Shown: positions 1-48,407 of the stretch, in pieces
Numbering within the stretch: position 1 is the stretch's first letter
Layout of the letters: every line of letters starts with the position of its first letter
From: an uncultured Erysipelotrichaceae bacterium
Lineage (GTDB): Bacteria; Bacillota_I; Bacilli_A; RF39; UBA660
DNA length: 48,407 nucleotides
NCBI GenBank assembly: GCA_948442015.1
Contig: CAOJRP010000011.1
Coordinates: 1-48,407 of the forward strand
Direction of reading: 5' to 3'
Notes under the pieces: model-generated
The model's input: only the letters and a program-made list of their open reading frames with translations
The model's database searches: none
Told to the model about the DNA's origin: nothing
Position numbers and translations under genes: made by a program

Positions 1-32
1 TGTCACATTGTAATTTGTCTACAAAAATGTGT

Positions 33-383
33 CTAAAAACTTGACATAAATCCACTTGTATTTTGAAACGTTGTAGTTGATAAACTCTCTAGATTTACTA
101 TATAACTTGCACTTCCACTACATGTATTTGTAATTGTAAATGTATATGGTGTATTTTGCATTCCTTCTTCCGTCTTTAATGGATATGCGCTACTTATATT
201 GATTGCTTCATTTCCCTCTAGTTCTACTCCAAAGCATCCTGAAGATATAATATTTGAGTCTTCCTGTACTTTCGTTGCTTGCCAAAAAGCATAACTTATA
301 CCTACTATTAATAGTAGGAGTAAGATACTTATACTACTTGTTATTATTACCTTTCTTTTTTTGTTTTCTTCTTTTCTTTCCAT
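33..383 (-). pseudogene. Camelysin/TasA-like surface protein, truncated
   Basis: The frame encodes 116 residues. A charged N-terminus is followed by one hydrophobic segment (about residues 12-31) ending in ISYAFW, then SSGCFGVEL and FTITNTCS. The same series of motifs occurs in the neighbour at 3601-4278 (SYAYW, SSGCFNIEL, FTVTNTCS), so the two are paralogues of the camelysin/TasA (CalY) type: secreted or membrane-tethered matrix-fibre proteins. The start at 383 has a GGAGGT Shine-Dalgarno. Similarity to the paralogue stops near NLESLSTTTFQN, and the frame ends about nine codons later, where the paralogue continues for over 100 residues. The gene is therefore truncated, probably by something whose end is at the left edge of the window. 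Its promoter (420-466) is shared with the paralogue. Confidence 0.7.
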
Positions 384-419
384 TTAAATTCTACCTCCAT
401 TTTTTCTATTGTTGATAAA

Positions 420-466
420 ATTATACCCCCCCGATCTTTCGGTCAAGTTAAGAAAGAATAGTTTAC
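420..466 (-). promoter_or_regulatory. Camelysin-gene promoter 1 with poly-G spacer
   Basis: On the minus strand TTGACC (441-446) and TATAAT (420-425) are separated by 15 nt that include seven consecutive G (426-432). Bases 442-466, covering most of the -35 and the region upstream, are identical to 4335-4359 in front of the paralogous gene. A 15-nt spacer is 2 nt short of the sigma-A optimum, so gain of G residues by slippage would be expected to strengthen it. The switching idea is inference; the sequence identity and poly-G tract are directly visible. Confidence 0.7.
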
Positions 467-501
467 GTTAGTATTTACAATCATAACAAAGAATAAGTGT
501 G

Positions 502-506
502 TTTCA
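502..506. repeat. Target-site duplication TTTCA, left copy
   Basis: TTTCA immediately precedes the left end of the IS3-family element and recurs at 1859-1863, immediately after the right end. A 5-bp duplication is within the normal range for IS3-family insertion. Confidence 0.7.
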
Positions 507-585
507 TAAAGTTGTAAGATAAAAGTGTACACAAAAAAAGTGTATGCTTTTATTTTTGATATAATTTAATAAAGGAGTTGATAAA

Positions 586-933
586 GTGGCTAGTAAAGGT
601 CAAAAATTTAAACAATGGACAGCAGAAGAAAAATATAAAATAATAAAACCTGTTTTGGATATGGAAAAGAGCACACATGATATTCCCCGTGAAATGGGAT
701 TAAATAATGGGATGATTTATAATTGGATAAAAGCGTATCGAAATAATGGGATGAATGGATTAAAATCTAAAAAGAAACCAGGTAATCCATTATCCAAATA
801 TTCTAATAAAAAGAATCTTACAAGAGAAGAACAACTTGAATATGAAAATATGAAACTAAGAATTGAGAATGAAATGTTAAAAAAAGGATTCCTAACGAAA
901 GGAGATGGTACATATGTAAAATTCATGAAGTAA
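586..933 (+). CDS. IS3-family transposase OrfA (helix-turn-helix)
   Basis: A 115-residue DNA-binding subunit of the IS3 transposase that recognises the element ends. It has the typical N-terminal helix-turn-helix (FKQWTAEEKYKIIKPVL, then MGLNNGMIYNWIKAY at about residues 38-52) and a C-terminal leucine-zipper-like stretch (LEYENMKLRIENEMLKK). The start is GTG, with GGAG 8 nt upstream. Near the C-terminus seven consecutive A (879-885) form the slippery sequence A-AAA-AAA. A -1 shift there enters the orfB frame and gives a fused OrfAB transposase of about 411 residues, the usual active form in this family. Confidence 0.88.
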   Translation: MASKGQKFKQWTAEEKYKIIKPVLDMEKSTHDIPREMGLNNGMIYNWIKAYRNNGMNGLKSKKKPGNPLSKYSNKKNLTREEQLEYENMKLRIENEMLKKGFLTKGDGTYVKFMK

Positions 934-1820
934 CGCAAACTAAATATGAGATAATTGAACTTTTAAGTAAAGAATATAATACAAAATCGTTATGCTTAAT
1001 ATTAAAAGTATCAAGATCAGGATATTATAAGTGGCTTAAAAATAAAGATATATTAAATCAATACGAAATAAATAGAAAAAACTTAGGAGAATTAATTCAA
1101 GATATACATAATCGTAAACCAAGTTATGGATACCATAGAATAAACAAGATAATAAAAGATGAAACTGGATGGTATGTGTCATCAAATCTAGTTCATAAAG
1201 TGTGTAAAAGCTTAAATATAAAATCAAAGGCTAAACATTATAAATATAAACGACCAGGAGAAGAATCAATTAAATATTCTAATATTATTAATGGTAATTG
1301 GAATACTACAAGACCTTTTGAGAAAATAGTATCAGATACAACGACTTTCTACTTTAAGAAAAAGAAATATGATTGGACATTTTATTTAGATGTGTTTAAC
1401 AATGAAATTGTTGGTTATGATGTAAGAGATTCTATGAATGGAAATGGAGTTTTAAACCATAGAGAAGCATTATATAATATGTTAAATAACAAAATAAAAA
1501 GAGGGTACGAAAACCTTGAAACAATCGTTCATACAGATCAAGGAGCCGTTTATTCCTCAGTGTCATTTAACAATATATTTAATTCTTATAAAGTAACCAG
1601 ATCTATGTCTAGAGCTGGTACACCAACAGATAATCCAGTTATCGAATCAAAAAATGGCTGGATTAAAAAAGAAATGTATATTGATTTTGACATAAATAAT
1701 TATAACACAGTTCAAGAATTTATTGATGATATTGTTTGGGATAATAACAATTATCAACCAAGTTTTGCATTACGATATAAAAACCCAGTTGAGTATAGAA
1801 CTCAACTAGGCTTTAAATAA
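873..1820 (+). CDS. IS3-family transposase OrfB (DDE integrase core), made by -1 frameshift
   Basis: The frame is open from 873, just after a TGA at 870, but has no convincing start codon near its beginning. Translation most likely enters by -1 frameshifting at the A7 run (879-885) in orfA. The early part carries the IS3 HTH_21-like region (SRSGYYKWLKN, PSYGYHRINKII). The rve integrase core has all three catalytic acids: D in VSDTTTFY, D in VHTDQGAVYSS, and E in NPVIESKNGWIKKE. The C-terminus (NNYQPSFALRYKNPVEYR) matches the family's end. An ATG at 1176 would give only the C-terminal 214 residues and lose part of the N-terminal region. Confidence 0.85.
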   Translation, partial: NVKKRIPNERRWYICKIHEVTQTKYEIIELLSKEYNTKSLCLILKVSRSGYYKWLKNKDILNQYEINRKNLGELIQDIHNRKPSYGYHRINKIIKDETGWYVSSNLVHKVCKSLNIKSKAKHYKYKRPGEESIKYSNIINGNWNTTRPFEKIVSDTTTFYFKKKKYDWTFYLDVFNNEIVGYDVRDSMNGNGVLNHREALYNMLNNKIKRGYENLETIVHTDQGAVYSSVSFNNIFNSYKVTRSMSRAGTPTDNPVIESKNGWIKKEMYIDFDINNYNTVQEFIDDIVWDNNNYQPSFALRYKNPVEYRTQLGFK

Positions 1821-1858
1821 AATGTTTTTTTACTGTCTACTTTTCATTGACAACTTCA

Positions 1859-1863
1859 TTTCA
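1859..1863. repeat. Target-site duplication TTTCA, right copy
   Basis: Direct repeat of 502-506, directly abutting the right terminal inverted repeat of the insertion sequence. Confidence 0.7.
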
Positions 1864-1980
1864 CTTATTTTTTATTTCGTGTAATTCAGTAAAAGTATAG
1901 GGATTATCTTCTACTAATCTTGTTAAACTTTCATATTCATTTATTCCATATGTCCGACACCTAATTATTATAAAAAACTT
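1861..1980 (-). pseudogene. Possible remnant of an unrecognised gene
   Basis: On the minus strand an open stretch of about 39 codons reads IRCRTYGINEYESLTRL and then VEDNPYTFTELHEIKNK before TGA. The composition (E, N, L, T and Y in a helix-like pattern) looks coding rather than random AT-rich translation. There is no start codon in frame, and a TGA precedes it. The stop overlaps the IS target duplication, so the insertion may have cut off or moved its 3' end. I do not recognise the family. Confidence 0.25.
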
Positions 1981-2224
1981 TCAAAAAACTAATTTTTATC
2001 TAACAATATTTTGATTATTGCTATTAAAATTATGCAATAATCCTTTTTTTGGCCATTTTTCGCATTTTACATTTACTTTTTTTAATGTTATATTACTTTT
2101 TGACAAAAAAAATTATCTAATATTTTCTGTTAATAGTAGTTTTTTTGACTATACCCCACACAAAATCAAGATACAACGTTCATGTCTCTTTATAGGTATC
2201 AAACTTTAATTCAAAAGAACTACT
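1981..2224. other. Non-coding AT-rich stretch
   Basis: Very AT-rich sequence with T-runs. The open frame on the plus strand (2018-2209) is low-complexity F/L/I-rich translation with no Shine-Dalgarno. I see no gene or clear structure here. Confidence 0.5.
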
Positions 2225-2260
2225 AAAAAATATGACTAGAAATTTCAGTCATATTTTTTA
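2225..2260 (-). terminator. Terminator after the camelysin-like fusion gene
   Basis: ATATGACT (in 2230-2237) pairs with AGTCATAT (2247-2254) around a 9-nt loop, with A-run and T-run flanks on either side. It is 10 nt past the stop at 2270 and could work in both directions. Confidence 0.7.
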
Positions 2261-2269
2261 TTTAAGAAA

Positions 2270-3610
2270 TTACTTGACTATAAATGGTTCGTTAGATGTC
2301 CCTATTCCACCACTTATTTCCGTATCGACTTTTAAGTTTATTACTGGTCTTACGCCAAATTCGTTGCTAACTTTATATGTGTTACCAACATAACCCATCC
2401 TAAATACCTCGTCTCCTGAAATAGATCCAGACAAAGACGGTGTCATAGTCCAGTAATAGGAACTAGACGCAGTATAAGACAAAGTTTGATATTTTCCCCA
2501 AGAATGCCCTGACAAAGACAACTCATCAATCGTCATTAAACCAATCGGATAAATCAAGGCTTTATTCCCTTTTCCACTAGAAGATGTAGTAAATAAATCA
2601 TTGCTATTTTGACAATTTAATGCTGGCGATCTTGTAACTTTATATCTATTATCACCATCATAATGTGTTAATTTGCTAGTAGTGTATCCATCTCCAACAT
2701 TTGAAGGAGACAAACTCCTATCATTACAGAAACCAGCATCGGCAATATATTTTGATAACCTTTTATCAACAATATTTTGTCTATACCAACTATCTAAATA
2801 TTTCTTGATAGTTGAATCTACTTCATTAGCATGAGTTTCTGCATAACTTGAGTTTAATGTGTTTCCATACATGTATCCAACATACGCTGGGTTTCCATTA
2901 TTTGTATTAAAAGATATTCTGTTAGTAGAAGAATATCCTAAAGAACTATCTGTTAGTCTCGCAAATAATTCTTCACCTTGGGCATCTTTTTTCGATCCTG
3001 AATATAATAACCTTATACTTCCATCACCATTGATTCTTATTATCCTCCAGTAATGACCTCCAAATAAAACATAATTATTATTGACACTTCCCCTATAATA
3101 ATAACTTGTTCCATATTCATCGTTCATTTGATAAATTCCTTTATCTGATTTATCACTTTCAACTTCTCTTGGAGTATAAGTATATCCCATTATGTAATAT
3201 TCTATTGTTTTATATGTTTCGCCTTTTGCTGAAGTATATGTTCCTTCGCTTTTAGTTACACTTTTTATTTTTCGTAACGCAGTATCATATTCGCCAGATG
3301 CGACAGCCAAATTGTTACCATTCTCGAATATATCGGTCCACGTTGTATAATAATCATTATTTTCATAATCAAGTGTTGTAGGATCAACTCGTTGTACTCC
3401 TGTCAATGTATACATTCCTGTTTCACTATTAAAAGTATATCCCATTCCAATAAGTGGTAACACATTTGTAGACGTCAAACTTTCAGTTCCCACAATTCCA
3501 GAACCAACTAAACTTGGATCTAGTGTCTTTGCTATATATATACTTGTACTTGCATTATGTTTTTCTTCCCAATCTATTATTGGAGCTGTCTTACTAAAGT
3601 CTACTGCTTG
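2270..3610 (-). pseudogene. C-terminal part of a frameshifted camelysin-like surface protein
   Basis: The frame is open from a TAA at 3611-3613 down to 2270. The only possible start in its first 40 codons is a GTG at 3493 with no Shine-Dalgarno, while coding-like sequence continues upstream of it (DFSKTAPIIDWEEKH, STSIYIAKTLDPSLVG). The N-terminal gene at 3601-4278 overlaps it in another frame and ends in IASNKQ. One protein of about 670 residues was therefore probably split by a one-base frameshift near 3605-3615. The C-terminal part has a region around YYYRGSVNNNYVLFGGHYWR and ends with YWTMTPS, GVRPVINLKV and NEPFIVK. This resembles a domain common in surface proteins of gut Firmicutes, whose function I cannot name. 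It has two isolated Cys residues (GFCND, LNCQN). Confidence 0.65.
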
Positions 3611-4278
3611 TTACTTGCTATTTTTGACTTTGCTAATTCAATATCTGTTGTTTGATATTCATTTGCTAGTATTGCGTCTTTTAATAACGTTATTCCATTA
3701 TCCACTGGATTATATTTACTTACACTAGCATCCACTACTACTTTTGATAACATTACTTTATTCATAGCGTCTTTATCACTAGCTGTTATATTTCCATCCA
3801 TCCATATTCTTACTGTATAATCTTCACTATCGCCACTTCCTAAACTTCCACTTGTTAGTTTTCTAGATTCTACTGAATTATTTAATACTGTATTTGTTGT
3901 TTCTAAGTCAGCTAGATTTTTTATCTCTTCATTATTAACCATTACTTTGATATATTTATTAGCAAGTGTTGTTCCTTCTAACATTTCTAAATTAATATTG
4001 TAACTTGCAAATAAACTACAAGTATTAGTTACTGTAAATGAATATGGTACTAGTTTTCTTCCTTCTTCATCTGTAATTGGATAGGCATTTTCTAATTTTA
4101 TATCATTTTTTTCATTTGATAATTCAATATTAAAACAGCCTGAACTAACTTTATTTAACCCTTCTTGCTTTTTTGTTATTATCCAATACGCATAACTCAT
4201 TCCTATAACTAAAGACATTACTAATAATATCCCTAAAACCCCTACAATTCTTTTCTTTTTCTTACCTACATCATTCAT
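3601..4278 (-). pseudogene. Camelysin/TasA-like N-terminal part of a frameshifted surface protein
   Basis: 225 residues: a basic N-terminus, a hydrophobic helix (about residues 10-30) ending SYAYW, then the camelysin-like motifs SSGCFNIEL, NAYPITDEEGRK and FTVTNTCS. TasA/CalY proteins form extracellular matrix fibres. The start is ATG 4278 with GAGGT 8 nt upstream; a GTG at 4293 is part of the leader. The frame stops at 3601, but the next frame continues as the C-terminal region at 2270-3610, so the two were probably one gene. Promoter 4313-4359 shares its sequence with that of the paralogue at 33-383. Either a true frameshift or an assembly indel would explain the split. Confidence 0.7.
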
Positions 4279-4312
4279 AAAATATAACCTCACACTTCCT
4301 ACTGTTAGTAAT

Positions 4313-4359
4313 ATTTTACCCCCCCGACTTTCCAGTCAAGTTAAGAAAGAATAGTTTAC
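4313..4359 (-). promoter_or_regulatory. Camelysin-gene promoter 2 with poly-G spacer
   Basis: TTGACT (4334-4339) and TAAAAT (4313-4318) are spaced 15 nt apart on the minus strand, and the spacer includes seven consecutive G (4319-4325). Bases 4335-4359 are identical to 442-466 of the other camelysin promoter, while the flanks differ. Conservation extends some 20 nt upstream of the -35, which suggests a shared activator or regulator site. The leader is about 28 nt. Confidence 0.7.
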
Positions 4360-4376
4360 ATCAATTAAAAATAAAA

Positions 4377-4400
4377 TGCACAAAATCTAATTTGTACATT
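4377..4400 (-). terminator. Probable topA terminator
   Basis: TGCACAAA (4377-4384) pairs, with one mismatch, with TTTGTACA (4391-4398). On the minus strand it is followed by a T-rich run (TTTTATTTTT). It lies directly after the topA stop. Confidence 0.45.
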
Positions 4401-6422
4401 CTATTTTTTTTCATATTTACAGGAAGAACACTTTATTTTGTCTTTCTTTTCTACTAGCATTTCTCCACAATCAGGGCATTTTTCTCCAATTGGTTTATCC
4501 CAATAAGCTGTTTTACATTTAGGGTAATTAGAGCAACCATAGAAAATTTTTCCTTTTCTTGTATTACGTTCAATAATTTTACCATCACAATTAGGACAAT
4601 CAAGAACTTCAATAACAGCTTTTTCTTCTTTTTTAATATATTTACATTCAGGATAATTAGAACATGCTGTAAACTTACCATACCTACCATTTCTAATTAC
4701 AAGTTCATTTCCACAATCAGGACACTTTTCTCCAGTTGGTTCTGCTTCCTTCTTCTCCATATTTTTAAAAGCATCTTCAACAAGGGGTTCAAATTTATCA
4801 TAAAATTCATGCAGTACTTTAATATTATCTAACTCATTATCTGCTATATCATCCAAATCTTTTTCCATATTAGCTGTATATTCAACATTAACAATATCAC
4901 TAAAGAACTCTTGTAATTTATCTGTTGTTTCAACTCCAATATCGGTTGGAAAGAACTTCTTATCTTCTAATTTGACATATCCTCGAGCTTTAATTGTTTC
5001 CATAATTGTTGAATATGTACTAGGACGCCCAATTCCCAGTTTTTCTAACTCTTTTATTAAAGAACTTTCTGTGTATCTAGCAGGTGGTTGGGTAAAGTGT
5101 TGTTCTTTTACTAACTCTTCAGCACTTAATTCATCATTTTCATTTAACTTTGGTAATAAAGTATCTTCATTTTTTTCATAACGACTATAAACTTTTAAAT
5201 AACCATCAAATTTTAAGATACTACCTGTGGCTTTAAATAAGTAATCATTATTTAATAAAGATATTGTTGTAGCTATTACTTTAGCATCAGCCATTAAAGA
5301 TGCTAGTGCCCTATAATAGATTAAACTATATAATTTAAATTCATCAGGATTTAAGTAGTTTTTTAAAGACTCTGGAGTTCTATTAATACTAGTTGGTCTA
5401 ATGCCTTCATGAGCATCTTGCATATTAGCATTTTGTTTTTGCTTTTTTACATGTCCAACATATTCTTTACCAAAAGTTTTTTCAATATACTTAAATGTTT
5501 CGTCAATAAAAATAGGACTTAATCTTTCACTATCAGTACGCATATAAGTAATTAAACCAACCGATTCACTACCTATCTCCATACCTTCATAAAGTTTTTG
5601 TGCAACACGCATTGTCTTTGAACTAGAAAAAGACAATTTACTGGATGCAGTTTGCTGTAAAGTTGATGTTTTAAAAGGCATAACACCTTTTTTATTTTTT
5701 TCTTTACTTTCAATATTATCGATAACAAATTTTGAAGACAAAGCTCCTAGTATTTTATCAGCATCACTCTCATTTTTAATTTCTACTTTTTTATTCTTGT
5801 ACTTTTCTAAATCCGCATCAAATTCCTTAAATTTAGCTGTAATACTCCAGTATTCTTCTTCTTTAAAAGCCGCAATTTCTCTTTCTTTATCAACAATTAA
5901 TTTTAAAGCAACACTCTGAACACGACCAGCACTTTTCCCTCCTGTTTTTGATTGCATTAATTTTGATAAACGGAAACCAATAATGCGATCTAAAATTCTT
6001 CTTGTTTCTTGACTTTTAACTAAGTTATAATCTATTTTTCTTGGATTTTTAATCGCATCAAGTATAACTGGTTTTGTTATTTCATGAAACACTACTCGAT
6101 CATAATTATTTTCTGCAAGTTTTAAAGTATCAAATAAATGCCAAGAAATAGCTTCCCCCTCACGGTCTGGGTCAGTAGCAAGAATAACAGAATCCGCTTC
6201 TTTAGCTAATTTCTTTAATGCATTAATATCTTTACTCTTTCCTTTTATAGCCACATAGTTTGGTTTAAAATCATTTTCTAAATCGACTCCTAAACCAAAT
6301 TTCCCCGATGTAGCTAAATCTCTTATGTGACCTTTACTACTGACAACTTTATAATCATCACCTAAATATTTTTCAATTGTTTTACTTTTTGCAGGGGACT
6401 CCACAATTACAAGTTTTTTCAT
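4401..6422 (-). CDS. topA: DNA topoisomerase I
   Basis: Type IA topoisomerase (673 residues) that relaxes negative supercoils by cutting and rejoining one DNA strand. The TOPRIM domain opens with LVIVESPAKSKTIEKYL (catalytic Glu8) and has the acidic TDPDREGE motif at 83-90. The active-site Tyr293 is in GLITYMRTDSERLSP. The C-terminus from about residue 570 has three zinc-ribbon modules beginning CPDCG, CPNCD and CPDCG, with partner Cys pairs (ACSNYPEC, GCSNYPKC, CSSC). Length is normal for Firmicutes. It is the last gene of the long leftward run, 14 nt after the LtaS-like gene. topA close to rnhB and ylqF is a Bacillus-like arrangement. Confidence 0.97.
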   Translation of the reverse strand: MKKLVIVESPAKSKTIEKYLGDDYKVVSSKGHIRDLATSGKFGLGVDLENDFKPNYVAIKGKSKDINALKKLAKEADSVILATDPDREGEAISWHLFDTLKLAENNYDRVVFHEITKPVILDAIKNPRKIDYNLVKSQETRRILDRIIGFRLSKLMQSKTGGKSAGRVQSVALKLIVDKEREIAAFKEEEYWSITAKFKEFDADLEKYKNKKVEIKNESDADKILGALSSKFVIDNIESKEKNKKGVMPFKTSTLQQTASSKLSFSSSKTMRVAQKLYEGMEIGSESVGLITYMRTDSERLSPIFIDETFKYIEKTFGKEYVGHVKKQKQNANMQDAHEGIRPTSINRTPESLKNYLNPDEFKLYSLIYYRALASLMADAKVIATTISLLNNDYLFKATGSILKFDGYLKVYSRYEKNEDTLLPKLNENDELSAEELVKEQHFTQPPARYTESSLIKELEKLGIGRPSTYSTIMETIKARGYVKLEDKKFFPTDIGVETTDKLQEFFSDIVNVEYTANMEKDLDDIADNELDNIKVLHEFYDKFEPLVEDAFKNMEKKEAEPTGEKCPDCGNELVIRNGRYGKFTACSNYPECKYIKKEEKAVIEVLDCPNCDGKIIERNTRKGKIFYGCSNYPKCKTAYWDKPIGEKCPDCGEMLVEKKDKIKCSSCKYEKK

Positions 6423-6436
6423 TTAAAGCTCCTTTC

Positions 6437-8608
6437 TTATGATTCTTCATTATTTTCTTTTTCATCACTACCATTATTTGATGGTGGAACAACAACCGGA
6501 ATATCTTCTTTAACTTCATATTTATCTGTACTATCTTCTAAAGCTTTGAAGTAATTTGTTGTTATAGCTGTATTGGACATTTTAATCATATCACTAATTT
6601 CTTTATTAACGTTAATAATATAATCATTATCATATTTCTTTTCCCCGAAATATGATACATTTCCCGTTGTGGCATTATAGAAAGCAACATCATCTTGCCA
6701 AGAGCCATCTGCGAATATTACACGATTTGGATAAGTTTCACTAAAAACATCACGTCCAGCATAGAGTCTTGGATCATAATCTAAATTAAATAGATTAGCC
6801 ATGGTTGGAACGATATTCATAAAAGTTGTATATTGCTCATATGTACTAGGAGTGATTTCTGAATTATAAATAATAAATGGTGTTCTGTCAACTTCAAATT
6901 TCTCATTAACATCATAATCAAAGTATTGGTTTAAAATATGATTCTTAATACCATAAGGATAATGATCCCCATATAAAACTATGACAGTGTCATCTAAAAT
7001 ATTTTTTTCTTCTAAAAGTTCTAGTAACTTTCCTATTGCATCATCTAGTACTTTTAACTTACTCATATATCTTTGTAAAGTAATATCATAATTGGTATCT
7101 TTAAACATGGCTAGATTTAATTCTCCTAGTTCACTTTTTACCCCATATGGTTGATGAGATGATACTGTTGTCATCCAAGCCATAAATGGTTCATTAGTAT
7201 TTATTTTTTTTATTGATTCTTCCATTAGAGCTACATCACTAGGCCACTCTTCATACACATTTGTATAAGGTATTCCTAAATCTTCAACACCGTAATAAGT
7301 ACTTCCCATATTTTGATGAATTGTTCTTCTTCGATAATATGCTTCGGTATAGTTATGGAAACTACTTGTCTTATAGCCTTTGTTATTGAATAAATTAAAT
7401 ATTGACTCTGGATAAACATTATCTTTATAAATATTAGCTGTACAAGTTCTATTGATAGTATATAAAGAAACCATTCCACTCATTTCATTATTTCCTGTAT
7501 TACAAGAATTTCTTGGTGAATAAGCATTAGTAAAATTCCATCCTTCTTTAGCTATCTTGGCTACATTAGGATAATACTTTTCATCTAATAAAATAGTATT
7601 AGCGCTTTCCATCATAATAACAATTAAGTTTTTACCTTCAAACATACCTGTATAATCATTTTTAGGAGTAATTTCTCTACTTAAATAATAACTATTAAGT
7701 TTTTTATAATCATTATTAGTAATAGTGCTATCCCACTCTTCCCAAGATGTATCATCAATTACTCTTGTGTTATCTGTAATGTCTTCTTCTTTGATTTCCT
7801 CTTTAACATAAGGAACAAATTCATCATCAGGAGTCATTGTCCTTGGAAATAAAAGTGTTTCAATATCAATAAGACCAAAACCTGTTGAACCAAACTGAGC
7901 AACAGCTAAATTAGGTATATCAGGATATAAAAATAAGTTTTTCGTTGTTCTTAATTGCAGTTCATTTTTCATAAAGTTAGCATCTAGGCTGTAAGCATAA
8001 AAGCCACATAAAACCATAACGATTATAATAAAATTAATTCTCGTATTTTTTAAAGTATTATGACGATTATTTTTTCTATTTAGAGCTTCTTTATCTTTTA
8101 ATTCTTTTGTATTAAACTTTTCAATAAAATCAACATTTTCATTTTTAATTGATAACTTAACTTTTCTTTCTATTAATAGAAAATAAAGAAGTAAGACTCC
8201 TAAAGGGATTAAAATATAGTAAAAAGAATTTTTAAAAGAGTCAAAATAGTCGGTAATGTAATCAGTTACTGCCCCTAGTTGGCTACTAGTCTCTACAGAA
8301 ACAAAAACACCTAAAAAGTTATAGAAACCAGCTTGAAGAGTGGCATATATACTTCCTATTAAACAAACTAAAAAGGTTAAAATATTACTTCCTATACGAC
8401 CACAATAAGAGAAAATTATTGATAAAATCATCGTTATAACATTAATACCAACAAATATTCTAAGTAAACTCCAATCTATTAAAGGCATCTTTAAAACTGC
8501 TCTAAAAATTACTTCTACAGCAAATAAAGTTAAAAACATTAATAAATAATTTTTGATAATTCGGTTATGAAATAATTTCTTCATTTGATAAATCACTGCT
8601 TTCATCAT
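6437..8608 (-). CDS. LtaS-type sulfatase-fold phosphoglycerol transferase
   Basis: Membrane enzyme of the lipoteichoic-acid synthase/phosphoglycerol transferase family (723 residues). About five transmembrane helices lie in residues 20-150 and 190-208. An extracellular sulfatase-fold domain follows: NLIVIMMESANT (metal-binding Glu334), CNTGNNE (Thr371, the likely catalytic threonine), and IVLYGDHYPYG (metal-binding Asp-His). Such enzymes move glycerol phosphate from phosphatidylglycerol to a glycolipid or sugar acceptor; the acceptor here is unknown. The acidic, Pro/Asn-rich tail is probably unstructured. The start overlaps the end of rnhB by 44 nt; an internal ATG at 8584 (MKKLFHN) is an alternative start. 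The TGNNE sequence differs from the usual TSDAE around the catalytic Thr, so it may be a divergent subfamily. Confidence 0.8.
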   Translation of the reverse strand: MMKAVIYQMKKLFHNRIIKNYLLMFLTLFAVEVIFRAVLKMPLIDWSLLRIFVGINVITMILSIIFSYCGRIGSNILTFLVCLIGSIYATLQAGFYNFLGVFVSVETSSQLGAVTDYITDYFDSFKNSFYYILIPLGVLLLYFLLIERKVKLSIKNENVDFIEKFNTKELKDKEALNRKNNRHNTLKNTRINFIIIVMVLCGFYAYSLDANFMKNELQLRTTKNLFLYPDIPNLAVAQFGSTGFGLIDIETLLFPRTMTPDDEFVPYVKEEIKEEDITDNTRVIDDTSWEEWDSTITNNDYKKLNSYYLSREITPKNDYTGMFEGKNLIVIMMESANTILLDEKYYPNVAKIAKEGWNFTNAYSPRNSCNTGNNEMSGMVSLYTINRTCTANIYKDNVYPESIFNLFNNKGYKTSSFHNYTEAYYRRRTIHQNMGSTYYGVEDLGIPYTNVYEEWPSDVALMEESIKKINTNEPFMAWMTTVSSHQPYGVKSELGELNLAMFKDTNYDITLQRYMSKLKVLDDAIGKLLELLEEKNILDDTVIVLYGDHYPYGIKNHILNQYFDYDVNEKFEVDRTPFIIYNSEITPSTYEQYTTFMNIVPTMANLFNLDYDPRLYAGRDVFSETYPNRVIFADGSWQDDVAFYNATTGNVSYFGEKKYDNDYIINVNKEISDMIKMSNTAITTNYFKALEDSTDKYEVKEDIPVVVPPSNNGSDEKENNEES

Positions 8609-9215
8609 TTATAATTAAATCACGAATAGGCTTATATGTAAATCTATAATTTTCTAAAACACCATATTTTTTGACATTTTCTAAATGTTCTTTCGTTGGA
8701 TATCCTTTATGTTTTTTAAAACCATACATAGGATACTTTTTATCAAGTTCTTCCATCATTCTATCCCTTGTTACTTTAGCAATCACGGAAGCCGCTGCAA
8801 TATTTAAAGAAAGTGCATCACCATGTATTATATCCTTATAAGGAATATTTATGCCATCTAGTTTCATCGCATCACTTAAAATATATTCAGGTTTTACACT
8901 TAAATCTTTTATTGCTTTTTTCATTGCAAGTCTAGATGCTTCTAAAATATTTATTTTGTCAATCGTTTTAGCATCAACTACTCCTACCCCGACACTTATG
9001 GCATCACGAATTATTATATCATAAAACTTTTCTCTTTTTTTTTCTGATAATTGTTTACTATCGTTTAAACCTTCTAAACAATAGTTTTTGGGAAGTATCA
9101 CAGCAGCTGCTACCACAGGACCTACTAAAGGACCACGACCTGCTTCATCAGTTCCTGCTATTAATGTAATACCTTCTTTATATAATTCTTTTTCATATTT
9201 GAGTAAATCAATCAC
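8565..9215 (-). CDS. rnhB: Ribonuclease HII
   Basis: Cleaves RNA in RNA-DNA hybrids and starts removal of single ribonucleotides from DNA. The signature IAGTDEAGRGPLVGPVVAAAV has the catalytic Asp23-Glu24. A third acid is in LSDAMKL, and the conserved NIAAASVIAKVTRD helix and YGFKKHKGYPT motif follow. At 216 residues it is full-length. The likely start is GTG 9215, inside the AGGTGA that ends the upstream gene (4-nt overlap), so the two are translationally coupled. Neighbouring ylqF and topA match Bacillus gene order. Confidence 0.95.
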   Translation of the reverse strand: MIDLLKYEKELYKEGITLIAGTDEAGRGPLVGPVVAAAVILPKNYCLEGLNDSKQLSEKKREKFYDIIIRDAISVGVGVVDAKTIDKINILEASRLAMKKAIKDLSVKPEYILSDAMKLDGINIPYKDIIHGDALSLNIAAASVIAKVTRDRMMEELDKKYPMYGFKKHKGYPTKEHLENVKKYGVLENYRFTYKPIRDLIINDESSDLSNEEIIS

Positions 9216-9811
9216 CTAACGATATTCCTTTCTTTTAAATTTTCAGCAATTTCTCTATTTTCTTCCCAAGATAAAATATCTTTTAAACCTTCTTCATTAA
9301 TTGGATATTTTTGAATTAACTTTTCTTTGGTTAAACCATAAGAAATTAAAAACTCATCATTAGTAACTCGAAAAACTTTTCGACTAGTTATAGTGCTCTT
9401 TCTTGTTACATTATTGGATTCTTCATTTAAAAAGAACATAACTCGGGCATAAAGAAGACTTAGACTAATCATAAACCATTTAGGATGATTTATTAAAATA
9501 TCTTTTCTGGCACTAAATCCCTTGCTATCTACTACTGTAGTAGATACTAAATATTTATATAATAATTCTTGTTTATTAGCATGAATTATTGCTGGCCATA
9601 TCATTATCGAATTAAGCATTGATTTATGATCTATATTTAAGATTTCATATAAATCTTTAAGATCATCTAAATTTTTAGCAAATGTTTCTAGAGAACTTCT
9701 ATTTTTTAAGTAATTACTAATCATTTGATAAAATTCAACACATTTCTTTTCATCTAGAAAACTAGACAAAAATAATTTTTCTTCTAATATTTTCATAACA
9801 TCTTTATTCAC
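9212..9811 (-). CDS. Hypothetical protein between ylqF and rnhB
   Basis: 199 residues, predicted soluble and mostly helical, rich in Lys, Leu and Asn. I do not recognise it. Repeated helical units (MNKDVMKILEEKLFL, MISNYLKNRSSLETF, ENREIAENLKERNI) and the segment LINHPKWFMISLSLLYARV give it a faint helical-repeat look, but I cannot place it in a family. It starts at GTG 9811, whose first base is the last base of the ylqF stop, and it ends in a 4-nt overlap with rnhB. It is thus made in fixed proportion to two RNA/ribosome genes, and a role in RNA or ribosome metabolism is a guess from context. Confidence 0.75.
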   Translation of the reverse strand: MNKDVMKILEEKLFLSSFLDEKKCVEFYQMISNYLKNRSSLETFAKNLDDLKDLYEILNIDHKSMLNSIMIWPAIIHANKQELLYKYLVSTTVVDSKGFSARKDILINHPKWFMISLSLLYARVMFFLNEESNNVTRKSTITSRKVFRVTNDEFLISYGLTKEKLIQKYPINEEGLKDILSWEENREIAENLKERNIVR

Positions 9812-10692
9812 TACTCATCCATCCTATCAAAAGTAATTCCTTTAATATACTCATTTTTAATATCATTTAAAATTGTATTACTAACACGATCATAATCAAT
9901 CTCATTGCCACTTATTATAGCATTTATTTTCTTGCCAATAAAGTCATAAGTAATCAAAATATCCTCATCTATATTATTTATCCCATATCTTTCTTGTAAT
10001 TTTAATGGATAATATTTTTCTAATTTTTTTAGAATGTGAATCGCTACTTCATCAACTAGTAAAATTTCATTTTTAATAGCTGTTGTACTAGCTAAATTAA
10101 GAGCAATTTCATTATTATCAAATTTCGGCCATAAGATACCTGGCGTATCTAAAAGTAAGATATCACTACTTGTTTTTAGCCAAGTTAAGTTTTTTGTAAC
10201 TCCTGGCATATTGCCAGTACTAGCAACTTTTTTTCCAGCCATTTTATTAATTAAAGTACTTTTCCCAACATTAGGAACCCCAATAACTAAGGCTCTAATT
10301 TCTTTTTTACTTAGACCTTTATTTTGCCTAGCACTCTGTAAGTTTTCCATTATGTTATGAGTTTCTTTAATAATAGTTTTATAGTCATTATTATTTTCTG
10401 TATTTATTAGTAATACTTTATAACCTTCTTTTTCATAATATTCTACCCACTTATTAGTTTCTTCTATATCACATAAATCTTTTTTAGTCATAATTAAAAT
10501 TCGTGGCTTATTTTTTAGTAAATTATCAATATCTTTTATTTTGGAAGAAAAAGGAACTCTTGCATCAACTAGTTCATAAACTATGTCAATTAAATTATAT
10601 TTTTCTTCGATTAATCGTTTTGTTTTAGCCATGTGGCCTGGATACCAGTTGATTACACTTTTATGCAACCCCTTATCAATATTTTCATTCAT
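9811..10692 (-). CDS. ylqF: Ribosome biogenesis GTPase YlqF/RbgA
   Basis: Circularly permuted GTPase (293 residues) needed for late assembly of the 50S subunit. The N-terminal family signature is NWYPGHMAKTKR (15-26). The GTPase motifs are in permuted order: G4 TKKD at 69-72, G1 GVPNVGKS at 138-145, a G2-like TGNMPGVTKN, and G3 DTPG at 182-185. The C-terminal helical region binds the ribosome in homologues. It overlaps the stop of the upstream uracil-DNA glycosylase by 8 nt. In Bacillus it directly follows rplS; here about 5 kb of other genes separates them. Confidence 0.95.
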   Translation of the reverse strand: MNENIDKGLHKSVINWYPGHMAKTKRLIEEKYNLIDIVYELVDARVPFSSKIKDIDNLLKNKPRILIMTKKDLCDIEETNKWVEYYEKEGYKVLLINTENNNDYKTIIKETHNIMENLQSARQNKGLSKKEIRALVIGVPNVGKSTLINKMAGKKVASTGNMPGVTKNLTWLKTSSDILLLDTPGILWPKFDNNEIALNLASTTAIKNEILLVDEVAIHILKKLEKYYPLKLQERYGINNIDEDILITYDFIGKKINAIISGNEIDYDRVSNTILNDIKNEYIKGITFDRMDE

Positions 10693-11413
10693 TTTTTACA
10701 CCTTCCTCACTGTTATTTTGTATCTTTAAATCTATATATTTCCATATTCTTCTATACTGTTTTAGTTGTTCTTCTTTTTTTACTTGGGCTACTGGATGAT
10801 ATAATGGTATTATTACAAAATCTTTAATTACTATTTCTGAAGATTTTAGAATTGTCTCTTTTAATGTTTTCTCAATGTCAAAACCAAATATTTTAGATAT
10901 AGACAATAAGGGAAAATATCCTAAAGTTAAAATAACTTTTGGTTTTACAATCTCAATCTGCCTTAAAAGATATTTGCTACAATTTAGAGTAGACTTCTTT
11001 AAATCAATATTATTTCCTCTGTAATTTTCACCTTGTCTTGCACACATTATAGCATTTGTTATATAGATATTATCTAAAGAAAATTTTTTATTTGAAGATT
11101 CACTAATAAAGTTTTCCAGCATTCTTTTAGTAGAACTCTTTTCTGATTCAATCAATTCTTTCCAATTATTCTTATCCGCAAGTAATAAATTATAAAATTT
11201 TTTCATATCATTATAAGGACCCCAATCTTGACCTATAATCATAATTTCTGAATTTAGTCTATTAAACCAATCAGTCCAAATTGATGGAATATTAGTAGAA
11301 AAATTATAGTCTTGATAAATATTAATTAGAGATTTATTTTTGCATTCTAAATTTATACACTTACTACATTTGCTCATATCTAGAATCAATTCTTGAAACT
11401 TTTTACTCTTCAT
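10685..11413 (-). CDS. Uracil-DNA glycosylase superfamily protein (family-4-like, Fe-S)
   Basis: 242 residues, likely to remove uracil or another damaged base from DNA. Visible motifs are SEIMIIGQDWGPYND (motif A region, with GQDWGPYND in place of GEAPG), ITNAIMCARQGENYRG, VILTLGYFPLLSI, and the motif-B-like IPLYHPVAQ with its catalytic-loop His. Four Cys fit the family-4 iron-sulfur ligands: the CSKC pair near residue 16, the Cys in NAIMCAR, and the Cys in TLNCSKYL. An extra Cys lies in NLECK. It overlaps ylqF by 8 nt. It begins the accessory block that interrupts the rplS-ylqF neighbourhood. Substrate range cannot be read from the sequence. Confidence 0.75.
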   Translation of the reverse strand: MKSKKFQELILDMSKCSKCINLECKNKSLINIYQDYNFSTNIPSIWTDWFNRLNSEIMIIGQDWGPYNDMKKFYNLLLADKNNWKELIESEKSSTKRMLENFISESSNKKFSLDNIYITNAIMCARQGENYRGNNIDLKKSTLNCSKYLLRQIEIVKPKVILTLGYFPLLSISKIFGFDIEKTLKETILKSSEIVIKDFVIIPLYHPVAQVKKEEQLKQYRRIWKYIDLKIQNNSEEGVKNE

Positions 11414-11600
11414 ATTCTTTAATATCTCCTAATAATTTTATTTTTTTCAATATTATTAAGTATAATATTTTGAACTTCAATCATTTTATTTGTCATAAAC
11501 TCGCCTCTTTTCTATTTTAACATTTTTAATGGCATTTAATTACCATAAGTGCCTTTATAATTTTTTCATAATATAATCCAAATTATTATGTTCTTCAATT

Positions 11601-12416
11601 TTACAATCTATCAAAATCATAAAAAGATTCAGTAAAATTATCTTTATATTTTTCCACTTCTCTAAATGTGCCTGTTAATAATTCTTTTGAATAATTTTCT
11701 AATTCTGGGTTATTTTTATTTGATTCTAATTCTCTTTTTATATCATATTTTAAAGAAATGAAATCAAATTTAATATCAGTATATTTTTTACTATTTATTT
11801 CCCCTTCAATAATTAAATAATCAGCATTTGTAGTATTTTCGCATTTGCCATCTTTATCTATATTTCTAATTACATCAAATGCATTTCCAACGGATCCTAC
11901 ATTAATTAAAACTCTATTATATAATCTCAACATATTTTGAGTATGAGTATGTCCATATAAGACTATATCAGCAATATCATTGCCAGTATACTGAGTAGGT
12001 AAAAATTGTTTATATAATTTATCAACCCTATCTATTCCTAAAATATTATCCCAAATATTATTAGGAGTTGCATGAAACATCCTAACTAACCTTCCACTTA
12101 TATATAATTCATAAGATAAAGGCAATGTTTTTAATTTTTCTTTATTTTCTTTGGAAATTTGATTATCAAGTAGCCTATATCTTTCCTTATCTAATTCATT
12201 CCTACATATTTTATTATTGAAAGCATATTCCCAATTACCATAAACCATAACACAATCTTTTAGCAAGTTAAAGCATTCATTTGATTTAGTACCTTTACCT
12301 ATGACATCTCCCAAGCAATATAAATATTTTATTTTTCTTTTTTTTATATCAGATAATACCATTTTAAGCGCTTCATAGTTACCATGTATATCTGAAATAA
12401 TTGCTATTTTATCCAT
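11601..12416 (-). CDS. Calcineurin-like metallophosphoesterase
   Basis: Predicted cytosolic phosphodiesterase or phosphatase with two metal ions (271 residues). The motifs occur in order: ISDIHGNYEAL (D-x-H), CLGDVIGKG (GD), VYGNWEYAF (GNxE in place of GNHD), and LYGHTHTQNMLRLYNRVLI (GHxH), followed by NVGSVGN. The layout is typical of the YfcE/MJ0936 group. The C-terminal 60 residues are helical and charged. GNW replaces GNH at one position, which removes a common metal or phosphate ligand; this is seen in some relatives. It stands alone, with about 190 nt of AT-rich spacer downstream. Confidence 0.85.
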   Translation of the reverse strand: MDKIAIISDIHGNYEALKMVLSDIKKRKIKYLYCLGDVIGKGTKSNECFNLLKDCVMVYGNWEYAFNNKICRNELDKERYRLLDNQISKENKEKLKTLPLSYELYISGRLVRMFHATPNNIWDNILGIDRVDKLYKQFLPTQYTGNDIADIVLYGHTHTQNMLRLYNRVLINVGSVGNAFDVIRNIDKDGKCENTTNADYLIIEGEINSKKYTDIKFDFISLKYDIKRELESNKNNPELENYSKELLTGTFREVEKYKDNFTESFYDFDRL

Positions 12417-12498
12417 ATATTAAATCTCCTATTTATTTATGTTTTTAATTATTTTACTATTTATTTAAGTTAAATCTATAAGTACATTATTTTAAATC

Positions 12499-13116
12499 TT
12501 ATATATCTATCTTTTCATCAGCATATTTTCCTTCATTTATAAAACATTTTATCTTTTCTAGTTGTACTTTTAAAAGTTCTAAATATTTAGGTTCATTTAT
12601 AATAACTTCATAAGACAAAGAACTATTTAAAACATAGTCATAGTAAAAGTGAATATTTTTATTATCTAATAACTTTAGCCAATGCAACATTATTCGACTT
12701 AAATGAAATTCTTGGCTTACTAAAACAATATTAGTAGGTTTGTCTACCAAATCAAAATTTAACATTTCTAAAATATTAAGATTATTTTCTTCAGTTGTAG
12801 TAGCTTTATTTTCCATAACTATTTTACTTTCATCAATTAAGTTTTCTAGTAAATACTTTTTCATATACTCTGCTTCATTAAACTTGCCATTTACTCCTAT
12901 TCCACCAGTTAAGATAATTTTGCCAAAATCATGTTTCTTTAATACTTCTAAAGTATAGTCTAATCTCTCATCTAACAATTCTTTAATATGACAGCCATAA
13001 ACTATGACATAATCGGCATAATGATATGTTTCTCTTGGTACATTAAAGAATACTTTTTTAATTAACTCATTATCTAAATTATTAGTATCTATCTCGCTTA
13101 ATTTCATTATTCCCAC
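12499..13116 (-). CDS. YdcF-like DUF218 protein
   Basis: 205 residues with the DUF218 (ElyC/SanA/YdcF) core: ADYVIVYGCHIKELLDERLD, then KIILTGGIGVNGKFNEAEYM, MENKATTTEENNLNI, and NIVLVSQEFHLSRIM. These fit the nucleotide-binding-like fold and the E-(x)n-T-x-x-N pattern of the family. No transmembrane helix is present, so it is like cytosolic YdcF rather than membrane ElyC. The family's biochemical role is poorly defined; relatives act in envelope maintenance or bind S-adenosylmethionine. It lies 22 nt downstream of the GNAT gene, probably in the same operon. Confidence 0.8.
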   Translation of the reverse strand: MGIMKLSEIDTNNLDNELIKKVFFNVPRETYHYADYVIVYGCHIKELLDERLDYTLEVLKKHDFGKIILTGGIGVNGKFNEAEYMKKYLLENLIDESKIVMENKATTTEENNLNILEMLNFDLVDKPTNIVLVSQEFHLSRIMLHWLKLLDNKNIHFYYDYVLNSSLSYEVIINEPKYLELLKVQLEKIKCFINEGKYADEKIDI

Positions 13117-13138
13117 TTCCGTATTTTAAAACTTAATA

Positions 13139-14164
13139 TTATTTCCCTTTAATAACTTTTTCAACATTTATTTCCTTTTTTTCAATTTTCTTTACGATAT
13201 TATTTACTGTATCCTCAATAAACTCCACTATATCTTCATTTTTTATCAGTAAACCTAAATTATCACTATTACTCCACAAATCTCTAAAAACTTCTTTTTC
13301 ACCACTAACTCTTTCCCCATAATATAATCCATTGGCTAACTGAAAAAACTCATTTAAACTTTTTTCTCTTAAAGATTCTTTTTCAATAACATATATGGTT
13401 CCATTGTTATAACAATTTTTTAAAGTATAATTAAATAATTTATTATTTTCTAAAGATTCTAATTTTTCTTTAGAACCTACTATAAATAAATTATATTCTG
13501 CTCCATTTTTCATCGCATTAATTCTACTTTCAATATATGCTTTTTCTAGTTCATTTTCTAAATACGCATATTCTGGTAACATATCAAAGACAAAAGCCCT
13601 ATCACCTTGTTTCAAATCATTATACAAATTTATTAAGTCTTTATAACTGAAATTAATAGTTCCTTTTTTATCTTCTTTAATTTTATTATTAGAAATATAA
13701 CATAAATTATTTAAAACTTCTTCAATATTAGCATTCATTATAATTAGTTCTTCATCCTTTTTAAATTCAATCCTATTATACCAATTTTGAGGAAATTCGT
13801 CTTCTTCACCATAAGTATGAAATTCTATTACACTAGCATTATATTTTACTTTAGCTTCTTTTAAATGTTCTAGCATTAAATCATGAGCAATATGCTTATT
13901 TTGAAATTTAGATGAAACAAAAATTTCAGTATCATTTAAACGTAAACCATCAAACCAATTTTTTACTCCCGAAACAATTGCTCCAGCTATAATCCCATCT
14001 TCTTCCGCTACAAAAAATAAGTCTTTTTGTTTTTCATACCAATATAATAGCAATTCTTCTGCTTTTTGTATTGTCCAATGCTCTCCAATATCAACATTGT
14101 CATACAAATCTTTATATATAACAGCTAAATCTTCAATATCACTTTTTTTAACTAATCTAATCAT
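13139..14164 (-). CDS. GNAT-family N-acetyltransferase
   Basis: 341 residues. The N-terminal 150 show a GNAT fold: MIRLVKKSDIEDLAVIYKDL, AEEDGIIAGAIVSG (strand 4), and ETEIFVSSKFQ-like sequence at FVSSKFQNKHIAHDLMLEHL, where the acetyl-CoA loop should be (QNKHIAH, a degenerate QxxGxA). NWYNRIEFKKDEELI fits the end of the domain. The C-terminal half has GEYNLF-type beta strands but no family I can name. The start overlaps the upstream amidotransferase by 8 nt, so the two are probably translated together. Substrate unknown. Confidence 0.75.
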   Translation of the reverse strand: MIRLVKKSDIEDLAVIYKDLYDNVDIGEHWTIQKAEELLLYWYEKQKDLFFVAEEDGIIAGAIVSGVKNWFDGLRLNDTEIFVSSKFQNKHIAHDLMLEHLKEAKVKYNASVIEFHTYGEEDEFPQNWYNRIEFKKDEELIIMNANIEEVLNNLCYISNNKIKEDKKGTINFSYKDLINLYNDLKQGDRAFVFDMLPEYAYLENELEKAYIESRINAMKNGAEYNLFIVGSKEKLESLENNKLFNYTLKNCYNNGTIYVIEKESLREKSLNEFFQLANGLYYGERVSGEKEVFRDLWSNSDNLGLLIKNEDIVEFIEDTVNNIVKKIEKKEINVEKVIKGK

Positions 14165-14858
14165 ATTTTCTCACCTTATTTTCTTGACAAACTCTAATAA
14201 ACTCCGTAAATATTTTTCGCATATTATCATCTTTCTTATATAAACTTTCGGGATGAAATTGAACTCCGATATAAAATGTTTTAGTACTATCTTCTACTAC
14301 CTCATCAACAGCATCAGGTGAAGTAGCTACTACTTTTAAAGAACCTGTATTTATGGAATATCCGATATGCCTTGAGTTGACCATAATTTCTTCTTTGCCT
14401 ATAATCTCATAAAACTTAGATGACTTATCAATTTTAATAGAATGAACATATTCTTTATCACTATCATGACTTTTATCTTCTAAATTTCTTCTTATTCCAC
14501 CGACTGCTTTTACTAAACAATGCTTACCTGCACATATTCCTAAAATAGGTATATTATATTCATAACAATATTTAGCTATAAAACACTCATATTCATCAAT
14601 AAAGCCACCACCTTGTAAAATAACTCCTTGACATAGAGAAATCTGTTTATAAAGATTATGTTTTTCTTCTGTAGTTAATTGGTCATACCATTTATCTTTA
14701 GGGCATATTTTATCTTCATTTGGAGGAAGAATTCCTATTGCAATTCCACCATTATCAAATATTGCTTGTTCAACTTCATCACGGATAAAAGTTTCTAATC
14801 TTTTCTTATTTTCGCAATAATGTTTAGCTACAATTCCTATTATTGGTTTATCATTCAT
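14157..14858 (-). CDS. Class I glutamine amidotransferase-like (peptidase C26)
   Basis: 233 residues resembling gamma-glutamyl-GABA hydrolase/PuuD enzymes. The nucleophile elbow is ILGICAGKHCLVKAVGG (Cys nucleophile in GICAG), and the His-Glu pair is in GVQFHPESLY. CQGVILQGGGFIDEYE supplies the oxyanion strand, and the N-terminal KPIIGIVAKHYCE matches the family's first strand. No fused synthetase domain is present, so it probably hydrolyses a gamma-glutamyl amide by itself. Start ATG 14858 has GGAG upstream. It is the first gene of a tight three-gene set with the GNAT and DUF218 genes. Confidence 0.82.
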   Translation of the reverse strand: MNDKPIIGIVAKHYCENKKRLETFIRDEVEQAIFDNGGIAIGILPPNEDKICPKDKWYDQLTTEEKHNLYKQISLCQGVILQGGGFIDEYECFIAKYCYEYNIPILGICAGKHCLVKAVGGIRRNLEDKSHDSDKEYVHSIKIDKSSKFYEIIGKEEIMVNSRHIGYSINTGSLKVVATSPDAVDEVVEDSTKTFYIGVQFHPESLYKKDDNMRKIFTEFIRVCQENKVRKYD

Positions 14859-14910
14859 AAAATTATTACTCCTTTATTTCATTATAAAACACTAAAACTT
14901 TAAAACAAAG

Positions 14911-14931
14911 AAAAAATGCATCAAAATGCAT
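14911..14931 (-). terminator. Probable lepB terminator
   Basis: Two ATGCAT blocks (14916-14921 and 14926-14931) separated by 4 nt can pair, followed on the minus strand by T6. It lies 5 nt after the lepB stop. Confidence 0.4.
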
Positions 14932-14935
14932 AACT

Positions 14936-15478
14936 TTACTTATCAATTCCTCCGACTCTTTTTAAAGGAAGTAAGCGAAAACTGGTTGTTCCAATAATAT
15001 ATTTTTCTTCAATAGGTCCCAGATACCTACTATCTTTCGAAATTTCTCTATTATCTCCCATAACAAAGTATTCATTTTCTTTTAGAGTAATCGGACCAAA
15101 ATCATCAGTATGACCATCTTTATAATTATCAGCTACTGCTTCATCATTAATATAGAGCTTTTCATTTCTTACTTCAATCGTTTCATTAGGTAAAGCAATA
15201 ATTCTTTTAATTAAATTTTCATCAGCTGTTTTAATAACAACGACATCAAATCGTTTAAACTTAGCCATTTTATTTAATATTAAAGTTTCGCCATTTTCAA
15301 GTGTTGGAACCATACTATCGCCATTTACTCTAACTGGAGTTACAACATAAGTTCTTAAGACGACGACAAATATTACTATAGCAACATAAGGTAGTAAATC
15401 TCTTAAAATACTTTTTGGTTTAACAACATCTTCATCTACTTCTTCTATTTGAGTTACTTGATTATTTTCATCTTTCAT
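14936..15478 (-). CDS. lepB: Signal peptidase I
   Basis: Membrane protease that removes signal peptides from exported proteins (180 residues). One N-terminal transmembrane helix (about residues 28-44) is followed by the catalytic Ser55 in VNGDSMVPTL and the general-base Lys91 in ENLIKRIIALP, then the conserved FVMGDNREISKDSR box. I chose ATG 15478, which has AGGTG 6 nt upstream; the GTG at 15487 lies within that Shine-Dalgarno. It lies next to rplS with an intervening terminator. It is the general type, not the SipW type that processes TasA. Confidence 0.93.
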   Translation of the reverse strand: MKDENNQVTQIEEVDEDVVKPKSILRDLLPYVAIVIFVVVLRTYVVTPVRVNGDSMVPTLENGETLILNKMAKFKRFDVVVIKTADENLIKRIIALPNETIEVRNEKLYINDEAVADNYKDGHTDDFGPITLKENEYFVMGDNREISKDSRYLGPIEEKYIIGTTSFRLLPLKRVGGIDK

Positions 15479-15522
15479 TTTTATCACCTATTATAATTCT
15501 ATCATTTTTTAAGCATTAATAC

Positions 15523-15552
15523 AAAAAAAATTAAGACTTTTACATCTTAATT
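15523..15552 (-). terminator. rplS terminator
   Basis: AATTAAGA (15529-15536) and TCTTAATT (15545-15552) form a perfect 8-bp stem with an 8-nt loop, followed on the minus strand by eight T. It overlaps the rplS stop codon. Confidence 0.75.
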
Positions 15553-15888
15553 TCTTTCTTTTACTTTGTAAGATTTCTTCATACCTTTTAAGAAGTTTAG
15601 TTTTGCTCTTCTTACTTTACCTTTCTTGATAACAACAATCTTATCAATAGTAGGAGTATTTACTGGAAAAGTTCTTGTTACTCCGACTGTTCCTGATTTC
15701 TTTCTTACAGAAAAAGTTTCACAAACACTTCCACCTTTTTTAGCAACTACTAATCCTTCAAAGGCTTGGATTCTTTCTTTTTTACCTTCCTTTACCCATA
15801 CGTCAACACGAACTGTGTCTCCAACACGGAATTCAGGAATATCGTTTCTTACTTGTCTTGCATTAATCTTATCAATTAAATTTGCCAT
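15547..15888 (-). CDS. rplS: Ribosomal protein L19
   Basis: 113 residues, full-length bL19 at the 30S-50S interface. Recognisable blocks are IPEFRVGDTVRVDVWVKEG, RIQAFEGLVVAKKGG, ETFSVRKKSGTVGVTRTFPV, and the basic C-terminal KVRRAKLNFLKG. The Shine-Dalgarno GAAAGGAA lies upstream of ATG 15888. The gene has its own promoter and structured leader (15889-16013). trmD and rimM lie upstream in the same direction, as in Bacillus, but two extra genes come between. Confidence 0.97.
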   Translation of the reverse strand: MANLIDKINARQVRNDIPEFRVGDTVRVDVWVKEGKKERIQAFEGLVVAKKGGSVCETFSVRKKSGTVGVTRTFPVNTPTIDKIVVIKKGKVRRAKLNFLKGMKKSYKVKERN

Positions 15889-15904
15889 CTTTAAAAATTC
15901 CTTT

Positions 15905-15984
15905 CTTAAAAATTATATTTACTTAAAAGAAAATCATGAACTATAAATTTATTCATCAGCGGATTTTCCCCTTGAAACAATATG
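15905..15984 (-). promoter_or_regulatory. Candidate L19 leader RNA structure
   Basis: The leader of rplS contains GAAAATC and a matching GATTTTC about 30 nt later, with an inner TGATGAA/TTCATGA pairing that has one mismatch. This makes a long interrupted hairpin between promoter and Shine-Dalgarno. An autoregulatory L19 leader is known in Bacilli; whether this matches that family needs a covariance search. Confidence 0.4.
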
Positions 15985-16013
15985 ATTATAACAAAAAAAA
16001 AAGAGTTTAGCAA
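15985..16013 (-). promoter_or_regulatory. rplS promoter
   Basis: TTGCTA (16008-16013) and TATAAT (15985-15990), spacer 17 nt, on the minus strand. The -35 lies inside the terminator stem of the upstream gene, and the T-run forms the spacer. Confidence 0.7.
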
Positions 16014-16016
16014 CTC
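15993..16016 (-). terminator. Terminator of the secreted protein gene
   Basis: GAGTT (16003-16007) and AACTC (16012-16016) around a 4-nt loop, followed on the minus strand by ten T. It overlaps the rplS promoter. Confidence 0.7.
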
Positions 16017-16889
16017 CTAAATTTTATAATATTTCCGATGTTTTGAAGAAATTATAAGATAAATTGTAATAATAAGAATTATCCCAAGTAACATAATTCC
16101 AACTCCAGTATTTGGGTTTTCTATTTCTACCTTTATTCCACTTTCTGATACTTTTTTTGAATAAGGTAACGCTTTAGCTCCATTAAAATCAATATTACTA
16201 GAAGATATTTTAAATCTCCAAGGATAAATTTTGGTTACTTTATCAATTGATACAATTTTACAGTCTTTCTCAAAGCCGTTCATTTTATACTCGCCAAAAA
16301 TAAAACTATCATAAAAAGAATTTCTAATTTCTTTATTAGCTACTTCTCTATCTTTTATATAATCTTCAATTGTTTTACCATTCTTTTTATAAACATAAAG
16401 TTCAATTAAAGTCTGTATTGAAATCACACTATTATAAGCTTCTTCATTAGAATATGATGCACTAAATGAATATCCATCATAGTTAACATTAATGTTATAG
16501 CCATTATAAACAAATACCATTGAATAATCTTTTATCTCGGGTTCAACAAGATTCTCTGCTAAAATTTTTAATAAATTTTCTTTCTCACTTAGTAAATTTT
16601 CATCTTTCGTAGAAATGTTAGATACCTCTTTTTTTATATCAATTATTCCATTTTTTAGCTTTTCTAATTCGCTTTTTATCGTTCTAAGTGAAACAGCATC
16701 ATCGCCTAGTTTCATATATAAATCATCTAAGGATTCTTCTGTATTAGTTACATAACTATTATAAACTGTTTTATATTCTAGATCGCGCGCATTTTTAGGT
16801 ATTTCTTCAGTTTTTGCTTGAGCATTTACAACAAATATTCCACCAAACAATACCAAAATACTTAAAAGTAATTTTTTTATTTTTTTCAT
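16017..16889 (-). CDS. Secreted surface protein with NPNTG sorting-like C-terminus
   Basis: 290 residues. The N-terminus is a signal peptide (MKKIKKLLLSILVLFGGIFV, then VNAQAKT). The middle is helical and charged, with a likely coiled coil (LRTIKSELEKLKNGIIDIKKE). The end has NPNTG, a hydrophobic stretch of about 22 residues and a basic tail (SSKHRKYYKI), the order seen in sortase substrates, with NPNTG in place of LPxTG. Cell-wall or membrane anchoring is an inference. I chose ATG 16889 because AGAGGTG lies 5 nt upstream; an ATG at 16922 lies before the likely transcription start. The central part is unrecognised. It lies between trmD and rplS but has its own promoter and terminator. Confidence 0.75.
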   Translation of the reverse strand: MKKIKKLLLSILVLFGGIFVVNAQAKTEEIPKNARDLEYKTVYNSYVTNTEESLDDLYMKLGDDAVSLRTIKSELEKLKNGIIDIKKEVSNISTKDENLLSEKENLLKILAENLVEPEIKDYSMVFVYNGYNINVNYDGYSFSASYSNEEAYNSVISIQTLIELYVYKKNGKTIEDYIKDREVANKEIRNSFYDSFIFGEYKMNGFEKDCKIVSIDKVTKIYPWRFKISSSNIDFNGAKALPYSKKVSESGIKVEIENPNTGVGIMLLGIILIITIYLIISSKHRKYYKI

Positions 16890-16910
16890 ATCAACACCTC
16901 TATTATTAAT

Positions 16911-16939
16911 AGTATACCTCATTCATTAATCATTGACAA
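16911..16939 (-). promoter_or_regulatory. Promoter of the secreted protein gene
   Basis: TTGTCA (16934-16939) and TATACT (16911-16916), spacer 17 nt, on the minus strand. It places the transcription start near 16904, after the upstream ATG at 16922, which supports the start at 16889. Confidence 0.65.
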
Positions 16940-17207
16940 ATAAATTCACTAAATAAAATTCAAAGTTCTCGATATTTTATTTGGTAAATTTAGTTTTTGT
17001 GGAAAAATCCAAAAAATATGGCTATAACTTCACTAAATTAGACTCTTTTAACATCAAGATAAGCTTTAATAAAAGATTTACCTTATATAATCTTAATTTA
17101 AATAACATGAAAAAACTAATATATATATATTCCCACAAATATTAACTTTATTATTTTTATATTTGACCTAAGTATTTATAAAATTTAAAACCTTTTATTA
17201 ACATTTA
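16940..17207. other. Non-coding gap with no gene seen
   Basis: AT-rich spacer between the secreted protein promoter and the 153-residue gene. It holds short AT repeats (a TATATATATAT run near 17120) but no supported ORF, hairpin with T-run or RNA. Confidence 0.5.
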
Positions 17208-17669
17208 TTATCTTCCTCGTCCTTGTTTTAATTCTTCTTGTTCTTGTAAATAAAAAACTTTTTCTTTAATATACATTTCTTTTATTCGTAGCTCGTTTTC
17301 AATAACTCTTAATTTTCTTAAAAACAGCTCTGTTTTTTCGGCATTTAAGTATTTTTGATATCTATTAAGAAGGATTTGTCTAACAAGTTCAATTTGGTCT
17401 AAACACAAACCACAAGAACTAAGAGTACTATCATCTTCTTCATTACTTTCAATTAACATTTTAGCCATCTGCATAACTTTTAAAAAAGTCTTATTAAATT
17501 TTGCTGTTAGTATTGCATCAATCATTTCATGGTCATAGATAGTCACTTCATTTACTTCCATATATTTATTTATACTATTTCGAGGATTAAATTTATAACC
17601 CTCTAAAGAAGATTCTAAGTAAACTATATTATTCTTTCTTTTATCTTTAGTAATCAAAAAACTTGCCAT
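17208..17669 (-). CDS. Hypothetical protein between trmD and rplS
   Basis: 153 residues that I do not recognise. The N-terminus is beta-like (MASFLITKDKRKNNIVYLE, VNEVTIYDHEMIDAIL). A CxxC pair sits in SSCGLCLDQ, and the last 50 residues are strongly helical and charged, probably a coiled coil (ELRIKEMYIKEKVFYLQEQE), ending GRGR. It starts 8 nt after the trmD stop, so it is the last gene of the trmD operon. The position suggests an RNA- or translation-linked role, but nothing in the sequence proves it. The CxxC alone does not show zinc binding. Confidence 0.75.
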   Translation of the reverse strand: MASFLITKDKRKNNIVYLESSLEGYKFNPRNSINKYMEVNEVTIYDHEMIDAILTAKFNKTFLKVMQMAKMLIESNEEDDSTLSSCGLCLDQIELVRQILLNRYQKYLNAEKTELFLRKLRVIENELRIKEMYIKEKVFYLQEQEELKQGRGR

Positions 17670-17677
17670 TTTTCCAC

Positions 17678-18343
17678 CTACTTTAACAAATCTGGTCTTC
17701 TTTCTTGCGTCCTTTTCACACTTTTATTATAACGCCATTTGGAAATTTCTGCATGATTTCCACTTAATAAAATTTCTGGAACTTTCATTCCTCTAAAATC
17801 ACTTGGCCTTGTATAGGTCGGGTAATCAAGTAAATAATTTTCGTTAAAGGAATCTTCTATGTGACTTCTTTCATTAATAACACCTGGTATTAATCTTATA
17901 ATAGAATCTGCTAAAACCATTGCTGGGACTTCTCCCCCAGTTAAGACATAATCACCAATACTTATTTCCATATCCGCAAGAGATGTAATTCGCTCATCAA
18001 ATCCTTCATAATGCCCACAAATAATTATTAAATGTTCTTCTTGTGAAAGCTCATAAGCTTTTTTTTGCTTATAAGGAACCCCTGAGGGTGTTAATAATAT
18101 TACTTTACTTTTTTCCGTTTTTAAACTTTCAACACAATCAAATATCGGCTGAGGCATTAAAACCATTCCTGCTCCACCACCATATGGTGAGTCATCAACA
18201 CTACTATGAGGGTCATCACTAAAATCTCGAAAATTATGAATTGCAACAGTTACTAATTTATTATTAATCGCTCTTTTAATAATCGACTCTGTTAAAAAAC
18301 CATCAAACATATTTGGAAATAAAGTTAAAATATCAATTTTCAT
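17678..18343 (-). CDS. trmD: tRNA (guanine-N1-)-methyltransferase
   Basis: Methylates G37 of tRNAs next to the anticodon, which prevents +1 frameshifting. 221 residues, slightly shorter than the 240-250 common in the family. Motifs are [52 protein letters not shown] and the trefoil-knot SAM site [20 protein letters not shown]. The ATG overlaps the rimM stop as ATGA, so the two are translationally coupled, an order conserved in many bacteria. Confidence 0.96.
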
Positions 18344-18831
18344 AACATCAAATCCCTTGCGTTTTTTGTATAAACTATTTTATTTTCTTTATCTATTTTT
18401 ACAATGTAATTACTTTTATATGGGATATAAAAATTTTTTTCACCAGATACAACTAATAAAATATTGCTATTATTATACACGTAATCTTTAATTTTTCCAA
18501 TAATTTCTTGATTATCTTCTACTTTCATACCTATTATATCTTCTAATAGCACTTCTTTATCATCTAATTTTAAATCATCTCTATTAATATAAACATTTCT
18601 TTTTAAGTATTTTAAAACCTCGTTAATATCCCTATAACCTTCAAACGTTACCATATCAAAGTCTTTATGTACTCGATAACTTGTTATCGTTTCTTTCTTT
18701 TTATCTTCCCCTATATAAAGATTAAATCCTTTTTTAAAGACTAAATCTTTCCGCTCAAAATCGCTTTTTATCTTAAGTTCTCCTTTTATTCCATGGGTAT
18801 TTACTATTTTTCCAATCCAAATATATTCCAT
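18340..18831 (-). CDS. rimM: Ribosome maturation factor RimM
   Basis: 163-residue assembly factor for the 30S head. The N-terminal RimM barrel starts [20 protein letters not shown]; the PRC-barrel region contains [20 protein letters not shown] and [14 protein letters not shown]. It ends with a TGA that overlaps the trmD start, which shows that UGA is a stop codon in this organism. It begins 1 nt after the CYTH gene ends. Confidence 0.95.
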
Positions 18832-18832
18832 A

Positions 18833-19366
18833 CTAATCTTTTAACTCCGCAATCATTGTATCATAATGTTTATTAACTAATTTAGTAGGAGCAATATCTA
18901 AACTTTCCGCTAAAGCAAATAACTTATCTTCATAATTATTAGAATCATTATCGGAAGCTAAATACTCAAGTTCAATAAAACTTCCTAATTTTTCCACTTC
19001 GTCAAAACAAATATTGATATCATTAATTTTCGTAGTTCTTCTTTTTTTATTAACTCTTACCCATTCCTTATATCCTAGAGCTTTTAAAAAGGCATTAGCT
19101 TTATCATAATCACTAACTCCAAATTCAATTTCTTGTGATTCACTTATATTAGCACTCTGTTTTTTAAAAGTTAATTCTACTTGGTCATTTACTTTTCTTA
19201 CACGAAGAAAAATAGAACCTAAAACACTTTCAGTCTTATCTAAATTAGCAACATAAATTGTATCATTTTGAACTTTGTAATCACTAATTTCACACCCTAA
19301 GCTAATTAATTTTTGGACTAATTTTTCTAAATCATCAACTTTAAACTTTAATTCAATCTCTCTCAT
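18833..19366 (-). CDS. CYTH-domain protein (CyaB-like class IV adenylate cyclase/thiamine triphosphatase fold)
   Basis: 177 residues. The ExExK signature is at the very N-terminus (MREIELKFK: Glu3, Glu5, Lys7), and tunnel-lining basic and acidic residues follow (IFLRVRKVNDQVELTFKKQ, INICFDEVEKLGSFIELEY). CYTH enzymes bind triphosphates with divalent metals and include adenylate cyclases, thiamine triphosphatases and tripolyphosphatases; the sequence does not decide which. It lies between the SpoU methyltransferase and rimM with very short gaps, so it is co-transcribed with RNA-modification genes. Confidence 0.88.
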   Translation of the reverse strand: MREIELKFKVDDLEKLVQKLISLGCEISDYKVQNDTIYVANLDKTESVLGSIFLRVRKVNDQVELTFKKQSANISESQEIEFGVSDYDKANAFLKALGYKEWVRVNKKRRTTKINDINICFDEVEKLGSFIELEYLASDNDSNNYEDKLFALAESLDIAPTKLVNKHYDTMIAELKD

Positions 19367-19383
19367 CTTTTCTACTCCTATCT

Positions 19384-20112
19384 TTAAAATAATTCGTAAA
19401 GAATAATACTTGTTGCTACTCCCACATTTAAACTTTCACAAGCTTTATTCATTGGGATATAAAGAAGATTATCACATTTTTTAAGCAATCTTTCATTTAC
19501 TCCTTTAGCTTCATTTCCCATAATAATAGCTATTTTATTAGCATCTATATTTAAATCTTTTATCATCTTTCCTCCATCAACTTTTGTTCCATAAATTTGA
19601 AAATTTTTAGTATGTAATTCTTCTAAAAAAGATTCTAGTTCTCTTTTAATTATATTAATATGAAATATCATTCCCTCACTACTTCTTAATACTTTATCAT
19701 TATAAATATCTACTGTATCATTAGAAAGAACAATTGTCGAAACATTAAAAGCAACACTACTTCTTATTATTGTCCCTAAATTTCCCGGGTCTTGGATATT
19801 ATCTAATATAAGAATTTTATCTCCAATTTCTTGTTCTTCTAGATATTTAACAACCCCGATAATTTTTTGTGGTGTTACACTGTTTGTTAGTTTTTTTATA
19901 ACATCATAAGTTACCAAAGTAGTTGGTATAGTACTATCAAAATCATAATCTTCTGTTTTAATAATTTCTATTAAAGTACCACTTTTATTTGCTTCTTCGA
20001 CTAAGTGTTTTCCTTCAACTAAAAACATCTTTTCTTTTTCTCGTTCTTTTTTTAATAGTAGCTTACTTAATTTTTTTATTTTCTTATTGGTTGGTGACTT
20101 TATAATTTCCAT
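19384..20112 (-). CDS. SpoU/TrmH-family RNA 2'-O-methyltransferase
   Basis: 242 residues. An N-terminal L30e-like substrate-binding domain (EKMFLVEGKHLVEEANKSG) is followed by a SPOUT domain with all three motifs: IQDPGNLGTIIRSSVAF (motif 1), IIMGNEAKGVNE (motif 2) and IPMNKACESLNVGVATSIIL (motif 3). The family methylates ribose in rRNA or tRNA; the layout resembles the 23S rRNA RlmB/YsgA group, but the target nucleotide cannot be read. It is 2 nt from the YgjP-like gene upstream and 17 nt from the CYTH gene downstream. Confidence 0.9.
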   Translation of the reverse strand: MEIIKSPTNKKIKKLSKLLLKKEREKEKMFLVEGKHLVEEANKSGTLIEIIKTEDYDFDSTIPTTLVTYDVIKKLTNSVTPQKIIGVVKYLEEQEIGDKILILDNIQDPGNLGTIIRSSVAFNVSTIVLSNDTVDIYNDKVLRSSEGMIFHINIIKRELESFLEELHTKNFQIYGTKVDGGKMIKDLNIDANKIAIIMGNEAKGVNERLLKKCDNLLYIPMNKACESLNVGVATSIILYELF

Positions 20113-20114
20113 AA

Positions 20115-20744
20115 CTAATATTTCAACTTCTTTCTAGCTAGTTTATAATAAGGATACCTTTTTTCGACTTGTGCCCAAAATCTACTACTATGATTAGCTT
20201 CATAAAAATGACAGAGTTCATGAATGATAACATAATCAAGTAATGAGATTTCTTTTTTTAAAAGTTCTGTATTTAAAGTAATTATCCTATTTGTGACATT
20301 ATTAACACCCCATCTTGTCTTCATCTTCCGAAATCTTAAACTAAATTTTGGAATATCATCAAATAAAACACTTAACTTTTCTACTCTTTCAGAAAATATC
20401 TTTTTTACTTGCTCCATATAAAACTTATCTAGCATTTTTTCATCTTTCGTAATTACCGTATCATTATAGAAACTTACTTTTTTTACATTTTCTTCATAAA
20501 GAATTGTATAGCTTTCTCCTAAGTAGTTAAAAAATGCATTACCCTCTTGTTCTTCAACACTCTTTAAATACATTTTAGTAAGAACTTTTTTGTTTTTTTC
20601 AACCAAACTTTTTAGATATTTTTCACTTGCTAAGTAATTACAAGTTATAATTAATTTTCCATTATTAAAACGAAAATAAATGTTTTTATTATTTTTTCTT
20701 ATTATTTCAACATCAACAATGTTATCATTAATTACTACTTGCAT
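20115..20744 (-). CDS. YgjP/SprT-like zinc metallopeptidase (DUF45)
   Basis: 209 residues. The zinc site is IIHELCHFYEANHSSRFW (HExxH plus a downstream His), preceded by the family's FRKMKTRWGVNNVTNRIITL and followed by RYPYYKLARKKL. Such proteins occur widely in bacteria as probable cytosolic peptidases with unclear substrates. It is the first gene of the compact run M48/YgjP-SpoU-CYTH-rimM-trmD. Its upstream region holds two large palindromes (20799-20879). Confidence 0.88.
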   Translation of the reverse strand: MQVVINDNIVDVEIIRKNNKNIYFRFNNGKLIITCNYLASEKYLKSLVEKNKKVLTKMYLKSVEEQEGNAFFNYLGESYTILYEENVKKVSFYNDTVITKDEKMLDKFYMEQVKKIFSERVEKLSVLFDDIPKFSLRFRKMKTRWGVNNVTNRIITLNTELLKKEISLLDYVIIHELCHFYEANHSSRFWAQVEKRYPYYKLARKKLKY

Positions 20745-20798
20745 AAATTATATCCTTTCATTCGTATATCTGAGTTATAATATATTATTCTCTTTTTG

Positions 20799-20823
20799 AA
20801 CTAGTAAGAAATTCTTACTAGTT
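20799..20823. repeat. Perfect 25-nt palindrome, copy A
   Basis: AACTAGTAAGAA (20799-20810), one central base, then its exact reverse complement (20812-20823). On the plus strand a T-rich stretch follows. The centre is 56 bp from that of copy B. Confidence 0.8.
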
Positions 20824-20854
20824 GATTTTTCTTCTAACCTAAATTTTCATATTA

Positions 20855-20879
20855 AACTATCGAGAATTTCTCGATAGTT
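20855..20879. repeat. Perfect 25-nt palindrome, copy B
   Basis: AACTATCGAGAA (20855-20866), one central base, then its exact reverse complement (20868-20879). It has the same architecture as copy A (12-bp arms, 1-nt centre, AACTA start, T-rich tail on the plus strand) but a different inner sequence. Confidence 0.8.
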
Positions 20880-21001
20880 CATTTTTCTTCTTCTATCTAT
20901 AATTATACCTTATTTTAGAAAAAAGAAAAACAACTTATTACTTATATCAATTGTAATAATGTTGCTTAAAATCTTTATGAAGATAGATAGTTCTAATTAT
21001 T

Positions 21002-22282
21002 TTATTTTCTAAATATCATTTCGTTTCTTTTTAAATCTTTCATCATTTCACTACCAAAATAATTTAAATACATTGGATGTAAACCTAAATCTGCATCATT
21101 TTCCACTATTTTTATAATATCTTCCATTTCTAAAACAGGTGTTTTACTTATTGGTACAATTTCAAATAACTTATAATATTTGTCTCTATTCATAACTATA
21201 TTGTGATTAAAATCAAGAACAGTATTATTATCATCAATTTCCACCCAAGTATGGTAAAAATAATCTATTTCATTTATTTTAAATTTGCCACCAACTATAA
21301 AAGCAGATTTTTTGTTTTCATCTTCTAATGCCCTTCCTAATATATTAGCATTTATGTGGCACTCACCATATCTATCTTTAGACAATAATATTTTTTGTAC
21401 TTCTTCATTTTTTGTTAAACTTGATATTAAATCAAAAGTAAAATAACCAAATTTTCTTTCTTTTAGTATATATCTATCTTTTTCTTTATCATAGCTAATA
21501 TGTTTACTTTTTTCTTGCGGATTTTCTGTAAAGTCATCTACTTCTCTTATAAGTTTTTCAAATTTCGAATATTTAGAATCAACACCCCAAAAGAACAAAG
21601 AATCACTATCATCTCCAAATAAAAGATAATTGTTTTTATTTAAGCCATTTATATATTTTTCTTTCAAGAAAGAAAACATATCTTTTTTAGATAACTCATC
21701 AAAAATTTCTTTTGTAAAAAGCAAATATTCAAAAATATATTGATAATTATTAAATTTAGTCATTAAATAATAAATATTATATAAATCCATTTTTGAAACA
21801 ATATTTAGTTCATTAAATTTATATAACTCGTAATAATCTTTTTTAGTCATTATTAAATTCTTAGAATAATCTATTACTTTTTCAATTCCATTTTCTTGAT
21901 AAATAATTATTAAAGAATAAATTTCTTCTAAAGAGTTGCCGATGGCAACTCTTGGATTTAGTAAATCCAAGGAGCAAGCGAGTTTTAAAACTCTATGCAA
22001 ATATTCTTTATATCTTTCGTTGCTTTCCAATATCTTTTTGTCAATATTTTGTAATTTTCTATCGGAAAAGACAGAAAAAGGATACGTTTTACCTTCATAA
22101 TTAAATATATAGTCAAAATCTTTATTATCTTTTGCTAATACAACATTATAAAGTGGTAAATAAATCATTCTTCCAAGTCTAGAATAAGCTGTAAATAATT
22201 CCAACTTAAACAATTTTTTAGGAATTTTTTCATCAATATTAAAATTGTTAGCAAAAATTTGTGCATTACTAAATTGTTCCAT
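21002..22282 (-). CDS. Transglutaminase-like protein with Cys-His-Asp triad
   Basis: 426 residues, no signal peptide. The C-terminal part has a papain/transglutaminase-type triad: Cys308 in GECHINANIL, His344 in YFYHTWVEID, and Asp357 in TVLDFNHNIVM. An enzyme that cuts or cross-links a peptide bond in the cytosol is therefore plausible. The N-terminal 290 residues are helical and unrecognised. Codons for about residues 97-117 (21932-21993) contain three successive hairpins in frame and are clearly more GC-rich than the rest, as if a small palindromic element had been inserted without breaking the frame. The gene stands alone. Confidence 0.65.
   Translation of the reverse strand: MEQFSNAQIFANNFNIDEKIPKKLFKLELFTAYSRLGRMIYLPLYNVVLAKDNKDFDYIFNYEGKTYPFSVFSDRKLQNIDKKILESNERYKEYLHRVLKLACSLDLLNPRVAIGNSLEEIYSLIIIYQENGIEKVIDYSKNLIMTKKDYYELYKFNELNIVSKMDLYNIYYLMTKFNNYQYIFEYLLFTKEIFDELSKKDMFSFLKEKYINGLNKNNYLLFGDDSDSLFFWGVDSKYSKFEKLIREVDDFTENPQEKSKHISYDKEKDRYILKERKFGYFTFDLISSLTKNEEVQKILLSKDRYGECHINANILGRALEDENKKSAFIVGGKFKINEIDYFYHTWVEIDDNNTVLDFNHNIVMNRDKYYKLFEIVPISKTPVLEMEDIIKIVENDADLGLHPMYLNYFGSEMMKDLKRNEMIFRK
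21932..21993. repeat. In-frame cluster of three hairpins inside a gene
   Basis: AGAGTTGCC/GGCAACTCT (9 bp, 3-nt loop), TTGGATTT/AAATCCAA (8 bp, 3-nt loop) and GAGTTTT/AAAACTC (7 bp, no loop) follow each other within 62 bases. About 26 of the 62 bases are G or C, against a strongly AT-rich gene. The stretch is translated as LACSLDLLNPRVAIGN without a stop. Confidence 0.6.
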
Positions 22283-22330
22283 TATAATCCCCCTTTTTTA
22301 TTAGGAGCTATAATATCATACATAAAAAGA

Positions 22331-22364
22331 AATTGCAAATTAGTCATATTCCTAATTTGCAATT
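22331..22364 (-). terminator. Terminator after the DUF2207 gene and small ORF
   Basis: AATTGCAAATTAG (22331-22343) and its exact reverse complement (22352-22364) with an 8-nt loop, followed on the minus strand by TTCTTTTT. Confidence 0.8.
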
Positions 22365-22399
22365 ATTTCTATTCTCTTATATTTAAGCTTTTCTTTATT

Positions 22400-22504
22400 T
22401 TATTTTCTATCATAAATTTCATTATCTTCTAATTCACTCCTTAAAGCACTTAAGACAACAACATCTCCATCACTATATTTAGTAAACAAAGATTTAGAAA
22501 CCAT
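22400..22504 (-). CDS. Possible 34-residue protein overlapping the DUF2207 gene end
   Basis: An ATG at 22504 opens a frame shifted relative to the DUF2207 gene and overlaps its last 11 bases. It reads MVSKSLFTKYSDGDVVVL and continues SALRSELEDNEIYDRK before TAA. The composition is protein-like and acidic, and the terminator lies just after it, so it is inside the transcript. GGAGGT lies almost directly before the ATG (1 nt spacing, too close), so coupling to the upstream stop would be needed. It could instead be a frameshifted tail of the DUF2207 protein. Confidence 0.4.
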   Translation of the reverse strand: MVSKSLFTKYSDGDVVVLSALRSELEDNEIYDRK

Positions 22505-24398
22505 GACCTCCGCCACCGCCTCCACCGAAGCCACCACCAGAAGAGAATCCTCCACCAGAGCCACTACCTGATGCTGCTGCAGCTTTAGCTAAAGATGATG
22601 AAATAGCGGATGATACAGCACTATTAATAGCACTACTAATGTTATTAGAAATAATATTTGCTAAATAAATATCCGAAAAAGACATATTTGTAGTAACATT
22701 AGGCATACTTTCAAGCTCTTTAATCTTAACATTCATATCTTTTTGAACTTTACTAGCTAAACCAAAAATTACAGCATATACTAAATATCTTTCCCATAAG
22801 ATAACTTCTGGTAATTCTTTTACTTCAAAGTTACCAAAGTCATTTAAGAAATTTTTAAAGGCTTTCCATCTTTTATAGTGATTAGCTCCCTTAATTGTTT
22901 TCTTTGTAAAAGATAAAACATAAATTAAGAAAATTATAGCTGGAATTATAACTAGTTTTGAAAAATCAAAGCCATCAATTAATATTAAATTAATTACACC
23001 TAGAAAAATACCTAAAATAGCAAATAAAGCACCTAAAGCTTTTACACCACCATTGGTTTCATAGAAATTTTCTCTTTTAGCTCTTACCACAACTTTATTT
23101 TTCCAATTTTCATAACTTGATGTAAAATTACTATAAGTTTTAGTTCCTTTGGCATAGTTTTTTAAATCATCTAACGTAAATTTGTTATCCTTACCTACTC
23201 GCTCAAATAAGAAAGCAACTAAATAAGTCTCACAATCATCTAAATTATCCTTATTATCTAAGATAAAAATATCTTTATTTTTTTCATCTTTTTCTAATTT
23301 TATATTCTTTTTATAAATCATATTCATAATGCTTGCACTCATCGCATTAGAAGTAATATTACGATTCATTAAATAATCGATTACCTCAACATTATAATCA
23401 TCAATAAATTCTCTATTATACTGATGGTCAAAATCTCCATCATATTCTTTATCATATTTGAAATAAATACGAATAGTTATACCAATTAATGCTACAACAT
23501 ATAAAGAAGAAATTACTCTTACAATTAAAAGATTTCTTTTATTTTTCGCTATTTCTTTATTTCTTTCATCTGCTCTTTTTTCTTCAACTTTTAAGATTTC
23601 ATCTAAAGCATCAAGATTCGTTTTCGCTAAAGTTTCTGTATCGCTTATCAAACTAGGAGAAAAAGTCATTCTTATATCTAATGCTTCTCTATTTTTTAGT
23701 TTATCGACTATTGTTATAACACCACTTTGATTATCATTTGCATGTATTTCACCAATTAAGTTTCCATGTGCCCAATAACGAAATAATGAACTACCATCTT
23801 TCTTAGGTAAATTAACCCTAATTTCAACACTCTTAATATCTTCTAAGAAAGCATCACCAATAAAAGTATAGTAAAACTCTGCTACATCATTATGTATTAC
23901 AACAACATCATTAACTTGATATTCATAATAAAAACCGACTTGACAATCATAGCAAGAATTGTATGTTCGCATTGTTATTTTATTGTTTAATTCTTTTTGA
24001 TAATACGAACCACTACTACCAACTGCATCATAATTGACTTTTTTAAATGAAGAAAATTCTTTATTTACTTCATCAAAAGATAAATCATCAATTTCTTTAG
24101 CAGATACAGAAAGAACATCAATACTACTTGGATTATAAATAGCATTCTTTTCAAAATTAAATTTATCTGTCGCTATTAAATTTTTATTGTTTACTAAAAG
24201 CTCCCGTTCATAACCATTAAAATCTCCCTTTAAAACAATCAGTTCTTTAACATTCATACTACCATTTTCTAAAATAGTCGCATCAACATACATCGCTTTA
24301 ACTTTATAATCTGGTTCATCAACTTTCGCATTTACAACACATGGTATAAATAAAATTAAAAATAAAACTAAACTCCAAAACTTTTTCATATTACTCAC
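22494..24398 (-). CDS. DUF2207 membrane protein with glycine-rich tail
   Basis: 634 residues. A signal peptide (MKKFWSLVLFLILFIPCVVNA after a short lead) is followed by an extracellular N-terminal domain of the DUF2207 type (AMYVDATILENGSMNVKELI, FYYTFIGDAFLEDIKSVEIR). A transmembrane helix lies near residues 292-312 and two more near 450-500. The tail is almost pure Gly/Ser/Phe (GFSSGGGFGGGGGGGHGF), as usual in this family. The molecular role is unknown; the family is common in Firmicutes envelopes. It is 11 nt downstream of yfhO, probably in the same operon. ATG 24398 or the ATG three codons later both fit. Confidence 0.85.
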   Translation of the reverse strand: MSNMKKFWSLVLFLILFIPCVVNAKVDEPDYKVKAMYVDATILENGSMNVKELIVLKGDFNGYERELLVNNKNLIATDKFNFEKNAIYNPSSIDVLSVSAKEIDDLSFDEVNKEFSSFKKVNYDAVGSSGSYYQKELNNKITMRTYNSCYDCQVGFYYEYQVNDVVVIHNDVAEFYYTFIGDAFLEDIKSVEIRVNLPKKDGSSLFRYWAHGNLIGEIHANDNQSGVITIVDKLKNREALDIRMTFSPSLISDTETLAKTNLDALDEILKVEEKRADERNKEIAKNKRNLLIVRVISSLYVVALIGITIRIYFKYDKEYDGDFDHQYNREFIDDYNVEVIDYLMNRNITSNAMSASIMNMIYKKNIKLEKDEKNKDIFILDNKDNLDDCETYLVAFLFERVGKDNKFTLDDLKNYAKGTKTYSNFTSSYENWKNKVVVRAKRENFYETNGGVKALGALFAILGIFLGVINLILIDGFDFSKLVIIPAIIFLIYVLSFTKKTIKGANHYKRWKAFKNFLNDFGNFEVKELPEVILWERYLVYAVIFGLASKVQKDMNVKIKELESMPNVTTNMSFSDIYLANIISNNISSAINSAVSSAISSSLAKAAAASGSGSGGGFSSGGGFGGGGGGGHGF

Positions 24399-24409
24399 CT
24401 AACCTATAT

Positions 24410-26875
24410 CTATAATAACATATATTTATTTTCTTTACATAAATAAATTATGGAAACGATGACACCTACTATACTTAACACTAACCCCTCCTTAAAATAT
24501 GGGGTTATATATTTAACGACAACTTTGTGCTTACCACTTTCTAAATCAATACCAATAAAACTATCTAATAAACGTTCATAACTAACAATTTTATTATCAA
24601 CATAGATTTTAAAGCCTTTCCCATAAGGTATTGAAAGAAATAGAAGAGAATCCTCATTTACAGCAATATTTCCTTCTAAAACATCTTTACTTGAAACCAT
24701 TTCTAAAGAAGATATTTCTTCTTTTATTTTCTTTATAATTTTTTCAAACTCTTCATTATCAAAAACTTTTATCATATTGTAATCAATTTCTTTTGTATTG
24801 AAAATAAATTCTAATGTAATAATATCTCCTTTAGAAACTTTAATATTATTATCAAAATCTTTTGGTTTTTTATATTTGTTTCCATTTATTATTATTTCAT
24901 ATTCATTATATGTCTTTCGAGTATTTTTACGACCATTATAATATTTCAAATTATTATTAGCATTAATATAAAGTAAACCATCATGTAAAACTTTAAATTC
25001 TATTTTACCTTCATTTTTATTTTTGTTTTGACTAATAGGATTTATATCATAGAACAATTTAACCTCTTCTTTAGCTAATACACTATAAATTTTTTCAATA
25101 TTAGAAAAATATTCTAAATCTTTAAGTTCTATATTTTTAAAAGACTTTGGTACTGTAAAGTTAAGAGGCAAAACATTCTCATTTTCATAAAAACCATAAG
25201 ATATTTCTTTATAGTAATCACTTTGTCCCTCCATGTACTTAACTCCAAAAAGACTTAAAATAGCAGGATTATACGAATATGAATCAATTCTATTAATATC
25301 GTTTGTATTATCAAATACTCCTAATTTATTTGTTAAAAATTCTCCTAATTCATAATTATAAATAGAAGAAAATAAGGAAACTCCATTATAACCATATAAT
25401 AATGAATCGTCATTATTTCCATTTAAATTTACTAGTCTTACTTTATTAATATCTTCAAAAGATTCATAATTATCTTTTTTGTTAAGATTAGCTTTTGCTT
25501 CACTTAAAGTGACAAAAGAATTGGTTTTTAATATCTCATAAGTATTTAACGATACTTCAAAAAGAAGTAAACAAAGCAATAATTTTCGCGTCTTGGTATT
25601 ATAAAGTAATAAATATAAACTAAAGGTAATTAAGCCAATTAAAAGATAGATAACATAATAATCTGGTAGATGTTGTCCTAAAAATTTCCAAGAAAAGCTG
25701 CCAATTGTTAAAAGAACAAAAACGATAATTATTATTATTTTAATTTTTGAAGAAATATTAACTTTATCAATTTTTTCTATATTCTCATAAGCAATTGTAA
25801 GAAGAAAGAACACAAAGACAAAAGCATAACGGTGGGAATACCAAATAGGTTCTTGAAATAAATTCCAAGAAAAATCAATTAGATAAACAGAAAAAGATAG
25901 AACAAAAAATAATGTAAAAACTAAATTAGTTATTCTTTCTCTTTTTGACAAACTCTTATTAAAGTAAAATAAAATATTTAAAACAACAACCGCTAAGGAA
26001 CAATAAATTAAAGCACTACCATCTAAAAAATTATCAATAACTAAATAACTAGCTGGCGATAAATTAAAAGGTATTGTAAACAAGGAAAATTTACTATATC
26101 CAAAAAGACTTGCTAAAGAAAAAGTATGTGCTCGACCTTGAGTTAAAGTGTAGATAGCGGGCAATATAACAACCATCCCTATTAGAGCACTAAGGATACT
26201 ACTTATTATAAAATTTAAGTAAATTTTCTTATTCTTATTTTTTAAAATAAATGATTGTTTTAAAAAATATAAAAGAATAAAGATACATAACATATAGCCA
26301 ATATAATAATTGATTAAAATAGCTAAACTTAAAAAAACAATATACGTTTTAGCACTTTTACCTGCTAATATTTTATCGACTCCTAGAATAATTAATGGAA
26401 GTAAAATATAGGAATCCATCCACATAATATGTTGGGAGTTAACAATCATAAAACTTGATAAAGAATATATTATACTAAAAATTAATTTTTTAAATGAATA
26501 TTTATTATCATCTCTACTATTTAAATAAACGTCAAAAGTTATACTTGCAAGTCCTATTCGCAAATAGATTAAAATTGTATAGAAAATATATAAGTTTTTT
26601 TGTTTAAATAATATAAATAAAATATTTAGTGGACTATTCATATAAAGAGTTCTAATATTATAAAAATCTGTTCCAAAGCCTCCTAAAAGTGTATAAAAAC
26701 TACCACTTTTAATACTTCTTATTGTTTCTGTTAAAAATGTAGGATACTGAACGTAAGAATCAAAGTAATTATAAATATATTCTCCAAAAGGAATATGGTT
26801 TGCTATCATAGAAATAATGAAAAAAATCACTAATGGAATTAGAAATGCTAATAAATAAAATCTTTTCTTTTTCAT
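24410..26875 (-). CDS. YfhO-family polytopic membrane protein
   Basis: 821 residues with about 12-13 hydrophobic helices up to residue 450 and an extracellular C-terminal beta-rich domain closed by a last helix (LVLSIVGVIVSIIYL). The N-terminal region (PFGEYIYNYFDSYVQYPTFL, LLGGFGTDFYN, SPLNILFILF) and SSFMIVNSQHIMWMDSYI with LPLIILGVDKIL match the YfhO (DUF6541-like, GT-C-fold) family. Members help glycosylate lipoteichoic acid or are needed for surface glycolipids in Bacilli, so a role with the LtaS-like enzyme at 6437-8608 is conceivable but not shown. Start ATG 26875 has GGTGGC upstream. Confidence 0.85.
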   Translation of the reverse strand: MKKKRFYLLAFLIPLVIFFIISMIANHIPFGEYIYNYFDSYVQYPTFLTETIRSIKSGSFYTLLGGFGTDFYNIRTLYMNSPLNILFILFKQKNLYIFYTILIYLRIGLASITFDVYLNSRDDNKYSFKKLIFSIIYSLSSFMIVNSQHIMWMDSYILLPLIILGVDKILAGKSAKTYIVFLSLAILINYYIGYMLCIFILLYFLKQSFILKNKNKKIYLNFIISSILSALIGMVVILPAIYTLTQGRAHTFSLASLFGYSKFSLFTIPFNLSPASYLVIDNFLDGSALIYCSLAVVVLNILFYFNKSLSKRERITNLVFTLFFVLSFSVYLIDFSWNLFQEPIWYSHRYAFVFVFFLLTIAYENIEKIDKVNISSKIKIIIIIVFVLLTIGSFSWKFLGQHLPDYYVIYLLIGLITFSLYLLLYNTKTRKLLLCLLLFEVSLNTYEILKTNSFVTLSEAKANLNKKDNYESFEDINKVRLVNLNGNNDDSLLYGYNGVSLFSSIYNYELGEFLTNKLGVFDNTNDINRIDSYSYNPAILSLFGVKYMEGQSDYYKEISYGFYENENVLPLNFTVPKSFKNIELKDLEYFSNIEKIYSVLAKEEVKLFYDINPISQNKNKNEGKIEFKVLHDGLLYINANNNLKYYNGRKNTRKTYNEYEIIINGNKYKKPKDFDNNIKVSKGDIITLEFIFNTKEIDYNMIKVFDNEEFEKIIKKIKEEISSLEMVSSKDVLEGNIAVNEDSLLFLSIPYGKGFKIYVDNKIVSYERLLDSFIGIDLESGKHKVVVKYITPYFKEGLVLSIVGVIVSIIYLCKENKYMLL

Positions 26876-27049
26876 TTTGCCACCTATTCAATGTCCTTTC
26901 CATATTTCATATTGTTTTATCAAATCTATATAATTATAATTTTCTTTGTCTAATGGCTTTGCAAATCAATCTCTTTGGAACTTCATTATTTTTGTTATTT
27001 TTCATCATTTTTACAAATTTAAAACTATCACAAACTATTATTACTTTTA

Positions 27050-27669
27050 TTAATCACACATACTTTCTTCAATTGCTAATAAAACTCTCTCTAAAATTTT
27101 ACTATATCCATTATCATTTGGGTGTAACCCATCTATAAAATCTTTATTATTTAATACATCTATCATATGAATGCACTCGATATCATTAATATTACATATT
27201 TCTTTTAAAACTTCATTATAATTAATAATAATATCATAACTATAATACTTATCAGGCTTCCATAAAAATTGTTTATCTTTTTCTTCTATTCCCGTTAATC
27301 CTAAAAATATAATTTTACAATTTTCTTTTTTCTTTAAAGTATTTATTATTTTAGATATATGTTTTTATATTCATCAATACTAACTTTACTTTTCCCTTTA
27401 AAAATTTGAGTATCATTTACTCCAATTGATATAAAAAATGTATTATTCATATCAATAGAGTAGTAAGTATTAACTATAGCCTCTATCTTTTCTGAAATAT
27501 CTTTACTAGTCGCTCCAGGAAAACCAATACAATGAACATATTTGGTTGATTCCTTTGTACCTTCCCTATTTAATAATTCATTTTTTAACATACTAACCCA
27601 GCCATTTTGTTGATATCCACCAACACCATAAATAATGCTATCACCAATTATAATATAATTGTTTTTCAT
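27050..27669 (-). pseudogene. SGNH-family hydrolase split by a frameshift
   Basis: The first 107 residues have block I (IIIGDSIIYGVGGYQQNGW, catalytic Ser in GDS), a Gly block (GFPGATSKDI) and block III (SIGVNDTQIF). The frame stops at 27346, but the next frame continues without a break as SKIINTLKKKENCKIIFLGL, later FIDGLHPNDNGYSKIL with the catalytic Asp-x-x-His block (DGLHPND), and stops at 27050. One missing A in the A5 run at 27362-27366 (T5 on the plus strand) would restore a single protein of about 206 residues. It is a GDSL/SGNH esterase-like enzyme, lying 16 nt downstream of the alpha/beta hydrolase. Confidence 0.78.
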
Positions 27670-27685
27670 AACTCACCATCTCCAT

Positions 27686-28558
27686 TTATTTTTTTATAAA
27701 TTTATTTTCTATCCAACTAAGAATTAGTTCTCCAATTTCTTTTTCTTTTGTTTTATAAGTATGCCCCGTATTAGCAATTATTTGATATTCAAAGTCAGGA
27801 CAATTTATGGCTTTTTCTTTTAATAAATCTAGTTGCAAATAATAGTCTTCTTCTTTAGAACCAGAAAAAGTAAGTATTGGAATATCTATCGATTCAAATT
27901 GTGTCCAGACTTTTTTATTTGCTATTACTGGCAAATTATTTAAGTTAGAGTTTTCATTATACCAATTATAATAAGTTGCTGAACTCATATACATATAATC
28001 TTCTATCATTTTATGAAGTAATTTTGTTGGCTCATTATTATCAATATTCTCTTTTGCTTCTTTTAACAATTCTTTATATTCCTCTTTTTGGATAGATAAA
28101 TGTGAACCAACCATATCAGGAGCACTAGCTAATATTACACCTAAAATATTAGGATGTTTTTGATAATAGTAGTAAATTATTTTATTACAACCATAGCTAT
28201 GACCTAATAAAATAATTCTTTTATATCCTTTATTTTTGGCTGTTTCTATTGCTAAATCAATATCGTAAAGACAATCTTCAAATATTTCATACATACACCC
28301 ATATCTTTTAAATGAGCCATCTTTCATAACGATATCATTTTCAATAGAATGACCTCTATTGTGTTCATAAATAAAACCAATATTGTTTTCTGCTAGTAGT
28401 TTACCCCAAACAGTTGCAAAATAATTATCAATAATTGTCCCGCATGTACCATGTATGCAAAGGACACAAATATCTTTTTCCTTACTTTCAAAATGAACCA
28501 TAGGTAACTTTAATCCATCACTTGTATAAGCATCACTAATAAATTCTATATTAACCAT
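27686..28558 (-). CDS. Alpha/beta hydrolase
   Basis: 290 residues. The oxyanion region is VLCIHGTCGTIIDNYFATVW, the nucleophile elbow is IILLGHSYGCNKIIYY (Ser in GHSYG), and the catalytic His is in IIANTGHTYKTKEKE; the acid is probably the Asp or Glu in SGSKEEDYYLQ. It looks like a cytosolic carboxylesterase of the serine-aminopeptidase/DUF1749-like type with unknown substrate. It is in one run with the NIF3-like gene (12 nt upstream) and the SGNH hydrolase (16 nt downstream). Confidence 0.85.
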   Translation of the reverse strand: MVNIEFISDAYTSDGLKLPMVHFESKEKDICVLCIHGTCGTIIDNYFATVWGKLLAENNIGFIYEHNRGHSIENDIVMKDGSFKRYGCMYEIFEDCLYDIDLAIETAKNKGYKRIILLGHSYGCNKIIYYYYQKHPNILGVILASAPDMVGSHLSIQKEEYKELLKEAKENIDNNEPTKLLHKMIEDYMYMSSATYYNWYNENSNLNNLPVIANKKVWTQFESIDIPILTFSGSKEEDYYLQLDLLKEKAINCPDFEYQIIANTGHTYKTKEKEIGELILSWIENKFIKK

Positions 28559-28570
28559 AAACTTTCTCCT

Positions 28571-28912
28571 TTAATTAAAACTATCTTCATCCATTAATGG
28601 AATTATATCAATTGCTGGCTCTTCATAAGGATGAACTTCTCTTAACTTAGTAAGAACTTTTTTAACTTTATCGATATCACAAACAAACCCTAATTGTTCT
28701 TCTTCAACAAATTCTAATTTATTGTTTTCTCCAATATAGGGATTAGCATTATCATTTGGCATAAAAGTTCCAATTTGCTTTGTAGATGAAGTACAATAAG
28801 AATAGTCGCCAATTACTCCTGCTCCTACTTCACAAACTGCATTTCTTATTTCTGCAACATTTTCTAAAGGTATTGTTACAAATATTTTTACTCGTTTAAC
28901 ATTTATATTCAT
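28571..28912 (-). CDS. NIF3-like (YqfO middle-domain) protein
   Basis: 113 residues. The sequence RVKIFVTIPLENVAEIRNAV, then GAGVIGDYSYCTSSTKQIGTF, GENNKLEFVEEEQLGFVCD and VHPYEEPAIDIIPL is the small PII/CutA1-like domain inserted in NIF3/YqfO proteins, here standing alone. Free-standing copies are common in bacteria and have no firmly established function. It is the first gene of the hydrolase run, 13 nt downstream of the ORF6N gene. Confidence 0.8.
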   Translation of the reverse strand: MNINVKRVKIFVTIPLENVAEIRNAVCEVGAGVIGDYSYCTSSTKQIGTFMPNDNANPYIGENNKLEFVEEEQLGFVCDIDKVKKVLTKLREVHPYEEPAIDIIPLMDEDSFN

Positions 28913-28925
28913 TTTTTATTTCCTC

Positions 28926-29813
28926 CTAATTTTTTATTTTTTCTAATAATCTTTCTAAAACAAATTCATCATTTATTAAAGTTATAGAGAATGTTTTATA
29001 ACCTATTCTATTAATGCTTGCTCCACAATGATATATTTCTTTATTATCAAGAATAAAATAGCGATCATGAAACGAATTATCAAATATAACTTTTAAATTA
29101 TGGTATTGTTTATTATATTTTAAAATATCTTGTTTCGTTAATAAATTATTTTCTTTTGTTATAATAAATACTTCAACATTTAATCTTTTAATAATATCTA
29201 ATATTGTATTATCAGCATAGTTATCAATAATAATTAAATTTTTCTTAGCATCACAAAATATTTCATAAATTTTTGAATATGCATCAAAAATCTGCCCATT
29301 AAAATATATTTCACTAACTTTTCTTTGCTCATCTAACTTTTGAAATGAATTTTCTAACATATTAATTCTATTATGATCTTCTAAAACTAAATTATTTATA
29401 TACTTTTGCTCAATTAAATTTGAGGAAATATATTTACGCATTGCTACAAAAGCATCCATAATCCTAATGCTTATTTCTTCGGCAACTTCTGTTCTAAGTA
29501 TTGTTGCCAACATAGCAACGCCCTCTTCAGTAAAAACATAGGGTAAATATTTAATATTATGTCCTCTTTCAATCAAGGTTTCAACTTGAAACCTTGAAAA
29601 CATTTTACATTCTTCTTTCGTAAGTTGAAACATGAATCTTTCTGGAAATCTTTTTATATGTCTTTTAACCGCTAAATTTATAGTTTTAGTTCCATTAGCA
29701 CATTTATAAAGCAAAGCCAAATCACTATCCAAAATCACTTGTCTTCCTCTTATTTCATAGATTAAGTTTGCAATTTTTTCATTATCTTTTACTATTAATT
29801 CATTCATCAACAA
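28926..29813 (-). CDS. ORF6N-domain protein with PLD-like C-terminus
   Basis: 295 residues. The N-terminal ORF6N DNA-binding domain (about 10-115) is clear: YEIRGRQVILDSDLALLY, NLAVKRHIKRFPERFMFQLT, and IKYLPYVFTEEGVAMLATIL. ORF6N/KilA-N domains are typical of phages and mobile islands. After a helical linker, the C-terminal part (about 165-295) reads NLIIIDNYADNTILDII, VIFDNSFHDRYFILDNKE and YHCGASINRIG, which resembles a phospholipase-D-like domain with HDR in place of HxK. A nuclease or regulator of mobile-element origin is likely. A 23-nt perfect palindrome lies in the coding sequence at 29574-29596. No other phage gene is nearby. Confidence 0.8.
   Translation of the reverse strand: MLMNELIVKDNEKIANLIYEIRGRQVILDSDLALLYKCANGTKTINLAVKRHIKRFPERFMFQLTKEECKMFSRFQVETLIERGHNIKYLPYVFTEEGVAMLATILRTEVAEEISIRIMDAFVAMRKYISSNLIEQKYINNLVLEDHNRINMLENSFQKLDEQRKVSEIYFNGQIFDAYSKIYEIFCDAKKNLIIIDNYADNTILDIIKRLNVEVFIITKENNLLTKQDILKYNKQYHNLKVIFDNSFHDRYFILDNKEIYHCGASINRIGYKTFSITLINDEFVLERLLEKIKN
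29574..29596. repeat. Perfect 23-nt palindrome inside the ORF6N gene
   Basis: CAAGGTTTCAA, one central base, then its exact reverse complement. It lies in codons for FSRFQVETLIE. It has the same geometry (one-base centre) as the palindromes at 20799 and 20855. Confidence 0.55.
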
Positions 29814-29885
29814 AAACCTCCCAAATATTTTTCAATAATATAATATCACTACAAACATATGTATGTCAACAATACTTTGGAGATT

Positions 29886-29913
29886 TATAAAAAAACAATA
29901 GATTAACTATTGT
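29886..29913 (-). terminator. lemA terminator
   Basis: ACAATAG (29895-29901) and CTATTGT (29907-29913) with a 5-nt loop, then T7 on the minus strand, directly after the lemA stop. Confidence 0.75.
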
Positions 29914-30468
29914 TTAGAAGCTAACTTTAACATTTTTTCGTTCTTCTTCTGCTGCTTCAATAAAGCTTTCTGTTTTAAAGCCTAATATTCCAGCAATTAA
30001 AACAGCTGGGAATACTTGAACTAAATTGTTATACTTTAATACTGTATCATTGTAAAATTGTCTAGCGGCAGCTATTTTATCTTCAGTAGTTTTTAATTGG
30101 TCTTGTAAATCAATAAAATTAGTATTAGCTTTTAAATCAGGATAACTTTCCGTTAAAGCAAATAATTTAGAAATAGCTTGTGTAAGTTCTCCATCAGCTT
30201 TCATTTGTTCATTAGGTGTATTAGCAGAAAGATAAGTGTTTCTTGCTTTGATAACATTTTCTAAAGTTTCACTTTCATGTTTCGTATACCCTTTAATTGT
30301 TTCCACTAAATTAGGTATTAAATCAAATCTTCTTTTTAATTGAACATCAATTTGAGCCCACTGGTCTTTTACCCTATTACGAGCTTTAACTAATTTGTTA
30401 TATGTTCCTGCTACCCATAATAGAATTAAAACAACTATTACAATAATAACAATTAACCATATTGGCAT
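29914..30468 (-). CDS. lemA: LemA family protein
   Basis: 184 residues. One N-terminal transmembrane helix (LIVIIVIVVLILLWVAGTY) precedes the LemA helical bundle: YNKLVKARNRVKDQWAQIDV, LKRRFDLIPNLVETIKGYTKHE, VIKARNTYLSA, and LKANTNFIDLQDQLKTTEDK with IAAARQFYNDTVLKYN. Length and motifs are typical. The family's cellular role is undefined. It stands alone, divergent from the DUF368 gene and closed by its own terminator. Confidence 0.93.
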   Translation of the reverse strand: MPIWLIVIIVIVVLILLWVAGTYNKLVKARNRVKDQWAQIDVQLKRRFDLIPNLVETIKGYTKHESETLENVIKARNTYLSANTPNEQMKADGELTQAISKLFALTESYPDLKANTNFIDLQDQLKTTEDKIAAARQFYNDTVLKYNNLVQVFPAVLIAGILGFKTESFIEAAEEERKNVKVSF

Positions 30469-30556
30469 ATAATCCCTCCTCTTATATTAAATTCTATCAT
30501 ATTTGTTTTAAGAATAAAACTTTTTTTACGAAAATATATTTAATTAGGTGAAAAAT

Positions 30557-31330
30557 ATGTCTAATTATATTTTAGGTTTTATAATTGGTATTACTTCTTT
30601 AATTCCTGGTATTAGTGCTGGAACGATTATTTATTTAACAAGTGATTGTGCTAATACTTGGGATATTATTAAAGATTTTAAACATAATATTTTAAATATT
30701 ATCAAAATATTATTAGGAATTATTTTAGGAGTTTTAATATTTAGCAAGATAATTGAATATCTGTTTATTTATTTTCCCTATGAAACTATGTATCTTTTTA
30801 TAGGTTTTCTTCTTTTTAACTTTAAAAATAGTTTTATAAAAACAAAAAACTTGAATATTTTTTTTCTAATATTTGGGGCTTTAATTATTTATTTTCTTTC
30901 CATGTTAAGTTTTGATAATGAAATAGTTTATACTACTTTTCCTTCTCTTTCTTTAATTTTTTTAATTACTTTCTCTTTAAGTGGCTTTATTGATGGCTTT
31001 TTAACAATTACTCCAGGTATCTCAGGTTCAATGATGATGATGCTTTTAGGTCCTTACTATTTATATAAATCTTATTTAGCCAATTTTACTTTTTCTAAAA
31101 TAATTGTTATTCCACTATTATGTTATTTTACTTTCGATATACTAGGCTTTTATTTTGGAGCAAAATTCTCTTCTTATATGTTGAAAAACTTTGAAAAGAA
31201 CTTCCAAAGTTTTATCTTAGGAATGATGTTAGCTAGTATTATTATTTTAATCCCTAATTATTTTAGTTTGTCTTGTTTGATTGCTTTAATACTAGGTATT
31301 TTAATTACGAGAAAAGTAGAAACTATTTAG
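30557..31330 (+). CDS. DUF368 membrane protein, undecaprenyl-phosphate translocase family
   Basis: 257 residues, about eight transmembrane helices. The family's twin motifs are visible as related halves: SLIPGISAGTIIYLT near the N-terminus and LTITPGISGSMMMMLLGPYY in the middle. DUF368 (PopT) proteins return undecaprenyl phosphate, the carrier lipid for wall polymers, across the membrane. I chose ATG 30557 with AGGTG 6 nt upstream; the GTG at 30548 lies in that box. Its stop overlaps that of the convergent gene at 31327, with no terminator between them. Confidence 0.88.
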   Translation: MSNYILGFIIGITSLIPGISAGTIIYLTSDCANTWDIIKDFKHNILNIIKILLGIILGVLIFSKIIEYLFIYFPYETMYLFIGFLLFNFKNSFIKTKNLNIFFLIFGALIIYFLSMLSFDNEIVYTTFPSLSLIFLITFSLSGFIDGFLTITPGISGSMMMMLLGPYYLYKSYLANFTFSKIIVIPLLCYFTFDILGFYFGAKFSSYMLKNFEKNFQSFILGMMLASIIILIPNYFSLSCLIALILGILITRKVETI

Positions 31331-31815
31331 CAACCCAAACAAGAAACTCGAAGCGGATTATCTCTTGAGTTATTACCACCTTCAACCAATATTTTAGAAG
31401 AAAAATCGACAATAATTTTTACACGTCCTCCAACTTCTTTAGCAACATTATTTATTAATAGGTCTTCTTCTGTATAATAGTAAAGGTTGCCATCAAACCT
31501 TTTAATTTGTAAGTTTCTAACATCTTTCCATGTTCGGGACGCAATTAACCCGTGAAAAATATCCTCCATATCCCAATTCAAACTTCTAAGTAAATACAAA
31601 TCATCAGTATAATAATCATCTGTAGGACAAACTGTTGCAGTGTTATAGGCAGTACAGGTAAGAATTTGACCATTTCTAGCTCCAACATAACCAAAAGCGC
31701 GTCCGTTTTCTAAACTATAATAATTCGATATAGCAGAAACTGCACCTTGCAACACTCTAATTATAAAGACACGAGCGATTGCTCGGAGCCTTTTGTTAGG
31801 TCCAATATTTACCAT
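31327..31815 (-). CDS. Hypothetical protein, start uncertain
   Basis: I do not recognise this protein. The convincing part is the C-terminal 120 residues: FGYVGARNGQILTCTAYNTA, CPTDDYYTDDLYLLRSLNWD, LIASRTWKDVRNLQIKRF and VGGRVKIIVDFSSKILVEGG, ending SCLGC. The frame is open up to a GTG at 31998, but the first 60 residues (e.g. CLFSYFLFKGWLIINYFRKY) look like translated non-coding DNA. ATG 31815 (MVNIGPNKRL) is a possible start without a clear Shine-Dalgarno. It may be the 3' part of a decayed gene. A hairpin (CGAGC/GCTCG around 31774-31787) lies near this start. Confidence 0.4.
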   Translation of the reverse strand: MVNIGPNKRLRAIARVFIIRVLQGAVSAISNYYSLENGRAFGYVGARNGQILTCTAYNTATVCPTDDYYTDDLYLLRSLNWDMEDIFHGLIASRTWKDVRNLQIKRFDGNLYYYTEEDLLINNVAKEVGGRVKIIVDFSSKILVEGGNNSRDNPLRVSCLGC

Positions 31816-32126
31816 ATTATAATAAACAATAATATTTTTATGATTACTAACAAACTTCTGTTCATTTTCTTCATAAAAATACTTCCTAAAGTAATTGATA
31901 ATCAACCAACCCTTAAAAAGGAAATAAGAAAAAAGGCAAACTCGACATTCTACTCTCGTCTTAAGTGATAACACATGAAAAAGAACTTGTAAAATCACGA
32001 TTTTAGATTATTGCTAAGCAAAAATTTAATTATTGTTTTAATATTTTGAAGATAATCCAAAAATTGATAAATTCAAAAAATTTTTAATTTAATGTCAAAA
32101 TGTGAAAAAAAATAACCTATTACAGA

Positions 32127-32711
32127 TTATCTTGAAAACTTTGATGGATTTAATGCACCAGTTTCATAGTCATTTCGACTAACAATTGGAGCATTAGATA
32201 TTTCTTTACCACTGCTAGTTGGACAAGTCTCTAAATTTTTACCTGAATAACTACTTAAGCTTGATTCACTACCTAATTCTACTCCATCATCTTGCAATTT
32301 ATCTCTTGTTGCTGCTACAAAAGAATAAGTTCCATTAGTAATATTAATACCATATACTGGTGTTCCTGTTGGAGTTATAATTATCTCAACAATCCCTTTA
32401 TATCCAGCCTTATCAAAATTTTTCTTACTATATCCTTCAGAATATAAATCTTGGAGCGTCATACATAAATAATGAACCCTTTTACCACCTTCTGTATAAT
32501 ACTTAGTTTCACCATTCATTGCTTTATCAGCATAAGCTGTCTCAGCATTATCTAAAATTTTCATCGTTTCTGTTTTAAAAGAATTTCTTTTAGCTCTTTC
32601 CATTAAAGTCATAACAGCTGGCATCGCAAATAAAATCAAAATAGCTAAAATAACAATAACAGCTAATAATTCAATTAAAGTAAAACCTTTTTTATTCATT
32701 TTCTTTTTCAT
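32127..32711 (-). CDS. Type IV prepilin-like protein
   Basis: 194 residues. The N-terminus KKKMNKKGFTLIELLAVIVI is a class III prepilin signal: short basic leader, G|FTLIE cleavage site with Glu at +5, then a hydrophobic helix (to about residue 38) ending in MERAKRNSFKTE. The C-terminal domain is secreted, has two Cys (HYLCMTL, LETCPTS) and ends GALNPSKFSR. Pilins of this kind serve in type IV pili, type II secretion or DNA uptake. No prepilin peptidase, PilB/ComGA ATPase or PilC platform gene is in the window, so its machinery must lie elsewhere. Confidence 0.85.
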   Translation of the reverse strand: MKKKMNKKGFTLIELLAVIVILAILILFAMPAVMTLMERAKRNSFKTETMKILDNAETAYADKAMNGETKYYTEGGKRVHYLCMTLQDLYSEGYSKKNFDKAGYKGIVEIIITPTGTPVYGINITNGTYSFVAATRDKLQDDGVELGSESSLSSYSGKNLETCPTSSGKEISNAPIVSRNDYETGALNPSKFSR

Positions 32712-32801
32712 AGCATCATTCCTTATCTTATAATTATTATAATATCAGCCTTTTTTATGTTCAATAATTTTTAAAAAATTTAACTAGAATTAGACATTAT
32801 T

Positions 32802-33131
32802 TTACGAAAATAGTTCTTTCAAGACAGAAATAGTACTCCCAATTCCTTTTGTCATAATCTTTTCAATACCATTTGATAATTTAACGGCAAACTTACTAGT
32901 GACAGATGAATAATCTTGATGTTCTTCCTCTAAATAATCTTTAATATCAACTTCTTTATTATTTTTAACATCATTTTCAAACTCTCTAATCTTCTCTTCT
33001 GTTAAAATTGTATTTTTAGCATTTTGTCTTTCATAATATCCATTTTCTACCGAAATAAAAAGTGCTACATAAACAATAAACAAAAGAAAAAAAAGTCGCC
33101 AAAAATGATGATATTTATTTTCTTTACGCAA
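32802..33131 (-). CDS. Small single-pass membrane protein, probable YqxA counterpart
   Basis: 109 residues: an N-terminal helix (WRLFFLLFIVYVALFISVEN, about 11-30), a charged middle (EEKIREFENDVKNNKEVDIK) and an amphipathic end (NGIEKIMTKGIGSTISVLKE). I chose TTG 33131 because AGGTG lies 6 nt upstream; a GTG at 33140 is part of that box. In Bacillus the gene after spoIIP is yqxA, a membrane protein of about this length. Position, size and topology agree, but sequence identity to YqxA is inferred, not seen. It overlaps the spoIIP stop by 8 nt. Confidence 0.6.
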   Translation of the reverse strand: MRKENKYHHFWRLFFLLFIVYVALFISVENGYYERQNAKNTILTEEKIREFENDVKNNKEVDIKDYLEEEHQDYSSVTSKFAVKLSNGIEKIMTKGIGSTISVLKELFS

Positions 33132-34077
33132 TATTTTCACCTATACTTTCAAAAATTGCTTTAGATAAGAGAGTTAGTGTATTAGTAACTTCTTCAATTG
33201 TATTATCTACTCCTCCTATTTCAATTAAAATTGTATTAGAATTAAAGTCTTGATTATATATCCCATTAACTCCTACACCACCTTTAGCAATTATTCCTCT
33301 TGATAAGGACTCATTATAATTTACTAATCTTTCATTTATTTTAGTAGCAAATTCTAAATTTTTTTCATAATTATCATGGTCTTTCCCTATTACAAATAAT
33401 ATCTTGGCATAACTTTTATTATCAATTGTAGTAGTAGTTTGACCCTTTTTAGAAGAATCTCGATGAATATCAATAAAATAATTTAAACTTGGATTATTAC
33501 TTTTAGCATTAGTCATTAATATTTTACTAGCATCATAAGAATAAGCATAATTCCAATTATTTTGATTTAATACTTCCTTAACACTATTAGTTTCCACGAT
33601 AGTCTTTAAGTTTAAATCATTTAACTTTTCTCTTAAAATATAGCTTGCAAACATCACAGTTGGAGTTATATTATAGCTTTCTAAATAATCACTATAATAG
33701 CTTTCTAATTGATGAGAATTATACAAATATATTATAGGTTCTTCTATAACTTTAGGATTCGGGTCTTCAATAACCGTTGTAACTTTCTCTTCTTCCTTCT
33801 CTTCCTTTATTTCAATAAGATTACTAAAATTATAATTTAAAAGATGAAAAGGTTCCTGTAAATTAATTGTCACTACATCTTTTAATTCTTTTGTTTCTAA
33901 AATATTATTAACCGAATTGTTAACTAAATAAGAGATAAATTTACTATTATCAATATATTTATTTATTAATTTATTAAAAAGAATACTATAAGTTATTTTA
34001 AAACTAACATAAGCTATAATTATAAAAATTATTACTATATGCCATTTATTTTTTTTCTTAGCTTTAAATTTACCCAT
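33124..34077 (-). CDS. spoIIP: SpoIIP-like cell-wall amidase/endopeptidase
   Basis: 317 residues. After a basic N-terminus and a transmembrane helix (WHIVIIFIIIAYVSFKITYS), the extracellular SpoIIP domain shows PIIYLYNSHQLESY with a catalytic His, YFIDIHRDSSKK, KILFVIGKDHDNYEKNLEFA, and a final TILIEIGGVDNTIEEV with a catalytic Glu. SpoIIP degrades peptidoglycan during engulfment in endospore formers, together with SpoIID and SpoIIM. Start ATG 34077 has AGGTG 5 nt upstream; the longer open frame to 34473 runs antisense over rpsT and is not real. The divergent rpsT neighbour matches Bacillus, but the spore protease gene gpr is missing. Confidence 0.85.
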   Translation of the reverse strand: MGKFKAKKKNKWHIVIIFIIIAYVSFKITYSILFNKLINKYIDNSKFISYLVNNSVNNILETKELKDVVTINLQEPFHLLNYNFSNLIEIKEEKEEEKVTTVIEDPNPKVIEEPIIYLYNSHQLESYYSDYLESYNITPTVMFASYILREKLNDLNLKTIVETNSVKEVLNQNNWNYAYSYDASKILMTNAKSNNPSLNYFIDIHRDSSKKGQTTTTIDNKSYAKILFVIGKDHDNYEKNLEFATKINERLVNYNESLSRGIIAKGGVGVNGIYNQDFNSNTILIEIGGVDNTIEEVTNTLTLLSKAIFESIGENIA

Positions 34078-34188
34078 ATTATCACCTTTTATAAAATATA
34101 ATAAAAAAAAGAAAATAAATGTTGGTTTTTGTCTAACTATTTCATTTTCTTTAAAAAAAGACATATTATTGAAAATGAGGGTTACTAC

Positions 34189-34217
34189 TTGAAAAACATT
34201 AATGTTCTTGGTATAAT
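34189..34217 (+). promoter_or_regulatory. rpsT promoter
   Basis: TTGAAA (34189-34194) and TATAAT (34212-34217), spacer 17 nt. It gives a leader of about 25 nt with AAGGAAGGAG before the ATG. Confidence 0.8.
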
Positions 34218-34248
34218 CTTTAGTGTATTTAAGGAAGGAGCGAAAAGA

Positions 34249-34512
34249 ATGCCAAATATTAAAAGTTCTAAGAAAGCTGTTAAAGTTATAGCTAAAAAAA
34301 CTGAAGCTAATCATGAGTTGAAAGCAAGAGTAAAAAATAGTATTAAAAAATGTGAAAAAGCTATTGCAACTAAAGATGTAGAAGCTGCTTCTGTAGCCGT
34401 TAAAGATGTTCAAAAAAATATCGATAAAGCTGTTAGCAAAGGTATTGTTAAAAAGAATACAGCCGCTAGACAAAAATCAAGATTAAATAGTAAAGTTAAA
34501 AATATGAAGTAG
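34249..34512 (+). CDS. rpsT: Ribosomal protein S20
   Basis: 87 residues, full-length bS20 that binds 16S rRNA: MPNIKSSKKAVKVIAKKTEA, basic helices VKNSIKKCEKAIATKDVEAA, and the final VKKNTAARQKSRLNSKVKNM. ATG 34249 has a strong AAGGAAGGAG; the open frame upstream to 34129 lies before the promoter. Own promoter and terminator; divergent from spoIIP, as in Bacillus. Confidence 0.96.
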   Translation: MPNIKSSKKAVKVIAKKTEANHELKARVKNSIKKCEKAIATKDVEAASVAVKDVQKNIDKAVSKGIVKKNTAARQKSRLNSKVKNMK

Positions 34513-34529
34513 TTGTCTACTTCTTTTTT
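34506..34529 (+). terminator. rpsT terminator
   Basis: GAAGTAG (34506-34512) and CTACTTC (34517-34523) with a 4-nt loop, then T6. The stem includes the stop codon. Confidence 0.85.
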
Positions 34530-34556
34530 ATGTGCTAAGATTGTATTGGTGATTTA

Positions 34557-35477
34557 ATGAAGATAATTAAAAATGTGATAACACCTATATTACTTTTAGT
34601 AGCTTTAATAGTTGTTATTATAAAAATGGATACGATTACAGAATACATTGCTTCTTTCTTAAAAGAAACTCCTAAAATAGTTATTCCTCCTAGTAATGAA
34701 TATACTAAAAAGAAAGAATATTTATTTTTAAAACCTAGTGAAGATTTTATACCATATAGTAGACAAGATTTAATTAATATTTTTTATAGTGTTATTAATA
34801 ATGGTTATGAAACGTTTACTTTCTATTGTCCAGATGAATATGGTAATTGCATCGAAGATATAAAAGAAATAAGCGATGACAATGAATTATTAACTCATAT
34901 TAATAACTATACTCATCCATATAATAACTTTGATAGTTTTAAAACCATTTTTGAAGAATCTGGGGAAGTTACAATTAAAATTACGAGACTTTATGATGAA
35001 GAGCTAAAAAAAGCAATCAACGAAAAAGTTAATTCTATAATTAGCGAAAAAATAACAGCTGATATGGATGATCAAACAAAAATATTAACTATTCACGATT
35101 ATATTATTAATAATTCTAAATATGATGTAGAAAAGAATCAAACAGGCAAAAGTGATTATCATTCTAACATTGCTTACGGTCCTTTAATTGAAGGCTATGC
35201 CATATGTGGTGGATATGCAGATGCGATGGCGATATTTTTAACCAAACTTGGTTTTGATAATTATAAAGTTGCTTCTGAAACACATGTTTGGAATGCTGTT
35301 TATGTTGATGGCAAATGGTTACATCTAGACCTTACTTGGGATGACCCTGTCAGTGAGCAAGGTGTTGATTACTTATATCATAAATATTTTTTAGTTAATA
35401 ATGAAGATTTACTTAAAGCAGATGGCACTTTAAATAATCATATCTTTAAAAAATCAGTTTATTTGGAATTTAAATAA
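34557..35477 (+). CDS. Membrane-anchored transglutaminase-like protein
   Basis: 306 residues. One N-terminal helix (ITPILLLVALIVVIIKMDTI) anchors an extracellular domain. The transglutaminase-like core is at about 175-290: ILTIHDYIINNSKYDV, then YAICGGYADAMAIFLTKLG with the catalytic Cys, THVWNAVYVDGKWLHLDLTW with the His and Asp, and DYLYHKYFLVNNEDL at the end. Such domains cut or link peptide bonds at the cell surface; the substrate is unknown. ATG 34557 follows a TGATTTA leader without a strong Shine-Dalgarno. Confidence 0.88.
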   Translation: MKIIKNVITPILLLVALIVVIIKMDTITEYIASFLKETPKIVIPPSNEYTKKKEYLFLKPSEDFIPYSRQDLINIFYSVINNGYETFTFYCPDEYGNCIEDIKEISDDNELLTHINNYTHPYNNFDSFKTIFEESGEVTIKITRLYDEELKKAINEKVNSIISEKITADMDDQTKILTIHDYIINNSKYDVEKNQTGKSDYHSNIAYGPLIEGYAICGGYADAMAIFLTKLGFDNYKVASETHVWNAVYVDGKWLHLDLTWDDPVSEQGVDYLYHKYFLVNNEDLLKADGTLNNHIFKKSVYLEFK

Positions 35478-35540
35478 CAGCAATATTTATAACCGTATTT
35501 AAGTTCTAAATTTTATTTTAATAAACTACTTTATTCACAC

Positions 35541-35562
35541 GAAAAAAGAGTTTAAAACTCTT
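35541..35562 (-). terminator. Terminator of the thioredoxin-like gene
   Basis: AAGAGTTT (35546-35553) and AAACTCTT (35555-35562) around one base, followed on the minus strand by a T-run. Confidence 0.7.
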
Positions 35563-36625
35563 ATAAATATTTGCTCACTAGTTCAGTTAAAACATCCTTT
35601 TCGATATATCCAATATGACCATCAACCATTTTACCATTTTTGATAATTAGAGTTATTGGAGTATAACCATAAGTTTTATAGAATTCTCCAATAGTCATAT
35701 TCTCACCATCTAATTCATACTTTTTATCTAATTTATCTATAAATTTATTATATGATTCATTTGTAACATCCATTTTTAAAGTATCTAAATAATAAGTTTT
35801 AAAGCCTAGTTCTTCTTGAACACTTGTAATTATTGGAACGTATTGAACACAGAAGTGACAAGTTTCTCTCCCCATATATACAACAGCTAAATCTTTTTGA
35901 TCAAATAAAGCTAAAGCTTTATTAATATCAATCTCATCAAATTTTGAAACATCATAATCTATTTTTTCTAAAGGATTATCTCCATTTAAATTTTCATTTT
36001 CACTTTCTTCTAAACTATTCTTTAAATCTTTTATTGAGAAAGACAAAGAATTATAAGATTTTTTACTAATTGCTGTGTGACCTTCATATTCCGTTTCATT
36101 ATATAAAGAAGTAATTGTTCGCTCTAAATAATTTAAATCTTCACTATATTCCTCTTTAGAAGTATATTCATTATTTTTTACTTCATCAATCCATAACGAA
36201 GCCAAATCTAAACCTTTATCTTGCATTTTACTTATTTTACTATCATCTAACCGATATACCTTAAATAATAATTTAATGCTATTTAAATACTGTTTATTTT
36301 CCGTTTCATAATAACGAGACATATTATCTTCATAATATTTATTATAATCAAATAAAACATAAATATAAACAACTAAGCCAATTACAGAAATAATTAACAA
36401 AAAGATTATTATTCTAATTGCTAAAAGAAACTTTCTAAATGGTCTTTTCTTTTTCTTTTCTACTTTAATTGTTTCTTCTACTACAATTTGAGAAGGCTCT
36501 TCTAATCTTACTTCCTCTTCCTCTATTATTTTTTCTTCTTTTATTTCTTCATGAAGTAATGCATTACATTTTTTACATCTCTCATCAGTTTTTTTATTTA
36601 CCGCTTCGCATTTTGGACACTTCAT
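35561..36625 (-). CDS. Zinc-ribbon membrane protein with thioredoxin-like domain
   Basis: 354 residues. The N-terminus MKCPKCEAVNKKTDERCKKC is a zinc ribbon facing the cytosol, followed by an acidic linker, a transmembrane helix (FLLAIRIIIFLLIISVIGLV), a helical extracellular region, and a thioredoxin-fold domain with the redox motif CHFC in GRETCHFCVQYVPIITSVQE. YKTYGYTPITLIIKNGKMVD has the thioredoxin cis-Pro (TP). A role in disulfide exchange outside the membrane is likely. ATG 36625 has AGGTG 6 nt upstream; GTG 36634 is in that box. It lies upstream of its own terminator. Confidence 0.82.
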   Translation of the reverse strand: MKCPKCEAVNKKTDERCKKCNALLHEEIKEEKIIEEEEVRLEEPSQIVVEETIKVEKKKKRPFRKFLLAIRIIIFLLIISVIGLVVYIYVLFDYNKYYEDNMSRYYETENKQYLNSIKLLFKVYRLDDSKISKMQDKGLDLASLWIDEVKNNEYTSKEEYSEDLNYLERTITSLYNETEYEGHTAISKKSYNSLSFSIKDLKNSLEESENENLNGDNPLEKIDYDVSKFDEIDINKALALFDQKDLAVVYMGRETCHFCVQYVPIITSVQEELGFKTYYLDTLKMDVTNESYNKFIDKLDKKYELDGENMTIGEFYKTYGYTPITLIIKNGKMVDGHIGYIEKDVLTELVSKYL

Positions 36626-36663
36626 TATCAACACCTACCTTATGTTTAGAATTATAACATAAA

Positions 36664-36690
36664 AAAGAAAAAACTACTAGACTGTAGTTT
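36664..36690 (-). terminator. rpmF terminator
   Basis: AAACTAC (36671-36677) and GTAGTTT (36684-36690) with a 6-nt loop, followed on the minus strand by TTTCTTTTTT. It lies 1 nt past the rpmF stop. Confidence 0.75.
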
Positions 36691-36691
36691 A

Positions 36692-36880
36692 TTATTCTTC
36701 ATCTTCTTTTATTTTAATTACTTCTTTACCCTTGTAGTAACCACATTTAGTACATGCACGATGTGGTTTTATCATTTCACCACATTTAGGACATGCTACC
36801 ACTTCACTAGCTGTCTTTTTCAAGTGAGTACGACGCATTCTTTTTTTAGTTTTACTTGTTCTTCTAAAAGGAACTGCCAT
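36692..36880 (-). CDS. rpmF: Ribosomal protein L32
   Basis: 62 residues, zinc-binding type of bL32: [20 protein letters not shown] followed by the four-Cys ribbon (ACPKCGEM and [10 protein letters not shown]). ATG 36880 has AAGGAGTGA upstream. It is 4 nt downstream of yceD, the usual pairing in bacteria. The acidic tail (KIKEDEE) is a little longer than in many relatives. Confidence 0.95.
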
Positions 36881-36884
36881 AATA

Positions 36885-37373
36885 TCACTCCTTCCCTTCT
36901 TCCAGTAACGTCGCAAATGGCGACATACTTGGATCTACTTTTTTAGTATTTTCATCTACTAGTTCCCAACCTTCACCTTTCAAAGAGATATCTTCATTCT
37001 CCTCTTTCTTAACTCGGATTGGAACCTCTAATACAATATTTTGCCATAAAAAACTCATAATATCAAGTGTATTTGTTAAATTTAGTGAATAATCTTGCAA
37101 ATTTTCATTATTTTCGTCAATTACTTCATTTATATGTATTTCAAAAGGATAATCAATTTCTTCTAAAGTTATGGCATCTTGTAAAATCATACTCCCCTTT
37201 ACTATAACATCTATGACTATTTCTAAAGTAACACTATAATATATTTTACCTTTAACAACTACATCATCTAGTTTTTTTATAGGAGTATTACTAATATATT
37301 CATCTTTAAAAGATAATATTGTATCAATTGTAAGAGAATTTTCACTATTAACTTTGCTTAAATCTATTTTAAT
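36885..37373 (-). CDS. yceD: YceD (DUF177) protein with apparent AUU start codon
   Basis: 162 residues. The C-terminal half has the family pattern ([36 protein letters not shown]), and the upstream frame is open and coding-like back to [19 protein letters not shown]. The first ATG in frame (37190) would discard 61 of these residues. No ATG, GTG or TTG lies between the in-frame TAG at 37389-37391 and that ATG. The codon just before KIDLSKV is ATT (37371-37373), with AGGTG 5 nt upstream, the same spacing as spoIIP. A promoter (37396-37424) would start the RNA about 16 nt before it. YceD is linked to rRNA processing or accumulation in other organisms and lies next to rpmF as usual. Confidence 0.8.
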
Positions 37374-37395
37374 AATATCACCTACTAGCTAATTA

Positions 37396-37424
37396 ATTAT
37401 ACTTTATATAACAAAAAATAACAA
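37396..37424 (-). promoter_or_regulatory. yceD-rpmF promoter
   Basis: TTGTTA (37419-37424) and TATAAT (37396-37401), spacer 17 nt, minus strand. The predicted transcription start near 37389 leaves a 16-nt leader to the AUU codon. Confidence 0.7.
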
Positions 37425-37435
37425 GATACTTCTTT

Positions 37436-37467
37436 ACAAATAAAAAGAAGAATTTTATCTCCTTCTT
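37436..37467 (-). terminator. Terminator after the second YjcZ-like gene
   Basis: AAGAAG (37445-37450) and CTTCTT (37462-37467) with an 11-nt loop, followed on the minus strand by TTTATTT. It overlaps the stop codon. Confidence 0.45.
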
Positions 37468-37591
37468 AATAGAAAATAAAACTACTAAATATGATGGCTA
37501 ATAATATATAAAGCACAATAATTATAAAACCATTAGCTAAAAAATTATTGTTATTGCAATTATTAGTAGTTTTTTTATTACAACATGCCAT
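37466..37591 (-). CDS. YjcZ-like small membrane protein, copy 2
   Basis: 41 residues: a polar Cys/Asn-rich head (MACCNKKTTNNCNNNN) and one hydrophobic helix (FLANGFIIIVLYILLAIIF) ending SSFIFY. Perfect GGAGGTG lies 6-7 nt before ATG 37591. Head-helix layout, size and tandem position match the YjcZ family of sporulation-linked micro-proteins. The divergence from copy 1 suggests an old duplication. Confidence 0.7.
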   Translation of the reverse strand: MACCNKKTTNNCNNNNFLANGFIIIVLYILLAIIFSSFIFY

Positions 37592-37617
37592 TTTGGACAC
37601 CTCCGAAACTTAAAAGA

Positions 37618-37710
37618 CTAAATGAATGCTCCTACAATGATAATTAATAAGATAAATAATACTAAGATAATAGCAGGTCCTAAATTGTTACAACCACAAT
37701 TATTATTCAT
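37618..37710 (-). CDS. YjcZ-like small membrane protein, copy 1
   Basis: 30 residues: MNNNCGCNNLGPAIILVLFI and then LLIIIVGAFI. A Cys/Asn head is followed by one membrane helix; LGPAIILVLFILLII matches the YjcZ-family core (F/LxxxVVLFILLIIVGA). AAAGGAGGAA lies before ATG 37710. It is followed after 26 nt by copy 2, probably on the same transcript. Confidence 0.78.
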   Translation of the reverse strand: MNNNCGCNNLGPAIILVLFILLIIIVGAFI

Positions 37711-37782
37711 AAATCATTCCTCCTTTATTTGTCTTTTCATTAATAGTGTATGGTATAAATGATTGTTTTGTGAGTGTTCTTC

Positions 37783-37811
37783 TTGTAATTTATTTTTATT
37801 ATTGATATAAT
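37783..37811 (+). promoter_or_regulatory. prsA promoter
   Basis: TTGTAA (37783-37788) and TATAAT (37806-37811), spacer 17 nt, followed by a short leader with AAAGGAGG. Confidence 0.75.
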
Positions 37812-37835
37812 TTATTTATGTTAAAGGAGGAAAAC

Positions 37836-38876
37836 ATGAAAAAGAAAATTGTTATGCTAGCCCTTTGCGTTGTAATGATATCAGGGTGTGGAAAGAAGAT
37901 ACCGACTTTATCGAATGGTGATGAAGCAGTAGTAGAATTAAAGGATGGAGTTAAAATTAGTGCTAATGATCTTTATAATGATATGAAAGAAAACTATGCA
38001 CTACAATCACTACTTAATATGATTGATAAAAAAATCTTAGAAGAAAAATATAGTGATAAGTTAGAAGAAGCTAATGACTATGCCGATTCTACTATTGAAC
38101 AACTTGAGCAATATTATGGTGATGACCTACTTAATGCTATTCAATATTACACTAATTTTTCAACAGTTGAAGGATATAAAGATTCTATGTACTTAACTTA
38201 CTTACAAAATTTAGCTGTGGAAGATTATTCAAAAGAACAAATTACTGAAAAGCAAATTAAGAAATACTATAAAGATGAAGTTGTTGGAGATATCAAAGTA
38301 AACCACATTTTAATTACACCAGACGTTAAAGATGATGCCGCTTCGGAAGATAAGACTAAAGCTGAAGAAGAAGCTAAAGCTAAAGCCCAAGAAGTTATTG
38401 ATAAACTTAAGAAAGCTTCTAATAAGGAAGAAGAATTTGAAAAGTTAGCTAAAGAATATTCGATGGATGAAACGACGAAAGAAAATGGTGGTGCTCTAGG
38501 ATATATCAATAAAGGAACTCTTGGAGATACTTACAAGGAATTAGAAGATGCTGCTTTCAAGTTAAAAGATGGTGAATGCTCTACCGAAATCATTACTACA
38601 GAATTAGGTTATCATGTAATTATTAGACTAGATACAAAAGAAAAAGATTCTTTAGAAAACTTAACTGATTCGATTAAAGAAACTCTAGCGCAAGAATATA
38701 TGACTAAAAATCCAGAAGTACAAGTTACAGCATTACAAGAATTAAGAAAAGATTATGATTTAGATATTGTTGATTCTGATTTAAAAGATCAATATGCTAA
38801 ATATATTCAAGGTTTGTTAGCACAATATCAATCAAGTTCAAGCTCTAGTTCGAGTTCAAACTCTAATAATGAGTAA
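37836..38876 (+). CDS. prsA: PrsA-like foldase lipoprotein
   Basis: 346-residue lipoprotein that helps exported proteins fold at the outer face of the membrane. The signal MKKKIVMLALCVVMISGCGK has a lipobox (ISGC). The parvulin-type prolyl isomerase domain spans about residues 150-255: IKVNHILITPDV, EEFEKLAKEYSMDETTKENG, GALGYINKGTLGDTYKELED and TELGYHVIIRLD. The flanking helices form the chaperone part. The tail is a run of Ser (SSSSSSSSNSNNE). ATG 37836 has AAAGGAGG 8 nt upstream; the ATG at 37818 precedes it. Own promoter and terminator. Confidence 0.92.
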   Translation: MKKKIVMLALCVVMISGCGKKIPTLSNGDEAVVELKDGVKISANDLYNDMKENYALQSLLNMIDKKILEEKYSDKLEEANDYADSTIEQLEQYYGDDLLNAIQYYTNFSTVEGYKDSMYLTYLQNLAVEDYSKEQITEKQIKKYYKDEVVGDIKVNHILITPDVKDDAASEDKTKAEEEAKAKAQEVIDKLKKASNKEEEFEKLAKEYSMDETTKENGGALGYINKGTLGDTYKELEDAAFKLKDGECSTEIITTELGYHVIIRLDTKEKDSLENLTDSIKETLAQEYMTKNPEVQVTALQELRKDYDLDIVDSDLKDQYAKYIQGLLAQYQSSSSSSSSSNSNNE

Positions 38877-38878
38877 TT

Positions 38879-38905
38879 AGGAATGAAGTTAATCATTCCT
38901 TTTTT
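38879..38905 (+). terminator. prsA terminator
   Basis: AGGAATGA (38879-38886) and TCATTCCT (38893-38900) with a 6-nt loop, then T5. Confidence 0.88.
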
Positions 38906-38993
38906 AGTGCCCTATCTTTACTTATATAAATATTAAAAATTATTAATTTCCTCAAATATGTGTTATTATTATATACGATAGGAGTTGATCCAA

Positions 38994-40355
38994 GTGGATA
39001 CTAGTATTTTTAGAGAATATGATATAAGAGGTGTTTATCCTAGTCAAGTAAACGAAAACGTAGCTTACATTATAGGAAAAAGCTATGGTTCTTATATTCA
39101 AGAAAAGTTAGAAAAAAAATTATGTGTAGTTGGATATGATAATCGTTACTCTAGTCCAAGTCTTGCTACAAATTTAATTAGAGGAATAACAGATAGCGGT
39201 TGTGATGTAATAAATTTAGGTTTAGTAACTACCCCAATGTATTTTTATGCCTGTATTAAAACAAAAGCTATTATTGGTATTATGGTAACAGCTAGTCATA
39301 ATCCAAAAGATGATAATGGTTTTAAATTTAGTTTTGATTGCTTAGGTAACGCAAGAGGAAAGCAAGTATATGACTTCCGTGATTATACCCTAGCTAAAAA
39401 CTTCTTAAATGGTAATGGTTCTGTTAAAGAACTAGACATTTTTCCTTACTATAAAAGCTATTTAAAAGATAATTTACGTTTTGGGATAAAAAAATTAAAA
39501 GTTGTAATCGACTGTGGTAACGGAACTACTTCCCTATTTGCTAAAGAAATCTATGAACAATTTAATCTTGATTTACATGTTATTTGTGGAGATTCAGATT
39601 CTAGTTTCCCTAATCATCATCCTGATCCAGCTGTCAAAGAAAATATGGTCATGCTTCAAGAAGCTGTCAAAGAACTGCATGCCGATGTTGGAATTGCTTT
39701 TGATGGCGATGGTGATAGAGTTGGAGTTGTAAATGAACGAGGAGAAATTGTTCCCACTGATAAACTAATGATTATCTTTATTCGTAGTATTATTAATACA
39801 GTTCAAAACAAGACATTCTTATACGATGTAAAATGTTCTAAAGCTTTAGAAGAAGATATTTTAGCTTTAGGTGGTACACCATTTATTTGTCGAACTGGAG
39901 CAAGTTTTACAAGAGCAACTACTCTAGCTGAATGTTTGCCCTTTGGCGGCGAATACTCTGGCCACCTATTCTTTAATGATAGATTTTTAGGATTTGATTC
40001 AGGAATCTATTGTGGTTTAAGACTTTTAGAAATTTTATCGAATAGCAATAAAAAAGTTTCTGAATTGTTAGATGGTGTTAATAATTACTATAATACACCA
40101 GAAATAAAAATACCTGTTTCTGACGATAAAAAATTTATGATCGTTGAAAAAGTTAAAGAATATTGCCAAAATAAAAATTATGATACAATTTTATTAGATG
40201 GTGTAAGAGTAAACTTTAGCGATGGCTGGGCTTTAATAAGATCAAGTAATACAGGTCCAAATTTAACAGTACGTTATGAAGCTAAAACAGAAAAAAGATT
40301 AAAAGAAATTGAAAGTGAGTTTACAAATGTTTTAGACAAGTTAATTAAGAAATAG
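38994..40355 (+). CDS. Phosphomannomutase/phosphoglucomutase
   Basis: 453-residue alpha-D-phosphohexomutase that interconverts hexose 1- and 6-phosphates for sugar-nucleotide synthesis. Catalytic phosphoserine loop: VTASHNPKDDNGFK; magnesium loop: FDGDGDRVGV; sugar-binding loop: GGEYSGHLFF; phosphate-binding end: RSSNTGPNLTVRYEA. The GEYSGHLFF pattern fits the bifunctional PMM/PGM (AlgC/ManB) group rather than GlmM. I chose GTG 38994 (MDTSIFREYDIRG) with AGGAG 9 nt upstream; TTG 38985 is too close to that box. It could feed the glycolipid and teichoic-acid pathways suggested by yfhO and the LtaS-like gene. Confidence 0.9.
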   Translation: MDTSIFREYDIRGVYPSQVNENVAYIIGKSYGSYIQEKLEKKLCVVGYDNRYSSPSLATNLIRGITDSGCDVINLGLVTTPMYFYACIKTKAIIGIMVTASHNPKDDNGFKFSFDCLGNARGKQVYDFRDYTLAKNFLNGNGSVKELDIFPYYKSYLKDNLRFGIKKLKVVIDCGNGTTSLFAKEIYEQFNLDLHVICGDSDSSFPNHHPDPAVKENMVMLQEAVKELHADVGIAFDGDGDRVGVVNERGEIVPTDKLMIIFIRSIINTVQNKTFLYDVKCSKALEEDILALGGTPFICRTGASFTRATTLAECLPFGGEYSGHLFFNDRFLGFDSGIYCGLRLLEILSNSNKKVSELLDGVNNYYNTPEIKIPVSDDKKFMIVEKVKEYCQNKNYDTILLDGVRVNFSDGWALIRSSNTGPNLTVRYEAKTEKRLKEIESEFTNVLDKLIKK

Positions 40356-40373
40356 TTTTCTTGTCTTATCTTA

Positions 40374-40388
40374 TTATGTAATACATAA
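40374..40388. promoter_or_regulatory. 15-nt palindrome upstream of the LytTR regulator
   Basis: TTATGTA, one base, TACATAA: a perfect inverted repeat 26 nt before the regulator start. A possible operator, but short and AT-rich enough for chance. Confidence 0.3.
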
Positions 40389-40413
40389 ATCTTAAAAATA
40401 AGGAATGATTTTA

Positions 40414-41133
40414 ATGATAAATTTTATAATATATGAAGATAATAAAATAACTCAAAAAGAGTATTCTAATGTAATTAATAAATTTATGTTAAACCAAAAT
40501 TTATCTTACAAAATAATGAAAATCAATTCATATACTAATAACACAATGTCTTCTTTAAAAAATTTAGATGGGAAAAAAATATTTATAATTGATATTGAAG
40601 TACCTGGAAAATCAGGATTAGAATTTGCAAGAGAAATAAGATATACTAATGATTGGGCTAGCCCCATTATAATATGTAGTAGTCATAAAGAACTGAAAAA
40701 TAAAGGATTTGCAAGCAGACTTTTGATGCTAGATTTCATCAATAAAGATAAAAATATTTTAAATAATTTAGAAAATGCTTTGGAAGTTGCTTTTAATATT
40801 ATAAATTGCCATAAATCTTATAATTTTAGATATAATGGCGAATACTATCAAGTTCCTTATGAAAACATTTTATACATTGAAAAAAACTTAAATGATAATT
40901 ATGCAACAGTCTTTACTAAAAGAAGTAAATATACAATTAAAGACACTATTATAAATATTTTTTCTATTTTAAATGATGATCGTTTTCTAAAGTGTAGTCG
41001 TAGCTGTATCGTTAACACGGATAATATTTTAGCAATCGATTTTATAAATAATACAATTGATTTTGGTGGAATTTCAACAGATTTAGTTTCTCGAGATGGC
41101 AAAAAAGCATTAAGAGACTTTGTTAAGGAGTAA
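40414..41133 (+). CDS. LytTR-family response regulator
   Basis: 239 residues. The receiver domain (1-120) has the acidic pair in YEDNK, the phospho-acceptor Asp in FIIDIEVPGKSGLEF, and FINKDK in the usual Lys region. The C-terminal LytTR DNA-binding domain (about 145-239) has YEKNLN-type YIEKNLNDNYATVFTKRSKY, FLKCSRSCIVNTDNILAIDF and FGGISTDLVSRDGKKALRDF. It is an AgrA/ComE-type transcription factor. ATG 40414 has AAGGA 8 nt upstream. The partner kinase follows 5 nt after the stop. Confidence 0.92.
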   Translation: MINFIIYEDNKITQKEYSNVINKFMLNQNLSYKIMKINSYTNNTMSSLKNLDGKKIFIIDIEVPGKSGLEFAREIRYTNDWASPIIICSSHKELKNKGFASRLLMLDFINKDKNILNNLENALEVAFNIINCHKSYNFRYNGEYYQVPYENILYIEKNLNDNYATVFTKRSKYTIKDTIINIFSILNDDRFLKCSRSCIVNTDNILAIDFINNTIDFGGISTDLVSRDGKKALRDFVKE

Positions 41134-41138
41134 AAATT

Positions 41139-42461
41139 ATGGTAACATTTTTAAATAATTATATTTATGCTTTCATTTTAGTTATTTTTCTCTATTTAAA
41201 TAGCAAAAAAATTTTTAATAATTTTCGAAGAATAAATTTTAGAAAGACAATTGTATTTATTTGGATAGCTTTTTTCTTAGCTTTAATTTCCAATATTTCT
41301 TCTATAAACTTCCGAACTTTCTCTTTTATCTTGATAATTTTTCTTTTCAATAAATTACTCTTTCGAGTTCCAAATAGAAAAAATTTATTTATTGCTATAA
41401 TTTATTATATATCCTTAGTAATTAGTGATTCCATTTTAGAAACGATTATAATGCTTTATAGTAATATTTGCTCTAATAAAGAAATTATTTTTTGGGCAAA
41501 TTCTTTAATTTATCATATTATTGGTATTGTTATAAGTTATTTTATAATTACTTTTTTAAACAACTCAATTAAAGATGCCCTTGTTTCAAATAGTAAATTA
41601 GCAATTCGAAATATTTTTACTTTTATTCTTGCTTTTATTACAGGGACTTTTCTCTTGTTTTTAAAAATACCAAGTTTAAATATTAAAAACTTAGATGTGA
41701 TTATAAATATTACTTTTTTAGTTATTTTTACTTTAGCAGCCCTACTCCATTTAATAAAAGATATTTTATATGCTAAAGATGTATTTAAAGATTATAAAAA
41801 CACCATGAAATATGTTCAAGATACAGAAAAACTTTTAGAAGAATATCGTTTTAGTGTTCATGAAAATAGAAACCAACTTATTATGATTAGAAATATGCTA
41901 AATAAGAAGACTGATAAAAAAATTTTAGAATACATTGACTCATTAATTGAATACAAAAATGAATTAGATACTTTAGATAGTTGGACTTTTAAAAATCTAA
42001 GTAGTATTCCTTTTATAGGGTTGAAAGAATTTATTGATTATAAATTTCAAGAAATGCAAGAAGATAATATTGAGATCGAAACAATTGTTAGTAAAGAAAT
42101 TAATTATTTAAATGAAAAATTATTAACAACTAAAGATAAAGAAGAGTTATATAGTGTTATTGGAATTATTATTGATAATGCTAAAGAAGCTTTGAATCAT
42201 TCTAAAAACAAGTCCTTCTCTTTTCAAATGTATTTAGTTAATGAAAACATAAATTTAGTTTTTGCTAATAACTACTATGACCCTATTAATAGTTCTAAAA
42301 TATTTTTAAGAGGTTTTACTAATAAAGGACCAAGACATGGTAATGGTTTAGCAATAGCTAAAAAGATTGCAACAAAAAATTCTAAATTTGATTTAATTAC
42401 GGAAATAATAGATGAGTTTTTTGTTCAAACACTAACTATTAAAAACCAAAAATCATCATAA
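41139..42461 (+). CDS. GHKL-type sensor histidine kinase (AgrC-like)
   Basis: 440 residues. Six or seven transmembrane helices occupy the first 215 residues. The phospho-acceptor His is in EYRFSVHENRNQLIMIRNML (HxxxNQL, typical of AgrC/ComD kinases). The GHKL ATPase domain has the N-box in VIGIIIDNAKEALNHS and the G-box in GPRHGNGLAIAKKIA. AgrC relatives usually sense a secreted peptide, but no AgrB processing protease or AgrD-like peptide gene is adjacent, so the ligand is unknown. Paired with the LytTR regulator. Confidence 0.9.
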   Translation: MVTFLNNYIYAFILVIFLYLNSKKIFNNFRRINFRKTIVFIWIAFFLALISNISSINFRTFSFILIIFLFNKLLFRVPNRKNLFIAIIYYISLVISDSILETIIMLYSNICSNKEIIFWANSLIYHIIGIVISYFIITFLNNSIKDALVSNSKLAIRNIFTFILAFITGTFLLFLKIPSLNIKNLDVIINITFLVIFTLAALLHLIKDILYAKDVFKDYKNTMKYVQDTEKLLEEYRFSVHENRNQLIMIRNMLNKKTDKKILEYIDSLIEYKNELDTLDSWTFKNLSSIPFIGLKEFIDYKFQEMQEDNIEIETIVSKEINYLNEKLLTTKDKEELYSVIGIIIDNAKEALNHSKNKSFSFQMYLVNENINLVFANNYYDPINSSKIFLRGFTNKGPRHGNGLAIAKKIATKNSKFDLITEIIDEFFVQTLTIKNQKSS

Positions 42462-42482
42462 AATTACCAAAAATCACCAAAC

Positions 42483-42512
42483 TTAACACAAATAATTTTT
42501 TTGTGATATTAT
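42483..42512 (+). promoter_or_regulatory. Possible cold-shock gene promoter
   Basis: TTAACA (42483-42488) and TATTAT (42507-42512), spacer 18 nt. It would give a 5' leader of about 75 nt, which contains GTGAGCTCAC (42536-42545), a 10-bp palindrome. Long structured leaders are usual for cold-shock mRNAs. Tentative. Confidence 0.35.
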
Positions 42513-42592
42513 TACAATCGTGCATGAGGTAAATAGTGAGCTCACAACATATTTTTAGTAAAGTTTTTAAATGAAGGTGAGGTGTCTTACAA

Positions 42593-42808
42593 GTGAGAGG
42601 TAAGATTAAATGGTTTAACAACGAAAAAGGATATGGCTTTATTGCATATAAGGAAAATGAAGATATATTTGTTCACTATTCTGCAATTGTAAAAGATGGC
42701 TATAAAACTTTAGCTGAAGGTGATGAAGTTGAATTTAATCTGGTAGAAACTGCTAAAGGGCTTCAAGCTCAAAATGTAGTTAATATAAAAGATTTAATTT
42801 GTGAATAA
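42593..42808 (+). CDS. Cold-shock protein
   Basis: 71 residues: a single CSD RNA/DNA chaperone. RNP1 is KGYGFIAYK, RNP2 is EDIFVHYSAI, and the N-terminus GKIKWFNNEKGYGF is typical. RNP1 has YK instead of the usual E-x-G end. The start is GTG 42593, with AGGTG 8 nt upstream. Own leader and two terminator hairpins. Confidence 0.93.
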   Translation: MRGKIKWFNNEKGYGFIAYKENEDIFVHYSAIVKDGYKTLAEGDEVEFNLVETAKGLQAQNVVNIKDLICE

Positions 42809-42846
42809 AAAACAAGGTAATCTTTGTAGTAACCTTGTTTTATTTT
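42809..42846 (+). terminator. Cold-shock gene terminator 1
   Basis: AAAACAAGGT (42809-42818) and ACCTTGTTTT (42832-42841) with a 13-nt loop, followed by a T-rich tail. Confidence 0.75.
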
Positions 42847-42880
42847 GTGGCGAATTAGTACTTGCCACCCCTTTTTATTT
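42847..42880 (+). terminator. Terminator hairpin 2 between csp and deoD
   Basis: GTGGC (42847-42851) and GCCAC (42864-42868) with a 12-nt loop, then CCC and a T-rich run. It lies between convergent genes and may back up terminator 1. Confidence 0.6.
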
Positions 42881-42881
42881 T

Positions 42882-43610
42882 TTAGACTACTAGGGAGTCT
42901 AAAGCTAAGGTAATCATATCATTTAGAGCAGTCTCTCGCTGTTCTATAGATAAAACTACTTCCGAGAATTTGGAATCCACGGCAGTTACCATACATGTGG
43001 CCTCTTTATGAAAACTATTAGCAACATGGACAAGCCCAAAAGCTTCCATTTCTTCAGCAAGAGGTTCTATACCACTAGGAATTCTTCCTAAAACGGCATT
43101 TATATTAATATATGGACCAAAGACATCACAAGTCATTATGGTTCCCACATGTATTTTCATATTTTTATTTTTGGCTACTTCTAATATTTTCTTATTTAGA
43201 TTAACTGACGGTTTAACAGTATGTCCGCCATATCCATTATATTGGAAAGCAAAATTTGATTCAGAATAGATATTATCAGCTAGTACTACTTCGGGTACTA
43301 ACACATCTGGTGATACAACGCCTGCGGTTCCAATTCGAATAATTTTTTCGACATTATAGAAATGAAATAATTCCCAAGCATAAATACTTACTGAAGGCAT
43401 TCCCATACCATGCCCCATAACAGTTACTCTTTGACCTTTATATGTTCCTGTAAACCCTAACATATTTCTAACACTTGTTACAAGTTTTGCATTATCTAAA
43501 AAGTTTTCAGCTATGTATTTAGCTCTTAACGGGTCTCCTGGCATTATTACAACACTTGCAATATCTTCTTTCTTACACTCAATGTGAATTGGTCTTTCTT
43601 GTGGTTTCAT
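42882..43610 (-). CDS. deoD: Purine nucleoside phosphorylase
   Basis: 242-residue hexameric DeoD-type enzyme that splits purine (deoxy)nucleosides to base and ribose 1-phosphate. Phosphate-binding GDPLRAKYIAENFL, GTYKGQRVTVMGHGMGMPSV, IIRIGTAGVVSP, and the purine/sugar region IEPLAEEMEAFGLVHVA are clear. Near the catalytic loop CMVTAVDSKFSEV it has Asp-Ser where many relatives have SDH. Start ATG 43610. It converges on the cold-shock gene. Confidence 0.93.
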   Translation of the reverse strand: MKPQERPIHIECKKEDIASVVIMPGDPLRAKYIAENFLDNAKLVTSVRNMLGFTGTYKGQRVTVMGHGMGMPSVSIYAWELFHFYNVEKIIRIGTAGVVSPDVLVPEVVLADNIYSESNFAFQYNGYGGHTVKPSVNLNKKILEVAKNKNMKIHVGTIMTCDVFGPYININAVLGRIPSGIEPLAEEMEAFGLVHVANSFHKEATCMVTAVDSKFSEVVLSIEQRETALNDMITLALDSLVV

Positions 43611-43668
43611 TATATCCCTCTATTCTATTTTTATTATACATCATTTACGTTTTATTAATGTAAACAAA

Positions 43669-43703
43669 AAATAAACTTTACAAAAATAGCTGTAAAGTTT
43701 ATT
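43669..43703 (-). terminator. Terminator of the XRE membrane regulator
   Basis: AATAAACTTTACA (43670-43682) and its exact complement (43691-43703) with an 8-nt loop, then T6 on the minus strand. Confidence 0.88.
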
Positions 43704-45231
43704 CATATTTAACTTGTTCTTTTAATATACTTATCTCTTCTTCTAGATTCTCAATTTGTTCTTGGTATTCTTCTAGTTTTATTTGATATTGTTCCCAGTA
43801 TTTTTCTTTTAGCTCTTCTCTCATATTATAGTAATCTTCTTGATGTATTTTATCGTAATAAAGTTTCTCATTTTCTTTCATCTTTATAATATTTTCTTCA
43901 CTTGCAGTAATAGTAATATTATATCTATTATATTTATCATAATTATAAATTTTTTTATTTTCTAAATTAGTTAGGACTTCATCAAATAGTTTTGTATAAT
44001 TACTATCTACTAAATTTACGTAAAGATAAGGCTTATTCTCTTCAATCTCATAATTAACATATTTATCATAATATTCTAAATCAATTAAAACTTTACTCCC
44101 TAAAGCGTTATCTACTTTATATTTTATATTAGAATAATAATATCCATACATACGTGTATCTAAGAAAAAATCTTCTTGCATGTTATATTCATAATTCTTA
44201 GATGTCATTAGAGAATATTCTGGTAACTCATCTAATATTTCATATTTAGATAGTTCCCCAATCATAATACCACAACTACCGCCTAGGATAACTAAACCCA
44301 CAATAAAGGTTATAAAAACGGCTTTTATTTTAATCTTTTTACCTACAATAAAATAATATGCTAAATATAAAAGTAAAATATTAAGAAGTATTAAAGAAAT
44401 AATACAAATTATTAGACCAATACTTACAATTCCTTTAAATATTAGAAATATTATTAACATTAAAGCTCCTGATAGACAAATTAAAGTTAGGATAAAAGGA
44501 AGAGAACAAAAAGCTACTACTCCTTTTACAAAAATAATTATAGCATTTACCATAATATCTAAAACGCTACGATTATTAGTTTTAATTATAGTTAAGTTAT
44601 TTTTTATCTTTTCTCCATCTAAAGAAGATACCTCTTCTTTTTCGGAAACTTCCATGTTAGTTACTCTTTCCTCTTTAATTATATTATTTTCATTAACTTC
44701 ATTATCTAAATACTTTAGTTTAAATGCATAGTATAAGACAACTACTGCTATAAAAGAATAAATTACACATATTATTAAATTTGTAATACTTGATAATAAG
44801 CCATAAGCTGCTCCAAAATTACGATAAATATTATTCATTAACCTTCTAAAGCCATCAAAAGGAATAAATAATAAAGATATAAGTATTAACATAAAACCCA
44901 TATAAATTAAAAATTTAATAAAATCTTTAAAATCCATCTTAGCAAAGACCTCATAAATTCTTTTAACTTCTGTTTTAACATTATTAACCAAGTTAGGTAA
45001 TATTTTTTCATCTGATAGAACATTAATTTTTGATATATTATCATTGGTTAAATCTTCTAAACTGCAATTAAATATTTTGCATAATGCTAAAAGCTTATCC
45101 ATTTCAGGATATGTAGTCCCTGATTCCCACTTACTAACTGATTGTCTTGAAACATCTAGTTCTTGTGCCAAGTCTTCTTGGCTCATCTTTTTTTCTTTTC
45201 TTAAAGTTTGTAATTTTTCACTAAACTTCAT
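43699..45231 (-). CDS. XRE-family transcription regulator with membrane domain
   Basis: 510 residues. The N-terminal XRE helix-turn-helix (1-65) is textbook: KLQTLRKEKKMSQEDLAQEL, DVSRQSVSKWESGTTYPEMD, LALCKIFNCSLEDL. A linker and two transmembrane helices (about 105-180) are followed by a charged loop and four or five more helices (about 225-330). The rest is an outside domain (about 335-450) ending in a long coiled coil (YWEQYQIKLEEYQEQIENLE). A DNA-binding protein held at the membrane may sense an envelope signal. ATG 45231 has GAGGTG upstream. The leader carries four phased GTTG repeats (45268-45313) that may be its operator. Confidence 0.85.
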   Translation of the reverse strand: MKFSEKLQTLRKEKKMSQEDLAQELDVSRQSVSKWESGTTYPEMDKLLALCKIFNCSLEDLTNDNISKINVLSDEKILPNLVNNVKTEVKRIYEVFAKMDFKDFIKFLIYMGFMLILISLLFIPFDGFRRLMNNIYRNFGAAYGLLSSITNLIICVIYSFIAVVVLYYAFKLKYLDNEVNENNIIKEERVTNMEVSEKEEVSSLDGEKIKNNLTIIKTNNRSVLDIMVNAIIIFVKGVVAFCSLPFILTLICLSGALMLIIFLIFKGIVSIGLIICIISLILLNILLLYLAYYFIVGKKIKIKAVFITFIVGLVILGGSCGIMIGELSKYEILDELPEYSLMTSKNYEYNMQEDFFLDTRMYGYYYSNIKYKVDNALGSKVLIDLEYYDKYVNYEIEENKPYLYVNLVDSNYTKLFDEVLTNLENKKIYNYDKYNRYNITITASEENIIKMKENEKLYYDKIHQEDYYNMREELKEKYWEQYQIKLEEYQEQIENLEEEISILKEQVKYE

Positions 45232-45267
45232 TCTTCTCACCTCACAATAAATTTACTACGAACCCCA

Positions 45268-45326
45268 GTTGCATAAAACCAATTTTAGGTTGTTTTTTGT
45301 TGCGTTTTGGTTGCAATTTCATTATA
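45268..45326 (-). promoter_or_regulatory. Leader of the XRE gene with phased GTTG repeats
   Basis: TATAAT (45321-45326, minus strand) is followed downstream by four GTTG copies, read on the plus strand, at 45268, 45289, 45299 and 45310. The spacings of 21, 10 and 11 bp put all four on one face of the helix. The layout suits cooperative repressor binding just downstream of the start site. Autoregulation by the XRE protein is inference. Confidence 0.5.
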
Positions 45327-45335
45327 TCATAAGAA

Positions 45336-45358
45336 AAAACTTAAAATCTTTAAGTTTT
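45336..45358 (-). terminator. Terminator of the 119-residue gene
   Basis: AAAACTTAAA (45336-45345) and TTTAAGTTTT (45349-45358) with a 3-nt loop, followed on the minus strand by TTC. It overlaps the stop codon. Confidence 0.65.
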
Positions 45359-45716
45359 ATGCACTTTCACTTACAAATACTTTTTTAAATATTGGATTAG
45401 CTAATTCTTGATTTTGCGTCCAATAGTTTGTTAAATATAAATATGTTGCTACAAAATTATCATCAGGATTAAAGTATTGTTCTTGTAAAACCCCTGCTGT
45501 AACGATTAGCTTTTTATTAGGAAATAAAATTAAAGTTTGTCTTAAAGCATGATTTAAATTTTTTAAATCATTAATTGTAACTGTTATTCCCATAGTTTCA
45601 TCTTTTGTAATTATACTTAATACACTACCATATTTTCTTTCTAATCTAGCAATCTCTTCATCTTGAAATATTTTATACCCTTCTAAATAATCTACTTCTA
45701 AATTTTTATTTTTCAT
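45357..45716 (-). CDS. Hypothetical protein, 119 residues
   Basis: I do not recognise it. No signal or membrane segment. Predicted alpha/beta fold: YGSVLSIITKDETMGITVTI, then helical LKNLNHALRQTLILFPNKKL, VTAGVLQEQYF and YLYLTNYWTQNQ. ATG 45716 has GGAGACAA upstream. Single gene with its own terminator, next to the XRE regulator gene. Confidence 0.7.
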   Translation of the reverse strand: MKNKNLEVDYLEGYKIFQDEEIARLERKYGSVLSIITKDETMGITVTINDLKNLNHALRQTLILFPNKKLIVTAGVLQEQYFNPDDNFVATYLYLTNYWTQNQELANPIFKKVFVSESA

Positions 45717-45802
45717 ATTGTCTCCTTCTATACTGCCTTCGATTATTATATAATATTTTTTAGCTTTTGTTTGTCGAATTATGTCGATTTTTATAAAAAT
45801 AT

Positions 45803-45831
45803 TTGCTTTTAAAATATAAACCTACTATAAT
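45803..45831 (+). promoter_or_regulatory. Promoter of the frameshifted gene at 45858
   Basis: TTGCTT (45803-45808) and TATAAT (45826-45831), spacer 17 nt, 27 nt before the ATG. Confidence 0.65.
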
Positions 45832-45857
45832 AAACTATACGAAATGAGAGATTTTAT

Positions 45858-46734
45858 ATGAGTAATATTACAAATAATTTAGGAAAAAATTTTAAGCTAT
45901 TTAAACGATTTAAGAATATCGATTCTAAATGTTATCAACAATTACTTGATAAAGCAAATATATATAGACAATTAACAAAAGACAAATCTCCTTATGATAA
46001 TTTTACAGAACTTATTTATATCCATAAAGATAATTATACAAAAAGCAAAGATTTTTTTGATAAATTGTGTTTATTCATTATCTTAATATTTGATAGAGAC
46101 GCTTTATTATATAATACTTATTTAGAACTAATTACTTCCCAAATTGGTGTTTTAGAAAAAGATAATCAAAAACCAGTTGTTTTATTGCAAAAAGAACTTA
46201 CTCAAAAACAAAGAGAAGTTTTAAAAAGTTCATCAATTAAATTGTTTGGTTTTTATGAAGATGTTCTTGTTGAAATAGAAAAAGCTTATTTTAATAAATT
46301 CCTTTTAAGTGATAGTTTAAATGTTTCTTTTGAACAAGATTACTTTTTTAGAATTTTATCTATGAAAGAACGTGAATTTAAAGGAATTTCCGAAGAAAGA
46401 ATAAACGAATTAAAAGAGATAGTATCCAAGTGGTTTTTAGCTTACAAGGTTAAAAATTATCACTTTTTACTAGCTTATCAATTAGAAGAAGAACAAGAAT
46501 TTTTTAATTACCCAACATGGGAAGAAAAAGCCATTATTATAATACTTTCTATTGATCCTAACTTAAGTTTATTAAAACATTATATGACTAATTTGCAATT
46601 TAAAGAAAACAGCAGAATACTCTTTTGATTTATTTGGATTTTATTATAATGAATTAATTCAATTAGAGCATAAATATAATGAAACTTATAAAGTTATTAC
46701 CAAAGATCCTTGGGAATTAATGTTAAGTGAGTAA
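45858..46734 (+). pseudogene. Hypothetical protein with a C-terminal frameshift
   Basis: The first frame gives 256 residues, helical and unrecognised (KLFKRFKNIDSKCYQQLLDK, FDKLCLFIILIFDRDALL, SMKEREFKGISEERINELKE), ending NLQFKENSRILF. The coding pattern moves to another frame at about 46605-46615 and reads AEYSFDLFGFYYNELIQLEH, then KYNETYKVITKDPWELMLSE, and stops at 46734. Removing one A from the GAAAAC near 46606 would join them into about 291 residues. The promoter is intact. Either the gene is decaying or there is a homopolymer sequencing error. Confidence 0.65.
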
Positions 46735-46788
46735 TAATTTTTTGTTTATTGATTTTTACCATTAAATATTGTGATTTCTAATTTATTC

Positions 46789-47271
46789 TTATTTTTTTAA
46801 TACTTTTATTGTGTCTTCATTTAATAAATGATTATTTATGGTATTGATAAGCTTATCAATACCTTCATTAGGAGATTCCGCAATAACTGTTTCCGTTTCT
46901 TTGATGATTAATTCATCAATTTGCTCATATTCTACATTTACTTCAAAATTTCCTATATAATCTGCTAGACTTTTTTCTTCTTCATCGCTAACTACATAAA
47001 AATCTGATAAAACAGTTTCTTTTGATATTTCACCTTCTGCATCATAGAAATAATTTCCTATTTTAACAATAATATAATCCTTGTATTTGGAAGAACCAGG
47101 ATTACTACGATAAAAAATAGTCGTTGGAATAAAATGCTTAATTATTTTAGCAAATTCATAGCAACCTCCATGAGTTAAATAGTACTCTGCCCCAACAAAA
47201 TCAATATATTCCCTATAATCATCATCTAAATACCCTTTAATGTAATTAATAAATTGTTCAATTTCTAACAT
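46789..47271 (-). CDS. Hypothetical protein, possible cysteine-protease-like fold
   Basis: 160 residues. The segment YYLTHGGCYEFAKIIKHF followed by YKDYIIVKIGNYFYDAEGEI looks like the Cys and Asp parts of a papain/transglutaminase-like fold. Where the catalytic His would be expected (before IVKIGN, as in HVW-VEIDG), there is Tyr-Lys-Asp-Tyr. It may be an inactive relative, or the similarity may be superficial. The C-terminal third is acidic and helical. ATG 47271 has GGAG upstream. Confidence 0.6.
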   Translation of the reverse strand: MLEIEQFINYIKGYLDDDYREYIDFVGAEYYLTHGGCYEFAKIIKHFIPTTIFYRSNPGSSKYKDYIIVKIGNYFYDAEGEISKETVLSDFYVVSDEEEKSLADYIGNFEVNVEYEQIDELIIKETETVIAESPNEGIDKLINTINNHLLNEDTIKVLKK

Positions 47272-47317
47272 AATTTTTCTCCTTTTTTCTTAAACTATAA
47301 TATAAAATATTAAAAAA

Positions 47318-48355
47318 TTAATCTATATATTCTAAATTTGTACTAGATTTAAAAATTTTATTTAATACTCTTTCTTTTTCTTCACCTTCTAAAATAGTCG
47401 GTTGATAGTCATTTTTATCCTGGACACTAGATAATGAACAAGGAATAATATTTATAGATGTATCTTTTAAAATGTCATTTTCATAAGAATATGTAATTTG
47501 AAAGATCATCGTATCTTTATCACTTGGATTTTTATTACCACCAAAAACAAAATTACCTAAAGAATAAACAATATATTTTCCTTCATAAAACTCAATACCT
47601 TGTAATACATGCGGATGATGTCCTAAAACTAAATCTGCACCTTCGGAAATAGCATAACGAGCGATATTTTCTTGAATACTATTTTGTTTGTCTTTTCTTT
47701 CAATTCCCCAGTGATATGTCATAATAATTAAGTCTACATTATTTTCTTTGAAATAAGTTATAGCTTTTTTTGTTTCCTTTTGCGCTTCTTCTTCAGTCCA
47801 TCCTAGTACTCCTGCCATTCCTATTTTAATGTCATCTATTTCTTCAATTAAATAATTATCATAACCAAAATAAGGAACATTATATTCATCTAATGCTATT
47901 AGGTTATCTAGATATCCTTTTTCCCCATAATCATATGTATGATTATTAGCAAGATTTACAGCTTCAACACTACCTACAAGTAAAATATTTGGATAATCTA
48001 AATCACCTTTAAAAGTAAACTTTTTATCTCTTTTTTGTTCATTTGTGGTAAAAGGTCCTTCCAAGTTAGCAATGGTTAAATCATCATTTCCAAGAACATC
48101 TTTTACACCACTAAAGAAATAACTATAATCATGTTCATTCTGTTCTAATACATCAGGTAAACTGTTTTGATACCCATAATCATCATCTAATCCTAAAGTA
48201 CAATCTCCAACGGCACTTATTGTAATTTCTTTCTTAATCGGTTCTTTTATTTCTTTTTGTTGTTCCATTTGCTTTTCTTGAACTTCTTTATTTTCAAAAA
48301 TATTATTATTACTTATTATATCTAAATCAATTTCTTTTTCTAAAGATATGTCTTG
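47318..48355 (-). pseudogene. CapA-family protein missing its N-terminus
   Basis: The PGA_cap (CapA) metallophosphatase-like domain is complete: ISAVGDCTLGLDDDYG, LTIANLEGPFTT, AVNLANNHTYDYGEKGYLD, IIMTYHWGIE, LVLGHHPHVLQGIEFYEGKY and IVYSLGNFVFGG. Relatives act in poly-gamma-glutamate capsule synthesis or envelope processing and usually have an N-terminal membrane anchor. Here the first ATG is 48268, but the frame stays open and coding-like upstream (SLEKEIDLDIISNNNIFENK) until a TAA at 48356-48358. That stop lies where a GC-rich hairpin sequence unlike the surroundings begins. The 5' end with the anchor is thus lost, probably by insertion. Confidence 0.7.
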
Positions 48356-48407
48356 TTAACTACCCCGCCGCAGAGCAGCGGGGCTTAAACTCGGTTGCTT
48401 TCAGTAT
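48349..48407. mobile_element. Possible transposon end with GC-rich hairpin
   Basis: CCCCGC (48363-48368) and GCGGGG (48378-48383) enclose CGCAGAGCA, which can pair partly inside. This is the most GC-rich spot in the window. It directly follows the break in the CapA gene and runs to the window edge. Subterminal GC-rich hairpins mark the ends of IS200/IS605-type elements, so that is my best guess. No transposase is visible. Confidence 0.45.

Follow-up and report, generated by a model that had tools for sequence, protein, structure and literature searches.

In a 48,407-nucleotide stretch of DNA from an uncultured member of the Bacilli (hereafter the window), two runs of seven G's lie on the minus strand between the -35 and -10 boxes of predicted promoters. 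We consider it quite likely that each run gives a predicted sigma-A-type promoter a spacer of adjustable length, and that slippage of the run would switch the predicted surface-protein gene downstream.

Poly-G elements in the window and its genome

Direct reading of the minus strand bore out what a sequence-only reading had described for element 1, namely TTGACC, 15 nt including G7 and then TATAAT, and the spacer of element 2 is likewise 15 nt (Table 1). That reading had also claimed the same arrangement at 4313-4359, which holds for the layout, the spacer length and an exact 25-nt block common to both elements, although each box differs by one base. Its arithmetic that a 17-nt spacer requires G9 is correct. 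The distance from element 1 to the ATG at 383 is 36 nt, and GGAGG precedes this ATG. Two runs of at least seven G's occur in the 48-kb window, each between the boxes of one of the elements; shuffled versions contained 0.28 such runs on average and reached two in 6 of 100 shuffles. By number alone, the runs of the window are therefore only mildly unusual, whereas their position and the genome-wide set stand out.

Table 1 Predicted features of the two poly-G elements and the genes behind them (window coordinates)
Feature	Position	Strand	Remarks
Gene behind element 1	33..383	-	116 aa; hydrophobic N-terminus, then GISYAFW; short, adjoins contig edge
Element 1, -10 box TATAAT	425-420	-	Predicted; consensus match
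Element 1, G7 run	432-426	-	Predicted length-variable part of spacer
Element 1, constant spacer part GAAAGATC	440-433	-	Read from sequence
Element 1, -35 box TTGACC	446-441	-	Predicted; consensus match
407-aa ORF with YWRIIRINGDGSIRL	2270..3493	-	Beyond interruption of the element 2 gene
Gene behind element 2	3601..4278	-	ATG at 4278 (listed ORF from GTG 4293); hydrophobic N-terminus, GMSYAYW; frame stops at 3601
Element 2, -10 box TAAAAT	4318-4313	-	Predicted; weaker
Element 2, G7 run	4325-4319	-	Predicted length-variable part of spacer
Element 2, constant spacer part GGAAAGTC	4333-4326	-	Read from sequence
Element 2, -35 box TTGACT	4339-4334	-	Predicted
Exact 25-nt block common to elements 1 and 2	442-466 and 4335-4359	-	Overlaps -35 box

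The -35 box of element 1 and the adjoining constant spacer part form an imperfect dyad (GACC-GAAA-GATC), which reads GACC-GAAA-GGTC in most other copies and GACT-GGAA-AGTC in element 2, where pairing is retained through a double change. A dyad or hairpin was rejected as the key feature, since it is kept in most copies of the genome and compensated in element 2 but broken in element 1. As regards inverted repeats that would flank an invertible promoter segment, the pair most closely enclosing element 1 (352-384/745-777), among the 25 listed of 57 repeat pairs of at least 18 nt, is AT-rich and 73% complementary. Directly upstream of element 1 is a two-frame transposase (586-1820, plus strand), which we take from its appearance to be of the IS3 type.

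A pattern search of the 1.497-Mb assembly (TTGAC-N9-G7, up to two mismatches) returned 16 places, 11 of them exact, against 3 for the backwards pattern. Of the 11 elements, two are those of the window. Contig C3 carries a tandem group of four, and C4, C18, C20, C23 and C24 carry a single element each, that of C24 being truncated by the contig end. They hold 11 of the genome's 14 runs of at least seven G's, and all three runs of at least eight directly precede TATAAT within the element. The ten copies with a readable -10 box have G8 in three cases and G7 in seven, and their spacers accordingly measure 16 or 15 nt. A readable downstream gene is present for 10 of the 11 elements, and all ten precede genes for predicted surface proteins. 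Genes of the kind labelled camelysin-like make up a minority of the targets of this set.

Three further G7 runs lie outside the elements (G000:C3:38795, C5:34205 and C28:13120, G000 being the window's genome) and are possibly frame-shifting tracts: two have the same surroundings and closely precede frames that are nearly identical, and one lies within a methyltransferase-like frame. Near the element on C20 there is an integrase-like frame (L017, 6002-6298). The one same-genus genome searched (G001) contains a single decayed element (L020), with G4 and a 12-nt spacer, preceding a SYAFW-type gene whose frame is apparently interrupted. P0001, P0007, P0015 and P0023, which the tandem elements are predicted to drive, are listed in assemblies whose longest contigs measure 97,386 or 97,384 bases; this two-base difference could be one of run length.

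Occurrence, spacing and run length across genomes

Scanning 291 genomes of the family for TTGAC-N7-13-G6-N0-4-TATAAT yielded 131 motifs in 29 genomes, and two motifs with the pattern reversed. Two or more motifs, up to a maximum of 28, are carried by 22 of the 29 genomes; seven carry one, and part of these single motifs may be chance. The same pattern with C6 gave none among the 29 genomes, which had been selected for poly-G. These genomes contain 463 runs of at least eight G's with a preceding base, and G8 abuts TATAAT at 119 places (reversed control 0), a few of which start a contig and hence fall outside the 463; most of their long G runs therefore lie elsewhere. In a class-wide sample, 14 of 247 genomes carried the motif (reversed control 0), 3 of 31 within the family and 11 of 216 outside it. 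A scan of named genomes returned at least 119 stretches. About 67 of the 80 listed titles belong to Bacillota groups, in many cases with a title that points to the gut, and three to Saccharibacteria, with single rows for, among others, Spirochaetaceae, Streptobacillus, Helicobacter, Rickettsiales, Planctomycetota and Chloroflexi; eight of the 80 have stretches of 200 bases that are identical to family loci. One scan of a viral collection gave no match to the motif of the window's own genome.

As a reference for spacing we used ordinary promoters, defined as TTGACA...TATAAT without G6, from three genomes (G252, G147 and G000), a set that includes chance matches (reversed control, 7 or 8 per genome). 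Of these 132 promoters, 55 have a 17-nt spacer, 35 an 18-nt and 14 a 16-nt spacer, so that 104 fall at 16-18 nt. Among the 116 listed poly-G promoters of the family, by contrast, 17 nt is found in 8, compared with 20 at 15-16 nt, 22 at 18 nt and 62 at 19 nt or more; the four 12-nt spacers all come from one genome. The dip at 17 nt was seen again in the taxonomically mixed named set, which comprises 111 motifs among the matches listed, after removal of 14 motifs overlapping the family set, and has no ordinary-spacing reference from its own taxa: 17 nt occurs in 6, between 20 at 16 nt and 24 at 18 nt. In the window's genome, 10 of 10 readable poly-G promoters have 15-16 nt, as against 6 of 41 ordinary ones. 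Fisher values for the spacing comparisons (about 9e-11, 1e-11 and 6e-7) are too small, because the paralogous copies are not independent.

With all ten readable elements of this genome at 15-16 nt, most of them are expected to act as weak or silent promoters that a gain of one or two G's would turn on. Most motifs of the relatives lie at 18-20 nt, and there the loss of G's would switch the gene on, with the qualification that 18-nt poly-G promoters may be on already, since 18 nt ranks second among the spacings of ordinary promoters.

The run itself measures 6 to 13 G in the 116 listed motifs (29 genomes), with a mode of 10. Where one genome has copies with identical flanks, the runs are of unequal length in 10 of 16 such groups, the difference being a single base in every case, and six groups are uniform, for example six copies at G9 (G134) and four at G10 (G086). 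These differences between near-identical copies, together with the G7 and G8 of the window's genome and the spacings off 17 nt, support the earlier proposal of a phase-variable promoter as a candidate. A fixed G7, which the sequence-only reading had named as counter-evidence, fails between the paralogues of this genome. For orthologous loci between species of one genus, the upstream flanks proved too diverged or paralogous for a same-locus comparison. Contig edges at runs were considered as a sign of population heterogeneity and dropped, since repeated cassettes also break assemblies. A mutator background was considered but is not evident, as MutL was found both in the window's genome and in 11 of 12 tested; slippage would accordingly happen with mismatch repair working.

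The spacing and the run lengths also bear on an unlikely alternative, in which the promoter is constitutive or regulated and the run is an unchanging component of it, such as a regulator site or a source of the -14 G of an extended -10 element, and the length differences of the run are neutral noise. Such a part would account for the occurrence of G, and never C, on the coding strand in the 29 genomes, for the six uniform groups and for the position of the run, which abuts TATAAT in 93 of the 116 listed motifs. It would also suit the base before the run: of 183 distinct prefixes, 104 have C there (18% by composition; 37 of 95 for other G6+ runs). With regard to the dyad rejected above, these prefixes contain GTC near the run 20 times against 2.1 in shuffles, but also CTC 14 against 2.6 and TTC 23 against 5.0; since all three are enriched, a general preference for C/T explains much of the GTC enrichment. 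A fixed promoter, on the other hand, is expected at 17-18 nt, but two sets show a deficit at 17 nt and higher counts to either side, and a range of 6 to 13 G is unexpected for a regulator site. Moreover, the remainder of the spacer is unconserved between genomes, yet the long run recurs. A length-adjustable run may itself also supply the -14 G of an extended -10 element.

Genes downstream of the elements

The 407-aa ORF in the window was probably once the continuation of the gene behind element 2. The gene at 33-383 has a SipW/camelysin-like appearance. No match to camelysin or TasA models was obtained for 33-383, 3601-4293 or 2270-3493 (Pfam and NCBIfam, E up to 0.01), and the sole profile matches of these three ORFs were DUF6377 and SusR_regulator for 33-383, far under the cut-offs. 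The label "camelysin-like", which had rested on the look of the signal peptide, is therefore not upheld by Pfam or NCBIfam; furthermore, 8 of the 10 elements with a readable gene are placed to drive another protein family.

These eight elements precede paralogues that combine a near-constant signal and stalk region with a hypervariable C-terminal domain, amino-acid identity being 92% in residues 1-60 and 34% in residues 181-308. By eye, the signal regions have no lipobox cysteine. A sequence search found no solved relative of the paralogues. Modelled residues 80-290 appear to resemble C-type-lectin folds, with structure matches at 14-16% identity to the N-terminal domain of the Thomasclavelia ramosa IgA peptidase (9qa6) and the C-terminal domain of Legionella Lcl (8q4e). 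The C-terminal domain is thus predicted from the model to be C-type-lectin-like, and the paralogues would then form a repertoire of binding proteins. A viral structure library gave no paralogue match at E <= 0.001, the best being a DUF6273 protein at 0.015. Elsewhere in the window, an ORF at 31327-31998 (minus strand) contains GLIASRTW...GGRVKIIVDF, which faintly recalls the variable domain of the paralogues; there is no G7 run at that spot.

A diversity-generating retroelement was tried as a source of the hypervariability and rejected. The sole RVT_1 match in the genome (L258 on contig C10, 82-1326, minus strand) is closest to the PADLOC retron type VI models (E 2.6e-49), and blastn of 2.3 kb around this reverse transcriptase against the paralogue loci, in search of a template repeat, gave only short matches; the assembly is 89.5% complete, and such an element could lie elsewhere.

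The paralogues are conserved at their starts, with the first 165 coding bases averaging 96-97% identity, compared with 59% in the 20 nt upstream of the -35 box, and four copies stand in tandem. Both features are in keeping with the view that a cassette of promoter plus signal peptide has been duplicated, that the G run is mainly a by-product and that the source of diversity is recombination between cassettes and not slippage. We judge this very improbable, because the poly-G promoters of other genomes have unrelated spacers and drive unrelated genes, which means that the run recurs without the cassette.

Across the family, a hydrophobic N-terminus begins 87 of the 102 readable downstream ORFs, compared with 12 of the 40 ORFs of at least 150 aa in the window; 15 further family motifs have no readable ORF, mostly because the contig or stretch ends. 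Some of the 15 downstream ORFs without such an N-terminus encode ABC transporters, a glycosyltransferase or soluble proteins, and others apparently have a wrong start. In the named set (matches listed), 84 of 110 downstream ORFs have a hydrophobic N-terminus and 15 are unreadable; at least 13 loci are common to the two target sets. Such labels are our reading of the sequences; on the same basis, some targets are pilin-like (GFTLIELLAV), some are of the SYAxW type, and others also seem to be secreted. Several downstream proteins (L192, L187 and others; G147, G252) contain VYPVGSIYIS or IYPVGSIYIS...GGTWE stretches, which are reminiscent of phage tail-collar domains.

That the poly-G is a sequencing or assembly artefact, for instance of dark cycles in two-colour chemistry, is hardly credible: a number of runs do sit at contig edges, but such edges are also expected from repeated cassettes, most runs have flanking sequence on both sides and occupy the same position between the boxes in many independent assemblies, including those of named isolates, and the reversed and poly-C controls are near zero.

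The proposed switch and known systems

In the proposed mechanism, DNA polymerase slippage in the G run would move the distance between the -35 and -10 boxes toward or away from 17 nt, and this change would randomly raise or lower the expression of the predicted surface-protein gene that follows. With 11 elements, each having its own gene where readable, independent slippage would give a cell-specific combination of surface proteins. Slipped-strand switching of transcription, as reported for porA and vlp, agrees with the off-optimum spacing, with run lengths that differ by one base and with targets of the surface type. It is therefore likely, as judged from the sequences, that a known mechanism operates here in a new and large setting, as a multi-gene phase-variation system. 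The matches listed from the open-access literature included no poly-G promoter switch in uncultured Bacilli, and the earlier claim of novelty for this type of organism is plausible.

More tentatively, poly-G switches in gut Bacillota and scattered members of other phyla may constitute a large and so far unrecorded class, with as many as 28 in one genome, that rest one to three bases off 17 nt, each cell expressing a small random subset; in the present lineage, the hypervariable lectin-like repertoire would then make up a combinatorial, clonally varied commensal coat. If poly-G slippage switches these genes, a clonal population could wear many different coats. Invertible promoters are the best-known means of stochastic gene switching in gut bacteria, and this would be a second switch, simple and countable, so far concealed by short-read assemblies. 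The avoidance of 17 nt predicts that dominant alleles are weak and minority alleles on, and through the lectin-like repertoire a measurable run of bases would be connected with colonisation by the commensal, its exposure to phages and the antibodies of the host.

Two known systems share the principle. porA of Neisseria meningitidis is reported to have a poly-G tract between the -35 and -10 boxes of a surface-protein gene, with 11G in one strain and 9G and 10G variants under selection (PMC3639595). Its features are found here as a homopolymer between predicted boxes and a tract length that differs between similar copies. porA is a single gene of a Gram-negative bacterium, whereas the present system is a multi-copy set in uncultured Bacilli, predicted from sequence. 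In the vlp system of Mycoplasma hyorhinis, the tract adjoins the -10 box and the products are lipoproteins. Its surface-protein genes are reported to form a family in which every member has a homopolymer in its promoter region and is independently switched on and off in transcription (PMC10502178). The window's genome resembles it in having several predicted surface-protein genes with a tract of their own (the eight paralogues and the two window genes). Unlike the poly-A tracts and lipoproteins of vlp, the elements of this genome have poly-G and no lipobox cysteine seen by eye, so that the vlp combination of poly-A tract and lipoprotein signal does not occur among them, and the predicted domain is lectin-like.

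Other systems are more distant. Stochastic promoter switching in intestinal bacteria also occurs at invertible promoters (Jiang et al. 2019, as cited in PMC7241687), but there a recombinase inverts a flanked segment, whereas here a run of bases differs between copies. In Candidatus Mycoplasma girerdii, a member of the Mollicutes, repeat-length variation affecting surface proteins was also recovered from a metagenome; the repeats are reported to be mostly dinucleotides, judged by their effect on the reading frame and measured from reads (PMC5476646), in contrast to the promoter spacers inferred here from assemblies. Homopolymeric tracts of prokaryotes, including one in the Gram-positive Listeria, are similarly reported as a source of variable expression; those described there lie within coding genes (PMC2831843), while the tracts described here lie in promoter spacers.
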